A stretch of 64,000 bases of DNA from Pseudonocardia sp. TRM90224 (lineage in GTDB: Bacteria; Actinomycetota; Actinomycetes; Mycobacteriales; Pseudonocardiaceae), in NCBI RefSeq assembly GCF_021245725.1, contig NZ_JAJGSX010000001.1:248001-312000 (forward strand), read 5' to 3'. The notes beneath the pieces were generated by a model. The model did not search any database. It was not told where the DNA came from and saw only the letters and a program-made list of their open reading frames with translations. The translations under genes and the position numbers were made by a program. Positions 1 through 64,000 of this stretch are shown piece by piece (position 1 is the stretch's first letter; each line of letters begins with the position of its first letter).

Positions 1-2
1 TG

Positions 3-467
3 CTGCGCTGGGTGCACGTCACGGAGGTCAGCTCGATGGTCGGCGCCGTCCGGCGGCTCGGGGTGATCGACGCCGACGAGGAGGACCGCTTCCTCGCCGA
101 GCAGGTCCGCGCGGGGGCGCTGCTCGGCGCCACCGACCTCCCCACCAGCCGCGACGAGGTCGAGCAGTACTTCGCCGACATCCGTCCCCAGCTGGTGGCG
201 AGCCCCACCGCCAAGCTCGCCGCCCGGCGGCTCGCGGTGGCTCCGCTGCCGCTCCGGCTGGAGCTGCTCACCCCGGCCCGGCCGGTGTGGACGACCGTCG
301 CCGCGGTCGCGATCGGCATGCTGCCCGGCTGGGCCCGCGACCTCTACGGCATCCCCCGCCCGCCCGACTGGATCGCCGAACCCGTCACGACCGCAGGCCT
401 GTGGTCGCTGCGCACCGCCCTCTTCGGCGCCCGGCGAATCCTCCGCCGCCCCGACCCACCCCGCTGA
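3..467 (+). CDS. Oxygenase MpaB-family protein (DUF2236), 3' part
   Basis: The reading frame is open to the left window edge, so only the C-terminal part of about 154 residues is seen. It begins LRWVHVTEVSSM, which resembles the W-V-H segment of the MpaB/latex-clearing oxygenase family (DUF2236), proteins that bind a b-type haem and oxidise lipids or rubber-like substrates. The rest is helical with a hydrophobic patch (VAAVAIGMLPGWARDLYGI) and an Arg-rich end. The gene finishes a few bases before an F1 hairpin shared with the convergent gene at 542. The family call is from local motif resemblance; the substrate is unknown. Confidence 0.7.
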   Translation: MRWVHVTEVSSMVGAVRRLGVIDADEEDRFLAEQVRAGALLGATDLPTSRDEVEQYFADIRPQLVASPTAKLAARRLAVAPLPLRLELLTPARPVWTTVAAVAIGMLPGWARDLYGIPRPPDWIAEPVTTAGLWSLRTALFGARRILRRPDPPR

Positions 468-472
468 CCCGA

Positions 473-541
473 AACTTCCCCACCGTTTTGTGCACCTGCG
501 CGCCATTTCAGCGCGCAAGTGCACAAAACGGTGGGGAGCTT
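473..541. repeat. F1 palindromic repeat, copy 1 (between convergent genes)
   Basis: An inverted repeat with the family outer stem CCCCACCGTTTTG / CAAAACGGTGGGG and an inner stem TGCACCTGCGCGC / GCGCGCAAGTGCA around a 7-base loop. It lies between two convergent genes and abuts the stop codon at 542-544. The inner stem differs from the other six copies but still pairs. It probably acts as a bidirectional terminator or REP-like element (inference); there is no T-tract. Confidence 0.85.
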
Positions 542-817
542 CTACGCCAGCCAGAGGAACGCGAGCACCGCGGCGGCGATCCCGACCACGACGAGTGCCG
601 CGACCGTGCCCCGCGGCCCGGGCGTGCGGTCGGCGTGGACCTGCGCACCGACAGCCACGACGGCCGCGACACCGTGCCAGACGAGCATCGACGTGCCCGG
701 CCCGTCGGTGCCGGCGGCCAGGAACTGGGTAGCCACGAGCACGAGCGCGAGCAGCACCAACCCGCCCGCGAGCAGCCCCGAGAAGCCGCGCAGGAAGCCG
801 CGCCCGTGCCGTGCCAT
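542..817 (-). CDS. Small three-helix membrane protein
   Basis: A 91-residue protein with three hydrophobic segments (about residues 13-34, 42-58 and 71-90) and a basic start (MARHGRGFLRGF), consistent with a small integral membrane protein with the N-terminus inside. The ATG at 817 shares its A with the TGA of the upstream nuclease gene, so the two are translationally coupled and cotranscribed. I do not recognise a named family. The gene ends in the F1 hairpin. Confidence 0.75.
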   Translation of the reverse strand: MARHGRGFLRGFSGLLAGGLVLLALVLVATQFLAAGTDGPGTSMLVWHGVAAVVAVGAQVHADRTPGPRGTVAALVVVGIAAAVLAFLWLA

Positions 818-1644
818 CACGGTTCCAGCTGCGCCCATGGCTCCCGCTCCGGCGCGGCCGCCTTGCCGGTGGGGCAGCTGCGCCGCATGTCGCACGACCC
901 GCAGCGGGGCGCCGGCCGGGTGGGGAAGAGCCGGTCGGCGTCGCCGCCGGCCTCGAGCTCCGCCGCCGCCTCGGCGATCTCCCCCGCGGTCGCCTCGGCC
1001 GCCTGGACGTGCGCGCGCAGCGACGCGTCGTCGTGGCGCCACGCCGCCACCGTCCCCGACGGCACGTGGTGCAGCTCCACCTGCCGGCACGTGCGCCGCA
1101 AGGTCCGCTCGGTGGCGACCGCGTAGAGCGCGAGCGCAGGCGCGCGGCGGGCGTCGTCGTCCGTCGGTTTGCGGCCGGTCTTGTAGTCGACGACAACCAG
1201 CTCTGCGCCCCGGCGGTCGATCCGGTCGACCCGGCCCTCCGCGACGATCCGGTCGGTGGCGACCGATACCCACTGCTCCAGGCCGACGGCCTCGGTGCCG
1301 TCGTGTTCCAGGTCGGTGGCGTAGTCCGCGACCCACGCCCGCGCTCGATCCCGGTAGCGCCTGACCTGCTCCTGGTCGCGGAAGCCCTCGCTCGACCAGT
1401 ACTTGTCGACGAGCGCGGCCGCCCGTTCTGGCGTGCGCTGCCCCGTCGGCAGGTCGAACAGCGCCCGGAGCGCCAGGTGGACGACGGCGCCGAGCGTGCT
1501 CGGGGCCCGCGCGCCGCCGCGTGGCGGGGCCGGCCGGTCGAGGTAGGCCATGCGGTAGCGCCGCGGGCAGTCCCCCCAGGTCGACAGCTTGGCGGGGGTC
1601 ACGCGCACCAGCTGCGGGGTGGAGAAGTCGAGCCCGAGCTGCAT
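817..1644 (-). CDS. RecB/Cas4-like PD-(D/E)XK nuclease with Fe-S cysteines
   Basis: A 275-residue stand-alone nuclease of the RecB family exonuclease / PDDEXK_1 group. His56 sits in GAVVHLALR, and the active-site block runs from GRVDRID (Asp140) to VVDYKTG (Asp153, Lys155), the D-D/E-x-K signature. Cys26 (WGDCPRRYR) together with Cys248, Cys251 and Cys257 form the split four-cysteine pattern that binds a 4Fe-4S cluster in Cas4 and AddB. No helicase or Cas genes are nearby, so a DNA end-processing or repair role is likelier than adaptation. The ATG lies 7 bases after a TAGTGT -10 box, suggesting a leaderless mRNA. Confidence 0.88.
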   Translation of the reverse strand: MQLGLDFSTPQLVRVTPAKLSTWGDCPRRYRMAYLDRPAPPRGGARAPSTLGAVVHLALRALFDLPTGQRTPERAAALVDKYWSSEGFRDQEQVRRYRDRARAWVADYATDLEHDGTEAVGLEQWVSVATDRIVAEGRVDRIDRRGAELVVVDYKTGRKPTDDDARRAPALALYAVATERTLRRTCRQVELHHVPSGTVAAWRHDDASLRAHVQAAEATAGEIAEAAAELEAGGDADRLFPTRPAPRCGSCDMRRSCPTGKAAAPEREPWAQLEP

Positions 1645-1651
1645 GGCACCG

Positions 1652-1657
1652 ACACTA
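1652..1657 (-). promoter_or_regulatory. -10 box TAGTGT of a leaderless-type promoter
   Basis: TAGTGT on the minus strand is separated by exactly 7 bases from the ATG at 1644, so transcription would begin at or next to the start codon. No Shine-Dalgarno sequence fits in the gap. No clear -35 is visible. Five other genes in the window show the same spacing. Confidence 0.55.
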
Positions 1658-1664
1658 CTGCGCG

Positions 1665-2537
1665 TCAGGCACCGATCACGCCGACACCCGTCGCACCGCT
1701 GACGAGCTGCTCGAACGCGTCGGCGCCGGTCGTCTCGGCCGCGATCGGGGTCGTCTTGTTCGTGCCGTGGTAGTCGCTGGAGCCGGTGCCGACGAGCCCG
1801 AGATCGGCGGCGAGCCCGCGCAAGAGCTCGCGGTCCTCCGGAGCGTGGTCGGGATGGTCGATCTCGACGCCGGCCAGCCCCACGGCCGCGAGGGCGGCGA
1901 TCACCGACGGCTCGACGACCCGGCCCCGCTTGCGCGCGAGCGGGTGCGCGAAGACGGCGACCCCGCCCGCGGCGCGGACCATCTCGATCGCCGTCCGCAC
2001 CGGCGTGTCCGCCTTCGGCACGTAGTACGGGCTACCGCTGTAGAGCAGCGTCGCGAACGCCTCGTTCACCGAGCCGACGACGCCCGCCGCGACGAGCGCG
2101 CGGGCCAGGTGCGGACGGCCAGCGCTCGCCCCCTCCGGGAGCTGCGCGAACACCAGGTCGACGTCGACGGGGTAACCGTCGGCCGCCATCTTCTCGGTCA
2201 TCTTGTGCAGCCGCTCGACGCGCTCGGCACGCAGGCGGGTCTGCTCGCCGACGATCGCCGCGTGCGCCGGGTCGAACAAATAGCCGAGCAGGTGCACCGA
2301 GACCGGCCGGTCGCCGCGCCCGGTCTCGCTGACGCAGGAGAACTCCGCGCCGCGCACGAGCCGCATCCCCGGCGGCAACACGTCAGCAGCGGCCGCCCAG
2401 CCGCTGGTCGTGTCGTGGTCGGTGATCGCGAGCACGTCGACCCCCGCGCGCTGCGCGGCCGCGACCAGCTCAGCAGGACTGTCCGTGCCGTCGGACGCTG
2501 TGGAGTGCGCGTGCAGATCGATCCGGGGACTGGCCAC
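1665..2537 (-). CDS. PHP-domain phosphoesterase
   Basis: A 290-residue PHP-superfamily metal-dependent phosphoesterase, starting on GTG. Motif 1 is DLHAHSTASDGTDSP at the N-terminus, followed by AITDHDTTSGW, the metal-binding GAEFSC, and near the C-terminus the histidine motifs FAHPLARKRG, IDHPDH and GSSDYHG. This is the single-domain layout of the YciV/RNase AM and 3',5'-nucleoside bisphosphate phosphatase group, so it may act on pAp-type nucleotides or RNA 5' ends (family inference). It is in tandem with the PH-domain gene downstream on the same strand of 2559-3095. Confidence 0.88.
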   Translation of the reverse strand: MASPRIDLHAHSTASDGTDSPAELVAAAQRAGVDVLAITDHDTTSGWAAAADVLPPGMRLVRGAEFSCVSETGRGDRPVSVHLLGYLFDPAHAAIVGEQTRLRAERVERLHKMTEKMAADGYPVDVDLVFAQLPEGASAGRPHLARALVAAGVVGSVNEAFATLLYSGSPYYVPKADTPVRTAIEMVRAAGGVAVFAHPLARKRGRVVEPSVIAALAAVGLAGVEIDHPDHAPEDRELLRGLAADLGLVGTGSSDYHGTNKTTPIAAETTGADAFEQLVSGATGVGVIGA

Positions 2538-2558
2538 GAGTCACACTAGCTACTCGCG

Positions 2559-3095
2559 CTACTTCCGCCAGCGCGGCCTAGCGAGCATGCCGGTGGCGCG
2601 CGTCTTGCCCTTCTCCCCGAACACCAGCTCGGAGAGCGCCTCGTAGACCTCTTCGGGGCGCGGCATGTAGTCGATGCGGTTGAGTGCCTGGATCTGGCCG
2701 GCCGACTCGACGATCAGCGTGCCGTAGCCGAGCATGCGCCCACCGAGGCTGCGCTGGAACGTCAGGTCGGTGACCTTGCCCAGCGGCATCATGCCGACGT
2801 TGTGCACGATGATCCCCTGCGCGAGCATCACCCGCTTGTCGGTGATCACGATGCGCTCGATCCACCACAGCGCCGTCAGCACGCTGAAGCGCAGGACCGC
2901 GACGAGCGCGAGGTAGAACGTGATGTTGTCGACGAGCACGCTGTCGGGCAGGTACCGCTCGACCACCACGCAGAGCAGGAGGAACAGCGCGGTCTGCGTG
3001 ACGTGCTTCCACATGAACGCCCAGTGCTGGCGCACGCGGATCACCCTCCGCTCCGTCGGGAGCAGGTACTCGTCGATCTCGCGGGGGGCGAGCAC
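2559..3095 (-). CDS. Bacterial PH-domain membrane protein
   Basis: A 178-residue protein with two adjacent transmembrane helices (about residues 29-46 and 50-75) followed by a bacterial PH domain (bPH_2 / DUF304 type) that begins IVITDKRVMLAQGIIVHNVGMMPLGKVTD. The GTG at 3095 (VLAPREIDEYLLPTERR) is chosen because the longer open frame upstream is a Ser/Arg-rich shadow of the neighbouring small gene; only 4 bases separate that gene's stop from this start. Homologues are common in actinobacteria and act at the membrane; the precise role is unknown. Confidence 0.82.
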   Translation of the reverse strand: MLAPREIDEYLLPTERRVIRVRQHWAFMWKHVTQTALFLLLCVVVERYLPDSVLVDNITFYLALVAVLRFSVLTALWWIERIVITDKRVMLAQGIIVHNVGMMPLGKVTDLTFQRSLGGRMLGYGTLIVESAGQIQALNRIDYMPRPEEVYEALSELVFGEKGKTRATGMLARPRWRK

Positions 3096-3099
3096 TGGC

Positions 3100-3258
3100 C
3101 TAGACGAGCTGGGTGAAGAAGCGGGTGACGGACTCGGCCGCGTCGCGCAGCGTGCCGACGATGTTGGACAGCGAGTTCGCAGCGCCGTCCGGCTGAGTGA
3201 CAACGAAGAAGATGAGCAACGCGATCGCGAGCAGCCCAACGATCTTCTTGACGTTCAC
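3100..3258 (-). CDS. 52-residue single-pass membrane protein
   Basis: A short protein starting VNVKKIVGLLAIALLIFFVV, a basic N-terminus followed by one hydrophobic helix, then a helical tail ending VTRFFTQLV. The start is GTG 3258 (GTG 3261 is also possible). Small proteins of this kind often sit upstream of bPH proteins in actinobacteria, and the 4-base gap to the next start indicates an operon. Function unknown. Confidence 0.65.
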   Translation of the reverse strand: MNVKKIVGLLAIALLIFFVVTQPDGAANSLSNIVGTLRDAAESVTRFFTQLV

Positions 3259-3357
3259 CACACCACCATTTCTTGCGGAGGGAGACCCTTCACGAGAGTT
3301 GTACCGCACCGGCCGGGGATCCGGTATCCGGCACGCGGGCTCGTATGGTGGTGATCG

Positions 3358-3753
3358 ATGACCCACAGTGACCCGTTCGTCCCCTGTGTGGGGGGCCTCG
3401 TCCATGACCCGGATGGCCGCTTGCTGTTGGTCCAACGGCGCAACGAGCCCGGGCGCGGGCTCTGGTCGATCCCCGGCGGACGCATCGAGGCTGGTGAGAC
3501 GCATGAGGCTGCGTTGGTCCGGGAGATGCAAGAAGAGACCGGCCTGGTGGTGCACGTCGAGCGGCTGATCGGGGTAGTGCACCGGGGCCCGTTCGAGATC
3601 AGCGACTACCGGTGCGCGGTGGTCGGCGGCGAGCTGCGCGCCGGCGACGACGCCTTGGACGCCCGCTGGTGCTCGGCCTCCGACCTCACGCAGCTCCCAC
3701 TGGTGGCCGAACTCCTGGAGACGCTGACGGGTTGGAACGTGCTACCGCAGTGA
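3358..3753 (+). CDS. Nudix hydrolase
   Basis: A 131-residue Nudix hydrolase consisting of essentially one domain. The Nudix box spans about residues 41-63: G-RIEAG-E, then REMQEETG, with all the expected acidic metal ligands present. VPCVGGLVHDPDGRLLLVQRRNEPGRGLW precedes it in two usual strands (given here in outline). It would hydrolyse a nucleoside diphosphate linked to another moiety; substrate not predictable. A TATGGT -10 box lies 8 bases before the ATG, so the mRNA may be nearly leaderless. It is divergent from the small membrane gene at 3258. Confidence 0.88.
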   Translation: MTHSDPFVPCVGGLVHDPDGRLLLVQRRNEPGRGLWSIPGGRIEAGETHEAALVREMQEETGLVVHVERLIGVVHRGPFEISDYRCAVVGGELRAGDDALDARWCSASDLTQLPLVAELLETLTGWNVLPQ

Positions 3754-3846
3754 CGGTCCGGACACGGAGATGGATCTGGTCAGACGTCTTGTGAGTCTCG
3801 TACAGTCCGCCTGACCCCGACGACCGCAACCTCCGAGGCGGGCACG

Positions 3847-4050
3847 ATGACGGTTCTGAACACGATGGCCGACCGACTCCTCCAGATGCTGGCGCCGAAG
3901 GCCGAAGGGCATGCCGCCGCGTGCACGCCGCCAGAGGAACAGTGCGCCTGCCTGCCGAACCACAGCGTCCTGGCCTGCCGGATTTGCCAGTGGTGCCCTT
4001 CCGGCGAGCGCTGCGGCACCTACAAGTGGACGGACATCAAGTGCCGGTGA
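3847..4050 (+). CDS. Cys-rich mini-protein with leader-like N-terminus
   Basis: A 67-residue product in two parts. Residues 1-25 form an amphipathic helix rich in Leu/Met and end in GHAAA. Residues 26-67 contain eight cysteines (26, 33, 35, 44, 47, 50, 56, 66) plus three Trp/Tyr. The pattern could be a disulfide-rich secreted peptide, a metal-binding protein, or a peptide natural-product precursor cut after the Ala-rich stretch. There is no maturation enzyme or transporter beside it. A TACAGT hexamer at 3801-3806 may be its -10 box. I recognise no characterised family; even-numbered cysteines and the leader argue against chance. Confidence 0.6.
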   Translation: MTVLNTMADRLLQMLAPKAEGHAAACTPPEEQCACLPNHSVLACRICQWCPSGERCGTYKWTDIKCR

Positions 4051-4065
4051 GTCGCCGCTAGTGCA

Positions 4066-4584
4066 CTAGACCTGTGGCACCGGTCGGCCCGGCTGCTCCC
4101 CGCCCCGCGCGTCGCCGTAGGAGCGCTTGGGCACCATGACCTTGCGGCGGAACGTGCACACGACGGTGCCGTCCTGCTTGTAGCCGCGGGTCTCGACGTA
4201 GACGACGCCGCGGTCGTCCTTCGACTTCGAGGGCGTCTTGTCCAGCACCTCGGTCTCGCCGTAGATGGTGTCGCCGTGGAAGGTCGGCTTGGTGTGCTTG
4301 AGCGACTCGACCTCGAGGTTGGCGATGGCCTTGCCGGAGACGTCGGGCACGGACATGCCCAGCAGCAGCGAGTAGATGTAGTTGCCGACGACGACGTTGC
4401 GCTTGAACTCGGTCGTCTCCTCGGCGTAGTTGGCGTCCATGTGCAGCGGGTGGTGGTTCATGGTCAGCAGGCAGAAGAGGTGGTCGTCGTACTCGGTGAC
4501 CGTCTTGCCGGGCCAGTGCTTGTAGACGGCCCCGACCTCGAACTCTTCGAAATACCGACCGAACTGCAACGCTGTCGCCTCCAT
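4066..4584 (-). CDS. MaoC-family acyl-CoA hydratase
   Basis: A 172-residue single hot-dog-fold MaoC-like hydratase (starts MEATALQFGRYFEEFEVG). The hydratase segment CLLTMNHHPLHMDANYAEET carries the N-x-H-P-x-H pattern typical of the mesaconyl-CoA/(R)-enoyl-CoA hydratase group. Such proteins commonly act with a CitE/HpcH-type CoA-ester lyase and an acyl-CoA dehydrogenase; here those two lie 12 kb away at 16185-18645 on the same strand. ATG 4584 is preferred to longer versions because upstream codons are low-complexity shadow. A TAGATT hexamer at 4611-4616 on the minus strand could be the -10 box. Confidence 0.85.
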   Translation of the reverse strand: MEATALQFGRYFEEFEVGAVYKHWPGKTVTEYDDHLFCLLTMNHHPLHMDANYAEETTEFKRNVVVGNYIYSLLLGMSVPDVSGKAIANLEVESLKHTKPTFHGDTIYGETEVLDKTPSKSKDDRGVVYVETRGYKQDGTVVCTFRRKVMVPKRSYGDARGGEQPGRPVPQV

Positions 4585-4833
4585 CGCCGATAAGCATCGT
4601 TGGTGGGAGTAATCTAGCCGCTGGGTCACGCCGTGTTGCCGGATTCGGACATGGCGCCCGACACAGGACCGAGCAGAGGACGAGGAGGTGAGCGCGGTGC
4701 CGACGGCACCCGGTTGCAGTAGTCGCCGCGTTCCCGACATGGCGGCCTGCTGACGGTCTCCCCGGTCGGGGCGCGATTCCACGCCCGCACGACACGCACA
4801 TCGTCGTGCCCCCGACCACCACGGAGGTACCCC

Positions 4834-5925
4834 GTGCCGCCCTTGTCCGCGTTCAAGCCCGCGCTGCGCGTAGCCGGCAGCCGCAAGCCCGCCCCCGCCT
4901 TGCTGCCGAAGCTGCGCGTCCCGATCTCCGCCTACATCGTCGACTGCGCCGTCTACATCGAGGGCGAGCGCCTCCCCGGGCGCTGGACCCACGAGCGAGC
5001 TCTCGCCGAGGTGCGCGAGCGCGAGGACGGCTTCGTCTGGATCGGGCTGCACGAGCCCGACGAGGAGCAGATCACCGGTATCGCCGACGTCTTCGGCCTG
5101 CACGAGCTGGCCGTCGAGGACGCCGTGCACGCGCACAACCGGCCCAAGATCGAGCGCTACGACGACATGCTGTTCATGGTGCTCAAGACGGTCTGCTACA
5201 TCGGCAAGAGCGAGCCGCACGCCGAGCACGAGATCGTCGAGACCGGCGAGGTCATGGCCTTCGTCGGGCCCGACTTCGTGATCACCGTCCGGCACGGGGA
5301 GCATTCCTCGCTCCGTGACGTCCGGCGCAACCTGGAGGCCGACCCGGAACAGCTGGCACTCGGCCCGGCGGCCGTGCTGCACGCCATCGCCGACCACGTC
5401 GTCGACACGTACCTCGAGGTCACCGAGGCCATCGAGGACGACATCGACGACATGGAGGCGCAGGTCTTCACCCCGCGCTCGACGATGGACGCCGAGCAGA
5501 TCTACGTGCTCAAGCGCGAGGTGCTCGAGCTGCGACGGGCCGTGGTGCCGCTGACGGCGCCGGTGCGCAAGCTGACCGAGGGGTACAGCTCGCTCGTGCC
5601 GCACGAGGTGCGCTCGTACTTCCGCGACGTCGACGACCACCTGGTGACCGTCACCGAGCGGATCGCGGGCTTCAACGAACTGCTCACCTCGCTCGTCGAC
5701 GCCGCGCTCGCGAAGATCACGATGCGGCAGAACACCGACATGCGGAAGATCAGCTCGTACGTCGCTCTGATCTCCGTGCCGACCATGATCGCCGGTATCT
5801 ACGGGATGAACTTCGATGTCATCCCCGGTGCCCAGTGGTCGTTCGGTTTCCCGATGGTGCTGGTCGTGAGCTTTCTGATCTGTGCGTTCCTCTTCCGGGT
5901 GTTCCGCCGCAACCAGTGGTTGTGA
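4834..5925 (+). CDS. corA: Magnesium/cobalt transporter CorA
   Basis: A 363-residue CorA-type divalent cation channel. The long acidic cytoplasmic domain is followed by two C-terminal transmembrane helices, with the defining YGMN motif at residues 323-326 between them, and a basic tail (FRRNQWL). The GTG at 4834 is supported by GGAGG 7 bases upstream. In M. tuberculosis corA (Rv1239c) lies next to sugC; here it is on the far side of an insertion of about 5 kb, but still close to the lpqY-sugABC operon. Confidence 0.95.
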   Translation: MPPLSAFKPALRVAGSRKPAPALLPKLRVPISAYIVDCAVYIEGERLPGRWTHERALAEVREREDGFVWIGLHEPDEEQITGIADVFGLHELAVEDAVHAHNRPKIERYDDMLFMVLKTVCYIGKSEPHAEHEIVETGEVMAFVGPDFVITVRHGEHSSLRDVRRNLEADPEQLALGPAAVLHAIADHVVDTYLEVTEAIEDDIDDMEAQVFTPRSTMDAEQIYVLKREVLELRRAVVPLTAPVRKLTEGYSSLVPHEVRSYFRDVDDHLVTVTERIAGFNELLTSLVDAALAKITMRQNTDMRKISSYVALISVPTMIAGIYGMNFDVIPGAQWSFGFPMVLVVSFLICAFLFRVFRRNQWL

Positions 5926-5938
5926 CAGGTTCTGCCGG

Positions 5939-6931
5939 GTGAGCGATCGGCGCGGCAACCCGCTGCGCCGGCTGCGCCGCCCGGCGTGGGCCGAGCAACG
6001 GCCCACCTGGAAGGACGCGAAGCCGGCGCTGATCAACGCGGCGCTCGAACGGGCCCGGGCCCGGCCCGCAGGTGGCTGGTTCGTGCTCGCCGGGAGCCGC
6101 GAGGTCCGTGACGGCGCGGCGTTCGGCCGGGTCGTCGCAGGTCGCGAGCTCGTCGTGTGGCGCGACGCGGACGGCGCGGTGCACGCCGGGCCGGGCGCGT
6201 GCCCGCATCTCGGCGCCGCGCTGTGCGACGCCCCGGTGCACGACGGGCAGCTGGTCTGCCGCTGGCACGGCCTCTCGCTCGGCCCCGGCGGCCGTCCCGG
6301 CTGGCGCACCCTGCCGGCGCACGACGACGGCGTGCTCGTCTGGGTCCGGCTGGACGAGCACGCGAGCGGCGCCCCGACCGACGTGCCGGTGCTGGGGCCG
6401 CGGCCGCCCGCCGAGCGCAGCCTCGCCGCCGTCGCGACCGTCGTCGGGCGCTGCGAGCCGGACGACGTGATCGCCAACCGGCTCGACCCGTGGCACGGGG
6501 CATGGCTGCACCCGTACTCGTTCGCCGCACTCGAGGTGCTCTCCGCACCGACCGTGACCTGCACGAATGCCGAGGACCGATTTCTCGTCGAAGTGACGTT
6601 CACGCTCGGCGGGAAGCTCGGCGTGCCGGTGCACGCCGAGTTCAGCTGTCCCGACGAGCGCACGATCACGATGGAGATCGTCGACGGCGAGGGCACCGGC
6701 ACGGTGGTCGAGACACACGCGACACCGATGCGCCCCGGCTCCGACGGGCGCCCCCGGACGGCCGTGATCGAGGCGGTCGTCGCGCACTCCGACCGTCCGG
6801 GGTTCGTGCACAGCCGCCGCGTCGCCGCCGCGCTGCGCCCGCTGATGGCGCTGACCGCGCGTCGGCTGTGGCGCGACGACATCGCGTACGCGGAGCGCCG
6901 CTACGAGCTGCGCTCCCGCTCCGCCCGCTGA
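5939..6931 (+). CDS. Rieske 2Fe-2S oxygenase-like protein
   Basis: A 330-residue protein with an N-terminal Rieske domain: CPHLGAALC and, 19 residues on, CRWHGLSL give the C-x-H ... C-x2-H ligand set. The C-terminal half contains RLDPWHGAWLHPYSF and resembles the DUF5914-type domain found with Rieske proteins near actinobacterial isoprenoid/carotenoid genes (from memory). The GTG at 5939 lies 13 bases after the corA stop, so it may be cotranscribed with corA. Its 3' end overlaps the convergent DMT gene by 31 bp. A nearby methyltransferase (7987-8787) would fit a small lipid-modification set, but that is inference. Confidence 0.82.
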   Translation: MSDRRGNPLRRLRRPAWAEQRPTWKDAKPALINAALERARARPAGGWFVLAGSREVRDGAAFGRVVAGRELVVWRDADGAVHAGPGACPHLGAALCDAPVHDGQLVCRWHGLSLGPGGRPGWRTLPAHDDGVLVWVRLDEHASGAPTDVPVLGPRPPAERSLAAVATVVGRCEPDDVIANRLDPWHGAWLHPYSFAALEVLSAPTVTCTNAEDRFLVEVTFTLGGKLGVPVHAEFSCPDERTITMEIVDGEGTGTVVETHATPMRPGSDGRPRTAVIEAVVAHSDRPGFVHSRRVAAALRPLMALTARRLWRDDIAYAERRYELRSRSAR

Positions 6932-7821
6932 GACCAGCCGCCCAGCAGCACCGCCGCTCCCAGCAGCACCGCCCCCGCGACGCCGGTGACGCCGAGCCGG
7001 TCGCCGAGCAGCAACGCGGCCAGCACCGCCGCGGTGAGCGGCTCGATCAGCGACATCAGCACCCCGACCCCCGCCGACGCGCTGCCGAGCCCGCGGAAGT
7101 ACAGGCTGTACGCGAGCGCGGTCGGCACGATGCCGAAGAGCGCGAGCAGCAGCAGCGACGTCGCGTCGGGGATGAACGACAACCCGTTCGGCGAGCCCAG
7201 CAACGCCAGCGGCGCGAGCAGCACTCCCCCGAGCAGGAACGCGAGACCGGTGCAGGTCGGCGCGTCGAGGTCGGCCACGGGACGCGCGGAGACGAGCGTC
7301 ATGGCTGCGAACCCGCAGCCCGAGAGCACCGCGAGGGCCGCGCCGGCGAGTACGTCGCCCCCGCCGGCCCCCGGCACCCCGACCAGCAGCACCAGACCCA
7401 CCAGCGCCAGCGCAACTGCCAGCACCGGCCGCAGACCGGCGCGGCCGCGCCCGGTGAGCCGCTCGACGACGAGCACGGCAACCGGCCCGGTGCCGATCGT
7501 GACCAGGGTGGCGATGCTGACGGACGTCATGGAGACGGCTGCGAAGTAGCAGCCCTGGAACAGCGCCGCGAGCGCGCCGATGACGACCACCCGCCGCCAC
7601 GCCGAGGCCGTTCTGGGCACGCTCCGGCCCGTGACCAGGAGGAACAGGCAGATCAGCGAGCCACCGACGGCGAGCCGGTAGGTCGAGACGGCGATCGAGG
7701 ACATGCCGGACTGCTCACCGAGCATCCGGCCGAGCAGGCCGCCGGTACCCCAGAGGAGCCCGGCGAGCACGAGGAAGGAGACGCCCGAAACCGGGCGCGC
7801 GGAAAGACTGGAAACGGACAT
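6901..7821 (-). CDS. EamA/DMT-family transporter
   Basis: A 306-residue protein with ten predicted hydrophobic helices in two EamA repeats (for example VLAGLLWGTGGLLGRMLG and SGCGFAAMTLVSARPVADLD). These are drug/metabolite exporters of the inner membrane with unknown substrates. The ATG at 7821 is chosen; a TTG at 7845 would add eight residues but has no ribosome site, whereas an AGGAG lies upstream of the ATG, if rather far (12 bases). The last 31 bp overlap the convergent Rieske gene. Confidence 0.88.
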   Translation of the reverse strand: MSVSSLSARPVSGVSFLVLAGLLWGTGGLLGRMLGEQSGMSSIAVSTYRLAVGGSLICLFLLVTGRSVPRTASAWRRVVVIGALAALFQGCYFAAVSMTSVSIATLVTIGTGPVAVLVVERLTGRGRAGLRPVLAVALALVGLVLLVGVPGAGGGDVLAGAALAVLSGCGFAAMTLVSARPVADLDAPTCTGLAFLLGGVLLAPLALLGSPNGLSFIPDATSLLLLALFGIVPTALAYSLYFRGLGSASAGVGVLMSLIEPLTAAVLAALLLGDRLGVTGVAGAVLLGAAVLLGGWSQRAERERSS

Positions 7822-7986
7822 GGCTGTGCAGCGCTCCTGCGACAAGGAGGAATGGTGGTCGCGGAAGCGGGGCCGTCCTCACGGACCGGCGCGGAACGAG
7901 TGGGCGCCCCCGCTAGGGAGCGGTGGGCGGGGAGATCGGGAGCGTTCGCTGTACCTGCACGAACGGCACGCTACCAGGGGTCGCGC

Positions 7987-8787
7987 TCACCCGTCCTTGG
8001 TGATATCCACGCCCTCCGGCGGCGTCACGGCCTCCACCGGGTCCGGCTGCCCGCCGGGGCTCCGGCCGAGGAACGTGTGCACGATGTGCTGCTGCCAGCC
8101 GGGCACGGTCGAGACCATGACGTCGTCGAAGCCGGTGGCGCGCATGCGGGCGGTGAGCGCCTCGACGCCGTCGAACTCGAGCACGCTGCGCCAGAGGTAG
8201 CGGTAGAGGTCGGCGGAGCCGCTGCGGATCCGCCCGAGCGGGATGATCACGCCCCAGCAGACGGTGGTCCAGAGCATGCGGCTGCGCATCGAGTCGCGCA
8301 CCGAGTACTCGTGCACGGCCAGCGGCGCACCGGGCCGCAGCAGCGTGCGGAACGAGCGCAGCGCGGCGTTGGTGTCGCCCAGGTTGCGCAGCAGGTACGC
8401 GGCGAAGATCCCGTCGTACGGCCCTGTGAGCTTGATCCGGTCGAGCTCGTCGACGTTGCCCTGCACGAAGCGCACGCGCGACGGCCAGGTCTTGCGCCGC
8501 GCCTGGTTCAGCATCTCCGACGACGCATCGATGGCGGTGATCTCGGCCTCGGGAGCGGCGTCCAGCAGCGCGGCCGTGGACGCGCCCGTCCCGCAGCCGA
8601 GATCGAGCAGCCTCAAGCCGCTGCCGCCGTTCTGCAGCCCCATCCGCCGCGCCGACATGCGGAGGTGTTCGTGGTATCCGGGGTTGGATGCAACCAGCTT
8701 GTCGTAGGCCCGCGCGTGGGCGTCGAACGTGCGCGGCACCTGCGTCCTGTCGAAGCGGCCCGTGCGTGCAGCACTCACGCATTGCAT
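7987..8787 (-). CDS. Class I SAM-dependent methyltransferase (UbiE-like)
   Basis: A 266-residue methyltransferase. Motif I is LDLGCGTGAS, the acidic post-I residue is in ITAIDASSEM, and motif IV/post region reads GPYDGIFAAYLLRNLGD, close to the UbiE/MenG group that methylates quinones and other prenylated or lipid substrates. An extension of about 40 residues follows the Rossmann domain. The ATG at 8787 has no Shine-Dalgarno sequence. Divergent from the metallophosphoesterase at 8858. A role with the neighbouring Rieske protein in lipid modification is possible but not shown. Confidence 0.85.
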   Translation of the reverse strand: MQCVSAARTGRFDRTQVPRTFDAHARAYDKLVASNPGYHEHLRMSARRMGLQNGGSGLRLLDLGCGTGASTAALLDAAPEAEITAIDASSEMLNQARRKTWPSRVRFVQGNVDELDRIKLTGPYDGIFAAYLLRNLGDTNAALRSFRTLLRPGAPLAVHEYSVRDSMRSRMLWTTVCWGVIIPLGRIRSGSADLYRYLWRSVLEFDGVEALTARMRATGFDDVMVSTVPGWQQHIVHTFLGRSPGGQPDPVEAVTPPEGVDITKDG

Positions 8788-8844
8788 AGTGACGTATCCG
8801 GAGCGCAAGCGCACCGAACCCGGGCCGCGATTCCCGATCCCCCG

Positions 8845-8850
8845 TACCCT
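8845..8850 (+). promoter_or_regulatory. -10 box TACCCT of a leaderless-type promoter
   Basis: TACCCT followed by 7 bases (GTCGCCG) and the ATG at 8858. No ribosome-binding site is present between them. This is the spacing expected when transcription starts at the A of the start codon. Confidence 0.55.
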
Positions 8851-8857
8851 GTCGCCG

Positions 8858-9505
8858 ATGGTCAGAGCACTCGCGGTGAGCGACGAGGTCGATGCGGGGC
8901 TGCACGTGCGTGCGGCCCGGCTGCGTGACGTCGACCTGATCGTCGCTGCGGGCGACCTGCCGTTCGACTACCTCACCGACCTGTCCGACGCCGTCGACAA
9001 GCCCGGCGTCATGGTCCCCGGCAACCACGACCCCGACATCTCCGGCTTCTCACAGCGCGCCGGCATGTGGATGCGGGCCGGCCATCCGTCCGAGTGGCCC
9101 GGCCCAGCCGGCTACGACGACGCCGACGGGCGGGTCGTCGACGTCGCCGGCCTGCGGTTCGCCGGTCTCGGCGGCTGCGTGCGCTACCGCAACGGCCCCA
9201 ACCAATGGACGCAGGGCGAGCAGGCCCGGCGCGCCCGCAAGCTGGTCAGGGCCGCCCGTCGGTGCGAACGCCGCGACGGTCGTGGGGTCGACGTGCTGCT
9301 CACGCATGCGCCGCCGCGCCGGTGCGGCGACCGCGAGGACCCCCCGCACCACGGGTTCGACTGCCTGCACGCCGTGGTCGAGGCCCTCCGGCCGCGGCTG
9401 CTGCTGCACGGGCACATCCACCCGTTCGGCGAGCCGGTGCCCGACCGGTTCATCGGCGCCACGAGGGTGGTCAACGTCGTCGGCCGGAGGGTGCTGGAGC
9501 TCTGA
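8858..9505 (+). CDS. Calcineurin-type metallophosphoesterase
   Basis: A 215-residue metallophosphoesterase. Recognisable blocks are LIVAAGDLPFDY, MVPGNHDPD, LLTHAPPRRCGD and LLLHGHIHPFG, covering the GD, GNHD and GHxH metal motifs. The usual first D-x-H motif is replaced by VSDEVDAGL, so metal site 1 may be atypical. The stop TGA shares its A with the ATG of the ParB-like gene (TGATG), indicating coupled translation and a joint function. Substrate unknown. Confidence 0.87.
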   Translation: MVRALAVSDEVDAGLHVRAARLRDVDLIVAAGDLPFDYLTDLSDAVDKPGVMVPGNHDPDISGFSQRAGMWMRAGHPSEWPGPAGYDDADGRVVDVAGLRFAGLGGCVRYRNGPNQWTQGEQARRARKLVRAARRCERRDGRGVDVLLTHAPPRRCGDREDPPHHGFDCLHAVVEALRPRLLLHGHIHPFGEPVPDRFIGATRVVNVVGRRVLEL

Positions 9506-10350
9506 TGGCCGACACCGGCTTCCCGCAGGCCGACGCCGAGAACGACTTCCTGCGCATCCGACGCCAGCAGGTGCTGTCGCGGCTGGCGGCGTGGCTGCGC
9601 CGGGAGCCGGACGACATCTCGGAGATCCTGCCGTTCGACGAGGTCGTCGGCGCGCTCGGCCGGACCGGCGAGCGCAGGGTCGGGCAGAAGGTGATCCCGC
9701 TCGACGCGATCGTCGGCAGCGTCGACCGCACGAAGGACTTCGACCGCTGGTTCCGGCCGCGCTCGCAGCGCACTCGCGAGCGGTGGGAGCGGCTCGCGCA
9801 GGCGCAGCGGCGCGGCGAGTCGATCCCGCCGATCGACGTCTACAAGGTCGGCGAGCTGTACTTCGTGCGCGACGGGCACCACCGGGTGTCGGTCGCGCAC
9901 GCACTGCGGCTGCGCTCGATCGACGCGCTCGTCACCGAGATCACCACCAAGCTCGACTCGTCCGGCATCGCCAGCCGCGGCGACCTCATCACGAAGGACC
10001 TGCGCAGGGTCTTCCTCGACCGGGTGCCGCTGCCGGGGCCCGCGCTGTGCACGATCCTCGTCACCTCGGCCTGGTCGTACGCGGTGCTGAGCGAGACAGT
10101 CGAGGCCTGGGGCTTCCGGCTCATGCAGCTGGAGTGCCGCTACCTCGACCGCGAGACCGTCGCCAAGCGGTGGTTCGGGGAGGAGTTCCAGCCGGTCGTG
10201 CGGATGCTGCACCAGGCGGGGCTCGTCGGCGACAAGACCGACGCGGAGGCGTACCTGCACTTCGCGGGCCAGCGCTACAAGCTCATGCGCACGCACCGCT
10301 GGGACGACGAGGTGGTCGAACGCCTCCAGGCCGACCCCGGCGACCACTGA
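9505..10350 (+). CDS. ParB-like (ParB/sulfiredoxin-fold) protein
   Basis: A 281-residue protein. The segment GQKVIPLDAIVGSVDRTKDF ... IPPIDVYKVGELYFVRDGHHRVSVAHAL (residues about 65-135) is a ParB/Srx-fold domain with its DGHHR core, as found in ParB-like nucleases and in SbnI/sulfiredoxin relatives. No helix-turn-helix or C-terminal ParB dimer domain is evident, so this is not the chromosomal ParB. It is translationally coupled to the preceding metallophosphoesterase. A nucleotide-dependent regulatory or phosphotransfer role is possible; the real function is unknown. Confidence 0.75.
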   Translation: MADTGFPQADAENDFLRIRRQQVLSRLAAWLRREPDDISEILPFDEVVGALGRTGERRVGQKVIPLDAIVGSVDRTKDFDRWFRPRSQRTRERWERLAQAQRRGESIPPIDVYKVGELYFVRDGHHRVSVAHALRLRSIDALVTEITTKLDSSGIASRGDLITKDLRRVFLDRVPLPGPALCTILVTSAWSYAVLSETVEAWGFRLMQLECRYLDRETVAKRWFGEEFQPVVRMLHQAGLVGDKTDAEAYLHFAGQRYKLMRTHRWDDEVVERLQADPGDH

Positions 10351-10419
10351 CTTCCCCACCGTTTTGCCAACTTGCACACCCTGCAGCGTGTGCAGGTTGG
10401 CAAAACGGTGGGCAACTTC
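10351..10419. repeat. F1 palindromic repeat, copy 2
   Basis: Begins on the base after the stop of the ParB-like gene. Outer stem CCCACCGTTTTG / CAAAACGGTGGG; inner stem CCAACTTGCACA / TGTGCAGGTTGG (one G-T pair). It separates two genes on the same strand, so it would end transcription before ogt. Confidence 0.85.
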
Positions 10420-10489
10420 GGGGCCCGGTGCCGGCGTCCGTGTCCGAATCCCGCCGGAACGCCGGGGCGGACGCGGGCAGGATGGACGG

Positions 10490-10993
10490 GTGATCGACGT
10501 TCGGCACACCGTGGTCGGCAGCCCCGTCGGCCCGCTCACGCTGGTGGCGACCGACGGCGTGCTGTCGGGCCTGTACATGGACCGGCAGATGTACCTGCCG
10601 GCCGCGAGCACGTTCGGCGAGCCGGACCCGTCGTGCCTCCCGGACGTGCGGGCCGAGCTCGCGGCCTACTTCGCCGGCGAGCTGACGGCGTTCACGGTGC
10701 CGCTCGCGCCGCGCGGCACACCGTTCCAGCAGACGTGCTGGACGGCGCTGTTGGAGGTCCGGTTCGGCGAGACCGCGACCTACGGCGAGCTGGCCGCCCG
10801 CATCGGACGCCCCACGGCGGCCAGGGCCGTCGGCATGGCGAACGGCCGCAACCCGATCAGCATCATCATCCCGTGCCACCGCCTGATCGGTTCCGACGGC
10901 AGCCCGACGGGCTACGGCGGCGGCATCGAACGCAAGCTGGCGCTCCTCGCGCACGAAGGCGCCACGTCGACAACGACGTTGTTGCTGTTCTAA
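10490..10993 (+). CDS. ogt: Methylated-DNA--protein-cysteine methyltransferase
   Basis: A 167-residue O6-alkylguanine-DNA alkyltransferase. The acceptor cysteine is Cys129 in SIIIPCHRLIG, and the helix-turn-helix region reads TATYGELAARIGRPTAARAVG. GTG 10490 is preferred because it begins the conserved strand VIDVRHTVVGSPVGPLTL. The protein should end near AHEGA; the extra tail TSTTTLLLF and the stop codon are supplied by the F3 palindrome at 10965-11027, so the hairpin lies inside the gene's 3' end. Confidence 0.93.
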   Translation: MIDVRHTVVGSPVGPLTLVATDGVLSGLYMDRQMYLPAASTFGEPDPSCLPDVRAELAAYFAGELTAFTVPLAPRGTPFQQTCWTALLEVRFGETATYGELAARIGRPTAARAVGMANGRNPISIIIPCHRLIGSDGSPTGYGGGIERKLALLAHEGATSTTTLLLF

Positions 10994-11027
10994 CGCTCGC
11001 GGAACAGCAACAACGTCGTTGTCGACG
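10965..11027. terminator. F3 palindrome: perfect 26-bp stem between ogt and sugC
   Basis: Arms at 10965-10990 and 11002-11027 are perfect 26-bp inverse complements around an 11-base loop; the core is GTCGACAACGACGTT. It covers the last codons and stop of ogt and ends one base before the sugC stop, so it is well placed as a bidirectional terminator of the convergent pair. A second copy follows glgA at 38408-38472. Confidence 0.8.
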
Positions 11028-11028
11028 G

Positions 11029-12231
11029 TCAGGCGGTGGCCGGCGCGGCCTCGCGTGTCGTGAGGTTCTTCCCGCTCTGCGGGTCGAACACCTGGATCTT
11101 GCCGGTGTCCACCCACACCTCGGAGCGCTCGCCCTCGGCCACCGTCGACGACGCCGACAGCCGCGTGACGATCTGGCCCGAGTCGCCGCCGGGCACGTCG
11201 GCGGTGCCGGCGTCGGCCGCGAGGTCGGCGAGGTCGTCCGAGATCGCCTGCTCGCCCTCGACGGCGAAGTAGGCGAACTTGTCCGACCCCATCGACTCCA
11301 GCACGTCCACCTCGGCCGTGAAGACCGATCCGCGGGCCTTCTGGTGGTCCTCGACCAGCGCGGCGTCCTCGAAGTGCTCCGGCCGGATGCCGACGATGAG
11401 CTCGCGCGGCGCGTTGGCGCTTTCCAGCTTGCTGCGCAGCTCGTCGGTGAGGGAGAGATCGCCCAGCGGGGTACGGAACGTCCCTTCTTCGAGCTTCGCC
11501 GGCAGGAAGTTCATCGCGGGCGAGCCGATGAAGCCTGCGACGAACAGGTTGGCCGGGGTGTCGTACAGCGTCTGCGGCGAGCCGATCTGCTGGATGTGGC
11601 CGCCGCGCATGACGACGATCCGGTCGCCGAGCGTCATGGCTTCGGTCTGGTCGTGCGTCACGTAGACCGTGGTCGTGCCGAGGCGCTGCTGCAGCTTCGA
11701 GACCATCGTGCGCATCTGCACGCGCAGCTTGGCGTCGAGGTTGGAGAGCGGCTCGTCCATCAGGAACGCCTTCGGGCTGCGGACGATCGCCCGGCCCATC
11801 GCGACGCGCTGGCGCTGGCCACCGGACATGTTGGCCGGCTTGCGGTCGAGGTGGTGGGTGAGGTCGAGGATCTTCGCCGCTTCCTCGACCTTCCGGTTGA
11901 TCTCGTCCTTGTCCATCTTGGCGATCTTGAGCGGGAACGCCATGTTCTCCCGCACGTTCATGTGCGGGTAGAGCGCGTACGACTGGAACACCATCGCGAT
12001 GTCCCGGTCCTTCGGCGCCTTCTCGTTGACGCGCTGGCCCCCGATGCGCAGCTCGCCCTCGGAGATGTCCTCCAGCCCGGCGATCATGTTCAGCGTCGTC
12101 GACTTCCCGCACCCAGACGGGCCGACCAGGATGATGAACTCGCCGTCGGCGATCTCGAAGCTCGCCTTGTCGACGCCGATGGTCCCATCGGGGTAGCGCT
12201 TGGTGATCTCGTCCAGAACGATGTCAGCCAC
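11029..12231 (-). CDS. sugC: Trehalose ABC importer ATPase SugC
   Basis: A 400-residue ATPase of the MsmK/UgpC type. Walker A GPSGCGKST is at residues 37-45, the signature MSGGQRQR at 135-142, Walker B LMDEP at 157-161, and the H-loop in VTHDQTEAM. The C-terminal third is a TOBE/OB regulatory domain (IVGIRPEHFED). It is the last gene of a four-gene operon whose binding protein closely matches mycobacterial LpqY, so it should energise uptake of trehalose released outside the cell. Four bases separate it from sugB. Confidence 0.93.
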   Translation of the reverse strand: MADIVLDEITKRYPDGTIGVDKASFEIADGEFIILVGPSGCGKSTTLNMIAGLEDISEGELRIGGQRVNEKAPKDRDIAMVFQSYALYPHMNVRENMAFPLKIAKMDKDEINRKVEEAAKILDLTHHLDRKPANMSGGQRQRVAMGRAIVRSPKAFLMDEPLSNLDAKLRVQMRTMVSKLQQRLGTTTVYVTHDQTEAMTLGDRIVVMRGGHIQQIGSPQTLYDTPANLFVAGFIGSPAMNFLPAKLEEGTFRTPLGDLSLTDELRSKLESANAPRELIVGIRPEHFEDAALVEDHQKARGSVFTAEVDVLESMGSDKFAYFAVEGEQAISDDLADLAADAGTADVPGGDSGQIVTRLSASSTVAEGERSEVWVDTGKIQVFDPQSGKNLTTREAAPATA

Positions 12232-12235
12232 GTCG

Positions 12236-13075
12236 TCAGCCCTTCACTGCACCGGAGGTCAGGCCGGCCACGATCCGGCGCTGGAACAGCAACACGAAGA
12301 TGATGATCGGGATCGTCAGCAGCACGGCAGCGGCTGCGATCGACCCGGTCGGTTCTGCGAACTCGGACGCTCCCGTGAAGTTCGCGATCGCAACGGTCGC
12401 GGTCTGCGACGCGCGTGTCGAGGTCAGCGAAACGGCGAACAGGAAGTCGTTCCAGCAGAAGATGAACACCAGGATCGCCGTGGTGAACACACCCGGCGCC
12501 GCGAGCGGCACGATGATCGACCGGAACGCCTGCAGCGGCGTCGCGCCGTCCATCTTCGCCGCCTTCTCCAGCTCCCACGGGATCTCCCGGAAGAACGCGG
12601 AGAGCGTGTAGATCGCGAGCGGGAGCGCGAAGGTGATGTACGGCAGGATCAGGCCGGGCCAGGTGTCGAACAGCCCGACCGCACGCTCGATGTCGAACAG
12701 CGGGCTCACCAGCGAGACCTGCGGGAACATCGCGATCAGCAGCGACACTCCGACCAGCAGTTTCTTGCCGGGGAAGTCGAGGCGGGCGATCGCGTACGCC
12801 GCCATCGTGCCGACGACGACGGCCAGCACCGTTGCGATGATCGAGATGCCGATCGAGTTGATCAGCGCCGAGGTGAAGAGGTCGATCTGGAACACCTGGG
12901 CGTAGTTCTCGAACGTCCAGCTGCGCGGGATGAAGCTGCCGTCGGTGATCGTGTCGGCCGTCTTGAACGACAGGCTCAGGATCCAGAGCACGGGCACCAG
13001 CGCGTAGAGGATCACCACGATGTCCGCGACGACCCACCAGGTCTTGCGGCTCGCGGTCGAGGATGCGTCGGCCAT
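12236..13075 (-). CDS. sugB: Trehalose ABC importer permease SugB
   Basis: A 279-residue CUT1-family permease with six membrane segments and the cytoplasmic EAA-type loop [20 protein letters not shown] that docks onto the ATPase. The ATG at 13075 (MADASST) gives the normal length; the longer open frame is a shadow of sugA. Two bases separate it from the sugA stop. Partner of SugA in the transmembrane channel. Confidence 0.93.
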
Positions 13076-13077
13076 GG

Positions 13078-14025
13078 TCAGCGCCTCCCGGAGTCGGAGC
13101 CCGGCGCCGAAGCACCGAACAGCTTGATGAACAGGAGCGCGATCAACGCGACCGCGATGAAGATCAGCACGCTGATCGCGGAGCCGATTCCGAGGTTGAA
13201 CGCTTTGAACAGGTTGTCGTAGCCGAGCATCGAGACCGAGCCCGTGCCGTTGGAGCCCGCCGTGAGCACGTAGATGTTGTCGAAGACGCGGAAGGCGTCG
13301 AGCGTGCGGAACAGCAGCGCGACGAGGATCGCCGGCTTCATCATCGGGAGGATGATCTTGGTGAGCCGCTGCCACGCGCCCGCGCCGTCGACCTGCGCAG
13401 CTTTCAGCAGGTCATCAGGGACGAGCGCGAGACCGGCCAGGAGCAACAGCGCCATGAACGGCGTGGTCTTCCAGACCTCGGCCCCGATGATGATCGCCAG
13501 TGCGGCGGCCTGGTCGGTCAGCGGCGCGCTGCCTTCCGGGAGCAGCGCCGCGAGGTAGCCCTTGTCGGGCGTCCATGCGAACTGCCAGCTGAAGGCCGCC
13601 ACGACCGTGACGATGCCGTAGGGGATCAGCACGACCGTGCGGGTGAGCCCACGCCCGACGATCGTCCTGTGCATGATCAGCGCGAGCGCCAGCCCGAGCA
13701 CGAACTCGATCGCGACCGAGATGACCGTGATCAGCATCGTGATCCCGAAGGCGCCCCACCAGTAGCCCGACGTCAGCACGGCGGCGTAGTTGGCGAGCCC
13801 TGCGAACGACTGCTCGGAGGGGAACCGCAGGTCGTAGCGCTGCAGGGAGAGCCAGATCGCGTATCCGATCGGATACGCCGTCACCAGCACGATGATGATC
13901 GCCGCGGGAGCACAGAGCAGCAGCCCGAGCCGCCGTTCGGCCTTCTTGCCCTCGGAGATCGGCGGTTGACCGCTCACCCGGTGCCGCGGGGCACCGGCTT
14001 CCGTAGTGGTCGTCGCAGTGGTCAT
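13078..14025 (-). CDS. sugA: Trehalose ABC importer permease SugA
   Basis: A 315-residue CUT1-family permease: Thr-rich N-terminus ([11 protein letters not shown]), six membrane helices and the EAA loop [20 protein letters not shown]. Its ATG overlaps the lpqY stop (ATGA), so translation is coupled. Forms the membrane pore with SugB and receives trehalose from LpqY. Confidence 0.93.
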
Positions 14026-15380
14026 GGGACGAGCCCCTCCGACTTCTCGGCCCGCGACACCTGGTCGGCGAGCTGCGGGACAAGAGCGTCCGGATCGATC
14101 TGGGCCGGCGGGTTGAGCAGGTCGGAGAGCACGATCGAGATGCTCTGGTAGGCCGGGGTCTTCGGCCGGACGCTCGCGCCGTCGAGCGAGTTCTTGATCG
14201 CCTCCCAGGCCGGGTACTTCGCCTGGAACTCGGGGTCGGCGTAGAGCGACTCCAGCGTGGGCGGCACGCCGCCTTCCAGCGCGTTGTTGCGCTGCGCGTC
14301 CTCGTTGCGCAGGCACTGCACCGCCTCGAAGGCGAAGTCCTTGTACCGCGACGTCGTGCTGATGCCGATGTTCAGGCCACCGATGGTCACCTTCGCCGGC
14401 GTGCCGGCGTCGACCGCGGGGTACGGGGCCCAGGCGAACACGTCGACCACGCGGCGGCCGGTGTCGGTCGCCGACGGCTTGCCCTGCTGGTCGATGAACG
14501 TGCCGCCGCCACCGCCGTCCGGCGGCGCGGTGTTGATCGAGGCGTTGACGAACGGGTAGTTGACCTGGAAGGCCGCGGTGCCGGCCTCCATCGCGAGCCG
14601 CCCGTCGTTCTCCTTCGCCACCGAGAGCGAGGGGTCGGCGCCCGGCGCGGTGGCGGTGCGCTGCATGATCGAGAGCGCCTTGCGGGCGGCGTCGCCCTTG
14701 TCGATCAGCACCTCGCCGTTCTCGGAGACGACCTGGCCGCCACCGCTGGCAAGCAGCGTGTTGAACCAGACGACGATGCCCTCGTACTGCGCGGCCTGCG
14801 TCTCGATGTAGGACGGCAGGCCCTGCTGCGCGAGCTTCTCCGACGCCGCGATCATCTCGTCCCAGGTGGCGGGCGGGGTCGGCGAGAGGTCCTTGCGGTA
14901 CCAGAGGATCTGCGTGTTCGTGTTGAGCGGAGCGGCGTAGAGGGTGTCCTCGTACGTGGCCGTCTCCAACGTCGCCGGCAGGGTGCCCTGCTCGATCTTC
15001 GCCGCGACGTCGGCCGGGAACTTCTCGATCCACCCCGCCTTGGCGAACTCCGCCGTCCACGTCACGTCGATGCCGACGAGGTCGACGGCGGGGTCACCGG
15101 CGACGAGCCGGCGGGCGAGCTGGAGGCGCTGGTCGTCGGCGCCCTTCGGGAGCGATTGCTGCACGACGCTGTAGCGGCCGTTGGCCGCGGCGGTGCATGC
15201 CTTCGCGGCCGCCGCGTAGCCGCTCGCGTTGTCGGCCGGCGTGTAGAAGTTCAGCACCGGAGGCCCGGCGGGCCCCGAGCCGCACCCTGCTACCGCAGCC
15301 GCGGCGAGCAGCGCGCATGCACCTACGACGAGCGCGCCGCGACGCCTCCGTCGTGGCATCGGTTGAACCGGGTCGCGCAT
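14022..15380 (-). CDS. lpqY: Trehalose-binding lipoprotein LpqY
   Basis: A 452-residue extracellular solute-binding protein, lipid-anchored at Cys33 (AAVAGC lipobox after a twin-basic RRRRR segment and hydrophobic core). The mature sequence follows M. tuberculosis LpqY closely as I remember it: NFYTPA, SLPKGADDQRLQLARRL, WTAEFAKAGW, VVWFNTLLASGG, FAPYPAV-like FAWAPYPAVDAG, KVTIGGLN and FQAKYP. ATG 15380 is chosen because GGGGGAATCGT precedes it. It captures trehalose shed during mycolate/trehalose turnover for recycling; this host's trehalose source is unknown. Confidence 0.92.
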   Translation of the reverse strand: MRDPVQPMPRRRRRGALVVGACALLAAAAVAGCGSGPAGPPVLNFYTPADNASGYAAAAKACTAAANGRYSVVQQSLPKGADDQRLQLARRLVAGDPAVDLVGIDVTWTAEFAKAGWIEKFPADVAAKIEQGTLPATLETATYEDTLYAAPLNTNTQILWYRKDLSPTPPATWDEMIAASEKLAQQGLPSYIETQAAQYEGIVVWFNTLLASGGGQVVSENGEVLIDKGDAARKALSIMQRTATAPGADPSLSVAKENDGRLAMEAGTAAFQVNYPFVNASINTAPPDGGGGGTFIDQQGKPSATDTGRRVVDVFAWAPYPAVDAGTPAKVTIGGLNIGISTTSRYKDFAFEAVQCLRNEDAQRNNALEGGVPPTLESLYADPEFQAKYPAWEAIKNSLDGASVRPKTPAYQSISIVLSDLLNPPAQIDPDALVPQLADQVSRAEKSEGLVP

Positions 15381-15428
15381 ACGATTCCCCCGTCCGAGCA
15401 CGTCGCTCCCGAGGCGTCGCGCATGACT

Positions 15429-15442
15429 GTGACCCCGGTCAC
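15429..15442. promoter_or_regulatory. Palindromic operator candidate in the lpqY leader
   Basis: GTGACCCCGGTCAC, a 14-bp dyad with perfect 6-bp arms, lies between the predicted lpqY transcription start (about 15456) and the ATG at 15380. A protein bound here would block elongation or initiation of the trehalose operon. Inference from symmetry and position only. Confidence 0.5.
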
Positions 15443-15462
15443 GATTTGTGCCGGATGATCCG

Positions 15463-15491
15463 AACCTATGCGCGTCGCCCGTGGCCCGCAA
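15463..15491 (-). promoter_or_regulatory. Sigma-70-type promoter of the lpqY-sugABC operon
   Basis: On the minus strand TTGCGG (15491-15486) and TAGGTT (15468-15463) are separated by 17 bases, the optimum spacing for a housekeeping promoter. It would give a leader of about 75 bases carrying the GTGACC dyad. Confidence 0.6.
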
Positions 15492-15516
15492 TCGGGAGCG
15501 TCGGACGCTCGTCGAA

Positions 15517-15538
15517 ACGTGACCTTAAAAGGCCACGT
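15517..15538 (-). terminator. Hairpin after the stress-type membrane gene
   Basis: Arms ACGTGACCTT / AAGGCCACGT (10 bp, one G-T pair) with a 2-base AA turn, located 15 bases after the stop of the gene ending at 15554. Likely terminator separating it from lpqY. Confidence 0.5.
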
Positions 15539-15553
15539 CGGGGGATCTTTCGA

Positions 15554-16078
15554 TCAATCCGAATTGGTCCCCATCGCCAACTTGGCCAGCAGCTCGCGGG
15601 CCTTCTCGGCGTTGCGCGGCTGGCACAGCACGTCGTACCGGCCGGCCACCATCTGGCTCGCCGAGGTGAAGTCGCGCCGGCCGCGGCTCGCGCCGTAGCC
15701 GACCGCCGCGAAGATCACGCCGAACACGACACCGATCGCCAGACCGGCGAGGATGGGCGTCAGCGCGATGCCGGCGGGGTTCGGGGAGAACAGCGAGAGC
15801 AGCACACCCACGAAGAACCCGAGCCACGCACCGGAGGCGGCGCCGGACATCAGCACGCGCCCCCAGGTCAGGCGCCCGATGACCCGCTCGACGAGCATCA
15901 GGTCGACGCCGACGATCGTCACGTCGCGGACCGGGAAGTCGGAATCGGCCAGGTGATCGACCGCACGCTGCGCTTCCGCATAGGTGGCATAGGACCCGAC
16001 GGGCCAACCGGTGGGTGGCGTCGGCAGGTTCTGCAGGCCGGGCGCATTGCGCGCGGGCCCGCCGAACGGTGTGGACAC
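15554..16078 (-). CDS. General-stress-type membrane protein (Rv1234-like)
   Basis: A 174-residue protein: after LPTPPTGWPVGSY comes a small domain like general stress protein 17M (YAEAQRAVDHLADSDFPVRD), then two Gly-rich membrane segments (SGAASGAWLGFFVGVLLSLF and ILAGLAIGVVFGVIFAAVGY) and a soluble tail. GTG 16078 is fixed by GAGGAGGAGG 5-6 bases upstream; a longer ATG start at 16102 would ignore this site. In M. tuberculosis the similar Rv1234 is also next to lpqY, so the pairing is conserved. Function unknown, perhaps envelope stress. Confidence 0.82.
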   Translation of the reverse strand: MSTPFGGPARNAPGLQNLPTPPTGWPVGSYATYAEAQRAVDHLADSDFPVRDVTIVGVDLMLVERVIGRLTWGRVLMSGAASGAWLGFFVGVLLSLFSPNPAGIALTPILAGLAIGVVFGVIFAAVGYGASRGRRDFTSASQMVAGRYDVLCQPRNAEKARELLAKLAMGTNSD

Positions 16079-16166
16079 GGGGGCCTCCTCCTCGTTCTCC
16101 ATGACGCCCGGGCGACGCTGTTCGCCGTCGGAGCGTCCACAGTCTGCCAACGCTCGGAACAGGACA

Positions 16167-16188
16167 GTAGTGCCCTAACGGGCACTAC
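16167..16188 (-). terminator. Hairpin at the acyl-CoA dehydrogenase stop
   Basis: GTAGTGCCC / GGGCACTAC, 9-bp perfect arms around a 4-base loop (TAAC). The proximal arm contains the TAG stop (16187-16185) of the dehydrogenase gene, so termination would occur right at its end. Confidence 0.55.
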
Positions 16189-17378
16189 CGCAGTCGGTAC
16201 TCCTTGAGGAGCCCCCGGCTGATGATCGTCTTCTGGATCTCCGACGTGCCCTCGCCGATCAGCAGGAACGGCGCTTCGCGCATCAGCCGCTCGATCTCGT
16301 ACTCCTTCGAGTAACCGTAACCACCGTGGATGCGGAACGCCTCCTGGGTGACCTCGGCGCAGTACTCGCTGGCGATGAGCTTGGCCATGCCGGCCTCGAC
16401 GTCGTTGCGGCTACCGGAGTCCTTCAGCCGCGCGGCGTTGACCATCATCAGGTGCGCGGCCTCGACCTTCGTCGCCATCTCCGCCAGCTTGAACGCGATG
16501 GCCTGGTGCTCCGAGATCGGCTTGCCGAACGTCGAGCGCTGCTGCGCGTACTCGACGGCCAGCTCGAACGCCCTGATCGAGATGCCACAGGCGCGGGCCG
16601 CGACGTTCACCCTGCCGACCTCGACCCCGTCCATCATCTGCGCGAACCCGCCGCCGCGCTTGCCGCCGAGGATCTGAGTGGCCGGCACCCGGTGGCCCTT
16701 GAAGACCATCTCGGTGGTGTCGACGCCCTTGTAGCCCATCTTGTCGATCTTCCCGGGGATGACGAGGCCCGGCGCGACCTCGCCATAGCCGACCGGCTTC
16801 TCCACCAGGAACGTCGTCAGGTTGCGGTAGGGCTTGTCGGCGCCCTCGTCGGTGCGCACCAGCACGGCGGTCAGGTTCGACGTGCCGCCATTGGTGAGCC
16901 ACATCTTCGCGCCGTCGATCACGAAGTCGTCGCCGTCCTCGACGGCCTTCGTCTTGATCGCGGCGACGTCGGAGCCGAGGTCGGGCTCGGACATCGAGAA
17001 CGAACCGCGAGTCTCCCCCAGCGCCATCTGCGGGAGGTAGCGCTGCTTCTGCTCGTCCGTCCCGTGCTGGGTGATCATGTGCGCCACGATGAAGTGGGTG
17101 TTGATCACGCCGGAGACGCTCATCCACCCGCGCGCGATCTGCTCGACCACCAGCGCGTACGTCAGCAGCGACTCACCTAGGCCGCCGAACTCCTCCGGGA
17201 TCGTGAGCCCGAACAGGCCCATCTCCTTCATCCCGTCGACGATGTCCTGCGGGTACGTGTCGGCGTGCTCCAGCGCGGTGGCGTGCGGGATGATCTCCTT
17301 GTCGACGAACGTCCTGACCGTGGACAGGATCTCCTGCTGGATCTCGGTGAGACCAGCCGTCTGCGCGAGCCGGGCCAT
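16185..17378 (-). CDS. Acyl-CoA dehydrogenase
   Basis: A 397-residue flavin acyl-CoA dehydrogenase. FAD/substrate motifs include GSFSMSEPDLGSDVAAI, WLTNGGTSN and ARACGISIRAFELAVEYAQQR; the catalytic base is expected in FLLIGEGTSEIQ near the C-terminus. The next gene upstream encodes a CoA-ester lyase on the same strand, and a MaoC hydratase lies at 4066. Together they suggest oxidation and cleavage of a branched or dicarboxylic acyl-CoA (for example a mesaconyl/methylmalyl-type route), which is inference. Confidence 0.92.
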   Translation of the reverse strand: MARLAQTAGLTEIQQEILSTVRTFVDKEIIPHATALEHADTYPQDIVDGMKEMGLFGLTIPEEFGGLGESLLTYALVVEQIARGWMSVSGVINTHFIVAHMITQHGTDEQKQRYLPQMALGETRGSFSMSEPDLGSDVAAIKTKAVEDGDDFVIDGAKMWLTNGGTSNLTAVLVRTDEGADKPYRNLTTFLVEKPVGYGEVAPGLVIPGKIDKMGYKGVDTTEMVFKGHRVPATQILGGKRGGGFAQMMDGVEVGRVNVAARACGISIRAFELAVEYAQQRSTFGKPISEHQAIAFKLAEMATKVEAAHLMMVNAARLKDSGSRNDVEAGMAKLIASEYCAEVTQEAFRIHGGYGYSKEYEIERLMREAPFLLIGEGTSEIQKTIISRGLLKEYRLR

Positions 17379-17505
17379 CGCGGTGCCTCCAGGCGGAGTC
17401 GCGCGCCGGGCGGAGCTCCCGACGCTGGGCTACTGAGCAGTATCCACTGATTGACATCCCAAACGGCTGTGAAGGCGGGCACACGGGGGCGGCTGCTGCT
17501 GGGTG

Positions 17506-17562
17506 AGGGCAGGAAAGCCACTTTCAGGCCCTGTGAGGGCAGGAAAGTGGCTTTCCTGCCCT
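17506..17562. repeat. F2 palindromic repeat, copy 1
   Basis: Two 27-bp arms (17506-17532 and 17536-17562) separated by GTG, built on AGGGCAGGAAAGCCACTTTC. The right arm also folds on itself (AGGGCAGGAAAG / CTTTCCTGCCCT), so alternative hairpins compete. It lies with an F1 copy in the 307-bp gap between two minus-strand genes, in which I see no gene. Confidence 0.8.
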
Positions 17563-17605
17563 CCCGCCAACCCGACCACGATTCCTGCCGCCGCCAGCCG
17601 ACCCC

Positions 17606-17675
17606 GAACCTCCCCACCGTTTTGGGCACTTGCGCGCCGTGGGAGCGCGCATCCACCCAAAACGGTGGGGAAATT
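17606..17675. repeat. F1 palindromic repeat, copy 3
   Basis: Outer stem as in the other copies; inner part GGGCACTTGCGCGC versus GGGTGGATGCGCGC on the other arm, so five central positions are unpaired. The same mismatch occurs in copy 6 (35748-35817), showing that these two derive from one ancestor. It starts 10 bases after the stop of the CoA-ester lyase gene. Confidence 0.82.
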
Positions 17676-17685
17676 GGGGGTGTCG

Positions 17686-18645
17686 TCAGCTCTCCGGCGG
17701 CGTCCAGCGGTCCGTGCGGTCCATGCCGGCCGCGCGGCCCTTGTTGCTGATCACCAGCGCCATCTTGCGGCTGGCCTCGTCGATCATCTCGTCGCCGATC
17801 ATGGCGGCGCCGCGCTTCCCGCCGGCCTCGGAGGTGTACCACTCGTAGGCGTCGAGGATGTTCTCGGCGTGGTCGTAGTCGCTCTGCAGCGGGCTGAAGG
17901 TCTCGTTGGCCGCGTCGATCTGGCCGGGGTGCAGCACCCACTTGCCGTCGAAGCCGAGGGCCGCGGACCGGCCGGCGACCCGCCGGAACCCGTCGACGTC
18001 CTTGATCTGCAGGTACGGGCCGTCGATCGCCTGCTTGTCGTAGGCGCGGGCGGCCATGAGGATGCTCATCAGGATGTGGTGGTAGGCGTCGCCGACGTCG
18101 TACCCGGGCGGCTGCTCCCCCACCACCAGCGACTTCATGTTGATCGACGCCATGAAGTCGGCCGGGCCGAAGATGATCGTCTCGACCCGGGGCGACGCCG
18201 TCGCGATCGCGTTGACGTTGGTCAGCCCGAGCGCGTTCTCGATCTGTGCCTCGATGCCGATGCGACCGATCTCGTAGCCCATCGTCTTCTCGATCTGGGT
18301 GAGCAGGAGGTCGAGCGCGACGACCTGCTCCGCCGTCTGCACCTTCGGCAGCATGATCGCATCGAGGTTCGCGCCGGCCCCCTCGACGACCTCCGTGACG
18401 TCGCGGTAGGTCCACTCGGTCGTCCAGTCGTTCACCCGCACGACCCGCACCCGGTCGCCCCAGCCGCCCTCGTTGAGCGCGGCCACGATCGTCTTGCGCG
18501 CCGGCGGCTTGGCCAGCGGCGCCACGGCGTCCTCCAGGTCGAGGAACACCTGGTCGGCCGGCAGCGTGCGAGCCTTGTCGATGAACTTCTGGCTCGAGCC
18601 CGGCACCGCGAGGCACGAACGGCGGGCACGGATCTTCGTGGTCAC
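17686..18645 (-). CDS. HpcH/HpaI-family CoA-ester lyase (CitE-like)
   Basis: A 319-residue TIM-barrel lyase of the malyl-CoA/citramalyl-CoA/citrate lyase beta group: RRSCLAVPGSSQKFIDKA, VFLDLEDAVAPLAKP (metal and acid residues), IMLPKVQTAEQV, IGIEAQIENALGL and FGPADFMASI. GTG 18645 has GAGGAG 7 bases upstream; a longer frame is not needed. It would cleave a beta-hydroxyacyl-CoA to acetyl- or propionyl-CoA plus an oxoacid. Adjacent to an acyl-CoA dehydrogenase. Confidence 0.9.
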   Translation of the reverse strand: MTTKIRARRSCLAVPGSSQKFIDKARTLPADQVFLDLEDAVAPLAKPPARKTIVAALNEGGWGDRVRVVRVNDWTTEWTYRDVTEVVEGAGANLDAIMLPKVQTAEQVVALDLLLTQIEKTMGYEIGRIGIEAQIENALGLTNVNAIATASPRVETIIFGPADFMASINMKSLVVGEQPPGYDVGDAYHHILMSILMAARAYDKQAIDGPYLQIKDVDGFRRVAGRSAALGFDGKWVLHPGQIDAANETFSPLQSDYDHAENILDAYEWYTSEAGGKRGAAMIGDEMIDEASRKMALVISNKGRAAGMDRTDRWTPPES

Positions 18646-18768
18646 GGGGCGACTCCTCGTCGAGGTCGGCGACCCGCCGATGCTGGCACGCCGGGTCCCT
18701 CCACGGGGCACAGGGGTGATTGGTTTCTCAAACATCGCCACCCGGACGAGCGACCACCTTTGGACGGG

Positions 18769-19350
18769 TCAGGCGGCGGTCTCCACACGGATGCGGTCCT
18801 GCGATCGCACGTCGATCGGCAACCCCGACGGCGACTCCGGCACGTCGATGGAGGTCCCGCCCTCCGTCGACTCCGCGGTCACGGCGTACGGGCCGGAGCC
18901 CGGAGCCACGGTCACCGACACGACATCGCCCGCCCGCACCATCAGCGGCCCGACCACGCCGACGACCTCCGCCTCCCCCGCCGAGTCGAACCGCGTCGGC
19001 ATCCCGGGCGGCACGGTGAGGTCGTAGTCGATGAAGCACTGCCCCGGCCCGAACGTCGGCGGGCAGTCGACATCGATCGTCAACGTGCCGCCCTCCTGCG
19101 TCACCCGCTCGCCCGGCGCGCGCACGTCGTTGCGGTTGATCGTGCGGTGCAGCTCGACCGCGCCGGGCGCACCCGCCGTGAACCGGACGGTGCCGACGCC
19201 ACCCCCGCCGCCCTGCCGGATGGCCAGCCGCTCGACGGCCTGGAAGGACTCGTCGCTGGTCAGCTGGTAGTCGGGGCCGAAGTTTGCGCATCCGGCGAGC
19301 ACGACGGCGGCCAGCACAACCGGCAGGACGTGCCGGGCTCGAATTCCCAT
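18769..19350 (-). CDS. Secreted lipoprotein, DUF4097-like beta repeat protein
   Basis: A 193-residue predicted lipoprotein: signal MGIRARHVLPVVLAAVVLAG with the lipobox cysteine at 21. The mature part is rich in short beta strands (LTIDVDCPPTFGPGQCFIDY, TRFDSAGEAEVVGV), like the DUF4097 adhesin-type beta-helix proteins. Two mature cysteines may form a disulfide. No link to its neighbours is clear. Function unknown. Confidence 0.72.
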   Translation of the reverse strand: MGIRARHVLPVVLAAVVLAGCANFGPDYQLTSDESFQAVERLAIRQGGGGGVGTVRFTAGAPGAVELHRTINRNDVRAPGERVTQEGGTLTIDVDCPPTFGPGQCFIDYDLTVPPGMPTRFDSAGEAEVVGVVGPLMVRAGDVVSVTVAPGSGPYAVTAESTEGGTSIDVPESPSGLPIDVRSQDRIRVETAA

Positions 19351-19420
19351 ATTTGCAAGCTAGGTCGACGGGCCCGCCGCAACGACCCACCGGGGACCAC
19401 ACTCCGAGGTAGCCCCAGGA

Positions 19421-20296
19421 CTACCCGGGCAGGGCGACCAGCTCACCGCGGCTCACCGCGACGACGCTGCCGCGCACCGACGTGCCGACGGCCCGGCCGC
19501 TTTCGGACTGCACGAGCACGCCCAGCTCCGACGGCCGTCCCATCTCGATGCCCTGCTCGACGAGGAACCCGCTCTGTCCCTCCGCGCCGAGCAGCCCACG
19601 CGCAGCCAGGAAGACGCCCAGCGCAACGGCGGCCGAGCCCGTCGCCGGGTCCTCCGGCACGCCGACGGCGGGCCCGAACATGCGCAGGTGCGCCTTCCAT
19701 GCCTCGCGGTCGAAGGCGACGACGGCGAGGCCGGTCAGCCCCGGCGTCGCGGCGATCACCGCGGCGGCGTCGAGCTCCGCGCGGGCGACGGCGTCGGGCC
19801 GCACCGGCAGGAACGCGAACGAGACCCCGGCGCCGGCCACCCCGGCTGGTACGTCGGGATCGACGTCCTCCGGCTTCAGCCCGACCGCCGCCGCCAGCTC
19901 GACCCCGTCGAGATCGGGCCCGACCGTCGGCGGGCCGCCGTCGACCAGCGCGCCCACAGCGTCGACCCGGACCCGCAACAGGCCGGCACCGCACTCCTGC
20001 ACGACGTCGCCGGGCCCGATGAGCCCGTCGCGCGCGAGCAGCCACGCCGCGCCGACACTCGGGTGGCCCGCGTACGGGAGCTCGCGCAGCGGCGTGAAGA
20101 TGCGGAGGCGGTAGTCGGCGCCGGCGACGGTCGGCGGCAGCGGGAACGCGGTCTCGGAGAGCGCGAACTCCGCCGCGATCGCCTGCATCTGGGCCGTGGT
20201 CAGATCGTTCGCACCGTGCACGACGGCGAGCGGGTTGCCCGAGTAGGGCCGATCGGTGAACACGTCGAGCACGTCGAAGCGCAGCGGCGGCACCAC
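19421..20296 (-). CDS. PhzF-family isomerase
   Basis: A 291-residue PhzF-like protein with the two-fold related halves of the diaminopimelate-epimerase fold: RFDVLDVFTDRPYSGNPLAVV at the start, the catalytic ALSETAF segment (Glu), LPYAGHPSVGAAWLL and the second-half GVPEDPATGSAAVALG. There is no phenazine cluster, so this is one of the many stand-alone PhzF proteins of unknown substrate. The first GTG (20296) is followed by another (20293); TAAGGT at 20300-20305 on this strand could be a -10 box 6 bases from the second. Confidence 0.9.
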   Translation of the reverse strand: MVPPLRFDVLDVFTDRPYSGNPLAVVHGANDLTTAQMQAIAAEFALSETAFPLPPTVAGADYRLRIFTPLRELPYAGHPSVGAAWLLARDGLIGPGDVVQECGAGLLRVRVDAVGALVDGGPPTVGPDLDGVELAAAVGLKPEDVDPDVPAGVAGAGVSFAFLPVRPDAVARAELDAAAVIAATPGLTGLAVVAFDREAWKAHLRMFGPAVGVPEDPATGSAAVALGVFLAARGLLGAEGQSGFLVEQGIEMGRPSELGVLVQSESGRAVGTSVRGSVVAVSRGELVALPG

Positions 20297-20333
20297 CCGA
20301 CCTTAGCCACACCGGCCTGCCCGGCCGGGCGAG

Positions 20334-20351
20334 GGACGGACCAGTCCGTCC
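20334..20351. promoter_or_regulatory. Palindrome upstream of the MgtE-N/CBS gene
   Basis: GGACGGAC / GTCCGTCC, perfect 8-bp arms with a 2-base centre, 10 bases upstream of the TACGCT -10 box. Position over the -35 region suggests an operator for the gene at 20375, or for its divergent neighbour phzF-like. Confidence 0.45.
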
Positions 20352-20361
20352 TCGATGGGCA

Positions 20362-20367
20362 TACGCT
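20362..20367 (+). promoter_or_regulatory. -10 box TACGCT of a leaderless-type promoter
   Basis: TACGCT, then 7 bases, then the GTG at 20375. No Shine-Dalgarno sequence is present. Same geometry as five other genes here. Confidence 0.55.
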
Positions 20368-20374
20368 CCGCTGC

Positions 20375-21637
20375 GTGGGAACGGATCGGGTCTTCGTGGC
20401 GCAGCTGGCCGGCCTGCCTGTCTTCGGCCCCGACGGCGAACGCATCGGCAAGGTCCGCGACCTCGTCGCCACGATGCGCCTCGACGCGAGCCCGCCCCGC
20501 ATCCTCGGCATGGTCGTCGAACTGGCGACCCGCCGGCGCATCTTCGTCCCGATGCTGCGGGTGACCTCCATCGATCCGGGAGCCGTCACGTTGTCCACCG
20601 GCTCGGTGAGCCTGCGCGGGTTCGCGCAGCGCCCCAACGAGACGCTGCTGGTCGGGCAGATGCTCGACGCGCCGGTCCGGTCCGTCGAGACCGGCGACGA
20701 GATGACCGTCGTCGACGCCGCGATCGAGCCGACCCGCTCGCGCGACTGGGTCGTCGGCAGGCTCGCGGTGCGCACCCGCCGGCACGGGCTCGCGCGCCGC
20801 GGGCACGTGCAGGTGGTGCCGTGGAGCAGCGTCACCGGGCTGACGCTCTCCGACCGGCAGGGCACGGCCGGGCTGCTCAGCGTCTTCGAGACGATGCGCC
20901 CCGCCGACGTCGCGGCCGCGCTCGCGGAGCTGCCGGAGAAGCGCCAGCACGAGGTGATCGACGCGCTCGACGACGAGCGGCTCGCCGACCTGTTCGAGGA
21001 GATGTCGGAGAACGACCAGCGCGCGCTGATCGGGCACCTCGACTCGGAGCGGGCCGCCGACGTGCTGGAGGCGATGTCCCCCGACGACGCCGCCGACCTG
21101 CTGGCCGAGATGCCCGACGCCGACGCCGACGCGTTGCTCGCGCTGATGCAGCCGGAGGAATCGGCGCCCGTGCGGCGGCTGATGAGCTACTCGGCCGACA
21201 CCGCGGGCGGGCTCATGACCCCCGAGCCGATCATCCTGCGGCCCGACGCGACCGTCGCCGAGGCGCTGGCCAGGATCCGCAACCCCGACATCCCGCCGGC
21301 GCTGGCCAGCATGGTGTTCGTCTGCCGGCCGCCGACCGAGACCCCCACCGGGCGCTACCTGGGCTGCGTGCACGCCCAGCGGCTCCTGCGGGAGGCGCCG
21401 TTCGTGCTGGTCGCGGGCATCGTCGACGCCGATCTCGCCCGGTTGCACCCCGAAGCGTCGATGGGCGAGATCACCCGGTACTTCGCGGCGTACAACCTCG
21501 TGGCGGGGCCGGTCGTCGACGCGGCCGACCACCTGCTCGGGGCGGTGACCGTCGACGACCTGCTGGACCACCTGCTCCCACCGGACTGGCGCGACCGCCT
21601 TCCGACCGACGACACCCCGGAGGTGGCCGATGCCTGA
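20375..21637 (+). CDS. MgtE N-domain/CBS protein without a membrane channel
   Basis: A 420-residue soluble protein. Residues 1-165 contain PRC-barrel-like strands (LPVFGPDGERIGKVRDLVATM), then an MgtE-N helical superhelix (VFETMRPADVAAALAELP, VIDALDDERLADLFEEM, AADVLEAMSPDDAADLLAEM), then two CBS halves (MTPEPIILRPDATVAEAL; AGPVVDAADHLLGAVTVDDL). The membrane pore of MgtE is absent. It overlaps the DUF1003 membrane gene by 8 bp. In M. tuberculosis Rv1232c and Rv1231c are the matching pair (from memory). A magnesium-sensing role is plausible but unproven. Confidence 0.88.
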   Translation: MGTDRVFVAQLAGLPVFGPDGERIGKVRDLVATMRLDASPPRILGMVVELATRRRIFVPMLRVTSIDPGAVTLSTGSVSLRGFAQRPNETLLVGQMLDAPVRSVETGDEMTVVDAAIEPTRSRDWVVGRLAVRTRRHGLARRGHVQVVPWSSVTGLTLSDRQGTAGLLSVFETMRPADVAAALAELPEKRQHEVIDALDDERLADLFEEMSENDQRALIGHLDSERAADVLEAMSPDDAADLLAEMPDADADALLALMQPEESAPVRRLMSYSADTAGGLMTPEPIILRPDATVAEALARIRNPDIPPALASMVFVCRPPTETPTGRYLGCVHAQRLLREAPFVLVAGIVDADLARLHPEASMGEITRYFAAYNLVAGPVVDAADHLLGAVTVDDLLDHLLPPDWRDRLPTDDTPEVADA

Positions 21638-22130
21638 GGTGACCACGCAGCGCCGACTCGACATGCCCCGCCTGGGGCGCACCCGGTTCGAGCTCGACCC
21701 CGACGGCTTCGCCCGGCTCTCCGAACGGATCGCGCGCTTCCTCGGCACGGGCCGGTTCCTCGCGATCCAGACCGTGATCGTCGTCGTCTGGATCGCGCTC
21801 AACACGTTCGCGATCGCGCTGCAGTGGGACGCCTACCCGTTCATCCTGCTCAACCTGGCCTTCTCGACGCAGGCGGCGTACGCAGCGCCGCTCATCCTGC
21901 TCGCGCAGAACCGGCAGGACGACCGCGACCGTGTCTCGCTGGAGGAGGACCGGACGCGCGCCGAACGCACGAAGGCCGACACGGAGTACCTCGCACGTGA
22001 GCTGGCCGCGCTGCGGCTCGCCGTCGGCGAAGTGGTCACCCGCGACTACCTGCGCAGCGAGCTCGACAAGCTCTCCGACCGAATGGGCGCCGAACCCGTT
22101 ACCGGACGGTCGAGCCGGAGCCGCGGCTAG
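21630..22130 (+). CDS. DUF1003 membrane protein
   Basis: A 166-residue DUF1003 protein with two membrane helices (IQTVIVVVWIALNTFAIAL and YPFILLNLAFSTQAAYAAPL) and a charged C-terminal coiled coil (RTRAERTKADTEYLARELAALRL). Its start overlaps the MgtE-N/CBS gene by 8 bp. Its TAG stop and the TAG of the convergent MarR gene share the four bases CTAG. DUF1003 proteins are of unknown function; the constant pairing with MgtE-like domains suggests a shared cation-related complex. Confidence 0.9.
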   Translation: MPEVTTQRRLDMPRLGRTRFELDPDGFARLSERIARFLGTGRFLAIQTVIVVVWIALNTFAIALQWDAYPFILLNLAFSTQAAYAAPLILLAQNRQDDRDRVSLEEDRTRAERTKADTEYLARELAALRLAVGEVVTRDYLRSELDKLSDRMGAEPVTGRSSRSRG

Positions 22131-22558
22131 TCGATCAACTTCCCCGTGATGGCCTCCAAGGTCGTGAGGTCGCACTCGTCGAGCTTGGCCGCGAAGTGCC
22201 GCACGATCCCGGTGAGATGGGTGCGGGAGGCGATGCGCAGCCGGTTCAGGCCGGCGTCGGTGAGGCGCGCGGCAACACCGCGGCCGTCGCTCTCGACGGG
22301 TAGCCGGTCGACGAGCCCCACCTTCTCCAACCGGTCGACGAGCCGCGTGACCCCGGAGCGGGAGAGCAGCACGGCATCGGCCAGCTCCGTCATGCGCAGC
22401 CGGTGCTCCGGCGCCTCGGCGAGCTGCACCAGCACGTCGTAGGCGGCGAGCGAGAGCTGCTGCTCGGCGACGAGCTCGCCCTCGAGCGTGCGGGTGATCG
22501 TCGCGTGCGCGCGCAGGAACGAGCGCCACGCGGCCAGCTGCGACCGGGTCGGGCTCAT
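22127..22558 (-). CDS. MarR-family transcriptional regulator
   Basis: A 143-residue winged-helix regulator: dimerisation helix MSPTRSQLAAWRSFLRAHA, recognition region LADAVLLSRSGVTRLVDRLEK and wing VESDGRGVAARLTDAG. ATG 22558 gives the usual MarR length, though its GGGAG is only 3 bases away; GTG 22621 with AGGGGGGAAGG adjacent is a possible longer start. It is divergent from mrp and convergent with DUF1003; ligand unknown. Confidence 0.88.
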   Translation of the reverse strand: MSPTRSQLAAWRSFLRAHATITRTLEGELVAEQQLSLAAYDVLVQLAEAPEHRLRMTELADAVLLSRSGVTRLVDRLEKVGLVDRLPVESDGRGVAARLTDAGLNRLRIASRTHLTGIVRHFAAKLDECDLTTLEAITGKLID

Positions 22559-22744
22559 TCGCTCCCGTTCACCCTCGGCCCGGTCAGCTGTCTTCGATGT
22601 CCTGTCCGCGATGTCCGTCACCCTTCCCCCCTCTGCGTGCCACACCAGACGCCATACCTTGCCGCAGATCACCGTTGTCGTGGGGCAACCTTCTCGGCCC
22701 TTGCGGGGAGATGCTACGGAGGGGGGCCGACAACGGCACGGACG

Positions 22745-22750
22745 TAGCAT
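22745..22750 (+). promoter_or_regulatory. -10 box TAGCAT for mrp
   Basis: TAGCAT lies 49 bases before the mrp ATG. An ATG overlapping this box (22749) is in frame with mrp but would be at the promoter itself, which is a reason to prefer ATG 22800. Confidence 0.4.
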
Positions 22751-22799
22751 GGGAGAGGTCGCGGCGGAAGCCGTGCCAGCGTCGCCACGAAAGGCTCCG

Positions 22800-23948
22800 A
22801 TGTCCACCACCGGCAACACCACGACCATCGAGCAGGCCGTCACCGCCGCGCTCGCGACGGTCGAGGACCCCGAGATCCACCGGCCCATCACCGAGCTGGG
22901 AATGGTCAAATCGGTGGCCGTCTCGCCGGAGGGCCTCGCCCACGTCGCCGTCTTCCTGACCGTCGCGGGTTGCCCGATGCGCGAGACGATCACGTCGCGG
23001 GTCACGACGGCGGTCTCCGGCGTCACCGGCGTCACCGGCGTGCAGGTCGAGCTGGACGTCATGAATGACGAGCAACGCACCGCGCTGCGCAAGAGCCTGC
23101 GCGGCGACTCCGCGGAGCCGGTGATCCCGTTCGCCCAGCCCGGCTCGCTGACCCGCGTGTACTGCGTCGCGTCGGGCAAGGGCGGCGTCGGCAAGTCGTC
23201 GGTGACGGTCAACCTCGCCGCCGCGATGGCCGCGCGCGGCCTCTCCGTCGGGGTCGTCGACGCCGACATCTACGGCCACTCGGTGCCCCGCATGCTCGGG
23301 ACGACCGACCGGCCGACCAAGGTCGAGAACATGATGATGCCCCCGCAGGCGCACGGGGTGAAGGTCATCTCGATCGGCATGTTCACCGCGGGCAACGACG
23401 CCGTGGTGTGGCGCGGCCCGATGCTGCACCGCGCGCTGCAGCAGTTCCTCGCCGACGTGTTCTGGGGCGATCTCGACGTCCTGCTGCTCGACCTGCCGCC
23501 CGGCACCGGCGACATCGCGATCTCCACGGCGCAGCTCGTGCCCAACGCCGAGCTGTTGGTCGTCACGACCCCGCAGATGGCGGCCGCCGAGGTGGCCGAG
23601 CGGGCCGGCTCGATCGCGCAGCAGACCCGCCAGCGGCTCGCCGGCGTCGTCGAGAACATGTCGTGGATGGAGCTGCCCGACGGCTCCCGGGTCGAGGTCT
23701 TCGGCGCCGGCGGCGGGCAGCGGGTGGCCGAGTCGCTCTCGCAGACGCTCGGTGCTCCCGTCCCGCTGCTGGGCCAGATCCCGCTCGAGACGCGCCTGCG
23801 CGAGTGCGGCGACACCGGCACACCGATCGTCCTGGCCGAGCCGGAGTCGCCGGCCGCCAAGGCCCTCAGATCGGTCTCCGACAAGCTGACGACCCGCGCC
23901 CGCGGTCTCGCCGGCATGAGCCTCAACATCAGCCCCGTCAAGCGCTGA
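22800..23948 (+). CDS. mrp: Mrp/ApbC-family Fe-S carrier ATPase
   Basis: A 382-residue Mrp/NBP35 ATPase. Residues 1-100 are a MIP18/DUF59 domain (VAGCPMRETI), then a deviant Walker A ASGKGGVGKS (about residues 124-133), the switch VVDADIYGHSVPRMLG and LLLDLPPGTGD. The CxxC pair that bridges an Fe-S cluster in E. coli-type Mrp is absent (ENMSWMELPDGSRVEVFG), as I recall for M. tuberculosis Mrp (Rv1229c), so Fe-S carriage is less certain. AAAGG precedes the ATG at 22800. It ends just before an F1 hairpin. Confidence 0.92.
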   Translation: MSTTGNTTTIEQAVTAALATVEDPEIHRPITELGMVKSVAVSPEGLAHVAVFLTVAGCPMRETITSRVTTAVSGVTGVTGVQVELDVMNDEQRTALRKSLRGDSAEPVIPFAQPGSLTRVYCVASGKGGVGKSSVTVNLAAAMAARGLSVGVVDADIYGHSVPRMLGTTDRPTKVENMMMPPQAHGVKVISIGMFTAGNDAVVWRGPMLHRALQQFLADVFWGDLDVLLLDLPPGTGDIAISTAQLVPNAELLVVTTPQMAAAEVAERAGSIAQQTRQRLAGVVENMSWMELPDGSRVEVFGAGGGQRVAESLSQTLGAPVPLLGQIPLETRLRECGDTGTPIVLAEPESPAAKALRSVSDKLTTRARGLAGMSLNISPVKR

Positions 23949-23951
23949 CCC

Positions 23952-24025
23952 GAAAGTTCCCCACCGTTTTGCCAACCTGCACGCCGTTTCGGCTGTGCAA
24001 GTAGGCAAAACGGTGGGGAAGTTCG
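23952..24025. repeat. F1 palindromic repeat, copy 4
   Basis: Begins 4 bases after the mrp stop and ends one base before the stop of the convergent aminotransferase gene. Inner stem GCCAACCTGCAC versus GTGCAAGTAGGC with two mismatches. It marks the left boundary of the accessory catabolic island; copy 5 marks the right boundary. Confidence 0.85.
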
Positions 24026-24026
24026 G

Positions 24027-25277
24027 TCAGGTTGCGCGGAGCGCGTCGGCCCAGAGCGCCACGCCTTCGTCGATCTGCTCCGCGGTGACGATGAGCGGCG
24101 GGATCATCCGGACGACGTTGCCGTAGGGACCGCAGGTCAGCAGCAGCAGGCCGCGCTCGGCCGCGGCGGCGTGCGCGCGTGTTGCTGCCGCGGTGTCCGG
24201 CGCCCCGTCGGGGGTGCAGAACTCGTTGCCGACCATGAGCCCCAACCCGCGGACGTCCGCGATGCCGGGGTGGTCGGCCGCGACCTTGCGCAGGCCCTCC
24301 AGCAGCCGCGTGCCCTGCTCGGCGGCGTTCGCGACGAGCCCTTCCTCCTCGATCACGTCGAGGGTCGCGAGCGCGGCCGCGCATGCGACGGCGTTGCCGC
24401 CGTAGGTGCCGCCCTGCGAGCCGGGCAGCGCCTTGGCCATCAGCTCCTGCCGCGCGGCGATGCCGGAGAGCGGGAACCCGCTGGCCAGGCCCTTCGCGGT
24501 GATCAGGATGTCGGGCGTGACGTCGGGCGTGTGCTGGTGGCCCCAGAACTTCCCGGTGCGCCCGAACCCGGTCTGCACCTCGTCGGCGACGAGCAGGATG
24601 CCGTGCGCGTCGGCCCGCTCGCGCAGGCCCGCGAGGAACGCCGGCGGGGTCGGCACGTATCCACCCTCGCCCAGCACGGGCTCGATGAGCAGCGCGGCGA
24701 CGTCACCGGCGGGTGCCGCGGTGACGAGCAGCCGGTCGAGCTCCCGCAGGCAGAACGCCACGGTCTCGTCCTCGCTCCAACCGTGCCGGAACGCGTACGG
24801 GAAGGGCGCGAACGCGACCCCGCCCATCATCGGGCCGATCCCGGCCCTGATCTTCGCGCCGGACGTCGTCAGCGCCGCGGCGCCCATGGTCCGGCCGTGG
24901 AACCCGCCCTCGAACGCGATCACGAGCTGGCGGCCGGTGGCGTGGCGGGCCAGCCGCACCGACGCCTCGACGGCCTCGCTGCCGGAGTTGAGGAAGAACA
25001 CGCTGTCGAGCTCGGCCGGCAGCACGCTGCCGAGCCGCTCGACCAGCCGCAGCAACGGCTGGTGCATGACGGTCGTGTACTGGCCGTGGATCAGCGTCGC
25101 GACCTGCTCCTGCGCGGCCGCGACGACCTTCGGGTGGCAGTGGCCGGTGCTGGTGACGCCGATGCCAGCGGTGAAGTCGAGGTGGCGTCGCCCGTCGGTG
25201 TCGTAGAGGTACACGCCCTCGCCGCGCGCGGCCTGCACCGGCGTCGCCTGCTTGAGGATCGGGGACAGCTGCGCCAT
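24027..25277 (-). CDS. Class III PLP aminotransferase (GABA/omega-type)
   Basis: A 416-residue fold-type I aminotransferase of the acetylornithine/4-aminobutyrate group: LDFTAGIGVTSTGHCHPKV, FFLNSGSEAVEASVRLAR, FEGGFHGRTMGA, LLVADEVQTGFGRTGKFW and the PLP lysine in ILITAKGLASGFPLSG. ATG 25277 has AAGGGAG 5 bases upstream. A perfect GntR-type operator lies just upstream at 25294-25307, tying it to the regulator at 25513. It probably deaminates an omega-amino acid in the island's pathway. Confidence 0.92.
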   Translation of the reverse strand: MAQLSPILKQATPVQAARGEGVYLYDTDGRRHLDFTAGIGVTSTGHCHPKVVAAAQEQVATLIHGQYTTVMHQPLLRLVERLGSVLPAELDSVFFLNSGSEAVEASVRLARHATGRQLVIAFEGGFHGRTMGAAALTTSGAKIRAGIGPMMGGVAFAPFPYAFRHGWSEDETVAFCLRELDRLLVTAAPAGDVAALLIEPVLGEGGYVPTPPAFLAGLRERADAHGILLVADEVQTGFGRTGKFWGHQHTPDVTPDILITAKGLASGFPLSGIAARQELMAKALPGSQGGTYGGNAVACAAALATLDVIEEEGLVANAAEQGTRLLEGLRKVAADHPGIADVRGLGLMVGNEFCTPDGAPDTAAATRAHAAAAERGLLLLTCGPYGNVVRMIPPLIVTAEQIDEGVALWADALRAT

Positions 25278-25293
25278 ACGAACTCCCTTGTCG

Positions 25294-25307
25294 GATTGTC
25301 GACAATC
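25294..25307. promoter_or_regulatory. GntR-type operator 1, GATTGTCGACAATC
   Basis: A perfect 14-bp palindrome 17 bases upstream of the aminotransferase ATG. A near-identical copy (12 of 14 bases symmetric) lies at 28314-28327. The FadR-subfamily GntR gene encoded between them is the likely ligand-responsive repressor. Confidence 0.7.
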
Positions 25308-25348
25308 GAAACACAGGCTTCGGGCCTGTGCATAGGTCGTGTGGGCCA

Positions 25349-25511
25349 GGAGGGTCCTGAACAACTGGGGCCGTAGCGAGCGGCGTCCAGGTGGTGTCAT
25401 CGCAAGGCGCGCGGATGCGGCGATACCGCTGTTGTATCGACGTATTCGCGCAACGCCGCGAGGGCGCCGCCTGGGCGTCGCGCAGTAGGTCCCAGTTGTT
25501 CAGGACCCTCC
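25349..25511. repeat. F4 long imperfect palindrome, copy 1 (163 bp)
   Basis: Outer arms 25349-25369 and 25491-25511 are perfect 21-bp inverse complements. Inside, GCGTCCAGGTGGTGTC pairs with the right side through several G-T wobbles, then TCGC/GCGA, an AA bulge, GGCG:CGCC, a CAA bulge on the 3' side, a GC-rich stem and a closing CGATAC (25421-25426) / GTATCG (25434-25439). The wobble-tolerant pairing suggests selection on RNA or single-stranded DNA structure. It lies between the aminotransferase operator and the gntR stop. No gene is visible in it. Confidence 0.8.
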
Positions 25512-25512
25512 A

Positions 25513-26253
25513 CTACGCGGGAAGCGCTGGCGGGGCCGGGTCGGTCGGCTTCTTCGGGTCGGACGATGGCAGCGACGAGGGCACGGTCGGGACGATCGTC
25601 GGCGCGAGGATCCGCTCGACGGCGTCGAGCATGTGCGACTCGAGCACGTTGGTCAGACGGCCGGGATCGCCGTCGCGCACGGCGTCGCACAGCTCGCGGT
25701 GCTCGGCGAGCAGCGCGTCGGCCGGTGGCGCGGTCTGCTGCAGCGCGGCGAGGCACATCCGCGTCTCGACGAGCAGCGTGTCGGCCATCCGCCGCAGCCG
25801 CGGGCTGCCCGAGGCCGCGACGAGCTCGGCGTGGAACGCGTGGTCGGCGTCGGCGAGCGCCACCGGGTCGTCCGCGGCGGCCTCCATCACCGCCAGCGCG
25901 TCGGCGAGCCGCTGCACGGCGGCCGCCCGGTCGCCCGCGATGAGCAGCAGGCCCGCGGCCCGCTCGACGGCGGCCCGCGCCACGTACACGTCGCGGACGT
26001 CGGCGGCGTCGAGGTCGCGCACGAACAACCCGCGGTGGCTCTCGCTGCGCAGCAGCCCCTCCGCGACGAGGCGCTGCATGGCCTCGCGCAGCGGCCCGCG
26101 GCTCACCCCCAGCCGACCGGCCAGCTCCACCTCACCGAGCTGGGTGCCCGGCGGGAACGTGCCGCGCATGATCGCCTCGCGGATGCGGTCGGCGACGATC
26201 GCGGCCGTCGAGCGGCGCTCGACCGGTTCGAGGTCGGTCAGGTCCATGCTCAT
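25513..26253 (-). CDS. GntR-family (FadR/FCD) regulator of the catabolic island
   Basis: A 246-residue regulator. The winged helix (IVADRIREAIMRGTFPPGTQ, ELAGRLGVSRGPLREAMQRL) is followed by an FCD all-helical ligand domain with DADHAFHAELVAASGSPRL and LLAEHRELCDAV containing the Asp/His metal ligands. The last 25 residues are Pro/Ser-rich. It is last in the minus-strand operon starting at 28276. The two GATTGT-CG/TTG-ACAATC sites flanking the operon fit FadR-type operators, so it probably represses both arms until a pathway carboxylate binds. Confidence 0.88.
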   Translation of the reverse strand: MSMDLTDLEPVERRSTAAIVADRIREAIMRGTFPPGTQLGEVELAGRLGVSRGPLREAMQRLVAEGLLRSESHRGLFVRDLDAADVRDVYVARAAVERAAGLLLIAGDRAAAVQRLADALAVMEAAADDPVALADADHAFHAELVAASGSPRLRRMADTLLVETRMCLAALQQTAPPADALLAEHRELCDAVRDGDPGRLTNVLESHMLDAVERILAPTIVPTVPSSLPSSDPKKPTDPAPPALPA

Positions 26254-26255
26254 CG

Positions 26256-26286
26256 CTGGTCCGATCTCACGACTGGTCCGATCTCA
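26256..26286. repeat. Direct repeat CTGGTCCGATCTCA x2 upstream of gntR
   Basis: Two identical 14-bp units at 26256-26269 and 26273-26286, 17 bp apart. They span the gap between the gntR start and the stop codon of the racemase-fold gene, which lies inside the second unit. Either a local duplication or a tandem regulator site. Confidence 0.6.
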
Positions 26287-27000
26287 TGGCCGGCCGGCGA
26301 ACAGCGCCCCGAAGCCGGGACGGGCGGCGGTGTCGCCCGCCAGGCGCAGTCCTTGCCAGATGCTGACCTGGTTCGCCGTCAGCACCGGCTTGCCGACGCG
26401 CTCCTCCAGCGCGTCGAGCAGCCCGACGGTGTGCAGCGCGGTGTCGGGCAGCAGCAGCGCCTGCGCGTCGGGGTGGTCGGCCGCCGCGGCGAAGTCGAGC
26501 ACCGCGTCCGCCGGCAGCGTGCCGACCTCCGCGGCGGTGATGATCCCGCGCGAGCTCAGGGTGAGCACCTCGACGCCCACGTGCTGCAGGAACGCGACGA
26601 AGCGCTCCGCGACGTCCTGCGGGTAGGTCGCGCCGACGGCCACCCTGCTGATCGCGAGCGATGCGCAGGCGTCGGCGAAGGCGAACGAGGTGCTCGACGC
26701 CGGCACGCCCGCCGCCGCGCTCAGCGCGTCCACCTGCGCTTTTGCGCCATCCCAGCCGAAGACGAACGACCCGCTCGTGCAGGCCCACACCACGGCGTCG
26801 AGCGGGCCGGGCAGCGCGCGCACGCCTTCGGCCAGCACGTCGTCGGCGCCGATGTCGAGCAGCGCGTCGACCCGGTGGGCGTCCTCCCGCATCTCGGTGT
26901 GCACCAACGGAAGCCGTGGGCCGCCGAGCAGCGCCTCCGCGCGCGGATAGTCGTCCTCCGCGGAGTAGCCGGGATAGAGGATGCCGATGGTCGGTGTCAT
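26284..27000 (-). CDS. Asp/Glu-racemase-fold protein B (one catalytic Cys)
   Basis: A 238-residue member of the aspartate/glutamate racemase, maleate isomerase and arylmalonate decarboxylase superfamily. The first catalytic cysteine is Cys74 (VVWACTSGSF). The position of the second is occupied by Asp186 (ALLLPDTALH), as opposed to Cys197 in the neighbour. Single-cysteine members include arylmalonate decarboxylases, where one base is enough, so this protein may be a decarboxylase or a one-base enzyme. Its ATG overlaps the stop of racemase A (ATGA). Confidence 0.82.
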   Translation of the reverse strand: MTPTIGILYPGYSAEDDYPRAEALLGGPRLPLVHTEMREDAHRVDALLDIGADDVLAEGVRALPGPLDAVVWACTSGSFVFGWDGAKAQVDALSAAAGVPASSTSFAFADACASLAISRVAVGATYPQDVAERFVAFLQHVGVEVLTLSSRGIITAAEVGTLPADAVLDFAAAADHPDAQALLLPDTALHTVGLLDALEERVGKPVLTANQVSIWQGLRLAGDTAARPGFGALFAGRP

Positions 27001-27764
27001 GCCGCTCCTGGTCGTAGTGAGATCTCCCCGGCCTGCAGCAACGTCCCGCTGCCGACCGCCGTCCTGCCCATCGCGCGCAGCGCCGCCCACATCGTCACCT
27101 GGTTCGCGGTGAGCACGGGCTTGCCGAGCGCGGCCTCCAACGGCTCGATGAGGTCGTACGTCGGCAGGTTGGTGCAGCTGATGAAGAGCGCTTCCGCGTC
27201 GTCCGTGTCGGCCGCGCGCACGATGTTGATCACCTCGGCGTAGGTGACGCGCCAGATGTTGCCGAGCAGTCCGAGCCCCTCCGACGACACCGTCCGCACC
27301 CGGTGTTCCGCGAGGTACCCGACGAGCCTGCTGGTCACGGAGTCGACGTACGGGGTCGCGATCGCGAGCCGGTTGACGCCGAGCAGCGCGAGCGCGTCGA
27401 TCAGCGCCCCCGAGGTCGTGCAGGCGGCCGGTGCGCCGGCGTCGAGCATGGTCCGGCGCAGCACCATCTCGCCGGTGGCGCCATCGACGAAGCTGCCCGA
27501 CGTGCACGCGTAGACGACGACGGCGGGTTCCGGGGTGAGCACGTCCAGCGTCGCCCTGCGGACGGCGCGCCGATCGCCGATCGCGACCGCCATCTCGACG
27601 GTCATCGGTGTGGTGAAGAACGGCAGCCGGGTGAGGTAGAGGGAGACGTCCTCCGGCACCCAGCGCCACAGCTCGCGGTCGAGCGCAAAATCGAACGGTG
27701 CGACGACGCCGATGCCCTGTTGTGTGGTGGGCTCGGCGAGGCCGACGGACAGCTCGGTCGGCAC
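26997..27764 (-). CDS. Asp/Glu-racemase-fold protein A (two catalytic Cys; maleate-isomerase-like)
   Basis: A 255-residue paralogue of the downstream gene. Both catalytic cysteines are present: Cys87 (VVYACTSGSF) and Cys197 (LFISCTNLPTYD), about 110 residues apart as in racemases and maleate cis-trans isomerases. GTG 27764 starts 8 bases after the DUF3830 stop. Probably interconverts stereo- or geometric isomers of a dicarboxylate-type intermediate; the exact substrate is not predictable. Confidence 0.85.
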   Translation of the reverse strand: MPTELSVGLAEPTTQQGIGVVAPFDFALDRELWRWVPEDVSLYLTRLPFFTTPMTVEMAVAIGDRRAVRRATLDVLTPEPAVVVYACTSGSFVDGATGEMVLRRTMLDAGAPAACTTSGALIDALALLGVNRLAIATPYVDSVTSRLVGYLAEHRVRTVSSEGLGLLGNIWRVTYAEVINIVRAADTDDAEALFISCTNLPTYDLIEPLEAALGKPVLTANQVTMWAALRAMGRTAVGSGTLLQAGEISLRPGAA

Positions 27765-27772
27765 GGACGGGC

Positions 27773-28276
27773 CTAGCCGGCGTCGGAACGGTCGAGCCGC
27801 TGGTAGACGAGCCGCTCGCCGACGCTGCCGGAACGCCAGACGTCGTGGCACGCCTCGGCCATGATGTCGAGACCCTCGACGATCGTGGCGTAGACGTTGC
27901 CGGGCACCCAGCCGACGTCGCCGTTGATCAGCAGGTTGTTGCGGCCATAGAAGATCGCGAGATCGATGCCGCCCTCGGCCTGGTCGATCCCCTGGTCGGC
28001 CTTGAACGACTGGTCGAGCACGCCGCCGGCGAAGTCGAAGTAGCAGACGTCGCCGGGGATCGGGGTGACCGTCGTGTTCTCGTAGCCGATCTTCGGGCCG
28101 AACCGCGGGACGATCGAGTAGACCTCGTTGCGCGCGTACTTGGCGTGCTGGACCGGGCCGCCGAGCGGCAGCGCGTCCCAGACGGCCGCGCTGGTGCGCG
28201 GAGCGTCCTTCTCGAGCAGCTCGGCAACGCACGTCACACCACGGCGTTCGAGGCTGATGCGCATGAACTTCGACAT
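27773..28276 (-). CDS. DUF3830 cyclophilin-like-fold protein
   Basis: A 167-residue DUF3830 protein (FMRISLERRGVTCVAELLEKDAPRT ... YSIVPRFG ... FYGRNNLLINGDVGW, quoted in pieces). These proteins of cyclophilin-like fold recur in catabolic operons with racemases, amidases and hydroxyacid dehydrogenases but have no established activity. ATG 28276 has GGAG 6 bases upstream. First gene of the minus-strand island operon, preceded by GntR operator 2. Confidence 0.85.
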   Translation of the reverse strand: MSKFMRISLERRGVTCVAELLEKDAPRTSAAVWDALPLGGPVQHAKYARNEVYSIVPRFGPKIGYENTTVTPIPGDVCYFDFAGGVLDQSFKADQGIDQAEGGIDLAIFYGRNNLLINGDVGWVPGNVYATIVEGLDIMAEACHDVWRSGSVGERLVYQRLDRSDAG

Positions 28277-28313
28277 GGGCCACTCCGGCGTCGTCGGGTA
28301 CCGCAGGCCCGCG

Positions 28314-28327
28314 GATTGTTGACAATC
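28314..28327. promoter_or_regulatory. GntR-type operator 2, GATTGTTGACAATC
   Basis: Lies in the divergent gap between the DUF3830 operon (start 28276) and the dehydrogenase-amidase operon (start 28387). Differs from operator 1 at a single central base. One repressor bound here could silence both directions. Confidence 0.7.
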
Positions 28328-28386
28328 ATACGAGCGGTTCCTAGCGTGTCAATCACAGGGCCCACCCGCTCGGAAGGACGTCCAGC

Positions 28387-29355
28387 TTGACTGTTTCCGC
28401 AGCTCAGCGGCCCCATCCTCGGATCACCGTGCTGCACGGTGATCATCTGCCGACAAGGCTCGACCTCGGCGAACCACGGCTCGCGAGCAACGCCGACGAG
28501 CTGGCGAAAGCGCTGCCCGGTACGGAGGTCCTGCTCGTCTGGGACTTCACCTCCGACGCAGTCCGCGATGCGTGGCCGGCCGCCGACAGCGCCCTGCGAT
28601 GGGTGCACACGGCAAGCGCCGGCGTCGACCGGGTGATCTTCCCCGGGATCGTCGAGTCCAGCGTGACGGTGACGAACTCGCGCGGCGTCTTCGACATCCC
28701 GATGGCCGAGTACGTGCTCGGGCTCGTGCTGGCGATGGCGAAGGACCTGCCGCGGACGCTCGCGCTGCAGGCCGAGCACGAATGGCGCCACCGCGAGACC
28801 GAATCGATCGCCGGGCGCACCGCGGTCGTGGTAGGCAGCGGCCCGATCGGCCGCGCAATCGCGCGGCTGCTCGAAGCCGCGGGGATGCGCGTCGAGCTGG
28901 TGGGCAGGCGGCGCGCCGCGGGCCGCCACGGCATGGACGACCTGCCGGCGCTGCTGCCCACCTCGGACTGGCTCGTCCTCGCCGCGCCGCTCACCGACGC
29001 CACCCGCGGCATGCTCGACGCCACGGCGATCGCCGCGCTGCCGACGACCGCGCGAGTGATCAACGTCGGCCGCGGCGCGCTCGTCGTCGAGGGCGACCTC
29101 GTCGAGGCGCTGCACGCCGGGCGCATCGCGGGAGCGGCGCTCGACGTCTTCGAGCACGAGCCGCTGACCCCCGCTTCGCCGCTGTGGGACGTGCCGGGGC
29201 TGATCATCTCGCCGCACATGTCCGGCGACCTCGTCGGATGGCGCGACTCGCTCGCCGAGCTGTTCGCCGACAACCTCGCCCGCTACGTGACGGGCAAACC
29301 GCTGCGCAACGTGGTGGACAAGAAGCTCGGATACGTGCCGGAAGGGACCCCATGA
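28387..29355 (+). CDS. D-2-hydroxyacid dehydrogenase
   Basis: A 322-residue NAD(P)-dependent dehydrogenase. The dinucleotide fold has [20 protein letters not shown]; the catalytic Arg, Glu and His fall in [18 protein letters not shown] and ISPHMSGD. The start is an unusual TTG at 28387, supported by GGAAGGA 9 bases upstream and by the lack of an alternative before the conserved domain. It overlaps the amidase gene (ATGA). Likely interconverts a 2-oxo acid and a D-2-hydroxy acid within the island. Confidence 0.9.
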
Positions 29356-30788
29356 CGGGCATCAAGCACAGTTCGATCGACGGGGCGCTCGACGCGGCGG
29401 ACCTGGCGGCCACCGAGCTGCTGGCCGCGTACCGCAGCGGCGAGCTCTCCCCCGTCGAGGCCACCGCGGCCGTGCTCGACCGGATCGAGCGGTGCGACGC
29501 GGGGATCAACGCGTTCTGCCTCGTCGACGGCGAGGGCGCGCTGGCAGCCGCCCGCCGGTCGGAGGAGCGTTGGCGCCGTGGCGAGCCGGACGGCCTGCTT
29601 GACGGCGTGCCCGTCTCGGTCAAGGACCTGCTGCTGACGGAGGGCTGGCCGACGCTGCGCGGCTCGCTCACGATCGACGCGGCGGGTCCGTGGCCCGACG
29701 ACGCCCCGTCCGTCGCCGCGCTGCGCGCCGAGAACGCCGTGATGGTCGGCAAGACCACCACACCCGAGCTGGGCTGGAAGGGTGTGACGGACTCCCCGCG
29801 CACCGGCATCACCCGCAACCCATGGGACCTGACCCGCACGCCGGGTGGATCGTCGGGCGGCAGCGCGGCGGCCGTCGCGGCCGGGATGGCGCCGCTCAGC
29901 CTCGGCACCGACGGCGGCGGCTCGGTGCGCATCCCGGCTGCCTTCACGGGCACGACCGGCCTCAAGCCGACCTACGGGCGGATCCCGGTGTACCCGGCGA
30001 GCCCGTTCGGCGGGCTCTCGCACATCGGGCCGATGGGGCGCACCGCAGCCGACATCGCACTGCTGCTCGACGCCGTCTCGACCGGTGATCCCCGCGACCC
30101 GTGGGCGCTCGCCAGGCCGGAACCCACCCTGGCGGGCATCGACGCGCCCGTGGCAGGCCTGCGCGTCGCGGTGAGCCGGACGCTGGGCTACGCGAACGTG
30201 CACCCGGAGGTCGTCGCGGCGTTCGACGCGGCCATCGCCGTCTTCCGCGAGCTGGGCGCCGTCGTGGAGGAGGCCGAGCCCGGGTTCGCCGACCCGATCG
30301 AGTCGTTCCAGGTTCTGTGGTTCTCCGGCGCGGCCAAGGCCATGGAGGCGCTCGGCCCTGCGGAGCGGGAGCTGATGGACCCGGGCCTCGTCGCGGCGGC
30401 GGAGATCGGCGCGGCTGCGAGCGCGCTCGACTACCTCACCGCGCTGGGCGTCCGCAACGAGCTCGGCATCCGCATGGGCGCCTTCCACCAGCGCTACGAC
30501 CTGCTGCTCACCCCGGCCATGCCGGTGCCGGCCTTCGAGGCGGGCCGACCCGCGCCGCCGGAGTGGGTGCACGAGCGCTGGACGTCGTGGACGCCGTTCA
30601 CCTACCCGTTCAACATGACGCAGCAGCCGGCGGCGAGCGTCCCCTGCGGGTTCAGCAGCGACGGGCTGCCGATCGGGCTGCAGATCGTGGGGCCCCGGTA
30701 CGCCGACGGCGCGGTGCTGGCGGCCGCGCACGCCTTCCAGACGGCCACAACCTGGCACCAGCAGCGCCCACCGCTCGACCACTCGTAG
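29352..30788 (+). CDS. Amidase-signature hydrolase
   Basis: A 478-residue amidase. The Ser-cisSer-Lys triad is seen as Lys91 (VPVSVKDLL), cis-Ser167 (GGSSGGS) and nucleophile Ser191 ([13 protein letters not shown]), with the expected 24-residue spacing between the serines. Translation is coupled to the dehydrogenase. It would release ammonia from an amide in the same pathway. The gene ends at the first base of an F1 hairpin. Confidence 0.92.
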
Positions 30789-30858
30789 AAGTTCCCCACC
30801 GTTTTGCCAACCTGCACACCCAAAACGGCGTGCAAATTGGCAAAACGGTGGGGATGTT
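30788..30858. repeat. F1 palindromic repeat, copy 5
   Basis: Starts at the amidase stop and ends immediately before the stop of tatB, separating the accessory island from the core block. Inner stem CCAACCTGCACnCC versus GCGTGCAAATTGG. Ideal position for a two-way terminator. Confidence 0.85.
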
Positions 30859-31242
30859 CTACGTGGCGTCGGGGTCGATCGGGGGGCGCTCGTTCTTGGC
30901 GAGCGGCTCCGGTGCCGGTTTCGTGTCCTTCACGAAGCCGGTGGTCGACGTGCCGTTGGTCGGCTTCGGCTCCGGCGGGTCGTCGAAGAGCGTCCGCTGC
31001 ACCGCCGTGCGCGGGTTGAAGTCACGCAGCCCGCGCAGCTCTTCGAGCGGCTTGCGCAGCTCGTCGAACTCGGGGCCGAGCTCGCCGCGCAGCTGCTCGC
31101 GGGCACCGGTGGCGTACTCCCTGACCTTCCGGATCGAGCGACCCACCCAGGCCGCGGCCTCCGGCAGGCGGTCGGGCCCGAGGATGAACAACCCGGCCAC
31201 GACGAGGACCAGGATCTCGCCCCAACCGATGCTGTCGAACAT
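30859..31242 (-). CDS. tatB: Twin-arginine translocase subunit TatB
   Basis: A 127-residue TatB. One N-terminal membrane helix ([23 protein letters not shown]), the Gly-Pro hinge, then an amphipathic helix ([19 protein letters not shown]) and a disordered Pro/Lys-rich tail. FDSIGWGE with an acidic residue in place 8 favours TatB over TatA. It follows htrA in the conserved sigE-rseA-htrA-tatB order. Confidence 0.92.
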
Positions 31243-31258
31243 GCGCGAAGCCTAACCC

Positions 31259-32902
31259 TCAGTCCGAGGTCAGCACGACGGAGACGGTGAGCGGACGGCC
31301 CTGCCGGATCAGCTCGACCGGCACGGAGTCGCCGGGGTTGCGTTCCCGGACCGCCACCACGAGCTCGTCGGCGCCGGCGATGGGGCGCTCGCCCACCTTC
31401 ACGATCACGTCGCCCTCGACGATCCCCGCAGCCGCGGCCGCCCCGCCCTGTTGGACGTTCTGCACCTGCGCGCCGTCGGCGGAGCCGTCGGTGACCGACC
31501 GCGCGTTGATGCCGATCTCCGCGTGCTTGACGGAGCCGCTGCGGATCAGCTCCTCCGCGATCGAGCGCGCGTCGTCGATGGGGATGGCGAAGCCGAGGCC
31601 GATCGAGCCGCCGCCCTCGCCCTGCCCGATGCTGCGGATCGCGGTGTTGATGCCGACGACGGCACCGGTGGAATCGACGAGCGGGCCGCCGGAGTTGCCG
31701 GGGTTGATGGCGGCGTCGGTCTGGATCGCGTCGATCACGGCATTGGTGTCGGTGCCGCCGCCGTCGAGGCGGACCGGTCGGTCGAGCGCGCTGACGATCC
31801 CGGTGGTGACCGTCCCGACCAGGCCGAGCGGGGACCCGATAGCGATCACCGCATCGCCGACGGCGAGCGACTTGGACGAGCCGATGGTCGCGACCACGGC
31901 GTCCGGTCGGTTGATCTTGACGACGGCGAGGTCGGTCTTCGGGTCGCGCCCGACGATGACTGCGGGGCCGCGGCTGCCGTCGGCGAAGATCGCCTCGATC
32001 GTCGCGTTGCTGCTGGGCGCCGCGGCCGGCGAGACCACGTGGTTGTTGGTGAGCACGTACCCGGCGGGGTCGATGACGATCCCCGAGCCGGTACCGCCCT
32101 CGTCCCCGACCTTGATCTCGATCGACACGACGGCCGGGACGGTGCGGCTCGCGATGTCGGAGACGGAGCCCGGCGGGCGCTCTTTGCCCTCAGTGACCTC
32201 GGTGAGCGACGGGTTGGCACTGGTCAGTGACGCCGCGCCCTCGGTGGTGAGCCGGCCGACAAGACCCCCGACGGCACCGATCAGCAACGCGACGACGGCG
32301 AGCACGACGAGCGCACGCGGCTCGACCCGCCCGCCGAAGAGCACCTCACGCAGGCTCAGCCGGGCCCCTGACGGCCGCACGTGGGCTTCCTCGGCCTCCG
32401 GGGTCGCGGCCGGCGGGCCGAGCGCGGCCGGGCTCTCCGGGTTGCGCCACGGGTCGGCCTCGGCCTCCGCGTCCCAGAAGGAGGCGTCGCCGCGATCGGG
32501 GTGCGAACCGTTCGTCGGAGGTCGCTGCAACGAGCCGGCCTCCGTGACGGGACGGCCGAACGCGCTCGCCAGCGCCGCCGGCGGCGGCGCACCCAGGCTC
32601 GGGCGCTGCGCAGGAGCGGCGGGGACATCGGCGAAACCGGCCTGGACACCGATCGGACGACCGAAGATCTGCGCCGAACCGGCGTCGACGGCCGGCCGGT
32701 CGAGCGGGCGCGGGCCGAGCCGGGGCGGCTCGCCGTTGCCGGCCTCAACATCGACCGGGACGGCGGGTTCGGGCTTGCGGAGGTCCGGGCCGGCATCCTG
32801 CGGCGCGCTCTCCGGCGCGGCCGGGGTGCTCACCGGCGGGCTGGCCGGGAACTCCGTGGTGGCCTGCTCGTCGTCGCCCGCCGAGTCCTCACGTTCGGTC
32901 AT
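31259..32902 (-). CDS. htrA: Membrane-anchored HtrA-type serine protease
   Basis: A 547-residue protease. Residues 1-195 form a disordered Pro/Ala-rich cytoplasmic region, residues 196-216 a membrane helix, and the trypsin-like domain follows with His288 (LTNNHVV), Asp324 (PKTDLAVV) and Ser404 (GNSGGPLV). A PDZ domain closes the protein (AAAAGIVEGDVIVKVGERPI). ATG 32902 starts the charged N-terminus MTEREDSAGDDEQ. It is an envelope quality-control protease that in M. tuberculosis belongs to the SigE stress regulon (Rv1223). Confidence 0.93.
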   Translation of the reverse strand: MTEREDSAGDDEQATTEFPASPPVSTPAAPESAPQDAGPDLRKPEPAVPVDVEAGNGEPPRLGPRPLDRPAVDAGSAQIFGRPIGVQAGFADVPAAPAQRPSLGAPPPAALASAFGRPVTEAGSLQRPPTNGSHPDRGDASFWDAEAEADPWRNPESPAALGPPAATPEAEEAHVRPSGARLSLREVLFGGRVEPRALVVLAVVALLIGAVGGLVGRLTTEGAASLTSANPSLTEVTEGKERPPGSVSDIASRTVPAVVSIEIKVGDEGGTGSGIVIDPAGYVLTNNHVVSPAAAPSSNATIEAIFADGSRGPAVIVGRDPKTDLAVVKINRPDAVVATIGSSKSLAVGDAVIAIGSPLGLVGTVTTGIVSALDRPVRLDGGGTDTNAVIDAIQTDAAINPGNSGGPLVDSTGAVVGINTAIRSIGQGEGGGSIGLGFAIPIDDARSIAEELIRSGSVKHAEIGINARSVTDGSADGAQVQNVQQGGAAAAAGIVEGDVIVKVGERPIAGADELVVAVRERNPGDSVPVELIRQGRPLTVSVVLTSD

Positions 32903-32985
32903 GGCGGTGGCAGGCTCCCGGGTGGATGTTCGTCGCTTCTCCACCAAGGGTGCATCAGCGGTGGTGAAGTCCGCGTAGCCGGGAG

Positions 32986-33624
32986 CTACTTGTCGGCGAG
33001 CTTCGCCGGCCGCTCGGACGTCGGAGCGCCGCTCTCCGTCCGGAACTGCAGGCGGGCGTCGACCACGGGCGTGCCGCCCAGCACCGGGCCGTTGAAGACC
33101 CCCCTCGCGGGATCTTCCGGTGTCGGTGCCGCCGTGGAGAAGCTGGGCGCGGCCAGTGCCATCGCGCCGAGCGCGAGCCCGGAGACAGCGGCGCCGGCGC
33201 CGATCTTCAGCCGGCGGTGCGATGTCGCCCGCTCGTCGACCGCGTGCGGCGTCACAGCCGGTGCCGACGGCGCTGCCGGGGGCGCGGGCCGCTCCGGACG
33301 CAGCAGCGCGACGAACTGGCCGTCGGCCGTCATGGCCAGGCCGGCGGGAGGCGGTGGGAGCTCGGTCTCCTGCGGGATCGAGCGAAGGCTGTTGAGCAGT
33401 GACGACGGGAGGCTCGGCACCTCGGCCGACCGCAGCGCCGACCGCGCCTGGCCCTGTGCGACAACCTGCGCCAGGCACTCACGACACGTGCTCACATGCC
33501 GTGCCGCCCTGGTGTGCGGTCCTGCAGCGAGCTCGTTGTCGACGTAGGCGACGATGGCGTCCGACGACAGGTGATCCTGCCCCCAGTCGGGCACGGTCAC
33601 CGAGAACCGTCGACGAGAACTCAC
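32986..33624 (-). CDS. rseA: Anti-sigma-E factor RseA (ZAS domain)
   Basis: A 212-residue anti-sigma factor. The zinc-associated domain has His43-x3-Cys47-x2-Cys50 (HVSTCREC) after [12 protein letters not shown] hydrophobic stretch ([21 protein letters not shown], about 147-167) may be membrane-embedded, and the C-terminus is extracytoplasmic. GTG 33624 is fixed by GGAGGAGG 8 bases upstream and overlaps the sigE stop (GTGA), so the two are made together. It would sequester SigE until envelope stress or redox/phosphorylation signals release it. Confidence 0.9.
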
Positions 33625-34223
33625 CCGCGAACCTCCTCCAGCATCGCCGACTCCGCGAGCGCTGCCCTGCGCCGCTCGAGGGAGCTGCGCAATGCGGCGC
33701 GTCCGCGGTGGATCCTGCTTCTCACAGTACCCAGCTTCACCCCGAGGGTGGCACCGATCTCCTCGTACGACAGGCCTTCGACGTCGCACAGGACCACGGC
33801 GGCCCGGAACTCAGGAGGCAGCTCGTCGAGCGCGTCCTGCAGCATCGGGTCGAGGTGCGTGTCGGAGAAGACCTGCTCGGGCTCGGGACCGGCACCGGGG
33901 ATGCGGTCGGAGTCGTCCGGGAGCGCCTCCATCCGGATGCGAGCCCTGCGACGCACCATGTCGAGGAACAGGTTGGTGGTGATGCGGTGCAGCCAGCCCT
34001 CGAAGGTGCCTGGCTTGTATGAGGCGAGCGAGCGGAACACCCTGACGAACGTCTCTTGGGTGAGGTCCTCGGCGTCGTGCGGGTTGCCGGTCAGTCGGTA
34101 CGCCAGCCGGTAGACCCGGTCGGCGTGCTCCCTGACGACCTCGTCCCAGCTCGGCGGCGTCCACTCGGCGCCATCACCAGGCAGCACTGTGCTGCTCGGC
34201 GACGTAGCTGAGCCGTCGATCAT
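33621..34223 (-). CDS. sigE: ECF sigma factor SigE
   Basis: A 200-residue ECF sigma factor: region 2 is [20 protein letters not shown] followed by [18 protein letters not shown], region 4 is [19 protein letters not shown] then [23 protein letters not shown]. The downstream rseA, htrA and tatB genes give the SigE identity by conserved order. An ECF-type promoter at 34265-34291 implies positive autoregulation. ATG 34223 has GAGGAG upstream. Confidence 0.93.
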
Positions 34224-34264
34224 CGTGGGGTCGCTCCTCGTGCGGCGGGTCGTGCCTTCCAGCC

Positions 34265-34291
34265 AACGACGGGCCCGCCCGTGGTGTTCCC
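34265..34291 (-). promoter_or_regulatory. ECF-type promoter GGGAAC-N17-CGTT upstream of sigE
   Basis: On the minus strand GGGAAC (34291-34286) and CGTT (34268-34265) are separated by 17 bases, the standard SigE/SigH-type pattern. Transcription would begin about 35 bases before the sigE ATG. Confidence 0.65.
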
Positions 34292-34453
34292 GGCCCGTCC
34301 ACCGGCCGACGACCCCGACCGATGGGCTCTACCGTGCCTCATGGCTGTGAAAGAGGGGTGTGAGTCGTCTGAGAGGAAGCTGTGAAGTTTCCGCCCGGCT
34401 TTTCGCAGCCGCCACGCTGGTCGGCTTGTCGCAACACGCGGCGACCAGCGCAG

Positions 34454-34459
34454 TAGCCT
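34454..34459 (+). promoter_or_regulatory. -10 box TAGCCT of a leaderless-type promoter
   Basis: TAGCCT, 7 bases, then the ATG at 34467 of the O-methyltransferase gene; no Shine-Dalgarno sequence between. Confidence 0.55.
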
Positions 34460-34466
34460 TCCGACC

Positions 34467-35129
34467 ATGACTGGCCCGGACGGCGTAGCGGCGCAAGATG
34501 CGGCGGATCTCGGTGCGCTGCGCGACCACGTCGAAGCCTATCTCGCCGAGGACGACGTGCTGCTCGGTGCCCGAGCCAGATCCGCACAGCTCGGCTGCGT
34601 GCCCGTCGGCGCCGGCGCGGGTGCGGGACTGCGGTTCCTCGCGGCGGCGATCGGGGCGCGCGCGGTCGTCGAGATCGGCACCGGCGTCGGCGTCAGCGGG
34701 CTGTGGCTCCTGCGTGGGATGACCGCCGACGGCGTCCTGACCTCGATCGACGTCGACCCCGAGCACCAGCGGCTCGCGCGGATGTCGTTCACGGCGGCCG
34801 GCCACGGCCCGTCGCGGCTGCGGCTCATCAACGGGATGGGCCTTGAGGTGCTGCCCCGGCTCACCGACGGCGCATACGACCTCGTGTTCGTCGACGCCGC
34901 CCCCGCCGACCACCCGCGGTACCTCGACGAGGCCGTCCGGTTGCTGCGGCCCGGCGGGATCGTCGCCCTCGACGGCGCGCTGACGCCGTCCGTGGTGGAT
35001 CAGAGCGCAGTCGACCCCGGCACTCTTGCGGCCCGCGAGGTCGCCCGACAGGTGCGCGAGGACGACCGTCTTGTACCCGTTCTGCTACCACTCGGTGACG
35101 GTCTGCTCGCAGCGGTGAAGATCGGCTGA
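34467..35129 (+). CDS. O-methyltransferase (Rv1220c-like)
   Basis: A 220-residue class I methyltransferase of the COMT/CCoAOMT family: motif I VVEIGTGVGVSGLWLLRGM, TSIDVDPEHQRLA, and the metal-binding YDLVFVDAAPADHPRYLDEA. Divergent from sigE, as Rv1220c is in M. tuberculosis. Substrate unknown. The start is leaderless-type. Confidence 0.9.
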   Translation: MTGPDGVAAQDAADLGALRDHVEAYLAEDDVLLGARARSAQLGCVPVGAGAGAGLRFLAAAIGARAVVEIGTGVGVSGLWLLRGMTADGVLTSIDVDPEHQRLARMSFTAAGHGPSRLRLINGMGLEVLPRLTDGAYDLVFVDAAPADHPRYLDEAVRLLRPGGIVALDGALTPSVVDQSAVDPGTLAAREVARQVREDDRLVPVLLPLGDGLLAAVKIG

Positions 35130-35224
35130 CTCAGCAGGGTGCCGCTGCGTGGCGCCGAATGATCTTGCATTACCGTCCCGCCCCGAGCCGACGACATCGG
35201 CTGCACAAGGAAGGACGCAAAACC

Positions 35225-35671
35225 GTGACGCAGACCCTCAAGGACATCCTCCTCGACCCGGCCCGGCGGCCCGTGGTGGTGTCGGACCTCCAGGAACTGG
35301 TCGGCCAGGAGGTTTCGAGCAAGGGCGGTGTCTCCGGCGCCGTCATCAAGACGGGCTACGCCGCCGTCAACAAGCTCAAGCCGGGCGCCGTGCCGAACGC
35401 CGTCGACCGCATGCTCGACCAGTTCGCCGACGCGCTCCAGCCGTTCTACGCCGACTACCGCAACACCGGCGGCAACGACTTCGGCAGCTACCTCGCCGCC
35501 CGCCCGTCGGACGCCGCGAACGCCCTGCTGAGCGTCACCGACCAGCGCGCGGAGACGACGAGCTCGGACGCCATGAAGAAGACGTACAGCAAGCTGCGTC
35601 CGCACGGCCAGAAGAACGTCGAAGAGGCGCTCCCCCGCCTCGGCGCGCTGATCGACAAGCACGCCAACTGA
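35225..35671 (+). CDS. DUF6918-like conserved actinobacterial protein
   Basis: A 148-residue helical protein beginning VTQTLKDILLDPARRPVVVSD and ending LPRLGALIDKHAN. The pattern (short N-terminal segment, KGGVSGAVIKTGYAAVNKLKP, VDRMLDQFADALQPFYADY) is that of a widespread actinobacterial family, DUF6918 as far as I recall. GTG 35225 follows AAGGAAGGA by 9 bases. No membrane segment or catalytic motif is seen. Function unknown. Confidence 0.75.
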   Translation: MTQTLKDILLDPARRPVVVSDLQELVGQEVSSKGGVSGAVIKTGYAAVNKLKPGAVPNAVDRMLDQFADALQPFYADYRNTGGNDFGSYLAARPSDAANALLSVTDQRAETTSSDAMKKTYSKLRPHGQKNVEEALPRLGALIDKHAN

Positions 35672-35687
35672 CGAGTTCCCCCCGCGG

Positions 35688-35732
35688 CAGGAGCCGCGGG
35701 CCGCGCCTCACCGGCACGGCCCGCGGCTCCTG
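35688..35732. terminator. Strong hairpin after the DUF6918-like gene
   Basis: Perfect 15-bp arms CAGGAGCCGCGGGCC / GGCCCGCGGCTCCTG around a 15-base loop, followed by TCGTTT, 17 bases after the stop at 35671. An F1 copy follows directly, so the region between the convergent genes has two stacked hairpins. Confidence 0.75.
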
Positions 35733-35747
35733 TCGTTTCCGGGCACC

Positions 35748-35817
35748 AACTTCCCCACCGTTTTGGGCACTTGCGCGCCGTTTCGGCGCGCATCCACCCA
35801 AAACGGTGGGGAAGTTC
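35748..35817. repeat. F1 palindromic repeat, copy 6
   Basis: Same subtype as copy 3 (unpaired GCACTT/TGGAT region, then GCGCGCC / GGCGCGC). Ends 17 bases before the glgC stop. Lies between convergent genes. Confidence 0.84.
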
Positions 35818-35833
35818 GGGAGCTAGAGGCTCC

Positions 35834-37084
35834 TTAGAGCGCGGTGACGCCCTTGCCCAGCACCACGACGCCGCCCTGGCTCACGGTGTAGCGGGCGCGG
35901 TCGGTCGCGAGGTCGACCCCGACGAGCGCGCCGTCGGGGACGACGACGTTCTTGTCGAGGATCGCGCCGCGCACCACCGCACCGCGCCCGATGCGGGCGC
36001 CCCCGAGCACCACGCAGTCCGACACCTCGGCCCCCGCCTCGATGCGGACGTTCGGGCTGATCACCGAGCGCCGGACGATCGCGCCGGAGATGATCGTGCC
36101 GGCGCCGACGATCGAGTCCTGCGCGATGCCGCCCTCCACGAACTTCGCGGGCGGCAGCGGCGCCATCGCCGTGCGGATCGGCCACCGCTGGTTGTAGAGG
36201 TTGAAGATCGGGTGCACGGAGACGAGGTCGGTGTGCGCCTCGTAGTAGGCGTCGACCGTCCCGACGTCGCGCCAGTAGCCGGCGTCGCGGTCGGTGGCGC
36301 CGGGCACGACGTTGTCGGCGAAGTCGTACACCGCGGCGTCGCCGGCGTTGACCAGCCGCGGGATGATGTCGCCGCCCATGTCGTGGTCGGAGTCGGCGTC
36401 CTCGGCGTCGGCGCGCAGCGCCTCGATGAGGACGTCGGTGGTGAAGACGTAGTTGCCCATCGAGGCGAACGTGACGTCCGGGTCGTCCGGCACCGACGGC
36501 GGGTCGGACGGCTTCTCCAGGAACTCCGTGATGCGCCCCGACTCGTCGGAGGCGATGCAGCCGAACGCCTTCGCCTCCGCGCGCGGCACGCGGATGCCGG
36601 CGACGGTGACGCCCGCGCCGCTCTCGATGTGCTGGGCGATCATCTGGCCGGCGTCCATGCGGTAGACGTGGTCGGCACCGAAGACCGCGATGTAGTCGGG
36701 CTTCTCGTCGTAGACGAGGTTGAGGCTCTGGAAGATCGCGTCGGCGCTGCCGGTGTACCAGCGCCGGCCGAGCCGCTGCTGCGCCGGCACGGTGGTGATG
36801 TACTGCCCGAGCACGCTCGACAGCCGCCACGTGGTGGAGATGTGCAGGTCGAGCGAGTGGGACTTGTACTGGGTGAGCACGCAGAGCCGGTGCAGCCCCG
36901 CGTTGACGAGGTTGGAGAGGACGAAGTCGATCAACCGGTAGTTGCCGCCGAACGGGACTGCCGGCTTCGCGCGGTCGGCGGTGAGCGGCCACAACCGCTT
37001 GCCTTCACCACCTGCGAGCACGATGCCGAGAACGTTGGCTGCGAACCCGCGCTGCATCGCCATCGATGGGCGGCCCCCGGTCAT
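35834..37084 (-). CDS. glgC: Glucose-1-phosphate adenylyltransferase
   Basis: A 416-residue ADP-glucose pyrophosphorylase. The nucleotidyl loop is [15 protein letters not shown], with the activator/ATP region [17 protein letters not shown], the [10 protein letters not shown] metal motif and a C-terminal left-handed beta helix ([20 protein letters not shown]). It makes ADP-glucose for glycogen or maltose-1-phosphate synthesis and is divergent from the glgA gene that uses it. ATG 37084 is taken; 37063 or 37057 are equally possible, because typical family starts lie close to VLGIVLAGG. Confidence 0.93.
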
Positions 37085-37236
37085 CGCTGCCGTCCGATCG
37101 GGACCATGTCGGCCAGGACCGCCTGCAGCGTCATCACGCGGCTGACACTAGTGCCCGGCACCGTGCCCGGCCACCAGAAGACGACGATCAACAGGCGACT
37201 TTGGACACGCGGGGAGCCAAAGCCCCCCGGATGGCC

Positions 37237-37242
37237 TACCGT
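37237..37242 (+). promoter_or_regulatory. -10 box TACCGT of a leaderless-type promoter
   Basis: TACCGT, 7 bases, then the GTG at 37250 of glgA. No Shine-Dalgarno sequence between. Confidence 0.55.
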
Positions 37243-37249
37243 GCCGATC

Positions 37250-38407
37250 GTGCGAATCGGTCTGCTCACCAGGGAATACCCACCAGAGGTATACGGAGGG
37301 GCCGGCGTGCACGTCGAGCACCTCGTCCCCGCGCTGCGCTCGCTCGTCGACGTCGACGTGCACTGCTTCGGCGAGCCCCGCTCGGCCGACGGGGTGCACG
37401 CGTACCTCCCTCCGCCGGTGCTCGCCGGCTCGAACGCCGCGCTGCAGACGCTCGGCGTCGACCTCGCGATGGTCGCGGGCCTCGAAGGTGCCGACATCGC
37501 GCACTCGCACACCTGGTACGCCAACATGGCCGGGCACCTCGCGAAGGTGCTGCACGGCATCCCGCACGTCGTGACAGCCCACTCGCTGGAGCCGCGGCGG
37601 CCGTGGAAGGCCGAGCAGCTCGGCGGCGGGTACCGGCTCTCGTCGTGGGTCGAGCGCACGTCGTACGAGTCGGCGGACGCCGTGATCGCCGTCAGCGCAG
37701 GCATGCGCACGGACGTGCTCGACTGCTACCCGGCGCTCGATCCCGAGCGCGTGCACGTCGTGCACAACGGCATCGACACCGAGTTCTACCGGCCCGATCC
37801 CGCCCGCGACGCGCTCGTCTCCGCCGGCGTCGACCCCGATCGGCCGAGTGTGGTCTTCGTCGGGCGGATCACGCGGCAGAAGGGGCTCGGGCACCTCGTC
37901 GCCGCGGCGCACGACATCGACCCCGCGGCGCAGATCGTGCTGTGCGCGGGCGCGCCGGACACCCCGGAGATCGCGGCCGAGACCGAGGCCGCCGTCGCGC
38001 GGCTGGCCGAGGCGCGCGGCAACATCGTGTGGGTGCAGCGGATGCTGCCCACCACGGAGGTCCGGCAGCTGCTGTCGGCGGCGACCGTCTTCGTCTGCCC
38101 CTCGGTGTACGAGCCGCTCGGCATCGTCAACCTGGAGGCGATGGCGTGCGGCACGGCGGTGGTCGCGTCCGACGTCGGCGGCATCCCGGAGGTCGTCGAC
38201 GACGGGCGCACCGGCCTGCTGGTGCACTACGCCGAGGAGGACGAGCAGACGTTCCGCAGCGGCCTCGCCGAGGCCGTCAACAGCCTGCTCGCCGACCCCG
38301 CACGAGCGCAGGCAATGGGAGAGGCCGGCCGGGAACGCGCCGTGCGCGAGTTCGCGTGGGAGCAGGCCGCGACAAGGACCGTGGAGATCTACCGCAGCCT
38401 CACGTGA
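37250..38407 (+). CDS. glgA: Glycogen synthase / maltose-1-phosphate synthase (GT4)
   Basis: A 385-residue GT4 glycosyltransferase of the actinobacterial glgA/glgM type. N-terminal VRIGLLTREYPPEVYGGAGVH is the nucleotide-sugar loop; VVFVGRITRQKGL and the C-terminal SVYEPLGIVNLEAMACGTAVV contain the E-x7-E donor motif. The mycobacterial homologue (Rv1212c) joins ADP-glucose to glucose-1-phosphate or glycogen ends. The neighbour glgC supplies ADP-glucose. Start GTG 37250 is leaderless-type. Ends beside an F3 hairpin. Confidence 0.92.
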   Translation: MRIGLLTREYPPEVYGGAGVHVEHLVPALRSLVDVDVHCFGEPRSADGVHAYLPPPVLAGSNAALQTLGVDLAMVAGLEGADIAHSHTWYANMAGHLAKVLHGIPHVVTAHSLEPRRPWKAEQLGGGYRLSSWVERTSYESADAVIAVSAGMRTDVLDCYPALDPERVHVVHNGIDTEFYRPDPARDALVSAGVDPDRPSVVFVGRITRQKGLGHLVAAAHDIDPAAQIVLCAGAPDTPEIAAETEAAVARLAEARGNIVWVQRMLPTTEVRQLLSAATVFVCPSVYEPLGIVNLEAMACGTAVVASDVGGIPEVVDDGRTGLLVHYAEEDEQTFRSGLAEAVNSLLADPARAQAMGEAGRERAVREFAWEQAATRTVEIYRSLT

Positions 38408-38472
38408 CCGTCGACAACGACGTTTTGGTCGATGTGAGCGCTAACAAGCAGCCAGAACGTCGTTGTCGACGG
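38408..38472. terminator. F3 palindrome copy 2 after glgA
   Basis: Arms 38408-38424 and 38456-38472, perfect 17-bp inverse complements (CCGTCGACAACGACGTT), loop of 31 bases. It starts on the base after the glgA stop and ends at the base before the stop of the convergent CGNR gene. Same core sequence as 10965-11027. Confidence 0.78.
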
Positions 38473-39021
38473 CTACTGGGCTCGGGCGCGGGCCCTGGCG
38501 CGGTGGGCCGCGACGGCGGAGCGGTTGGCGCATGCCGGCGAGCAGTAGCGGCGTGCGGCGTTGCGTGACGTGTCGGCGTAGACCTTCGTGCAGCCGTCGG
38601 CCGCGCAGCGGCCGTGGCGGTCCATGCCGTACTCCGAGACCAGCATCGCCAGCGCGAACGCGGTGGTCGAGCGCAGCCGGTCGACGACGCCGGCCTCCGG
38701 CGGGGAGTAGTGCAGGTGCCACCGCTGACCGTCGTGGCCGGAGAGGTGCGGCTCGACGGTGACGTCGGCGAGCAACGCGTTGACGGCCACTGCCCCGGCA
38801 TCGAGATCGGGTGCGTCGAACACCGTGCGCAGCCGGCGCGCCCAGGCCCGCAGCGCGGGTTCAGCCGACTTCGGGGCCCGCCCGGCGAGGTAGCCGTGCG
38901 CCGTCAGGACCGTCCGCATCTGGTCGTCGACGGGCGGCTCGTCGGCCTTGAGCTCGGCCAGCGCGTTGACGAGCGCGACCGCGGCGCCGAGCGCGTCACT
39001 GCGGTAACCGATGAAGTCCAC
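38473..39021 (-). CDS. CGNR zinc-finger (ABATE-type) regulator
   Basis: A 182-residue protein: an N-terminal ABATE ligand-binding-type domain and a C-terminal CGNR zinc finger (CAADGCTKVYADTSRN, then YCSPACANRSAVAAHRAR). Such proteins are predicted DNA-binding regulators of unknown effector. It faces a zinc-ribbon gene across a 76-bp gap with a symmetric TGTAAGATG site, so it is probably the repressor of both. ATG 39021 is used. Confidence 0.85.
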   Translation of the reverse strand: MDFIGYRSDALGAAVALVNALAELKADEPPVDDQMRTVLTAHGYLAGRAPKSAEPALRAWARRLRTVFDAPDLDAGAVAVNALLADVTVEPHLSGHDGQRWHLHYSPPEAGVVDRLRSTTAFALAMLVSEYGMDRHGRCAADGCTKVYADTSRNAARRYCSPACANRSAVAAHRARARARAQ

Positions 39022-39047
39022 TGGCCTATTACTCCTGAGCGATCGGG

Positions 39048-39078
39048 TGTAAGATGCTACTTACAAAGACATCTTACA
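39048..39078. promoter_or_regulatory. Palindromic operator TGTAAGATG-N13-CATCTTACA
   Basis: Perfect 9-bp arms at 39048-39056 and 39070-39078. A second smaller dyad, GTAAG (39049-39053) / CTTAC (39060-39064), overlaps it. The sequence is AT-rich and includes TGTAAGAT, an extended -10 box reading toward the plus-strand gene. Likely binding site of the CGNR regulator. Confidence 0.6.
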
Positions 39079-39097
39079 TCGAGAGGGGGCGCGGCCC

Positions 39098-39271
39098 ATG
39101 CGGTGCGCGCACTGCGGTTGGCCCAACGACGAGGCGAAGGTGCTCTCGACGCACCACACGTCGGAGGGATGGGTGCGGTACCGCCGGTGCATGTGCGGGC
39201 AGGTGTCGATCGAGCTGATCACGCTCGACGAGCAGGCCGAGACGCATGCCCAGCCGGTCTCCGCGGGCTGA
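39098..39271 (+). CDS. 57-residue zinc-ribbon protein
   Basis: A short gene beginning MRCAHCGWPNDEAKVLST and ending QAETHAQPVSAG. CxxC at residues 3-6 and CxC at 31-33 (RRCMCGQ) form a one-ribbon metal site, like the N-terminal zinc ribbon of NrdR (MRCPxC.. with RRRxC), but the ATP-cone is missing. GAGAGGGGG lies upstream of the ATG. It shares a divergent operator with the CGNR gene. Function unknown; perhaps a small regulator. Confidence 0.68.
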   Translation: MRCAHCGWPNDEAKVLSTHHTSEGWVRYRRCMCGQVSIELITLDEQAETHAQPVSAG

Positions 39272-39289
39272 CACCCATCCCCGAACACA

Positions 39290-39325
39290 CGAACGGCGCC
39301 ACCCGATCCCGGGTGGCGCCGTTCG
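39290..39325. terminator. Bidirectional terminator hairpin
   Basis: Perfect 16-bp arms CGAACGGCGCCACCCG / CGGGTGGCGCCGTTCG with a 4-base loop (ATCC), followed by CTTCT. It sits between the zinc-ribbon gene (ends 39271) and the DUF3117 gene (ends 39341), which converge. Confidence 0.8.
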
Positions 39326-39340
39326 CTTCTGTCCCAGCGC

Positions 39341-39508
39341 TCAGCCGGAGGCAGCCTTGAGCGCGTCGCCAAGGTCGCTCGCCTCTTCCGCCGACATTTC
39401 GACGACCAGGCGACCGCCGCCCTCGAGAGGGACGCGCATCACGATGCCCCGACCCTCCTTGGTCACCTCCAGGGGACCGTCGCCGGTCCGGGGCTTCATC
39501 GCCGCCAT
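39341..39508 (-). CDS. DUF3117 protein (Rv1211-like)
   Basis: A 55-residue protein, MAAMKPRTGDGPLEVTKEGR ... IVMRVPLEGGGRLVVEMSADE ... LGDALKAASG. This is the highly conserved actinobacterial DUF3117 family; M. tuberculosis Rv1211 has nearly the same sequence from memory and sits at the same place between tag and glgA. GGAGGG lies 8 bases before ATG 39508. A calmodulin-like role has been proposed for Rv1211; nothing here proves it. Confidence 0.82.
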   Translation of the reverse strand: MAAMKPRTGDGPLEVTKEGRGIVMRVPLEGGGRLVVEMSAEEASDLGDALKAASG

Positions 39509-39649
39509 CTCCTGCTCCCTCCGTCATCATCCAGCCAGGTCTCTGCGTGCAGGACGCCGCTCCGATGCTGACGAACATCTTTCCTCATCGGCTTCAGCGA
39601 GGTGAAACCGGAGCGATCAATCGACCATTTCGTTCACGCTCCGCTGCGA

Positions 39650-40201
39650 TCACGTCGCTGCCCGCCAGCAGTTCTCGATGTGGTCATCGACCAGTCCGGT
39701 CGCTTGCATGAGGGCGTAGCACGTCGTCGGGCCGACGAACTTGAAGCCACGCCGTTTCAGCTCCTTGGCCATCGCCTTCGACTCCGGGGTGATGGCGGGG
39801 ACGTCCGCGAGCGTCGCGGGCCGGACGTGCCGCTCGGGCACGAACGACCACAGCAGCTCGTCGAGCGGGACGTCGAGCTCCAGCACCGCACGGGCGTTGT
39901 TGATGCTTGCGTCGACCTTGGCGCGGTTGCGGACGATCCCCGCGTCGGCCATCAGACGTTGGACGTCCGCATCGCCGAACCCGGCGACGGCGGCGGGCTC
40001 GAACCCGGCGAACGCCGCGCGGAACGCCGGCCGCTTGCGCAGGATCGTGATCCAGGAGAGGCCGGATTGGAACCCTTCGAGGCACAGCCGCTCGAACATC
40101 GCGGTGACCCCTCGCAGCGGGCGTCCCCACTCGTCGTCGTGATAGGCGACGTATTCGGGAGCGCTGCCGGCCCAGCCGCAGCGCGTTCTTCCGTCATCCA
40201 T
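39650..40201 (-). CDS. tag: DNA-3-methyladenine glycosylase I
   Basis: A 183-residue TagI glycosylase: RCGWAGSAPEYVAYHDDEWG at the start, the catalytic/base-pocket segment LEGFQSGLSWITILRKR, the helix-hairpin-helix-like middle (IVRNRAKVDASINNARA) and the zinc-binding C-terminal FVGPTTCYALMQATGLVDDH. It removes 3-methyladenine from alkylated DNA and pairs functionally with ogt. Its 5' end overlaps the 3' end of the SRPBCC gene by 8 bp. Confidence 0.93.
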   Translation of the reverse strand: MDDGRTRCGWAGSAPEYVAYHDDEWGRPLRGVTAMFERLCLEGFQSGLSWITILRKRPAFRAAFAGFEPAAVAGFGDADVQRLMADAGIVRNRAKVDASINNARAVLELDVPLDELLWSFVPERHVRPATLADVPAITPESKAMAKELKRRGFKFVGPTTCYALMQATGLVDDHIENCWRAAT

Positions 40202-40658
40202 TCCGGTACCGCCGTTCGCACACCGCAGCCATTCGACGAAGCGACACCACCACGCCGGCCCTGACGACCGGGCGGGCGAGCGGCCACGCGAGCCGTCCGG
40301 CTGCGCCGAGCGGCAGCTCCATCCGCTCGATCCACAGGAAGCGGGACCGCGCGGGCGCCAGCTCCGTCACCTCGAACACCCCCGTCCCGCGCACCACTTT
40401 CCCGTCGTGGCGCATCACGCACCGCCGCGGCGGGTCCCACTCGACGACCTCCATCGGGTCGGTGAACCCGAGCGGCCCGACGCCGGTGAACGCGCTCACC
40501 CGCGCCCCGATCCGCTGCCCGTCGCCGCCTCCTTCGACCGTGACGGTCGTGCCCAGCATCCACTCGCGCTGGCCCGGCCAGTCGGTGACGGTCGCCCACA
40601 CGACAGCGGCGGGCGCCGCCACGTCGATCGGCACCGCCAGCTCGACGGTGGCGCTCAA
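40194..40658 (-). CDS. SRPBCC (polyketide cyclase-type) protein
   Basis: A 154-residue START/Bet v1-like protein: LAVPIDVAAPAAVVWATVTDW, then EVVEWDPPRRCVMRHDGKV and TELAPARSRFLWIERMELP. The family forms a hydrophobic ligand cavity. Start and stop overlap both neighbours (DivIVA-like upstream by 4 bp, tag downstream by 8 bp), so it belongs to a compact operon with gpgS. Ligand unknown. Confidence 0.85.
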   Translation of the reverse strand: MSATVELAVPIDVAAPAAVVWATVTDWPGQREWMLGTTVTVEGGGDGQRIGARVSAFTGVGPLGFTDPMEVVEWDPPRRCVMRHDGKVVRGTGVFEVTELAPARSRFLWIERMELPLGAAGRLAWPLARPVVRAGVVVSLRRMAAVCERRYRNG

Positions 40659-41002
40659 CCCGGCTCGCCCTCGCCTGCGCTCACCGGCTCGGCCTCAAGC
40701 GCCGCGATCCGGTCGAGCAGGTCGTCCCGTTCGGCCGCGGTGCGGTCGAGCTCGGCGGCCAGGCGGGACAGCACCCAGTCGACGTCGCCCATCCGGTAGC
40801 CGCGCACCGCCTGCGGGAACCGCAGACCGCGGACGTCCGGGCCGGTGATGCGGCCGACGGGGAGCCGGGTCGGGGTGGCGGTCGGCGGCAGCGGCGCCAG
40901 CTCCTCGCCGCGCCCGAAAACCACGGTCGCGATCCCGAAGACGGCGGCGCCGACCACCGCGACGGAGAGGAGGTAGATCAGCGCAGTGCCCACCTTGGCC
41001 AT
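40655..41002 (-). CDS. DivIVA-domain membrane protein (Rv1209-like)
   Basis: A 115-residue protein: one N-terminal membrane helix (ALIYLLSVAVVGAAVFGIATVV) and a short DivIVA-type motif, RGLRFPQAVRGYRMGDVDWVLSRLAAEL, followed by coiled coil (quoted within the family pattern F-x-RGY-x3-VD-x2-L). DivIVA-like modules place proteins at curved membrane or poles. In M. tuberculosis Rv1209 is likewise next to gpgS. ATG 41002 is taken; GTG at the following Val-Gly is also possible. Confidence 0.78.
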   Translation of the reverse strand: MAKVGTALIYLLSVAVVGAAVFGIATVVFGRGEELAPLPPTATPTRLPVGRITGPDVRGLRFPQAVRGYRMGDVDWVLSRLAAELDRTAAERDDLLDRIAALEAEPVSAGEGEPG

Positions 41003-41021
41003 CCCACCACGTCGGGCTTGT

Positions 41022-41957
41022 TCACCGCACGGGCCCCGGCACATCGCGCATCGCGGGCCGCTCGGCCAGCGGTTCCTCGGCCGGAGCCGCCAACCAAACG
41101 CCGTCGACCTGCACGAACTGAGTGAGCGGGGCGCCGGTGTCGGGGACGTCGCAGCGCGCCAGCGCCGCCGCCAGGATCTGGCGGGCCATCACCCCGAGCT
41201 GCAGGAGCGACCGGTTGCGGTGCTTGCGGACCCCGAGGTTCACCTGTGCGAGTGCATCGAGACCGTGCCGCGTGTGCGTGTCGAGCAGCAGCCCGATCTC
41301 GACGCCGTACCCCGCAGCGAACGGCAGCGACTCCAGCAACGCCCTGGTGGCGGCGTACTCCCCGCCGAGCGGCTGTACCACCCCCGACAGCTCCGGTCGC
41401 AACGCCGCCAGCAGAGGCCTGACCAGCAACTCCGTCACCCGGCCGCCGCCGGTGTCGAGCTGGGTCGTCTCCAGCCGCAGCGGCCGGCGGTAGAAGCCCT
41501 TCACGAGCCGGACGTCCGGCTCGACGAGCAGCGGACCCAGCAGCGCCGGCACGAAGGCGGCCTCGAAGTCGACGAGGTCGGAGTCGAGGAAGCAGATGAT
41601 GTCGCCGGACGTCGCGGCGAGCGAGCGCCAAAGCACCTCACCCTTGCCCGGCTGCGGCGTGACACCGGGCAGGACGTCGTCGCGACGCACGACCCGCGCA
41701 CCGGCCGCTGCGGCACGGGCCACCGTCGCGTCACGGGAGCCGGAGTCGATCACCACCAGCTCGTCGACCAGCGGATCCGGCAGCCGGGTCAGCGGCGCGA
41801 TCGCGGCCACGATCGCGCCGACCGTCGCCTCCTCGTCGAGCGCCGGCAGCACGACCGACACGGTCCGGCCCGCCTTGGCCGCCACCAGCTCGCGCACCGT
41901 CCAGCTCGGTTCCTGCCATGTCCGGCGCACGAACCAGCGCTCGACGAGGGGCTCCAC
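41022..41957 (-). CDS. gpgS: Glucosyl-3-phosphoglycerate synthase
   Basis: A 311-residue GT81-type glycosyltransferase: VSVVLPALDEEATVGAIV, the metal-binding D-S-D at residues 125-127 (CFLDSDLVDFE), PLGGEYAATRALLESLPF and VNLGVRKHRNRSL. It transfers glucose from a nucleotide sugar to 3-phosphoglycerate, the first step of methylglucose lipopolysaccharide synthesis in mycobacteria. The GTG start directly follows the TAG of the upstream gene (TAGGTG). Conserved in place next to the DivIVA-like gene. Confidence 0.93.
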   Translation of the reverse strand: MEPLVERWFVRRTWQEPSWTVRELVAAKAGRTVSVVLPALDEEATVGAIVAAIAPLTRLPDPLVDELVVIDSGSRDATVARAAAAGARVVRRDDVLPGVTPQPGKGEVLWRSLAATSGDIICFLDSDLVDFEAAFVPALLGPLLVEPDVRLVKGFYRRPLRLETTQLDTGGGRVTELLVRPLLAALRPELSGVVQPLGGEYAATRALLESLPFAAGYGVEIGLLLDTHTRHGLDALAQVNLGVRKHRNRSLLQLGVMARQILAAALARCDVPDTGAPLTQFVQVDGVWLAAPAEEPLAERPAMRDVPGPVR

Positions 41958-43136
41958 CTACGTCCTGCGGCGGGGCCGCACGACGACCCTGACCGCGAGG
42001 AAGAAGATCATCATGACGGCACCGGCAACGACCAGCAGCACTCCGCGCTGCCACCACTCGAGGTTGCCGATCGTCACGCTGGCCGTGCCGGCCGCGAGCA
42101 GCGCGATCACCGCGGTGAACAGGGCGAGGATCTCCACCATCCGGAACAGCGAATCGGAGACCTTGCCCTCGATCTGGTCGGCCTTCGTCGCGACCGCACC
42201 CTCCAGCGCGCCGACGTGCTCCTCGACCTGCTCGGCGAGCGAGTGCCGCGCCTGCTCGTAGGCCGCCTGCGTGTCGCGCACGGCGATGATCATCGAGCGT
42301 TCCCGGACGAAGTCGCGGTGCACGTCGAGCGCGGCCGGCGAGATCTGCGAGATGCCGAGGTCGATGCTCTGCAGCGCCTCGTCGAAGCGGTGCAGCTTGC
42401 GCAGGGCGTGCGCCTTGCGCAGCGCGACGACCGGGTCGTCCGCGCGCAGGACGTCGGTCGAGTCGACGAACCGGAGGATGCGTTCGGCCTGGTCGGGGAG
42501 CGATTCGGCCAGCCAGAGCCCGTGCAGCAGCGCGTGCTGCACCTTCTCGTTCGAGCCGCCGAGCGCGCTGGTGGCGTCGAACTCCGCGGTCGCCTCCGGG
42601 GCGGACTGGCCGAGCAGCGCGAAGGCGTGGATCGCACGGCTGAACGGGTCGAGCGCCTCGACGGCGACGCCCAGCCCGGCCACCGTCTCCCGGATCGCGG
42701 CGAACCGGAAGTCGTAGCGCTGCGACTGCAGCAGCAGGTGCAGCAGGCCGCGCTCGCCCGCCGTGATCACCGGCAGCGTCAGGTCGCTCTTGTCGATGTG
42801 CAGGAGCGCGCTGTTGCCCGCAGCGCGGGCCGTCCACGAGACGTCGGCGCAGAAGTACGCCGACCGTTCCCATCCGGCGTCGCCGTCCTGCAGCCACGAG
42901 ATGGCCATCCCGATCCACTCGCCGCCACCGGCCCTCGCGGCGTCCTCCACCTCCCACGTGGCCAAGACCCACGCGTTGTCCGCGAGGTCGGGGTCGGACA
43001 TGCGCTCGACGACGTACTGCCTGCCGGTGACGTCCGCGAAGACCTCCGCGGCCAAACCGGCAACCTCGATAGTGGGGGCATTGTGGATACGGACCAGCCG
43101 CGCGTCCCAGCGGTTGGTCTGCTCGTTCGACTCCAC
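41958..43136 (-). CDS. Unrecognised 392-residue protein with two C-terminal membrane helices
   Basis: Residues 1-150 contain an alpha/beta domain that I cannot place (SDPDLADNAWVLATWEV, GMAISWLQDGDAGWERSAYF); the middle is helical, TPR-like (LRKAHALRKLHRFDEALQSI); a coiled segment (HVGALEGAVATKADQIEGKV) leads to two membrane helices (LFTAVIALLAAGTASVTI and GVLLVVAGAVMMIFFLAV) and an RRRR end. GTG 43136 has AAAGGA 5 bases before it. It sits between LOG and gpgS, where M. tuberculosis has folP2 and fadD6. Probably a membrane-associated scaffold or defence/stress sensor; unproven. Confidence 0.7.
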   Translation of the reverse strand: MESNEQTNRWDARLVRIHNAPTIEVAGLAAEVFADVTGRQYVVERMSDPDLADNAWVLATWEVEDAARAGGGEWIGMAISWLQDGDAGWERSAYFCADVSWTARAAGNSALLHIDKSDLTLPVITAGERGLLHLLLQSQRYDFRFAAIRETVAGLGVAVEALDPFSRAIHAFALLGQSAPEATAEFDATSALGGSNEKVQHALLHGLWLAESLPDQAERILRFVDSTDVLRADDPVVALRKAHALRKLHRFDEALQSIDLGISQISPAALDVHRDFVRERSMIIAVRDTQAAYEQARHSLAEQVEEHVGALEGAVATKADQIEGKVSDSLFRMVEILALFTAVIALLAAGTASVTIGNLEWWQRGVLLVVAGAVMMIFFLAVRVVVRPRRRT

Positions 43137-43165
43137 TCGAATCCTTTGCGTAGTGTTTCTGCAGG

Positions 43166-43717
43166 TCAGGCAGCTGGTGGAGCGCAGGCGTCGAGTGCGG
43201 CGTCGACATCGGTCGCGACGATCAGCCGGGCAAGCGCCTCCGGCACGACGAATCCGCGGTCGGCGAGCCCGCGCACCCACTCCAGCAAGCCGCGGTAGTG
43301 CCCGTCGGGGTCCAGCACGACCACCGGCTTCGCGTGCAGACCGATGTAGCCGGACGTCCAGACCTCGAACAGCTCCTCGCAGGTACCGATGCCGCCCGGC
43401 AACGCGATGAACGCGTCGGCGTGGGCCTCCATGAGCGCCTTGCGCTCGCGCATGGTGTCGACGATCAGCAGCTCGTCGGAATCGTGGTCGGCCCATTCCC
43501 GCTCGACCAGGGCCTTCGGCATCACACCGATGGTGCGCGCGCCGCCCGCGCGGGCCCCGATCGCGACCGCGCCCATCAGCGACGAGCGCCCGCCGCCGGA
43601 GACCAGCTGCCAGCCGCGGGCGGCGATGCGGCTGCCCAGCTCGGTGGCGAGTTCGCGGTAGTGCGGTGGAATGCCTTCGATGGAGGCGCAGTAGACGCAG
43701 ACGGCCAGCGGCCCCAT
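43166..43717 (-). CDS. LOG-family protein 1 (Rv1205-like)
   Basis: A 183-residue LOG/lysine decarboxylase-like protein (cytokinin riboside 5'-monophosphate phosphoribohydrolase fold): CVYCASIEG, VSGGGRSSLMGAVA, and the catalytic PGGIGTCEELFE loop. It hydrolyses or could hydrolyse N6-modified AMP to the free base. TGATG coupling with LOG 2 upstream shows joint translation. A pair of different-length LOG proteins in tandem is typical of actinobacteria. Confidence 0.9.
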   Translation of the reverse strand: MGPLAVCVYCASIEGIPPHYRELATELGSRIAARGWQLVSGGGRSSLMGAVAIGARAGGARTIGVMPKALVEREWADHDSDELLIVDTMRERKALMEAHADAFIALPGGIGTCEELFEVWTSGYIGLHAKPVVVLDPDGHYRGLLEWVRGLADRGFVVPEALARLIVATDVDAALDACAPPAA

Positions 43718-44481
43718 CAGTGCGCTTCCTCCCACGCCCGCCAGGCTTCCTGGACGATCTTGCAGGCGTCATCGACGTCGTCGGTGAGGTGCAGCAGGGC
43801 GAGGTCCTTCTCGCCGATCTTGCCGCTCTCCAGCAACGTGCCCGCGATCCACTCGTAGAGGCCGCCCCAGTACTGGCTGCCCAGCAGGACCACGGGGAAC
43901 TTGGTGACCTTCTTGGTCTGCACCAGCGTGAGCGCCTCGAACAGCTCGTCGAGCGTCCCGAACCCGCCGGGAAGGCAGACGAACGCCTGCGAGTACTTCA
44001 CGAACATCGTCTTGCGGGCGAAGAAGTAGCGGAAGTTGATGCCGAGGTCGACCCAGTCGTTGAGGCCCTGCTCGAACGGCAGCTCGATGCCGAGCCCGAC
44101 CGAGAGCCCGCCCGCCTCCGAGCAACCCCGGTTCGCGGCCTCCATCGCGCCCGGCCCACCACCGGTGATCACGGCGAAACCGGCCTCGGCGAGAGCCGCA
44201 CCCAGCGCGCGGCCCTGCTCGTACTCGGGATGGTCGCGCTTGGTGCGGGCCGAGCCGAAGACCGTGACCGCGCGCGGCACCTCCGCGAGCATCCCGAAAC
44301 CCTCGACGAACTCCGCCTGGATGCGCATCACCCGCCAGGGGTCGGTGTGCACCCAGTCGCTGGGGCCCCGGGAGTCGAGCAGGCGTTGGTCGGTCGTTGT
44401 CGGCTCGTTCCGGCGCTCGCGGCGCAGGATCACCGGACCGCGCTGCTTCTCGTCCGGGCGCCGGTCGACGCTCTCGCTCAT
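43717..44481 (-). CDS. LOG-family protein 2 (long form)
   Basis: A 254-residue TIGR00730-type protein: ITGGGPGAMEAANRG and LPGGFGTLDELFEALTL carry the two conserved loops. An N-terminal extension of about 70 residues (RRPDEKQRGPVILRRERR) is characteristic of the long subgroup, often regarded as nucleotide phosphoribohydrolases. Overlaps LOG 1 by TGATG. An F2 hairpin lies upstream, after dapE. Confidence 0.9.
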   Translation of the reverse strand: MSESVDRRPDEKQRGPVILRRERRNEPTTTDQRLLDSRGPSDWVHTDPWRVMRIQAEFVEGFGMLAEVPRAVTVFGSARTKRDHPEYEQGRALGAALAEAGFAVITGGGPGAMEAANRGCSEAGGLSVGLGIELPFEQGLNDWVDLGINFRYFFARKTMFVKYSQAFVCLPGGFGTLDELFEALTLVQTKKVTKFPVVLLGSQYWGGLYEWIAGTLLESGKIGEKDLALLHLTDDVDDACKIVQEAWRAWEEAH

Positions 44482-44520
44482 GAAAGCAGCCTATTGGGTG
44501 GTGTTCCTGGCGGCAGGCGC

Positions 44521-44575
44521 GGTCAGGAAAGCCACTTTCATGCAACGTCATTGCATGAAAGTGGCTTTCCTGACC
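44521..44575. repeat. F2 palindrome, divergent copy 2
   Basis: Perfect 25-bp arms (44521-44545 and 44551-44575) around a 5-base loop. The core GGAAAGCCACTTTC is shared with the other F2 copies, but the rest is different (ends in TCATGCAA). It lies 9 bases after the dapE stop. Confidence 0.82.
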
Positions 44576-44584
44576 CCCAGAGCC

Positions 44585-45649
44585 CTATGGGGCGAGGAAC
44601 GTGCGCAACATCGCGGTCGCCTCGGTGATCTGGCGGGTGTCGACGTGCTCGTCGCGGGTGTGGGCGAGGTTCGGGTCGCCGGGGCCGAAGTTCAGCGCCG
44701 GGATGCCGAGGGCGGCGAAGCGGGAGACGTCGGTCCAGCCGAACTTCGCGGTGGGCGTGGTGCCGGTCGCGGCGACGAACTCCTGCGCGGCGGGCGCCGT
44801 CAGGCCGGGCAGCGCACCCGGCGAGGAGTCGGTCAGCCGCACGTCGAACCCGTCGAACACGTCACGCACGTGCGCCTCCGCCGCAGCTACATCACGGTCG
44901 GGGGCGAAGCGGAAGTTGACGGCCACCACGCAGACGTCCGGCACGACGTTGCCGGCCACTCCCCCGTCGATCCGGACGGCCTGCAGGCCCTCGCGGTACT
45001 CGCAGCCGTCGATGTCGACGGATCGCGGCTGGTAGGACCCGAGTCGTTCGAGCACGGCCCCGGCCTTGTGGATCGCGTTCTCGCCCAACCAGGAGCGTGC
45101 CGAGTGCGCCCGCCGTCCGCTCGTCGTGATCTCGACGCGCAGCGTGCCCTGGCAGCCCGCCTCAACAGCGCCGTTGGTCGGCTCGCCGAGGATCGCGAGG
45201 TCGGCGTCGAGCCACTCGCGGTGCTCGCGCTCGATCCGGCCGAGGCCGTTGCGCGCTGCCTCGACCTCCTCGCAGTCGTAGAAGACGAGCGTCAGGTCGT
45301 GCCGCGGGTCGGGCAGCGTCGCGGCGAGGTGGGCGATCACGGAGTCGCCGGCCTTCATGTCCGACGTGCCGCAGCCGTACAGCATGTCGCCCTCGCGGCG
45401 GCTGGGGAGATTGTCGGCGATCGGGACGGTGTCGATGTGGCCTGCCAGCAGAACGCGACGACCGCGGCCCAGTCGTGTGCGCGCGAGCACGGCGTCGCCG
45501 GACCGCAGCAGCTCCAGGTGCGGGGCCTGCGCGCGGAGCGCGGCCTCCAGCGCGTCGGCGAGCGTCGCCTCGTCGCCCGAGACGCTCGGCACGTCGACCA
45601 GCGCTGCGCACAGGTCGACCGGGTCGGCGGTGAGATCGAGATCAGCCAC
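44585..45649 (-). CDS. dapE: Succinyl-diaminopimelate desuccinylase
   Basis: A 354-residue M20 metallopeptidase. The metal centre is [13 protein letters not shown] (His, Asp), [14 protein letters not shown] (Asp and Asp/Glu), [14 protein letters not shown] (Glu pair) and the terminal [16 protein letters not shown] (His). It releases succinate from N-succinyl-LL-diaminopimelate in lysine and peptidoglycan precursor synthesis. GTG 45649 lies 7 bases from a TAGCGT box, a leaderless-type start; a longer frame lacks conserved residues. Confidence 0.93.
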
Positions 45650-45656
45650 GGCCCCG

Positions 45657-45662
45657 ACGCTA
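45657..45662 (-). promoter_or_regulatory. -10 box TAGCGT of a leaderless-type promoter
   Basis: On the minus strand TAGCGT, 7 bases, then the dapE GTG at 45649. No Shine-Dalgarno sequence between. Confidence 0.55.
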
Positions 45663-45765
45663 CCCACCGGCCGGTGGATCGACGGAATGTGGCCTTCCGG
45701 CAACCCTCCAGCTCGGCGATCCCTCCTATCCTCGATCACGTGGACCCGTCGAGCTGAGGAGCGTC

Positions 45766-46413
45766 ATGACGAAGCAAGGCCTGACCCTGATCGCTGCGCT
45801 GCTGGACCGCTCCGGCTCGATGCAGAGCCTGCGGTCCGACACCGAGGGCGGGTTCGACGCGTTCGTCGCGGACCAGCGTGCCGTGCCCGGCGAGGTGCAG
45901 GTGACGCTCGCGCAGTTCGACGACCACTACGAAGTCGTCTACTCGCGCCGCCCGATCGCCGAGGTGCCGCCGCTGCAGCTGCACCCTCGCGGGACGACCG
46001 CGCTGCTCGACGCGATCGGAAAGCTCGTCACCGACGTCGGCAGCGAGCTCGCGGCGCTGGCGGAGCAGGACCGCCCGGAGAAGGTCATCGTGATCGTCAT
46101 GACCGACGGGCACGAGAACTCGAGCCGGGAGTGGACTCCGGAGGCGGTCCGCTCGATCATCGCGCAGCAGGAGCAGGTCTACTCGTGGGAGTTCCTGTTC
46201 CTCGGCGCCAACATCGACGCCGTGACCGTCGGGAGCCACCTCGGGTTCTCCGCCGAGCGGTCGCTGACGTACGGCGCGAGCAGCAGGGGCGTCGGTGGCG
46301 CCTACCGGGCCGCCTCCGCCTACACCAGCCGTTCGCGGACGGCGCGCCCCGGCGCCGCCCGACCGGTCGGGTTCGAGCAGTCCGAGCGGGAGGCCGCCGA
46401 GCCGCCCCGCTGA
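45766..46413 (+). CDS. von Willebrand factor A-type protein
   Basis: A 215-residue VWA domain protein with a complete metal-ion-dependent adhesion site: D14-x-S16-x-S18 (LLDRSGSMQS), the threonine in LHPRGTTALLDAIG and the aspartate in VIVMTDGHENSS. The C-terminus is disordered and rich in Ser/Arg. GAGGAG precedes the ATG by 4 bases. VWA proteins bind partner proteins; no AAA ATPase partner is adjacent. It separates dapE from dapD in opposite orientation. Confidence 0.88.
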   Translation: MTKQGLTLIAALLDRSGSMQSLRSDTEGGFDAFVADQRAVPGEVQVTLAQFDDHYEVVYSRRPIAEVPPLQLHPRGTTALLDAIGKLVTDVGSELAALAEQDRPEKVIVIVMTDGHENSSREWTPEAVRSIIAQQEQVYSWEFLFLGANIDAVTVGSHLGFSAERSLTYGASSRGVGGAYRAASAYTSRSRTARPGAARPVGFEQSEREAAEPPR

Positions 46414-46437
46414 CCGGGCCGGATACCGTGGTTTCCC

Positions 46438-47373
46438 GTGAGCACCGCACCGCGCCGCGAGGGCGCCTCCGGCACCGGCCTTGCCACGATCACCACCGAC
46501 GGGGTCGTGCTCGATACCTGGTACCCCGCGCCCGCGCTCGGCCCCGAGGCGCCTGACGTCGCCGCCGATCTCGAACCGCTGGCCGGTCCCGACGCCGCGC
46601 GTGGTGTCACGACCGTCGTCGTGCGCACCGCGATCGAGTCGCTCGCCGACCCGCCCGTCGACGCGCAGGACGTCTACCTGCGGTTGCACCTGCTCAGCCA
46701 CCGGCTCATCGCCCCGCACGAGGCGAACCTCGACGGCCAGTTCGGACTGCTCGCCAACGTCGTATGGACCAACCACGGCCCGTGCCCCGTCGCGGGGTTC
46801 GAGATCGCCAGAGCCCGCCTGCGCGCCAAGGGCACCGTCACGGTGTACGGGGTCGACAAGTTCCCGCGGATGGTCGACTACGTGCTGCCCAGCGGGATCC
46901 GGATCGCGGAGGCCGACCGGGTGCGCCTTGGCGCGCACCTCGCCGAGGGCACCACCGTCATGCACGAGGGCTTCGTGAACTTCAACGCCGGGACGCTCGG
47001 CGCCTCGATGGTCGAGGGCCGCATCTCCGCGGGTGTTGTGGTCGGCGACGGCTCCGACGTCGGCGGCGGCGCGTCGATCATGGGAACGCTCTCCGGCGGC
47101 GGCAAGGAGGTCATCTCGCTCGGCCGGCGGTGCCTGGTCGGCGCGAACGCCGGCATCGGCATCTCGCTCGGCGACGACTGCATTGTCGAGGCGGGCCTCT
47201 ACGTCACCGCCGGCACGAAGGTGCGGCTGCCCGACGGCACGGTCGCCCCCGCGCGCACGCTCTCGGGGCAGAACGGCCTGCTCTTCCGGCGCAACTCCGT
47301 GACCGGCGCCGTCGAGGTGCTGGCGCGCACCGGCGACGGCGTGGCGTTGAACACAGCGCTGCACGCGAACTGA
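46438..47373 (+). CDS. dapD: Tetrahydrodipicolinate N-succinyltransferase
   Basis: A 311-residue actinobacterial-type DapD. The N-terminal domain ([16 protein letters not shown]) is followed by a left-handed beta helix ([59 protein letters not shown]) and C-terminal [15 protein letters not shown]. It succinylates tetrahydrodipicolinate at the start of the succinylase branch. GTG 46438 lies 8 bases after TACCGT, again near leaderless. Its stop directly precedes the F4 palindrome. Confidence 0.93.
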
Positions 47374-47377
47374 GCTT

Positions 47378-47537
47378 GGCCGCGTTTAGGAAGTCAGGGT
47401 CGATGCTCTTCGTGATCCAGATCGTCGCTGGCAAGGCGCCGCTACGAGCCGTCGTACTGAGTACCCGGTCGTAGCGGCAACGCCGCCAGCGGCGATCTGG
47501 GCGCGAAGAGCGCGATCAGGACTTTCTAAACGCGGCC
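47378..47537. repeat. F4 long imperfect palindrome, copy 2 (160 bp)
   Basis: The two halves are inverse complements over about 77 bases with few mismatches: outer GGCCGCGTTTAG / CTAAACGCGGCC, then several paired blocks, ending in GTAC-TGA-GTAC (47454-47464). At 53 bases from the left end it has GCAAGGCGC (47431) and at about 51 bases from the right end GCAACGCCGC (47477), giving an AA bulge, GGCG:CGCC and a CAA-type bulge at the same place as in copy 1. Stems are unrelated in sequence to copy 1. No gene is visible. Lies between dapD and CHAD, both plus strand. Confidence 0.83.
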
Positions 47538-47564
47538 TAGCTGCGCCGACTATCCTCGGACGTC

Positions 47565-48533
47565 GTGCCGACCGCGACTCCCCGCCGCCCTCGCCAGCGC
47601 CTCGTCCAGCTCCCGGAACCGCTCACCGCATCCCCGACGGACGCGCCGGCGCACCACGTGCGTGCCGCGCTCGACCTGCGGCTGCGGGCGCTGCTGGCGC
47701 ACGACCCCGGCACCCGGACCGGCGAGGACATCGAGGACCTGCACCAGATGCGGGTATCGGTGCGGCGGATGCGGGCCGCGCTGAAGGCGGCGCGGCCGCT
47801 GCTCGACACGGTGTGGGCCGACGGGCTGCGCGCGGAGCTGGGGTGGCTCGGCGGTGCGTTGGGCCCCGTCCGCGACCTCGACGTGATGCTGCTGCGGCTG
47901 CGCGGGGAGATCGCCGACCTGCCGGAGGCGGAGCAGGCCGCCGGCGAGACACTGGTCGCGGCGCTCGACCAGGAGCGGGTCGAGGCCCGCGCGACGATGC
48001 TCGCGGCGCTCGAAGCGCCCCGCTACACGGCGTTGCTGGAGCGGCTCGCCGACTCGATCCGGCTCCCGCTGCCCTCGCCGTCGGCCACGCGGGCCCGTCC
48101 CGAGCTGATCGACCTGGTCCGCGGCGAGGCCGACAAGCTGCGCAAGGCCGTGCGGCGGGCCGGCGACGACCCCGCCGACGAGGTGCTGCACGGGCTGCGG
48201 ATCTACGGCAAGCGGGTGCGCTACACCGGCGAGCTGGTGGAGCCGAGCATGCGCGGCACCGAGCGCGGCGCGGCGATCAAGAAGCTCCTCGGGGCCACCG
48301 CCGAGCTGCAGGAGGTGCTCGGCGATCACCAGGACGCGTGTGTCGCGGAGCAGCGCATCCGCCAGCTGCTCGACGGGTTCGGCGAGCTGCCCGACGCACA
48401 CGTCGTCTTCGTCGCGGGGCGGCTGGTGGAGCGCGAGCGCACCCGGGCGGAGGAGAAGCGCGGGCAGTGGCGCGCGGCGTGGGCGACCGTCGACGAGCGC
48501 ATCAGCGCGCTGGCGGCGGCGCGGCCGGAGTAG
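47565..48533 (+). CDS. CHAD-domain protein
   Basis: A 322-residue all-helical CHAD protein: VSVRRMRAALKAARPLLD and LHGLRIYGKRVRYTGELVE contain the conserved basic residues, and LGDHQDACVAEQRIRQLLD the His. CHAD proteins bind inorganic polyphosphate; no CYTH domain is attached. The GTG at 47565 is 8 bases from a TATCCT box. A polyphosphate-granule role is family-based inference. Confidence 0.9.
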   Translation: MPTATPRRPRQRLVQLPEPLTASPTDAPAHHVRAALDLRLRALLAHDPGTRTGEDIEDLHQMRVSVRRMRAALKAARPLLDTVWADGLRAELGWLGGALGPVRDLDVMLLRLRGEIADLPEAEQAAGETLVAALDQERVEARATMLAALEAPRYTALLERLADSIRLPLPSPSATRARPELIDLVRGEADKLRKAVRRAGDDPADEVLHGLRIYGKRVRYTGELVEPSMRGTERGAAIKKLLGATAELQEVLGDHQDACVAEQRIRQLLDGFGELPDAHVVFVAGRLVERERTRAEEKRGQWRAAWATVDERISALAAARPE

Positions 48534-48630
48534 TGCCTGCTCGGCGAGCGCCGGGATCCGCGTGAACCACATTTTCGGGCCAGCCCTGCCGTCCGGAAAT
48601 GCCGCTCGCGCAGCTCACTCGAGGGCGGCA

Positions 48631-48687
48631 AGGGCAGGAAAGCCACTTTCCTGCCCTGTGAGGGCGGGAAAGTGGCTTTGCTGCCCT
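48631..48687. repeat. F2 palindromic repeat, copy 3
   Basis: Arms 48631-48657 and 48661-48687 with a GTG spacer; two mismatches. The left arm alone is a perfect 12-bp palindrome (AGGGCAGGAAAG-CCA-CTTTCCTGCCCT). It lies between the convergent CHAD and dapC genes. Confidence 0.83.
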
Positions 48688-48773
48688 CACATGCGCAACG
48701 CACACATCCCCGGCCGGCTGTCGCGGCCCGGGTCGGGCTGCGGGGCGGCCCTCCGGGGGCCGCCCGCGCTCGG

Positions 48774-49859
48774 TCAGCATGTCGTGAGGCGCGTGATCGC
48801 AGCGTCGATGCGCTCGTCCGTCGCCGTGACGGCCACGCGGACGAACTGCTCGCCCGCCGGGCCGTAGAACTCGCCCGGCGCGACGAGGATGCCCTGCTCC
48901 GCGAGCCGGCGGACGGTCGAGCGGCCGTGCTCGCCCGCCGTCGCCCACAGGTAGAGGCCGGCCTCGGAGTGCTCGATGCGCAGCCCGGCGCTCTCCAACG
49001 CCCTTCTCAGCACCGCCCGGCGGCGTGCGTAGACGGCGGCCTGCGCCAGCACGTGCGCGTCGTCCGTCGCCGCCGCCTCCATCGCGGCCTGCACCGGCCG
49101 CGGGACGATCATCCCGGCGTGCTTGCGGATCTCCAGCAGCGACGAGATCAGCGCGGGGTCGCCGGTGACGAAGCCGGCGCGGTAGCCGGCGAGGCTCGAC
49201 GACTTCGACATCGAGTGCACAGCGAGCAGGCCGTCGGCCGAGCCGCCGGACACGTCCGGGTGCAGCACGGAGCTGGCGCCGTCGGACAACGAGAGGTAGC
49301 ACTCGTCGGACGCCACGACGGCACCGCGCTCGCGGGCCCACTCGACGACCTTGCGCAGATGTTCGGGCGGCAGCACCCGACCCGTCGGGTTGGACGGCGA
49401 GTTCAGCCACACCAGCGACACCCGGCGCGGCCCGAGCGCGGTGGTCGAGTCGGAGCGGATCGGCTCCGCACCGGCCAGCAGCGCGCCGACCTCGTACGTC
49501 GGGTAGGCCAGCTCGGGGATCACGACGGTGTCGCCCGCGCCGAGGCCGAGCAGCGTCGGCAGCCAGGCCACGAGCTCCTTCGACCCGATCGTCGGCAGCA
49601 CCGCGACGGGGTCGACGACGACTCCGAACCGGCGCGCGAGCGACCCCGCTATCGCCTCCCGCAGTGACGCCGGCCCGTGCGTCGTCGGGTACCCGGGCTC
49701 GTCGGCCGCCGGCCCGGACAGCGCGGCGCGCACGACGCCGGCGACCGGGTCGACGGGTGTGCCGACGGAGAGGTCGACGATCCCGTCAGGATGGGCCTGC
49801 GCCCGCGCCTTGTCGTCGGCGAGCGAGTCCCATGGGAAGTCGGGAAGGTTCTTGGTCAC
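48774..49859 (-). CDS. dapC: N-succinyldiaminopimelate aminotransferase
   Basis: A 361-residue class I/II PLP aminotransferase: [50 protein letters not shown] and the PLP lysine in [17 protein letters not shown]. tuberculosis dapC (Rv1178) is likewise directly next to fdxC. It transaminates the product of DapD and hands it to DapE. GTG 49859 overlaps the fdxC stop (GTGA), so the two are translated together. Confidence 0.92.
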
Positions 49860-50182
49860 TCGTCGTGCTGCTGCGGCGGCAGGCTGGCCGCAGGCTCGAC
49901 GTCGCGCTCGACCTTGCCGACCTTCGACGCACCGCCCGGCGAGCCGAGCTCGTCGAAGAAGTCGACGTTCGCCTTGGTGTACGCCGCCCATTGCTCGGGC
50001 ACGTCGTCTTCGTAGTAGATGGCCTCGACCGGGCAGACCGGCTCGCAGGCACCGCAGTCCACGCACTCGTCGGGGTGGATGTAGAGCATCCGCCCGCCTT
50101 CGTAGATGCAGTCCACCGGGCACTCTTCGATGCACGCCTTGTCGAGCAGGTCGACGCAGGGCTCGGCGATCACGTAGGTCAC
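49856..50182 (-). CDS. fdxC: Seven-iron ferredoxin FdxC
   Basis: A 108-residue 3Fe-4S/4Fe-4S ferredoxin with eight cysteines: Cys9, 17, 21 and 25 ([10 protein letters not shown]) and Cys40, 43, 46 and 50 ([12 protein letters not shown]). The C-terminal 45 residues are acidic. GTG 50182 is preceded by GGAGG. Supplies low-potential electrons (for instance to P450s or biosynthetic enzymes). Coupled to dapC. Confidence 0.93.
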
Positions 50183-50290
50183 GGGTGGTCCTCCACTCGA
50201 CCGAACAGGGTCATTGCACAGTATGTCCCCGGACATGATCGGATCGAGAGCCGGGGCGGTGTGACACTGATCCGACCGGAGGGGGAACCG

Positions 50291-51247
50291 ATGGAGCTCG
50301 ACGGCCTGCTGGGGCAACGCGTGGCCCTGCGCCACCTCGTCGGGACGCGTGAAGGGCGCCCGCTGTACAGCGACGCGGTCGGCGAGCTGGACGTCGTCGG
50401 CGACGACGTGACCGTGGTCACCCGTCGTGGACCGGTGCGGGTGGCGCGGGCCGCAGTGGTGGCGGTGCGGGCGGTGCCGCCTGCCGTCGCCCGGCGGGCA
50501 CCGCTTGCCGCGGTGAGCCGGCTGGAGGGTTTGTGCGCCGACGCGTGGCCGGCGATCGTCGACGAGCCGTTGGGCGAATGGCGGCTGCGTTCGGCCGGTG
50601 GTTACACCGGTCGGGCCAACTCGGCGCTCGCCATCGGCGATCCGGGCCTGCCGGTGCCCGCGGCCCTCGACGCCGTGCGGGCGTTCGCCGAGCGCACCGG
50701 GACGCCGATCCGCGTGCAGGTGCCCGTCGGGTCGCCCTGGGAGAAGGCGGTCGCGGCGCAGGGGTGGGTGCTGGACGCGGGACACCGCCGTGGCGCGGAG
50801 GTGTCGGTGCAGGTCGCCGCGCTCGACACGCTGGGTGAACGCGAGCCGCTCGACGTCGAGCTCCCGGAGCGGCCCGACCCCCGGTGGTGGGAGCTGGTGA
50901 CCGGCGGTCCGCCCACCGCCGCCGAGCGCCACGTGCTGGCCCCCGAGACCGGGCTCGTGACCGCATTTCCGCTGCTCACCGGCCCGGACGGGACCGTGGG
51001 CGGCGGGCTGCGCGCGGCGGTCGTCGAGGATCATCTGCACCTCTCGGCGATCGAGGTGGCGCCCGCCGTGCGCCGCAACGGCATCGCGAGCGGACTCGTC
51101 GCGACGGCCGCGCGGTGGGGCCGTGACCGCGGCGCGCGGTGGGCCGTGCTGCAGGTGGCGCTGCACAACACGGGAGCGCTGGCCCTCTACGACCGCCTGG
51201 GGTTCAGCGAGCACCACCAGTACCGCTACCTGATCCCCCTGACGTAA
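50291..51247 (+). CDS. Two-domain GNAT N-acetyltransferase
   Basis: A 318-residue protein. Residues 1-70 ([17 protein letters not shown]) form a small beta domain; the middle is an ancient GNAT-like half; the C-terminal GNAT domain has [20 protein letters not shown] with the R/Q-x-x-G-x-G/A acetyl-CoA loop and [19 protein letters not shown] 50291 has GGAGGGGG 5 bases upstream. Acceptor unknown; not MshD, whose order differs. Divergent from fdxC. Confidence 0.85.
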
Positions 51248-51259
51248 CGCCACAGCCCG

Positions 51260-51330
51260 AACTTTCCCACCGTTTTGCCAACCTGCACGCCGAACAGCCC
51301 GTGCAGGTTGGCAAAACGGTGGGGACGTTT
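51260..51330. repeat. F1 palindromic repeat, copy 7
   Basis: Outer stem CCCACCGTTTTG / CAAAACGGTGGG, inner stem CCAACCTGCACG / CGTGCAGGTTGG perfectly paired. Starts 13 bases after the GNAT stop and lies before the convergent gene at 51365. Confidence 0.84.
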
Positions 51331-51364
51331 CGCGGCCGAGACGCACCACGACCCGAAACTTGGG

Positions 51365-52135
51365 TCAGATGAGGCGCTTGTAGCCGGCGAGCCGCTCTTC
51401 GGCCTGCTGCGCGGCCTTCTTCAGCCCCGACCACTCACCGAGGTACTTCCCGACCGCCCCGACGACCGGCAGCATGCCGAGGCCCTCGTGCAGGAGGTTG
51501 CCGTGCGGCCGCTTGTCGAGCTCGCCCTCCAGCGCGAACAGCGCCCGTCCGAGCCGCCACACGACCCGGCCGATCCGCTGGATGGTCGGCGGCGTGCCCT
51601 TCTCCGCCAGGTCGCCGGCGATCTCGGCTGCCTGCTCGTCGGCGACGGCGTCCGCGGCGGCGTCGGGCGCGGTGACCTCCAGCTCGCGGCGGAAGAGGAT
51701 CGCGCCCAGCAGCTGGACCAGCTCGTCCTCGTCGCGCATGCCGTGCTCACCCGCGATCGCGACGAGCAGCAGCCCCTGCCCGGCAGCACCGATCGCCTTC
51801 GAGACGGGCAACCGGTTCGCCAGCGCGCCGCCGATGCCTGGAACGGCGGCGATCAACGTCGTGAACCTGCCGACCCTGCGCACCCACCACCGCGAACGTT
51901 CCGGCACGCCCATCGCCGCCCAGGCCGCCGTACCGGGCACCTCGACGGCCGCGAGCGCGTCGAGGATCTTCTCGCCGAGCTGGCGCTCCTCGCCGTCGGC
52001 GGCCTCGGCCCCGACCACACGTGCGCGCAGGCCGAACGGGTCGGACTCGCGCAGCCCGTCGAGCACGGGCCGGGTGGCCCGAACGAACGGGCGGAGCACA
52101 CCGATGATCGCGCGGTCGGGAATGGCCTCAGCCAC
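51365..52135 (-). CDS. Conserved hypothetical protein in the mshB operon
   Basis: A 256-residue protein, helical, with a Gly-rich weakly hydrophobic patch (VPGIGGALANRLPVSKAIGAAGQGLLLVAIAG) and a basic end (LKKAAQQAEERLAGYKRLI) (quoted in pieces). I do not recognise it. Start GTG 52135 overlaps the membrane gene by 8 bp, so it belongs to the mshB operon. It may be a peripheral membrane protein. Last gene before an F1 hairpin. Confidence 0.65.
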   Translation of the reverse strand: MAEAIPDRAIIGVLRPFVRATRPVLDGLRESDPFGLRARVVGAEAADGEERQLGEKILDALAAVEVPGTAAWAAMGVPERSRWWVRRVGRFTTLIAAVPGIGGALANRLPVSKAIGAAGQGLLLVAIAGEHGMRDEDELVQLLGAILFRRELEVTAPDAAADAVADEQAAEIAGDLAEKGTPPTIQRIGRVVWRLGRALFALEGELDKRPHGNLLHEGLGMLPVVGAVGKYLGEWSGLKKAAQQAEERLAGYKRLI

Positions 52136-52556
52136 CCTTCACCACCGGCTTCGCCAATTGCACCGGCGAGAGCAGCACCTTGCGCAACGCCCACAGGCCG
52201 GTGCCCAGCCCGCCCAGCACCAGCAGCGCCGACTGCCACGTCGGCGGCAGCAGCACGTCGCCACCGGGACCGAGCAGGCCGAGCACGCCGACGACGAACA
52301 GCCACGCCCACAGCGGCGCGCCCGCCATCGACGGCCCGCGGTCGATCTCGCCCGCCTTCAGCACGAGCCACGGCAGCACGATCATCGAGATCACCGCGCC
52401 GATCGGCACCGGGATCGCCGCGACGTAGAGCGGGGTGAACCCGAGGCCGAACCCGCCGATCAGGGCACCGTCGATGGTCAGGAGCGTGAGCGTCCCGACC
52501 CCGTCGCCGGTGTTGCCGTCCTCGTCGAGACCCGGGTCGTCGAGACCCTGTGTCAT
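52128..52556 (-). CDS. Four-helix membrane protein (Rv1171-like)
   Basis: A 142-residue integral membrane protein with an acidic N-terminus and four hydrophobic helices (GALIGGFGLGFTPLYVAAI, PVPIGAVISMIVLPWLVLKA, LWAWLFVVGVLGLLGPG and ALLVLGGLGTGLWALRKVL). Its ATG overlaps the mshB stop (ATGA). A protein of the same size (Rv1171) follows mshB in M. tuberculosis, from memory. Function unknown. Confidence 0.8.
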   Translation of the reverse strand: MTQGLDDPGLDEDGNTGDGVGTLTLLTIDGALIGGFGLGFTPLYVAAIPVPIGAVISMIVLPWLVLKAGEIDRGPSMAGAPLWAWLFVVGVLGLLGPGGDVLLPPTWQSALLVLGGLGTGLWALRKVLLSPVQLAKPVVKGG

Positions 52557-53416
52557 GCGGTCACCCCTGTGAACAGGTCGTCGGACAGCGGGGTGTCCCG
52601 CTGCGCCGCGACGTACTCCTCGACGTCCAGCAAGGGCTGGGCCACCAGGTTGCTCATCGCGTACGCGACGGCGGCGCCACTCTGCCAGAGCGCTATCTGC
52701 GTCGCGTGCGCCCGCATCGCCGCGATCCGGCGTTCGCGCTGGTCGGCGACGTCGATCCGGACGGTGATCTCGTCGTCGGGGACGCTGGGCAGCTCGTCGG
52801 GCGCCGGCACGCGGAACGGCTGCGCGGCATCGAGGCCGGCGAGGCCGGCATCGAGCCCGGAGCGGGCGATCGCGGTGAAGTAGAGCCGCGCCGGCACTCG
52901 TTCGACCGCCGCGACCGTGATCTCGTGCGCCCGCACGTGATCGGGGTGGCCGTAGCCGCCGTCGGCGCCGTAGGTCAGCACGACCTGCGGGCGCACCTCC
53001 TCCAGCACCTCGACGAGCGCGTCCACCTGCGCGTCGAACGACTCGGTGCGCGCGAACGCCCGCGGGTGCAGCACCTCCGGGGTCGCGGCGCGGACGCCGT
53101 GGCCCGCCAGCGCCATGCCGGAATCACGCCAACGCCCGACGCCGCCGAGCATGCGGTGGTCGGTGACGCCGAGCGCGGTGCAGGCGCCGGCGAGCTCGCC
53201 GATCCGGTAGCCGCCGAGCTGGTCGGCGTTCTCGGCGTCGAGCAGCGCGAGCTCGGGCGGGATCACCTCACCCTGCTCGCCCAACGTGCAGGTCACGAGC
53301 GTGACCGCGGTGTCCGGCTCGGCGGCGTAGCGCGCCATCGTGCCGCCCGTCGTGAGCGTCTCGTCGTCAGGATGGGCGTGCACCAGCAGCAGCCGTCGTG
53401 CGGCGGTAGGCGTCAC
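52553..53416 (-). CDS. mshB: N-acetyl-glucosaminyl-inositol deacetylase MshB
   Basis: A 287-residue LmbE-fold deacetylase. HAHPDDE (residues 13-19) supplies two zinc ligands and the catalytic Asp, and GYGHPDHVRAHEI the third ligand. It deacetylates GlcNAc-Ins in mycothiol biosynthesis, confirming a mycothiol-using actinobacterium. It heads the three-gene operon with the membrane and hypothetical genes. Confidence 0.94.
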   Translation of the reverse strand: MTPTAARRLLLVHAHPDDETLTTGGTMARYAAEPDTAVTLVTCTLGEQGEVIPPELALLDAENADQLGGYRIGELAGACTALGVTDHRMLGGVGRWRDSGMALAGHGVRAATPEVLHPRAFARTESFDAQVDALVEVLEEVRPQVVLTYGADGGYGHPDHVRAHEITVAAVERVPARLYFTAIARSGLDAGLAGLDAAQPFRVPAPDELPSVPDDEITVRIDVADQRERRIAAMRAHATQIALWQSGAAVAYAMSNLVAQPLLDVEEYVAAQRDTPLSDDLFTGVTA

Positions 53417-53507
53417 GACTGGAGCCTATGTCGCGGCCGCCGTGGCCGGCGCAGGCCCCACGTCGCGGGCCCCGGGCCGTCGGCTCGACGTCGCGCCGGG
53501 TGCGGGG

Positions 53508-53564
53508 AGGGCAGGAAAGCCACTTTCAGGCCCTGTGGGGGCGGGAAAGTGGCTTTCCTGCCCT
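53508..53564. repeat. F2 palindromic repeat, copy 4 (overlaps a gene end)
   Basis: Arms 53508-53534 and 53538-53564 with GTG between. The stop codon of the glyoxalase-like gene (53526-53528 in minus orientation) lies in the middle of the left arm, so the last dozen codons are repeat-derived. Confidence 0.82.
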
Positions 53565-53987
53565 CGCGGCTGGGGCCCGTGGCCCCGCCACCAGCTCCAC
53601 CTCGAACCCGGCCGAGTTCTCCAAGTAACCCGCGTAGTGCCCCGCTCCTCCCGCATGCGGGTACCGCTCCGCGAACAGCGGCCGCCAGCCGTGCGCCGGT
53701 CCCGCGGCGTGCAGCGCGTCCACGTCGGCCCTGCTCCCGGCGTGGAATGCGAGGTGGTTCAGGCCGGGCCGGCGCCGCTCGTGGACGTCGGCCGTGAGGT
53801 CGGGCGAGCGTTCCACGACGACGTACGTGTGCCCGAGCCGCCAGCTGCGCCCCGCGGCCCATTCCTGGTACGGCTCGTAGCCCAGCTCACCCAGCAGCCA
53901 TCCCCATTCCGCGACGGCGGTGGCGAGGTCCGGCACCCACAGCTCCACGTGGTGCAGGACCCCGCGGTCAGGCCTCGACGGGCTCAC
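53526..53987 (-). CDS. Glyoxalase/VOC-family protein with repeat-derived tail
   Basis: A 153-residue single VOC domain: HHVELWVPDLATAVAEWGWL, LGHTYVVVERSPDL, LNHLAFHAGSRADVDALHAAG and YAGYLENSAGFEVELVAGP. Metal ligands would be the His in HHVELW, the His in NHLAFHA and the Glu in FEVELV. Residues after VELVAGP (PRAPAARAGKPLSRPHRA) run into the F2 palindrome and are unlikely to be ancestral. GTG 53987 overlaps the oppDF end by 20 bp. Substrate unknown. Confidence 0.78.
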   Translation of the reverse strand: MSPSRPDRGVLHHVELWVPDLATAVAEWGWLLGELGYEPYQEWAAGRSWRLGHTYVVVERSPDLTADVHERRRPGLNHLAFHAGSRADVDALHAAGPAHGWRPLFAERYPHAGGAGHYAGYLENSAGFEVELVAGPRAPAARAGKPLSRPHRA

Positions 53988-56100
53988 CTCGCAGCACCTG
54001 GCGCTCGCCGGAGAAGTGGCAGGCCACCGTGTGCCGCGGCGACGTCGGCGTGAACTCCAGCTTCGGCTCGACGTCGATGCACCGCTGCTTGTCGGCCTCG
54101 GACAGTTCGAGGTGCTTCCAGCAGCGGGTGCGGAAGCGGCAGCCGCTGGGCGGGTTGGCCGGGTTCGGCACGTCGCCGACCAGCATGATCCGCTCGCGGG
54201 CACGCTCGACGGCGGGGTCCGGGATCGGGACCGCCGAGATCAGCGCCTGCGTGTACGGGTGCTGCGGCCGCTCGAACAGGTCGTCGCGGTCGGCGAGCTC
54301 GACGATCCCGCCCAGGTACATCACGGCGACCCGGTCGGAGATGTGGCGCACCACCGACAGGTCGTGCGCGATGAACAGGTACGTCAGCCCGAACTCGACC
54401 TGCAGGTTCTCCAGCAGGTTGAGGATCTGCGCCTGGATGGAGACGTCCAGGGCGGAGACCGGCTCGTCGAGCACGACGAACTTCGGGTTGAGCGCGATCG
54501 CCCGTGCGATGCCGACCCGCTGGCGCTGGCCGCCGGAGAACTCGTGCGGGTAGCGGTCGGCGTACTCGGCGGAGAGCCCGACGGTGTCGAGCAGGTCGGA
54601 GATCGTGGTGTCGGTGACGGTGCCGCCGAGCAGCTGGAACTTCTCGGTGAGGATCTGCCGGATCGTCATGCGCGGGTTGAGCGACGCGTACGGGTCCTGG
54701 AAGACGATCTGCATGTTCTCGCGGGCCTTGCGCAGCGACTGCGCGTTGAGCGAGGTGATCTCCTTCCCGCCCAGCCGCACCGTGCCCGACGTCGGCTCCT
54801 GCAGCCGCAGGATCGACCGCGCCGCCGTCGACTTGCCGCACCCCGATTCGCCGACCAGCGAGAGCGTGGTGCCCGGCTCGATCTCGATGTCGATGCCGTT
54901 GACGGCCTGCACCGAGCCGACCTCGCGGCGGAACAGCAGGCCCGCCTTGATCGGGAAGTGCTTGACCAGCTTCGACACCTCGACCACCGGCGGCTTGCCG
55001 AGGTCGACCTTCACCTCGGCCGTGACAGCGGCGGGCTTCGGGGCGGCGTGCGCGGCAGCGACGTCGTCGGGGTGGATGCAGGCGTGCATGTGCCCCGAGT
55101 GCTCGACGATGGGCAGCAGCGCCGGGATGTCCTCCATGCAGGCGTCGGTGGCGAACGCGCACCGCGGGTGGAACGCGCACCCGCTCGGCACCCGCGAGAG
55201 ACTCGGCGGCTGCCCCGGGATGGGCTCCAGCTTGTCGGGCCGCGCATGGTCCATCCGCGCGAGGCTGGAGAGCAGTCCGTATGTGTACGCGTGCCGCGGG
55301 GTGCTGAAGATCTCGTCGGTCGTGCCGGTCTCGACGATCCGGCCCGCGTACATCACGGCGATCCGGTCGGCGTGGCTCGCGACGAGCCCGAGGTCGTGCG
55401 TGATCAGCACGATCGCCGTGCCGCGACTCTCCTGCAGGTCCACCAGCAGCTGCATGATCTGCGCCTGCACGGTGACGTCGAGCGCCGTGGTGGGCTCGTC
55501 GGCCAGCAGCACCTGCGGGTCGTTCGCCAGCGCCATCGCGATCATCGCGCGCTGCCGCATGCCGCCGGAGAACTCGTGCGGGTACTGCAGCGCACGCGCG
55601 CGCGGGTTGGGGATGCCCACCTCGCCGAGCAGGTCGACGGCCTTCTTGCGCGCGCCGGCCTTGCTGATGCTCTGGTGCGACAGCACCATCTCGGCGATCT
55701 GGTCGCCGACCTTGAACACCGGGTTCAGCGCGGTCAGCGGGTCCTGGAAGATCATCGCGATGTCGTTGCCGCGCAGCTTGCGCTGCTGCGACTCCGGCAT
55801 CTCCAGCAACGAGCGACCGCGCAGGAGCACCTTCCCGCTCGGGAAGGTGGCGGGCGGGCTGGGCACCAGCCCGAGGATCGTCATCGCCGAGACCGACTTG
55901 CCGGAGCCCGACTCGCCGACGATGGCCAGCGTCTCGCCCTCGTGGACGTGCCAGTTCACGCCGTCGACGGCCTTGACGGTGCCGGCTTGCGTCTCGAAGT
56001 GCACCCTGAGGTCACGGACCTCGAGCAGCGGCGCCTCACGCGACGCGAAGCCGGATTCGAGCACGTCCTCCGACGCGATCGTCTTCGTCATGTCTGCCAC
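53968..56100 (-). CDS. Fused OppD-OppF peptide ABC transporter ATPase
   Basis: A 710-residue protein with two complete ABC domains: first half with Walker A GESGSGKS and signature FSGGMRQR, second half with GESGCGKS and FSGGQRQR, each followed by the oligopeptide-transporter C-terminal region rich in Cys (SGCAFHPRCAFATDAC; SGCRFRTRCWKHLE). Such OppD-OppF fusions power dipeptide or oligopeptide uptake. It is in one operon with oppA, oppB and oppC (3 bases after oppC). It sits next to lpqW in a place that lacks it in M. tuberculosis. Confidence 0.92.
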   Translation of the reverse strand: MADMTKTIASEDVLESGFASREAPLLEVRDLRVHFETQAGTVKAVDGVNWHVHEGETLAIVGESGSGKSVSAMTILGLVPSPPATFPSGKVLLRGRSLLEMPESQQRKLRGNDIAMIFQDPLTALNPVFKVGDQIAEMVLSHQSISKAGARKKAVDLLGEVGIPNPRARALQYPHEFSGGMRQRAMIAMALANDPQVLLADEPTTALDVTVQAQIMQLLVDLQESRGTAIVLITHDLGLVASHADRIAVMYAGRIVETGTTDEIFSTPRHAYTYGLLSSLARMDHARPDKLEPIPGQPPSLSRVPSGCAFHPRCAFATDACMEDIPALLPIVEHSGHMHACIHPDDVAAAHAAPKPAAVTAEVKVDLGKPPVVEVSKLVKHFPIKAGLLFRREVGSVQAVNGIDIEIEPGTTLSLVGESGCGKSTAARSILRLQEPTSGTVRLGGKEITSLNAQSLRKARENMQIVFQDPYASLNPRMTIRQILTEKFQLLGGTVTDTTISDLLDTVGLSAEYADRYPHEFSGGQRQRVGIARAIALNPKFVVLDEPVSALDVSIQAQILNLLENLQVEFGLTYLFIAHDLSVVRHISDRVAVMYLGGIVELADRDDLFERPQHPYTQALISAVPIPDPAVERARERIMLVGDVPNPANPPSGCRFRTRCWKHLELSEADKQRCIDVEPKLEFTPTSPRHTVACHFSGERQVLRGEPVEA

Positions 56101-56103
56101 GGG

Positions 56104-57096
56104 TCAGTTCCCTCCGCGGAGCTTGGGGTCGAGCGCATCGCGGAGACCGTCCGCCACGAAGGCGAACCCGAGCGTCGTAATGCAGATGGCGAGCGCGGGG
56201 AAGGCCCACAGGTGGGACTGGCCCGGCACCTTGATGAAGCCGTAGGCCTGCGAGAGCATGCGCCCCCATTCGGGGACGTTCGCGGGGACGCCGACGCCGA
56301 GGAACGACAGCGACGCCATCGCGACGACGACCACACCGATGTTCGTGAACGCGTAGACGAGCACCGGCGCGATCGCGTTCGGCATGATGTGGCGCAGGAT
56401 GATCCGGCCGTCGCTGGCCCCGATCGAACGGGCCGCCTCGACGTACTCGCTCTCCCGCAGCGCCAACGTCTGGCCGCGCATGAGCCGCGCCGTCGTCGCC
56501 CAACCGAAGACGACCAGCGCGATGATCACCGGCGTGATCCCCGCCCCGAACGTCCGCACCACCAGGATCGCGCCGATGATCAGCGGGAACGCCAGGAAGA
56601 TGTCGGTCAGCCGCATGATCAGCGTGTCCCAGAACTTGCCGCGGAACCCGGCGATCGCACCGAACACCACGCCGACGAGCAATGACATCAGCACGGTCAC
56701 GACACCGACGATCACGGCGAGCTTGGCGCCGTAGATGATCGCCGAGAACATGTCCCTGCCCAGCACGTCGGTGCCGAAGAAGTGCCGCGAGTCCGGCGGG
56801 GCGGTCGTGTTGAGCAGGTTCTGCTCGAACGGGTCGAACGGCGTGAGAATCGGCTCGAAGATCGCGAGGAACACCAGCAGCCCGACGATGAACGTGCCGA
56901 CGAGCGCGAGCTTGTTGCGCCGGTAGCGGTTCCAGATGTCGCGGAACTGGCCGGGGCTGCCGCTGCGCCGCCGTTTGGGCAGCTTCGCGTCGACCGCGGA
57001 GGCGGACCGGGCCGAGTCGGCCGACCCGCTCGACCGGACGGGGTCGGATGTCCCGACCGCCTCGGACTCGCCGGATGTGGGAGGAAGAGAGCTCAT
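56104..57096 (-). CDS. oppC: Peptide ABC transporter permease OppC
   Basis: A 330-residue DppC-type permease with a Ser-rich cytoplasmic N-terminus, six membrane helices, the periplasmic loop PDSRHFFGTDVLGRDMFS and the EAA motif EYVEAARSIGASDGRIILRH. Follows oppB on the minus strand. Confidence 0.92.
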   Translation of the reverse strand: MSSLPPTSGESEAVGTSDPVRSSGSADSARSASAVDAKLPKRRRSGSPGQFRDIWNRYRRNKLALVGTFIVGLLVFLAIFEPILTPFDPFEQNLLNTTAPPDSRHFFGTDVLGRDMFSAIIYGAKLAVIVGVVTVLMSLLVGVVFGAIAGFRGKFWDTLIMRLTDIFLAFPLIIGAILVVRTFGAGITPVIIALVVFGWATTARLMRGQTLALRESEYVEAARSIGASDGRIILRHIMPNAIAPVLVYAFTNIGVVVVAMASLSFLGVGVPANVPEWGRMLSQAYGFIKVPGQSHLWAFPALAICITTLGFAFVADGLRDALDPKLRGGN

Positions 57097-57113
57097 ATGA
57101 GGGGTCGCCTCAC

Positions 57114-58046
57114 CTAGTTCAGTCGGATCCGCGGATCGAGGAACGCGTACAGGATGTCCACGATGAGGCTCAGGACGGTGTAGGCGATCACTCCGAACAC
57201 GATGACCGCGGAGATCACGGGGGCATTGTTGGAGCCGATGGCACGGAAGAGCAGGTAGCCGACCCCGTCGTACTGGAAGATCGCCTCGGTGATGATCGCG
57301 CCGCCGAGCAGCGTGCCGAGCGAAACACCGACGTACGTGACGACCGGGATGATCGAGTTGCGCAGCGCGTGCACACCGATCACCCGACGCTCCGAGACAC
57401 CCTTCGCGCGGGCGGTGCGGATGTAGTCGGCGCGCAGCACCTCCAGCATCGAGCCGCGCATCAGCCGCGCCACGAACGCGGCGTCGATGATCGCGAGTGC
57501 GAACGCCGGCAGCAGCACCTCCTGGTACCAGGGCACCTGGTCGGTGAAACTTCGTGGCACCACCGGGAACGGCCCGACGCCGGACAGGAACGCCAGCAAC
57601 CCGAGCCCGATCACGAACGTGGGGACGCCGATCGCAACCGTCGACACGACCGTGACCAGCACGTCGGCGAACGAGTAGCGCTTGACGGCCGCGATGATGC
57701 CGGCGATGACACCGATCGCGACGTCGATCAGGATCGCCACGAGCGCGAGCCGGGCCGTGTTGGGCACGACGGCACCCAACATGTCGATCACCGGGCGGCG
57801 TTGGTCGAAGTCGAGACCGAGGTCGCCGGTGACCAGGTTGCCGATGTAGTTGATGTACTGGATCGGCAGCGGCTGGTCGAGCCCGAAGATGGCCCGGTTC
57901 TGGGCCGCGATCTCCGGTGGGACCTGCCGGTCGCCGGTGGAGGCGAACGGGTCGCCGAGTGCGTAGGTTGCGACGTAGACGAGCAGGATCGCGGCGAGCA
58001 CGACGATGACTGCCTGACCGACCCGGCGCAGGATGAACTTGCCCAT
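57114..58046 (-). CDS. oppB: Peptide ABC transporter permease OppB
   Basis: A 310-residue DppB-type permease: FILRRVGQAVIVVLAAILLV at the N-terminus, then YINYIGNLVTGDLGLDFDQR and the EAA motif DYIRTARAKGVSERRVIGVH. Six membrane helices. Preceded by a strong hairpin after oppA that probably sets a lower expression level for the permeases than for the binding protein. Confidence 0.92.
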   Translation of the reverse strand: MGKFILRRVGQAVIVVLAAILLVYVATYALGDPFASTGDRQVPPEIAAQNRAIFGLDQPLPIQYINYIGNLVTGDLGLDFDQRRPVIDMLGAVVPNTARLALVAILIDVAIGVIAGIIAAVKRYSFADVLVTVVSTVAIGVPTFVIGLGLLAFLSGVGPFPVVPRSFTDQVPWYQEVLLPAFALAIIDAAFVARLMRGSMLEVLRADYIRTARAKGVSERRVIGVHALRNSIIPVVTYVGVSLGTLLGGAIITEAIFQYDGVGYLLFRAIGSNNAPVISAVIVFGVIAYTVLSLIVDILYAFLDPRIRLN

Positions 58047-58064
58047 GGACGCCTCTCTCCGTGC

Positions 58065-58102
58065 GTGAGCCGGCGGCCCCTGGGTCGGGGCCGCCGGCTC
58101 AC
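58065..58102 (-). terminator. Intra-operon hairpin between oppA and oppB
   Basis: Perfect 16-bp arms GTGAGCCGGCGGCCCC / GGGGCCGCCGGCTCAC around a 6-base loop, 9 bases after the oppA stop. A partial terminator or mRNA stabiliser, commonly seen after binding-protein genes so that more SBP than permease is made. Confidence 0.7.
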
Positions 58103-58111
58103 CTCACGAGG

Positions 58112-59821
58112 TCACTTCAGGAAGATCTTGTCGAACGTCGGGTTCTCGCTGAAGTCCATGTTGATGTTGGCGAACCTGTCGGTCGCGACCAGGCGGAACT
58201 GCTGGCGTTGGAACATCGGCATGAGTGCGAGGTCACGGCCGATCGACATCTGCTCGGCCTGCTGCCACAGCTTGGACCGCTCCGCCTCGTCCTTCGTCGC
58301 GCTCGCCTTGAGGACGAGTGCGTCGAACTCCGGGTTGGAGTAGCGGCTGTAGTTGTTGCCCTTCACGTTGCCCTGCGCGTCGAGCTTCATCGACGACGTG
58401 GCCATCAGCGGGATCATGAAGTTGCCGGGGGTCGGGTAGTCCGCACTCCAGGCGAGCCTGTTCAGCCCCGACATCGTCGGCGCCTCCAGGTTGTTCAGGT
58501 GGTCGTTGAACGGCACGCCGCTGTACTTGACGACCAGCCCGAGGTTCTTCTCCAGCTGCTGGCGCACCGCCGCGGTCCACTCCTCGTGGCCGGCACCGGT
58601 GTTGTAGAACAGGTTGATCTCGGTACCGGGCTTGAGGCCCGCCTTCTCGGCGAGCTTCTTCGCCTCGTCCAGGTTGAACGTGCAGGCGTCGCAGACGCCT
58701 TCCTGGTACACGTCGCGGAACGCGGCCGGGATCATCGACGTCGCCGGCACCTGCGCACCCTTGAACACGCCTTGCGCGATCGCGTTGCGGTCGATCGCCA
58801 TCGACACGGCCTTGCGGGCGTCGACGCTGTTGAGCGGCGCGGTGGTGTCACCGGTGACGAAGTAGTTGGTGGCGTTGGTCTTGCGCGAGATCCACTTGCC
58901 CTGCGGCTCGTACGTGCTGCGGTTCTGCGCGATCAGCGGCGCCGGCATGCGGGCCCAGTCGAACGTGCCGTTGACGAAGCCGTCGTACTCCAGCTGCACG
59001 CCGTTGCTCGGGCTGACGATCGTGAACTCGATGGCGTCGAGGAACGCCTTCGGGCCCGCGGTGTAGTCGTCGAACCGGACGAGCCGGATGCCCTGGTCGT
59101 GGTTCCACTTCCCGTCCATCTTGAACGGGCCGTTGCCGATCGGGGCGTCGTTGAACGCGGTGTTCGACGTGGGACCGGCCGCCACCGGCATGGGGGCCGC
59201 GACGGGGTGGATCGTGCGGAGCGGGAACTCGCAGTCGGCGTTCTTGAGCGTGACGACCAGCTGGTTCGGGTTGCTCGCGTTGACGCCGCTCATCTCGGTC
59301 GCGGCGCCGCTGCTGATCTCGTCGTAACCCTTGATCACGTCGAGGTGGTAGCTGACCTCGGAACCGGAGTCCTTGATCGAGGCCCGCTCCCAGCCGCGCT
59401 TGAACGCCGCGGCGTCGACGATCTCGCCGTTGTGGAACTTCGTGCCCGGCTTCAGGTTGAACGTCCACGTGTCGCACGTGTCGTTCGGCGACCAGTCGGT
59501 GGCGACACCGGGCACGGGCTCGCCGTCCGGCGTGACCTCGAGCAGGCCGGTGAACAGGGAATCCTCGACGCCCTGGCCCTCGGACTCCTGCGTGTTGTAC
59601 GGGTCGATCGCGGTGGGCTCGGTGATGCCGAGCCGGAAAACCCCTCCCGGTTTCCCGCCTGGTACCTCAGGATTGGGGGGCGTCTCCGGGAATCCGACGG
59701 CCGGCTGTGCGCCGCTACCCGCTGGTGGGCCCGAGTTGCTCTGCTGGGCACAACCGGCGAGTACCAGACTGGCCGCCGCCGTCACGGCGACAGCTGCTAA
59801 TCCGGCCTTCGATCTCGTCAT
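58112..59821 (-). CDS. oppA: Peptide-binding lipoprotein OppA
   Basis: A 569-residue family 5 solute-binding protein. Signal peptide MTRSKAGLAAVAVTAAASLV with lipobox LAGC (Cys24); mature body with VFRLGITEPTAIDPYN, FNLKPGTKFHNGEIV and YFVTGDTTAPLNSVDARKAV. ATG 59821 has AGGGA upstream. It delivers peptides to OppBC-DF. Confidence 0.92.
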   Translation of the reverse strand: MTRSKAGLAAVAVTAAASLVLAGCAQQSNSGPPAGSGAQPAVGFPETPPNPEVPGGKPGGVFRLGITEPTAIDPYNTQESEGQGVEDSLFTGLLEVTPDGEPVPGVATDWSPNDTCDTWTFNLKPGTKFHNGEIVDAAAFKRGWERASIKDSGSEVSYHLDVIKGYDEISSGAATEMSGVNASNPNQLVVTLKNADCEFPLRTIHPVAAPMPVAAGPTSNTAFNDAPIGNGPFKMDGKWNHDQGIRLVRFDDYTAGPKAFLDAIEFTIVSPSNGVQLEYDGFVNGTFDWARMPAPLIAQNRSTYEPQGKWISRKTNATNYFVTGDTTAPLNSVDARKAVSMAIDRNAIAQGVFKGAQVPATSMIPAAFRDVYQEGVCDACTFNLDEAKKLAEKAGLKPGTEINLFYNTGAGHEEWTAAVRQQLEKNLGLVVKYSGVPFNDHLNNLEAPTMSGLNRLAWSADYPTPGNFMIPLMATSSMKLDAQGNVKGNNYSRYSNPEFDALVLKASATKDEAERSKLWQQAEQMSIGRDLALMPMFQRQQFRLVATDRFANINMDFSENPTFDKIFLK

Positions 59822-60357
59822 CGATTCCCTGACCTCTCTCTGCGAGGGGGCCCGTGGTCGGCGCCGCCCGATAAGCATGTGTCGACACCTGTCCATGTGT
59901 TGGGACGGGAGCCGACTCCGGCACGGTAGGAACCCAACATGTGGTCGTCACGAGCGTGCTGGCGATCGTGACCAAAGGGTGACCGTATCCTCACGCTCCG
60001 CCTGCAGCCGCTTACCGCTCAGTAACCCTCTGCGACGGACACACCCATGAGGTGCCGTCTTATGCGCGAGCGTCCGACGGCCGAACGGCCGCGATCGGGG
60101 CGTCGGGTCGATCTCACCGTGGTTTCCGCTGGTCAACCCTCTAGGAGGCTTACCGGTTCCGCTCTCGGCTTTGCGTGCGATCTGCGTGGAAGATCAGAAA
60201 GCCACTTTCGTGACCTTCGCGGGCCGACTTTCTGCCTCCCGGCGACGCCGGCGCTCCCGCGAACCCGGGTGCTCAACCGGCGGTCACTTGCCGCCACCGG
60301 CCGGGCCGACGCAACCCGCCGCCGGCCGGCCCAGGCCGGGAGCGGCGTTGCGCAGCG
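59822..60357. other. Intergenic region with no gene, upstream of oppA
   Basis: About 540 bp between oppA and the F2 copy after lpqW. I see no convincing gene on either strand. It must hold the oppA promoter (minus strand), but no single -35/-10 pair stands out. At 60194-60231 there is a degenerate F2 half-element (CAGAAAGCCACTTTCGTG ... GACTTTCTG), apparently a decayed copy. Confidence 0.5.
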
Positions 60358-60414
60358 AGGGCAGGAAAGCCACTTTCCTGCCCTGTGAGGGCCGGAAAGT
60401 GGCTTTCCTGCCCT
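60358..60414. repeat. F2 palindromic repeat, copy 5
   Basis: Arms 60358-60384 and 60388-60414, spacer GTG. The left arm also folds by itself (12-bp stem with CCA loop). It ends 12 bases before the lpqW stop at 60427. Confidence 0.83.
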
Positions 60415-60426
60415 CCCCCAGCCACG

Positions 60427-62331
60427 TCAGCTTGCGGGCGGCCGCCAGCGTTCGGCGCCGGTCAGCGGGCCCGTTCCGAGCGGACCGGGGCCGATGCCGG
60501 TCGCCGTCTCCCCCGTGGCCGTGCTGATGACCAGCGAGACGGGTTGGAAGAGCGGCAACGCCGGCAGCTGCTGCCAGAGGATCCGCTCGACCGCCGCTGC
60601 GGTCTCCGGTCGGGGGTCCGCCATCACGAGCTCGTCGAGCAGCGGCTGCAGCAGGTGGAAGCAGAAACCCGTCGGCGAGCGCGGCGGCTCCGGCACCAGC
60701 GCCGTCGCGAGCGGGCAGCCGTAGTCGGACGCCATCTCGGTGCCGACGTCACCACCGACGGTGCGTGGCACGACCATCAGATCGACCTCGACCCCGCCGG
60801 TGGGAGCCGGTGCGGCGGTCGTCGTCGTGGCGGCGGTCGTCGTCGTGGCGGCGGTCGTCGGTGGGCCGGTCGTGGGTGCCGTCACCGGCGCCGACACCGG
60901 CGTCGGGATCGGCGCCCGGCTCGGTGTCGGGGCCGGCGTCGGCCGCCGCTGGCCGGCACCGGTGGTCGGGGCCGGCGCGGCCGTCGTGGTCGTGGAGGCC
61001 GTGGGTGTCGGCTGCGCCGTCGTGCTCGGCGGGATGGCCGGGACGGTCGCACTGCCGAACAGGTCGACGCCGGGCGGCACCACAACCGTGACGCCGATCC
61101 CGGCCGCGGTCAGCTGTGCCGCGACGTTCTCCGCGACCTTCTGGTCCTGCGGGCGCTCCGCGGCCGCACCGATCACCAGCTGCACGGGGGTGCCGTCAAC
61201 CGTCCAGCGGCCGGTGCCGGCCTCACGCGTCCAGCCGGCCGCGGTGAGCAGCTGGGCGGCGGCCACCGGGTCGGGTCGCGCCGGCGCGCCGGCGGGCGCG
61301 GTTGCGCTGTAGCCGGGCTGGGACGGCGCCACCCCGAACGCGTCGGCGGCCAGCGCCTCCGGCGCGACCGCGGCACGCACGGCCTCCCGGTCGATGACCG
61401 CGGCGATGCCCTGCCGCACCCGCGGGTCGGCGAGCGGTCCGGCGTCGGCCCGCATGCCCAGCTGGGTGACCGACGGCTGCGGCCCGGGCTGCAGCTTCGG
61501 GGGCGGGGTGAACCCGCCGAGCGCGGTCCGGATGCCCTCGCGAGCCTCCGGCATCGCGACGGTGACGTCGCCGGATGCGAGCCCGGCGGCGATCGCGGGT
61601 GCATCGAGCCTGCGGAAGGCCAGCTGGTCGACGACGGACGGGGTGGTCCAGTACAGGTCGTTGCGGGCCAGCACCACCTCGCCGCGCGCGCGGTCGACGG
61701 TGAGCACCTTGAAGGGGCCACCCGATGCCGGGAGGCCGCCGACCAGCGCGCCGACCCACGAGCCCGGCGCGTCCTTCAGGACGTGCGCCGGCAGCAGGTT
61801 CGAGAACAGCCGCTGCCACGCCGGGTAGGGCTCGGCGAAGACGACGTCGACCGCCTTGCCACCCGCCCGCGACCGGACCTCGGTGATGAGGCGGTAGCCG
61901 GCGGCGTCGGCCACGCCGGTGTCACCGCGCATCCGCTCCCAGAGGTAGACGAAGTCCTCGGCCGCGATCGGGGTGTTCGTCGACCACGAGGCCTCGAGGT
62001 TGAGCTCGTAGCTCACCGTGAACGGCTCGGTCGACGTGACCTCGGCGCTGGTCGCGATCGTCGTGTCGAGCTGCGGCGTGCCGGCGGCGTCCACCCGGAA
62101 CACCGAGGGCAGCACGAGCGTGGCCAGCGCGGTCGTCACCGGCGAGGTGTCGGCGATCAGGTGCGGGTTGAACCCGGGCGGAAGGTCGTCGACGCCGACG
62201 ACGATCTGGGTGGGTTCCGGCTGCGGGGTCGGCGTCGGTGTCGTGGGCTGTGGGGACGGCACCGGCGCGTTGGTGCAAGCAGCCAGCATGACCCCGATGA
62301 TCAGGATCAGCACCGCCCTCAGGCGAATCAC
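60427..62331 (-). CDS. lpqW: LpqW-like lipoprotein with Thr/Pro-rich insert
   Basis: A 634-residue lipoprotein of the family 5 SBP fold. Signal VIRLRAVLILIIGVMLAACT puts the lipobox cysteine at 19. Conserved Opp-like blocks are DDLPPGFNPHLIADTS, YELNLEASWSTNTPIAAEDF and DLYWTTPSVVDQLAFRRL. Between roughly residues 430 and 515 the SBP body is interrupted by a Thr/Pro/Ala-rich linker encoded by short repeats. In M. tuberculosis LpqW (Rv1166) tunes lipoarabinomannan/PIM synthesis instead of transporting peptides; the placement next to typA supports this identity. GTG 62331 is taken. Confidence 0.85.
   Translation of the reverse strand: MIRLRAVLILIIGVMLAACTNAPVPSPQPTTPTPTPQPEPTQIVVGVDDLPPGFNPHLIADTSPVTTALATLVLPSVFRVDAAGTPQLDTTIATSAEVTSTEPFTVSYELNLEASWSTNTPIAAEDFVYLWERMRGDTGVADAAGYRLITEVRSRAGGKAVDVVFAEPYPAWQRLFSNLLPAHVLKDAPGSWVGALVGGLPASGGPFKVLTVDRARGEVVLARNDLYWTTPSVVDQLAFRRLDAPAIAAGLASGDVTVAMPEAREGIRTALGGFTPPPKLQPGPQPSVTQLGMRADAGPLADPRVRQGIAAVIDREAVRAAVAPEALAADAFGVAPSQPGYSATAPAGAPARPDPVAAAQLLTAAGWTREAGTGRWTVDGTPVQLVIGAAAERPQDQKVAENVAAQLTAAGIGVTVVVPPGVDLFGSATVPAIPPSTTAQPTPTASTTTTAAPAPTTGAGQRRPTPAPTPSRAPIPTPVSAPVTAPTTGPPTTAATTTTAATTTTAAPAPTGGVEVDLMVVPRTVGGDVGTEMASDYGCPLATALVPEPPRSPTGFCFHLLQPLLDELVMADPRPETAAAVERILWQQLPALPLFQPVSLVISTATGETATGIGPGPLGTGPLTGAERWRPPAS
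60813..60860. repeat. 18-bp tandem repeat inside lpqW
   Basis: CGGCGGTCGTCGTCGTGG occurs at 60813-60830 and 60831-60848, with a 12-base partial third unit to 60860. In the lpqW frame it encodes a Thr/Ala alternation (TTAA) within the low-complexity linker. Likely a slippage-prone expansion. Confidence 0.8.
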
Positions 62332-62431
62332 CAGCCACCCCCGTTGCCGGGCGGACCCACGGCCCGCGGAGCCGCCATCCTCGCACCGGTCGTGTGACGA
62401 CCGGCGCCTGCCCTTCTCGGACGGATCGAGC

Positions 62432-64000
62432 TCAGCCTGCGGTCCGGGCGCGCGAGCGGGCCCGGGCCCGGAGGTGCGAGTCGAGCTCGACCTTGCGGAT
62501 GCGCACCGACTCGGGTGTGACCTCGACACACTCGTCGTTGGCGCAGAACTCCAGCGACTGCTCGAGGTTGAGCACGGTCGGCGGGGTGAGCTTCACGAGC
62601 TCGTCGGCCGTCGACTTGCGCATGTTGGTGAGCTTCTTCTCGCGCACGATGTTGACCTCGAGGTCCTCGTTGCGCGTGTACTCGCCGATGACCATGCCGC
62701 CGTAGACGATCGTGCCCGGACCGACGAAGAGCACGCCGCGGTCCGAGAGCGCGTCGACCGCGTAGCCGGTGACCGGGCCGCTGCGGTCGGCGATCAGCGA
62801 GCCGCGCAGGCGGTTGTTGATCTCGCCGACCCAGGGGCCGTACCCGTCGAAGACGTGGCTGACGATGCCGGCGCCGCGCGTGATCGTCAGGAACTCGGTG
62901 CGGAAGCCGATCAGACCGCGCGACGGCACGCGGTAGTCCATCCGGACCCGGGTGTCGCCGTGCACGAGGTTGGACAGCTCACCCTTGCGCGAGGCGAGCA
63001 GCTGGGTGACGGCACCGAGGTGCTCGCTCGGCACGTCGGCCGAGAGCTGCTCGAACGGCTCGTGCAGCTTGCCGTCGATCACCTTGGTGACGACCTCGGG
63101 CTTGCCGACGGTCATCTCGAAGCCCTCGCGGCGCATCGTCTCGACCAGGATGGCCAGCGCCAGCTCGCCGCGGCCCTGCACCTCCCAGGCGTCGGGGCGC
63201 TCGGTGGGCAGCACGCGCAGGCTGACGTTGCCGATCAGCTCGCTCTCCAGCCGGCCCTTGACCTGGCGGGCGGTGAGCTTGGTGCCCGGGTGCGGGTCGC
63301 GGCCGACCAGCGGCGAGGTGTTGATGCCGATGGTCACCGAGATCGCCGGCTCGTCGACGTGGATCCGCGGCAGCGCCACCGGGTTCTCCGGGTCGGCCAG
63401 GGTGTCGCCGATCGTGACGTCCGGGATGCCGGCGACGGCGACCAGGTCGCCCGCGCTCGCCGACTCGGCCGGGACACGGGTGAGTGCCTCGGTGCGCAGC
63501 AGCTCGGTGATCTTGACGCGGGTGACCTTGCCGTCGGCGGTGCACCAGCCGACCTGCTGGCCGCGGCGGATCACGCCGGCACGGACGCGGCAGAGCGCGA
63601 TGCGCCCGAGGAACGGGGTGGCGTCGAGGTTGGTGACGTGCGCCTGCAGCGGGGCGTTCGGGTCGTCCGCCGGCGGCGGAACCGTCTCGGCGATCACGTC
63701 GAACAGCGACTCGAGGCCCGGCTCGTCGGGCAGGTCGCCGTCGGCGGGCCGGTTGCGGCTCGCCCGGCCGGCGCGGCCCGACGCGTAGACGACTGGCAGG
63801 TCGAGCAGCCGGGCCGTCATGGACTCGTCGAGCTCCAGCTCGTCGGCCAGCTCCAGCAGCAGCTCGAGGCTCTCGTCGACGACCTCTTCGCAGCGGGCGT
63901 CGGGGCGGTCGGTCTTGTTGACGACCAGCACCACCGGCAGGCCGGCGATCAGGGTCTTGCGCAGGACGAAGCGGGTCTGGGGCAGCGGACCCTCGCTGGC
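62432..64000 (-). CDS. typA: Translational GTPase TypA/BipA, C-terminal part
   Basis: The frame is open to the right window edge, so the N-terminus with the P-loop is missing. The visible part starts ASEGPLPQTRFVLRKTLIAG, includes the G4 motif VVNKTDRPDAR, the elongation factor domain II (FLGRIALCRVRAGVIRRGQ), a BipA-type domain V and the TypA-specific C-terminus (YTRNEDLEVNIVREKKLTNM). It ends in a basic ARARSRARTAG tail. TypA is a ribosome-associated GTPase for stress or cold growth. In M. tuberculosis typA (Rv1165) also neighbours lpqW. Confidence 0.95.
   Translation of the reverse strand, partial: ASEGPLPQTRFVLRKTLIAGLPVVLVVNKTDRPDARCEEVVDESLELLLELADELELDESMTARLLDLPVVYASGRAGRASRNRPADGDLPDEPGLESLFDVIAETVPPPADDPNAPLQAHVTNLDATPFLGRIALCRVRAGVIRRGQQVGWCTADGKVTRVKITELLRTEALTRVPAESASAGDLVAVAGIPDVTIGDTLADPENPVALPRIHVDEPAISVTIGINTSPLVGRDPHPGTKLTARQVKGRLESELIGNVSLRVLPTERPDAWEVQGRGELALAILVETMRREGFEMTVGKPEVVTKVIDGKLHEPFEQLSADVPSEHLGAVTQLLASRKGELSNLVHGDTRVRMDYRVPSRGLIGFRTEFLTITRGAGIVSHVFDGYGPWVGEINNRLRGSLIADRSGPVTGYAVDALSDRGVLFVGPGTIVYGGMVIGEYTRNEDLEVNIVREKKLTNMRKSTADELVKLTPPTVLNLEQSLEFCANDECVEVTPESVRIRKVELDSHLRARARSRARTAG

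Follow-up and report, generated by a model that had tools for sequence, protein, structure and literature searches.

A hairpin element dispersed in Pseudonocardia and related genera is a likely MITE with exchangeable ends around a conserved core

The palindrome at positions 47378 to 47537 of the window, i.e., the whole stretch of 64,000 nucleotides of Pseudonocardia sp. TRM90224 that was analyzed, is best explained as a MITE that is moved in trans by matching IS5-type transposases and whose core functions in single-stranded form at the replication fork; we give this reading a probability of roughly 0.6. By all signs, the element is transposon-borne. It is likely that this hairpin and its relatives are hairpin MITEs with exchangeable ends that move in trans, since six classes of their outer stems match TIRs of the IS5 or IS630 family beyond all shuffles. 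In the mechanism that we infer, which comprises transposition in trans, single-strand action, and a core-recognizing protein, (i) the outer stems, matching IS5-family TIRs (IS630-family TIRs in a sister type), would allow the element to be moved in trans by such transposases, (ii) insertion would probably occur into CTAG-like sites, (iii) the inner hairpin would fold as single-stranded DNA at the replication fork, (iv) a putative protein, of which none was found and none is known, would recognize the folded core, and (v) copying of one arm onto the other would let the element take the ends of whichever transposase is present.

The segment forms one long hairpin with a folding energy of -133.6 kcal/mol (176 nt folded), compared with a shuffle mean of -71.1. 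It is flanked by a gene with a tetrahydrodipicolinate N-succinyltransferase domain on one side and a CHAD-domain gene on the other. A second hairpin of the window, at 25349, represents another family (B) of the same element. The parts of the two hairpins are as follows.

47375..47377, no strand: left flank CTT of the 47378 copy (CTA in 7/15 family A copies)
47378..47537, plus strand: full hairpin, family A (fold z -13.1, 0/200 shuffles fold as well; at least 16 near-identical places in the genome)
47378..47395, plus strand: left outer stem, TIR-like, GGCCGCGTTTAGGAAGTC (family A class against an IS5-family end, 18/18)
47411..47505, plus strand: conserved core, model R1, 97 positions (99.3 bits; member of the training set)
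47415..47415, plus strand: bulged A before the U·G pair (GTG-A-TCCAG / CTGGG-CGC) in the minimum-energy fold
47433..47434, plus strand: AA bulge inside GCAAGGCGC in the fold of the 47378 copy
47454..47464, plus strand: apex GTAC-TGA-GTAC, read in the sequence
47478..47480, plus strand: CAA bulge inside GCAACGCCGC in the fold of the 47378 copy
47520..47537, minus strand: right outer stem, TIR-like, complement of the left one
47538..47540, no strand: right flank TAG of the 47378 copy (TAG in 8/15 family A copies)
25349..25511, plus strand: full hairpin, family B, copy 1 of the earlier note (fold z -13.3; 0/200 shuffles)
25382..25479, plus strand: core of the 25349 copy with apex TACCGCTGTTGTA (69.8 bits; member of the training set)
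25404..25405, plus strand: AA bulge of family B in the minimum-energy fold
25451..25453, plus strand: CAA bulge of family B in the minimum-energy fold

The earlier note had described a near-perfect 160-bp palindrome with a 3-base loop (GTAC-TGA-GTAC), with GCAAGGCGC at a distance of 53 bases from the left end and GCAACGCCGC at about 51 to 52 bases from the right end of the 47378 and 25349 copies alike. These positions were correct (GCAACGCCGC ends at 51 bases in the 47378 copy and at 52 in the 25349 copy), both copies fold beyond all 200 shuffles, and the predicted AA bulge, GGCG:CGCC helix, and C(A)A bulge are present in both minimum-energy folds. The high copy number, the bulged A next to the U·G pair, the relatives elsewhere, and the transposon-end stems of the 47378 copy were absent from that description. 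Three other identities were considered and rejected. An intrinsic terminator does not agree with TAGCTGCGCC, which follows the stem and contains no run of T, nor with neighboring gene direction, which shows no clear bias (9 same and 14 opposite); the element had already been said not to be a plain terminator. A coding palindrome of the Rickettsia type (RPE) is at odds with the distance between the arms, which differs by 1 and 2 bases both from family to family and inside a family, and with the location of only 2/40 copies inside an ORF (home-made gene caller). The frame of the core that would encode GKA...NAAS was discarded as a coding candidate, since cores of every length between 93 and 99 exist: the range is 93 to 98 in 62 cores and 93 to 99 in 47 alignment rows, with 95 and 97 both occurring within family A. 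Lengths thus vary regardless of multiples of 3, and no reading frame runs through the core.

In the TRM90224 genome, family A, with the 47378 copy included, occupies at least 16 places (91 to 100% identity over at least 156 of 160 bases; 40 of 129 candidates scored), and family B, with the 25349 copy included, at least 14 (92 to 100% over at least 156 of 163 bases; 40 of 116 candidates scored). Both numbers are lower bounds, since only 40 candidates were scored for each and the draft assembly breaks inside copies, as seen at the contig ends C2:264201-264280, C25:186673-186745, C29:144132-144250, and C44:1-75. The same inner core is found under other outer stems in families C (L034 and L035), D (L057 to L060, and one in L019), and E (L070, at a contig start), and the core model had 52 matches in this genome. 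A CTA left flank was present in 7/15 family A and 4/14 family B copies, a TAG right flank in 8/15 and 8/14, respectively, and both together in 9 of the 29 copies. CTA/TAG flanks are frequent, not universal, and the other flanks include pairs that are complementary rather than direct repeats, e.g., CCA/TGG. IS5- and IS630-type transposases prefer CTAG/TA targets, which the flanks here fit in part. The element abuts a stop codon in 9/40 TRM90224 copies (home-made gene caller). In other genomes, 28 orthologous loci, none longer than about 7 kb, were all without a match to the core model, and at the 24 orthologous loci with a recognizable upstream gene end the gap was short and the core absent. 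These loci have diverged, so that the empty site is unreadable base by base; no target-site duplication was proved at the base level, and no transposition event was observed.

A number of variant forms were seen. Short hairpins with the A or B outer stem and no core occur in TRM90224 (L036, L052, L053, L054, L055, L056, L061, and L062), and their junctions differ, as if they were independent deletions. Two family A copies (L030:2001-2183 and L031:2001-2184) have a 3'-side bulge of about 14 bases in place of the CAA bulge, and another (L021:2001-2250; G000:C81:240897-241200) abuts a family D copy at its end. The two ends of family B elements often differ in the same way (GGAGGGTCC versus GGAGCGCCC) in TRM90224, G005, G022, G030, and G034; both ends of the 25349 copy are identical. 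Family B also has long forms, about 0.4 to 6 kb in length (L295, L296, L293, L300, and L301, from G011, G022, and G030), which consist of the left arm, unrelated cargo, GGTG(G)ATACC, and the right-hand apex hairpin. The left arm stops at GCAAG in L293, L295, and L296; the cargo comprises ordinary-looking genes in L295 and L296 and, by eye, recombinase-like fragments in L293. No intact transposase was recognized by eye in the cargo-bearing elements of these three genomes, which are the only ones among 60 with the exact long-B junction word.

The core extends well beyond this strain. A covariance model trained on 25 elements, which were chosen by the two motif words so that the model leans to them, found the core in 42/60 Pseudonocardia genomes (18/60 had no matches) and in 34/150 genomes from 20/56 genera of the order, TRM90224 included in both counts, often in many copies. 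When 47 matches were aligned (46 rows are distinct, and one row repeats an element of the set as a weak match on the reverse strand), 95.6% of the cells were paired, compared with 71.3% in shuffles (0/500); two-sided changes were seen at 24/29 pairs (17.5 in shuffles) and in 288 cells (87.6 in shuffles), and the signal was destroyed when the partner was slid. The rows had been fitted to the structure, which biases the alignment in its favor; with that reservation, the data agree with the initial view that pairing is kept while sequence is free. Most rows contain GCAAGGC, CAACGC, CCAG/CTGG, and a U·G pair, next to which one base, in most cases A, stays unpaired. Of the 46 rows, 39 have U·G at this pair and 7 have C-G, and the apex of distant members is often TACCGSTGTTGTA or GTACCGGGCGTAC. 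In abundant families of G034 and G022, a perfect stem replaces the AA/CAA bulge, and these families still have the U·G pair with its bulged A and an apex of a related kind; the bulged helix is therefore an optional, nonessential part. Of the fixed internal motif postulated at the outset, the constant position of the unpaired motifs stands, and the AA/CAA bulge proved dispensable.

The conserved U·G pair, the bulges, and the strong covariation would also be expected of a structured RNA, regulatory or processed by RNase III as for the Correia/NEMIS MITEs, that is spread by transposons, and there is a precedent in the cleavage by RNase III of mRNAs that bear Correia elements (PMC10969869, available in part). 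We consider this alternative very unlikely. No Rfam family matched the window at gathering score; 10 matches at relaxed settings were all far below gathering score and mostly to miRNA models, one being to an actinobacterial sRNA model (Ms_AS-8, 17.2 versus 48 bits). At tandem sites, 9 copies have the same and 14 the opposite direction as the gene (n = 23). The orientation data described below also speak against an RNA.

The same core is found under different ends. Hairpins of G030 have 89% identity to the family A core (positions 31 to 135 of 160) and ends of the GGGC(C/G)TGTCCTGTA type. In the pair on which the swap comparison rests, L058 (D) and L070 (E) of TRM90224 (ten other pairs, all of which involve L014 with its mis-set boundary, were left out), the central 55 bases are identical under unrelated outer stems; further out, the stems differ complementarily on both arms, and the islands GTGATCCAG and CTGGGCG are kept. 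In the outer stems, two-sided changes of the arms always preserved pairing (10 cells in family A and 7 in family B, with 0 broken in either), and a further 18 cells in A and 16 in B had changed on one side. Over the whole element, family A had 11 two-sided changes, with a maximum of 7 in 2,000 shuffles, and family B had 7, which equals the shuffle maximum of 7 and is thus not beyond every shuffle; when arm changes were counted with flanks, the numbers were 33 for A (shuffle maximum, 29) and 22 for B (shuffle maximum, 23). These patterns suggest that, when an outer stem changes, a copy of one arm replaces the other, so that a new end gained on one side could spread to both.

To relate the outer stems to transposons, we compared 18 bases of 117 elements in 25 classes with IS ends, the class score being that of the best member; in 3,000 shuffles, the 99% level was 12 and the maximum 13 of 18. 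Six of the 25 classes (69/117 elements) matched IS5- or IS630-family TIRs above the null maximum. The scores were 18 for A, 16 for GGATC, 16 for D, and 15 for C, those of A and D being partly circular because their ISs were first found with the hairpin's own stem and those matching C and GGATC having been found from transposases, not from stems; two more classes (G085/G104, and L070 with L343) reached 14/18 each. The element finder in this test was word based and leaves out families that lack the AA/CAA words, and element ends were picked with a CTA/TAG preference, so its flank counts are left out here. The other 19 classes, some of them single elements with doubtful boundaries, had no IS match above the null maximum. 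Class B, abundant in TRM90224, scored 10/18 (null p 0.18), and no IS with family B ends was found among the pattern matches and the IS5 set.

A search with the family A stem pattern (at most 2 mismatches) returned hairpins and also stems beside IS5-type transposase frames, assigned by reading (L130, L131, and L139), with DUF4096 matches at these sites in G013, G033, and G014; ISs with family-A-type ends are found in L130, L131, and L222. The G033 transposase (L214) passes the NCBIfam IS5 cutoff NF033580, as do those of L222 and L164, and the transposases of L167, L172, L182, and L227 match DUF4096 above the Pfam cutoff. Inverted-repeat elements were reached independently from DUF4096 matches, and most of the named ones are flanked by CTA and TAG; at many other DUF4096 loci no inverted repeat was found. 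The ends obtained in this way are listed below.

L167 and L164: IS end GGGCGTGTCCTGTAAG
L172: IS end GAGCGTGTCCCGTGGATCA
L182 and L227: IS end GGGAGTGTCTGACGGATC
L222: IS end GGAGCTGTTTAGGAAGTC

The search with the D stem retrieved elements of about 1.2 kb with D-like ends (L290 to L292), whose transposases pass the NCBIfam IS630 cutoff NF033545. The search of TRM90224 itself yielded a single IS5-type (DUF4096) gene; the end that could be seen, GTGTGTCCTGTAAGG, is like that of type C and unlike that of type A. The family A element had no match among plasmids and phages (distant blastn), and the core model had none in 80 loci of viral contigs, taken from at least 120 stretches with a 16-base gapped pattern. 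The earlier note saw no link to transposons, which is contradicted by the matches of the 47378 class and five other classes to IS5- and IS630-family ends. It had also stated that its reading would fall if the element turned out to be the ends of one IS; the TIR matches come close to this, and the core was present in no IS that was read.

These matches raise the question of whether the elements are ordinary MITEs, that is, neutral IS5/IS630 deletion derivatives whose shared core was inherited without function. Their high copy number, TIR matches, and CTA/TAG preference, together with the decayed and shortened copies, are what such an origin would produce. We nevertheless regard it as unlikely, for three reasons: (i) the U·G pair and the unpaired motifs persist from genus to genus, and the drift at paired bases is compensated, (ii) one core carries ends that match two transposase superfamilies, and (iii) replichore polarity would be without reason in a neutral, nearly end-symmetric element.

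Evidence for this polarity comes from the orientation of copies relative to replication. With dnaA located and the terminus taken as halfway round, 47/64 copies in G022 and 35/44 in G034 read against the fork (combined, 82/108; p 6e-8; G012 and G073 are left out of the polarity counts). The bias is seen in each score class (7/10, 9/11, and 31/43 in G022; 3/4, 7/8, and 25/32 in G034). In a sample of 60 copies (all 44 of G034 and 16 of G022), 45 read against the fork, namely, 22/29 at non-tandem, 17/23 at co-directional, and 6/8 at head-on sites (home-made gene caller). Because the bias holds in all three kinds of site, gene direction does not explain it. In the TRM90224 draft, with contig GC skew as a proxy, 25/35 copies agree with the polarity (p 0.017); these are the copies on ten contigs with enough sequence, of 53 copies placed. 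Strand concordance within contigs of this genome is weak taken alone (33/55 pairs; permutation p 0.085). G001 shows no polarity, with 6/12 copies to the left of dnaA on its contig and the two to the right one each way; its other contig has 4 plus and 9 minus copies. Polarity was thus seen in three of the four genomes examined, in one of the three by the GC-skew proxy. IS5 transposase matches in G017, G022, and G034 had no bias (13/23, two of 25 on other G017 contigs being left out), and the difference in polarity between them and the hairpins had a Fisher p of 0.07.

Since hairpin ends are mostly near-identical, orientation is probably read from the core; the ends of family B do differ. An orientation that follows the fork and not the neighboring genes, with 22/29 non-tandem copies against the fork, argues against a structured RNA and points to single-stranded DNA. 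The earlier idea of a conserved structured nucleic acid thus holds, with the fold conserved and DNA favored over RNA. Fork-linked orientation has been reported for IS200/IS605, for Tn7, and, via the beta clamp, for several IS families (PMC5371812, available in part). Together with the conservation of unpaired bases in a hairpin, the IS200/IS605 case could suggest mobilization as single-stranded DNA by a core-recognizing Y1/HUH-like recombinase, as in IS200/IS605 or REP/RAYT, with the TIRs secondary. This appears highly improbable: six outer-stem classes match the ends of DDE transposons, and the Actinobacteridae sampled by Quentin et al. carry only TnpAY1 subclass 1.1 (TnpA-IS200) and no TnpAREP (PMC6006769, available in part). 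A RAYT is unlikely as the mobilizer on the same published grounds.

We therefore retain the reading of a MITE that is moved in trans and whose core acts at the fork. A bolder version is offered only tentatively, as possible rather than probable: the core may be ancient, older than the genera that carry it, and may parasitize several unrelated transposases by swapping TIRs of the IS5 and IS630 types through arm-to-arm copying, with the strand marked by fixed unpaired bases and a putative structure-specific protein recognizing the folded single strand at the fork, setting the orientation, and aiding spread.

Several known systems resemble these elements. As a rule, a single transposase family defines a MITE, which is recognized by its ends, and NEMIS is a MITE, with family assignments existing for it and for Correia, ERIC, and QMITE. 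Like MITEs of IS5, of IS630, and in general, the elements described here are short (160 to 163 bp), noncoding, dispersed in high copy number, and mostly intergenic, and their TIRs are shared with transposons (six classes, family A included). They differ from MITEs in that nearly the whole element is one hairpin, the center and not the ends is shared, the ends of two transposase superfamilies sit on one core, and there is replichore polarity. Integron attC sites are long hairpins with imperfect pairing, in which extrahelical bases are conserved and the sequence of the stem is free; the hairpin with extrahelical bases is alike, whereas the copies here are dispersed, with no arrays, in the loci read. 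The 160-bp hairpin, with CTA/TAG as its commonest flanks, is not a REP with a 5' GTAG-type tetranucleotide, and REPs are much shorter than 160 bp. Correia, ERIC, and QMITE are treated as MITEs in a review (PMC10969869), which contains no occurrence of "IS630," "hairpin," or "actinobact." In the open-licence PMC literature, we found neither a hairpin MITE of Pseudonocardia nor TIR exchange around one core, which is weak evidence since only open-licence papers were covered.

TIMEs and their mosaic derivatives are likewise nonautonomous, with ends and interior combining freely, but combine one type of Tn3-family end with different contents, whereas here one core has different ends (PMC4133298). 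REP/REPIN elements with RAYT are also dispersed hairpins, some bulged, with a single-strand logic and a link to replication; the elements here differ in their 160 bp and their DDE-type ends, and TnpAREP is absent from the surveyed Actinobacteridae (PMC6006769). The orientation of IS200/IS605 likewise follows the direction of replication (PMC5371812), and the corresponding counts here are 82/108 in two genomes, 25/35 by proxy, and 6/12 in G001; the difference from IS200/IS605 lies in the outer stems and in the preference for CTA/TAG, both of them pointers to DDE transposition. What is new is a hairpin MITE with exchangeable ends and an unexplained, testable polarity. Its shared center with exchangeable ends is found across many genera of one actinomycete order and, if confirmed, would mean that a nonautonomous element can outlive its helper by changing ends. 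The polarity allows a direct test of what reads a folded DNA strand at the fork, in organisms for which one broad survey reported no REP-type transposases.
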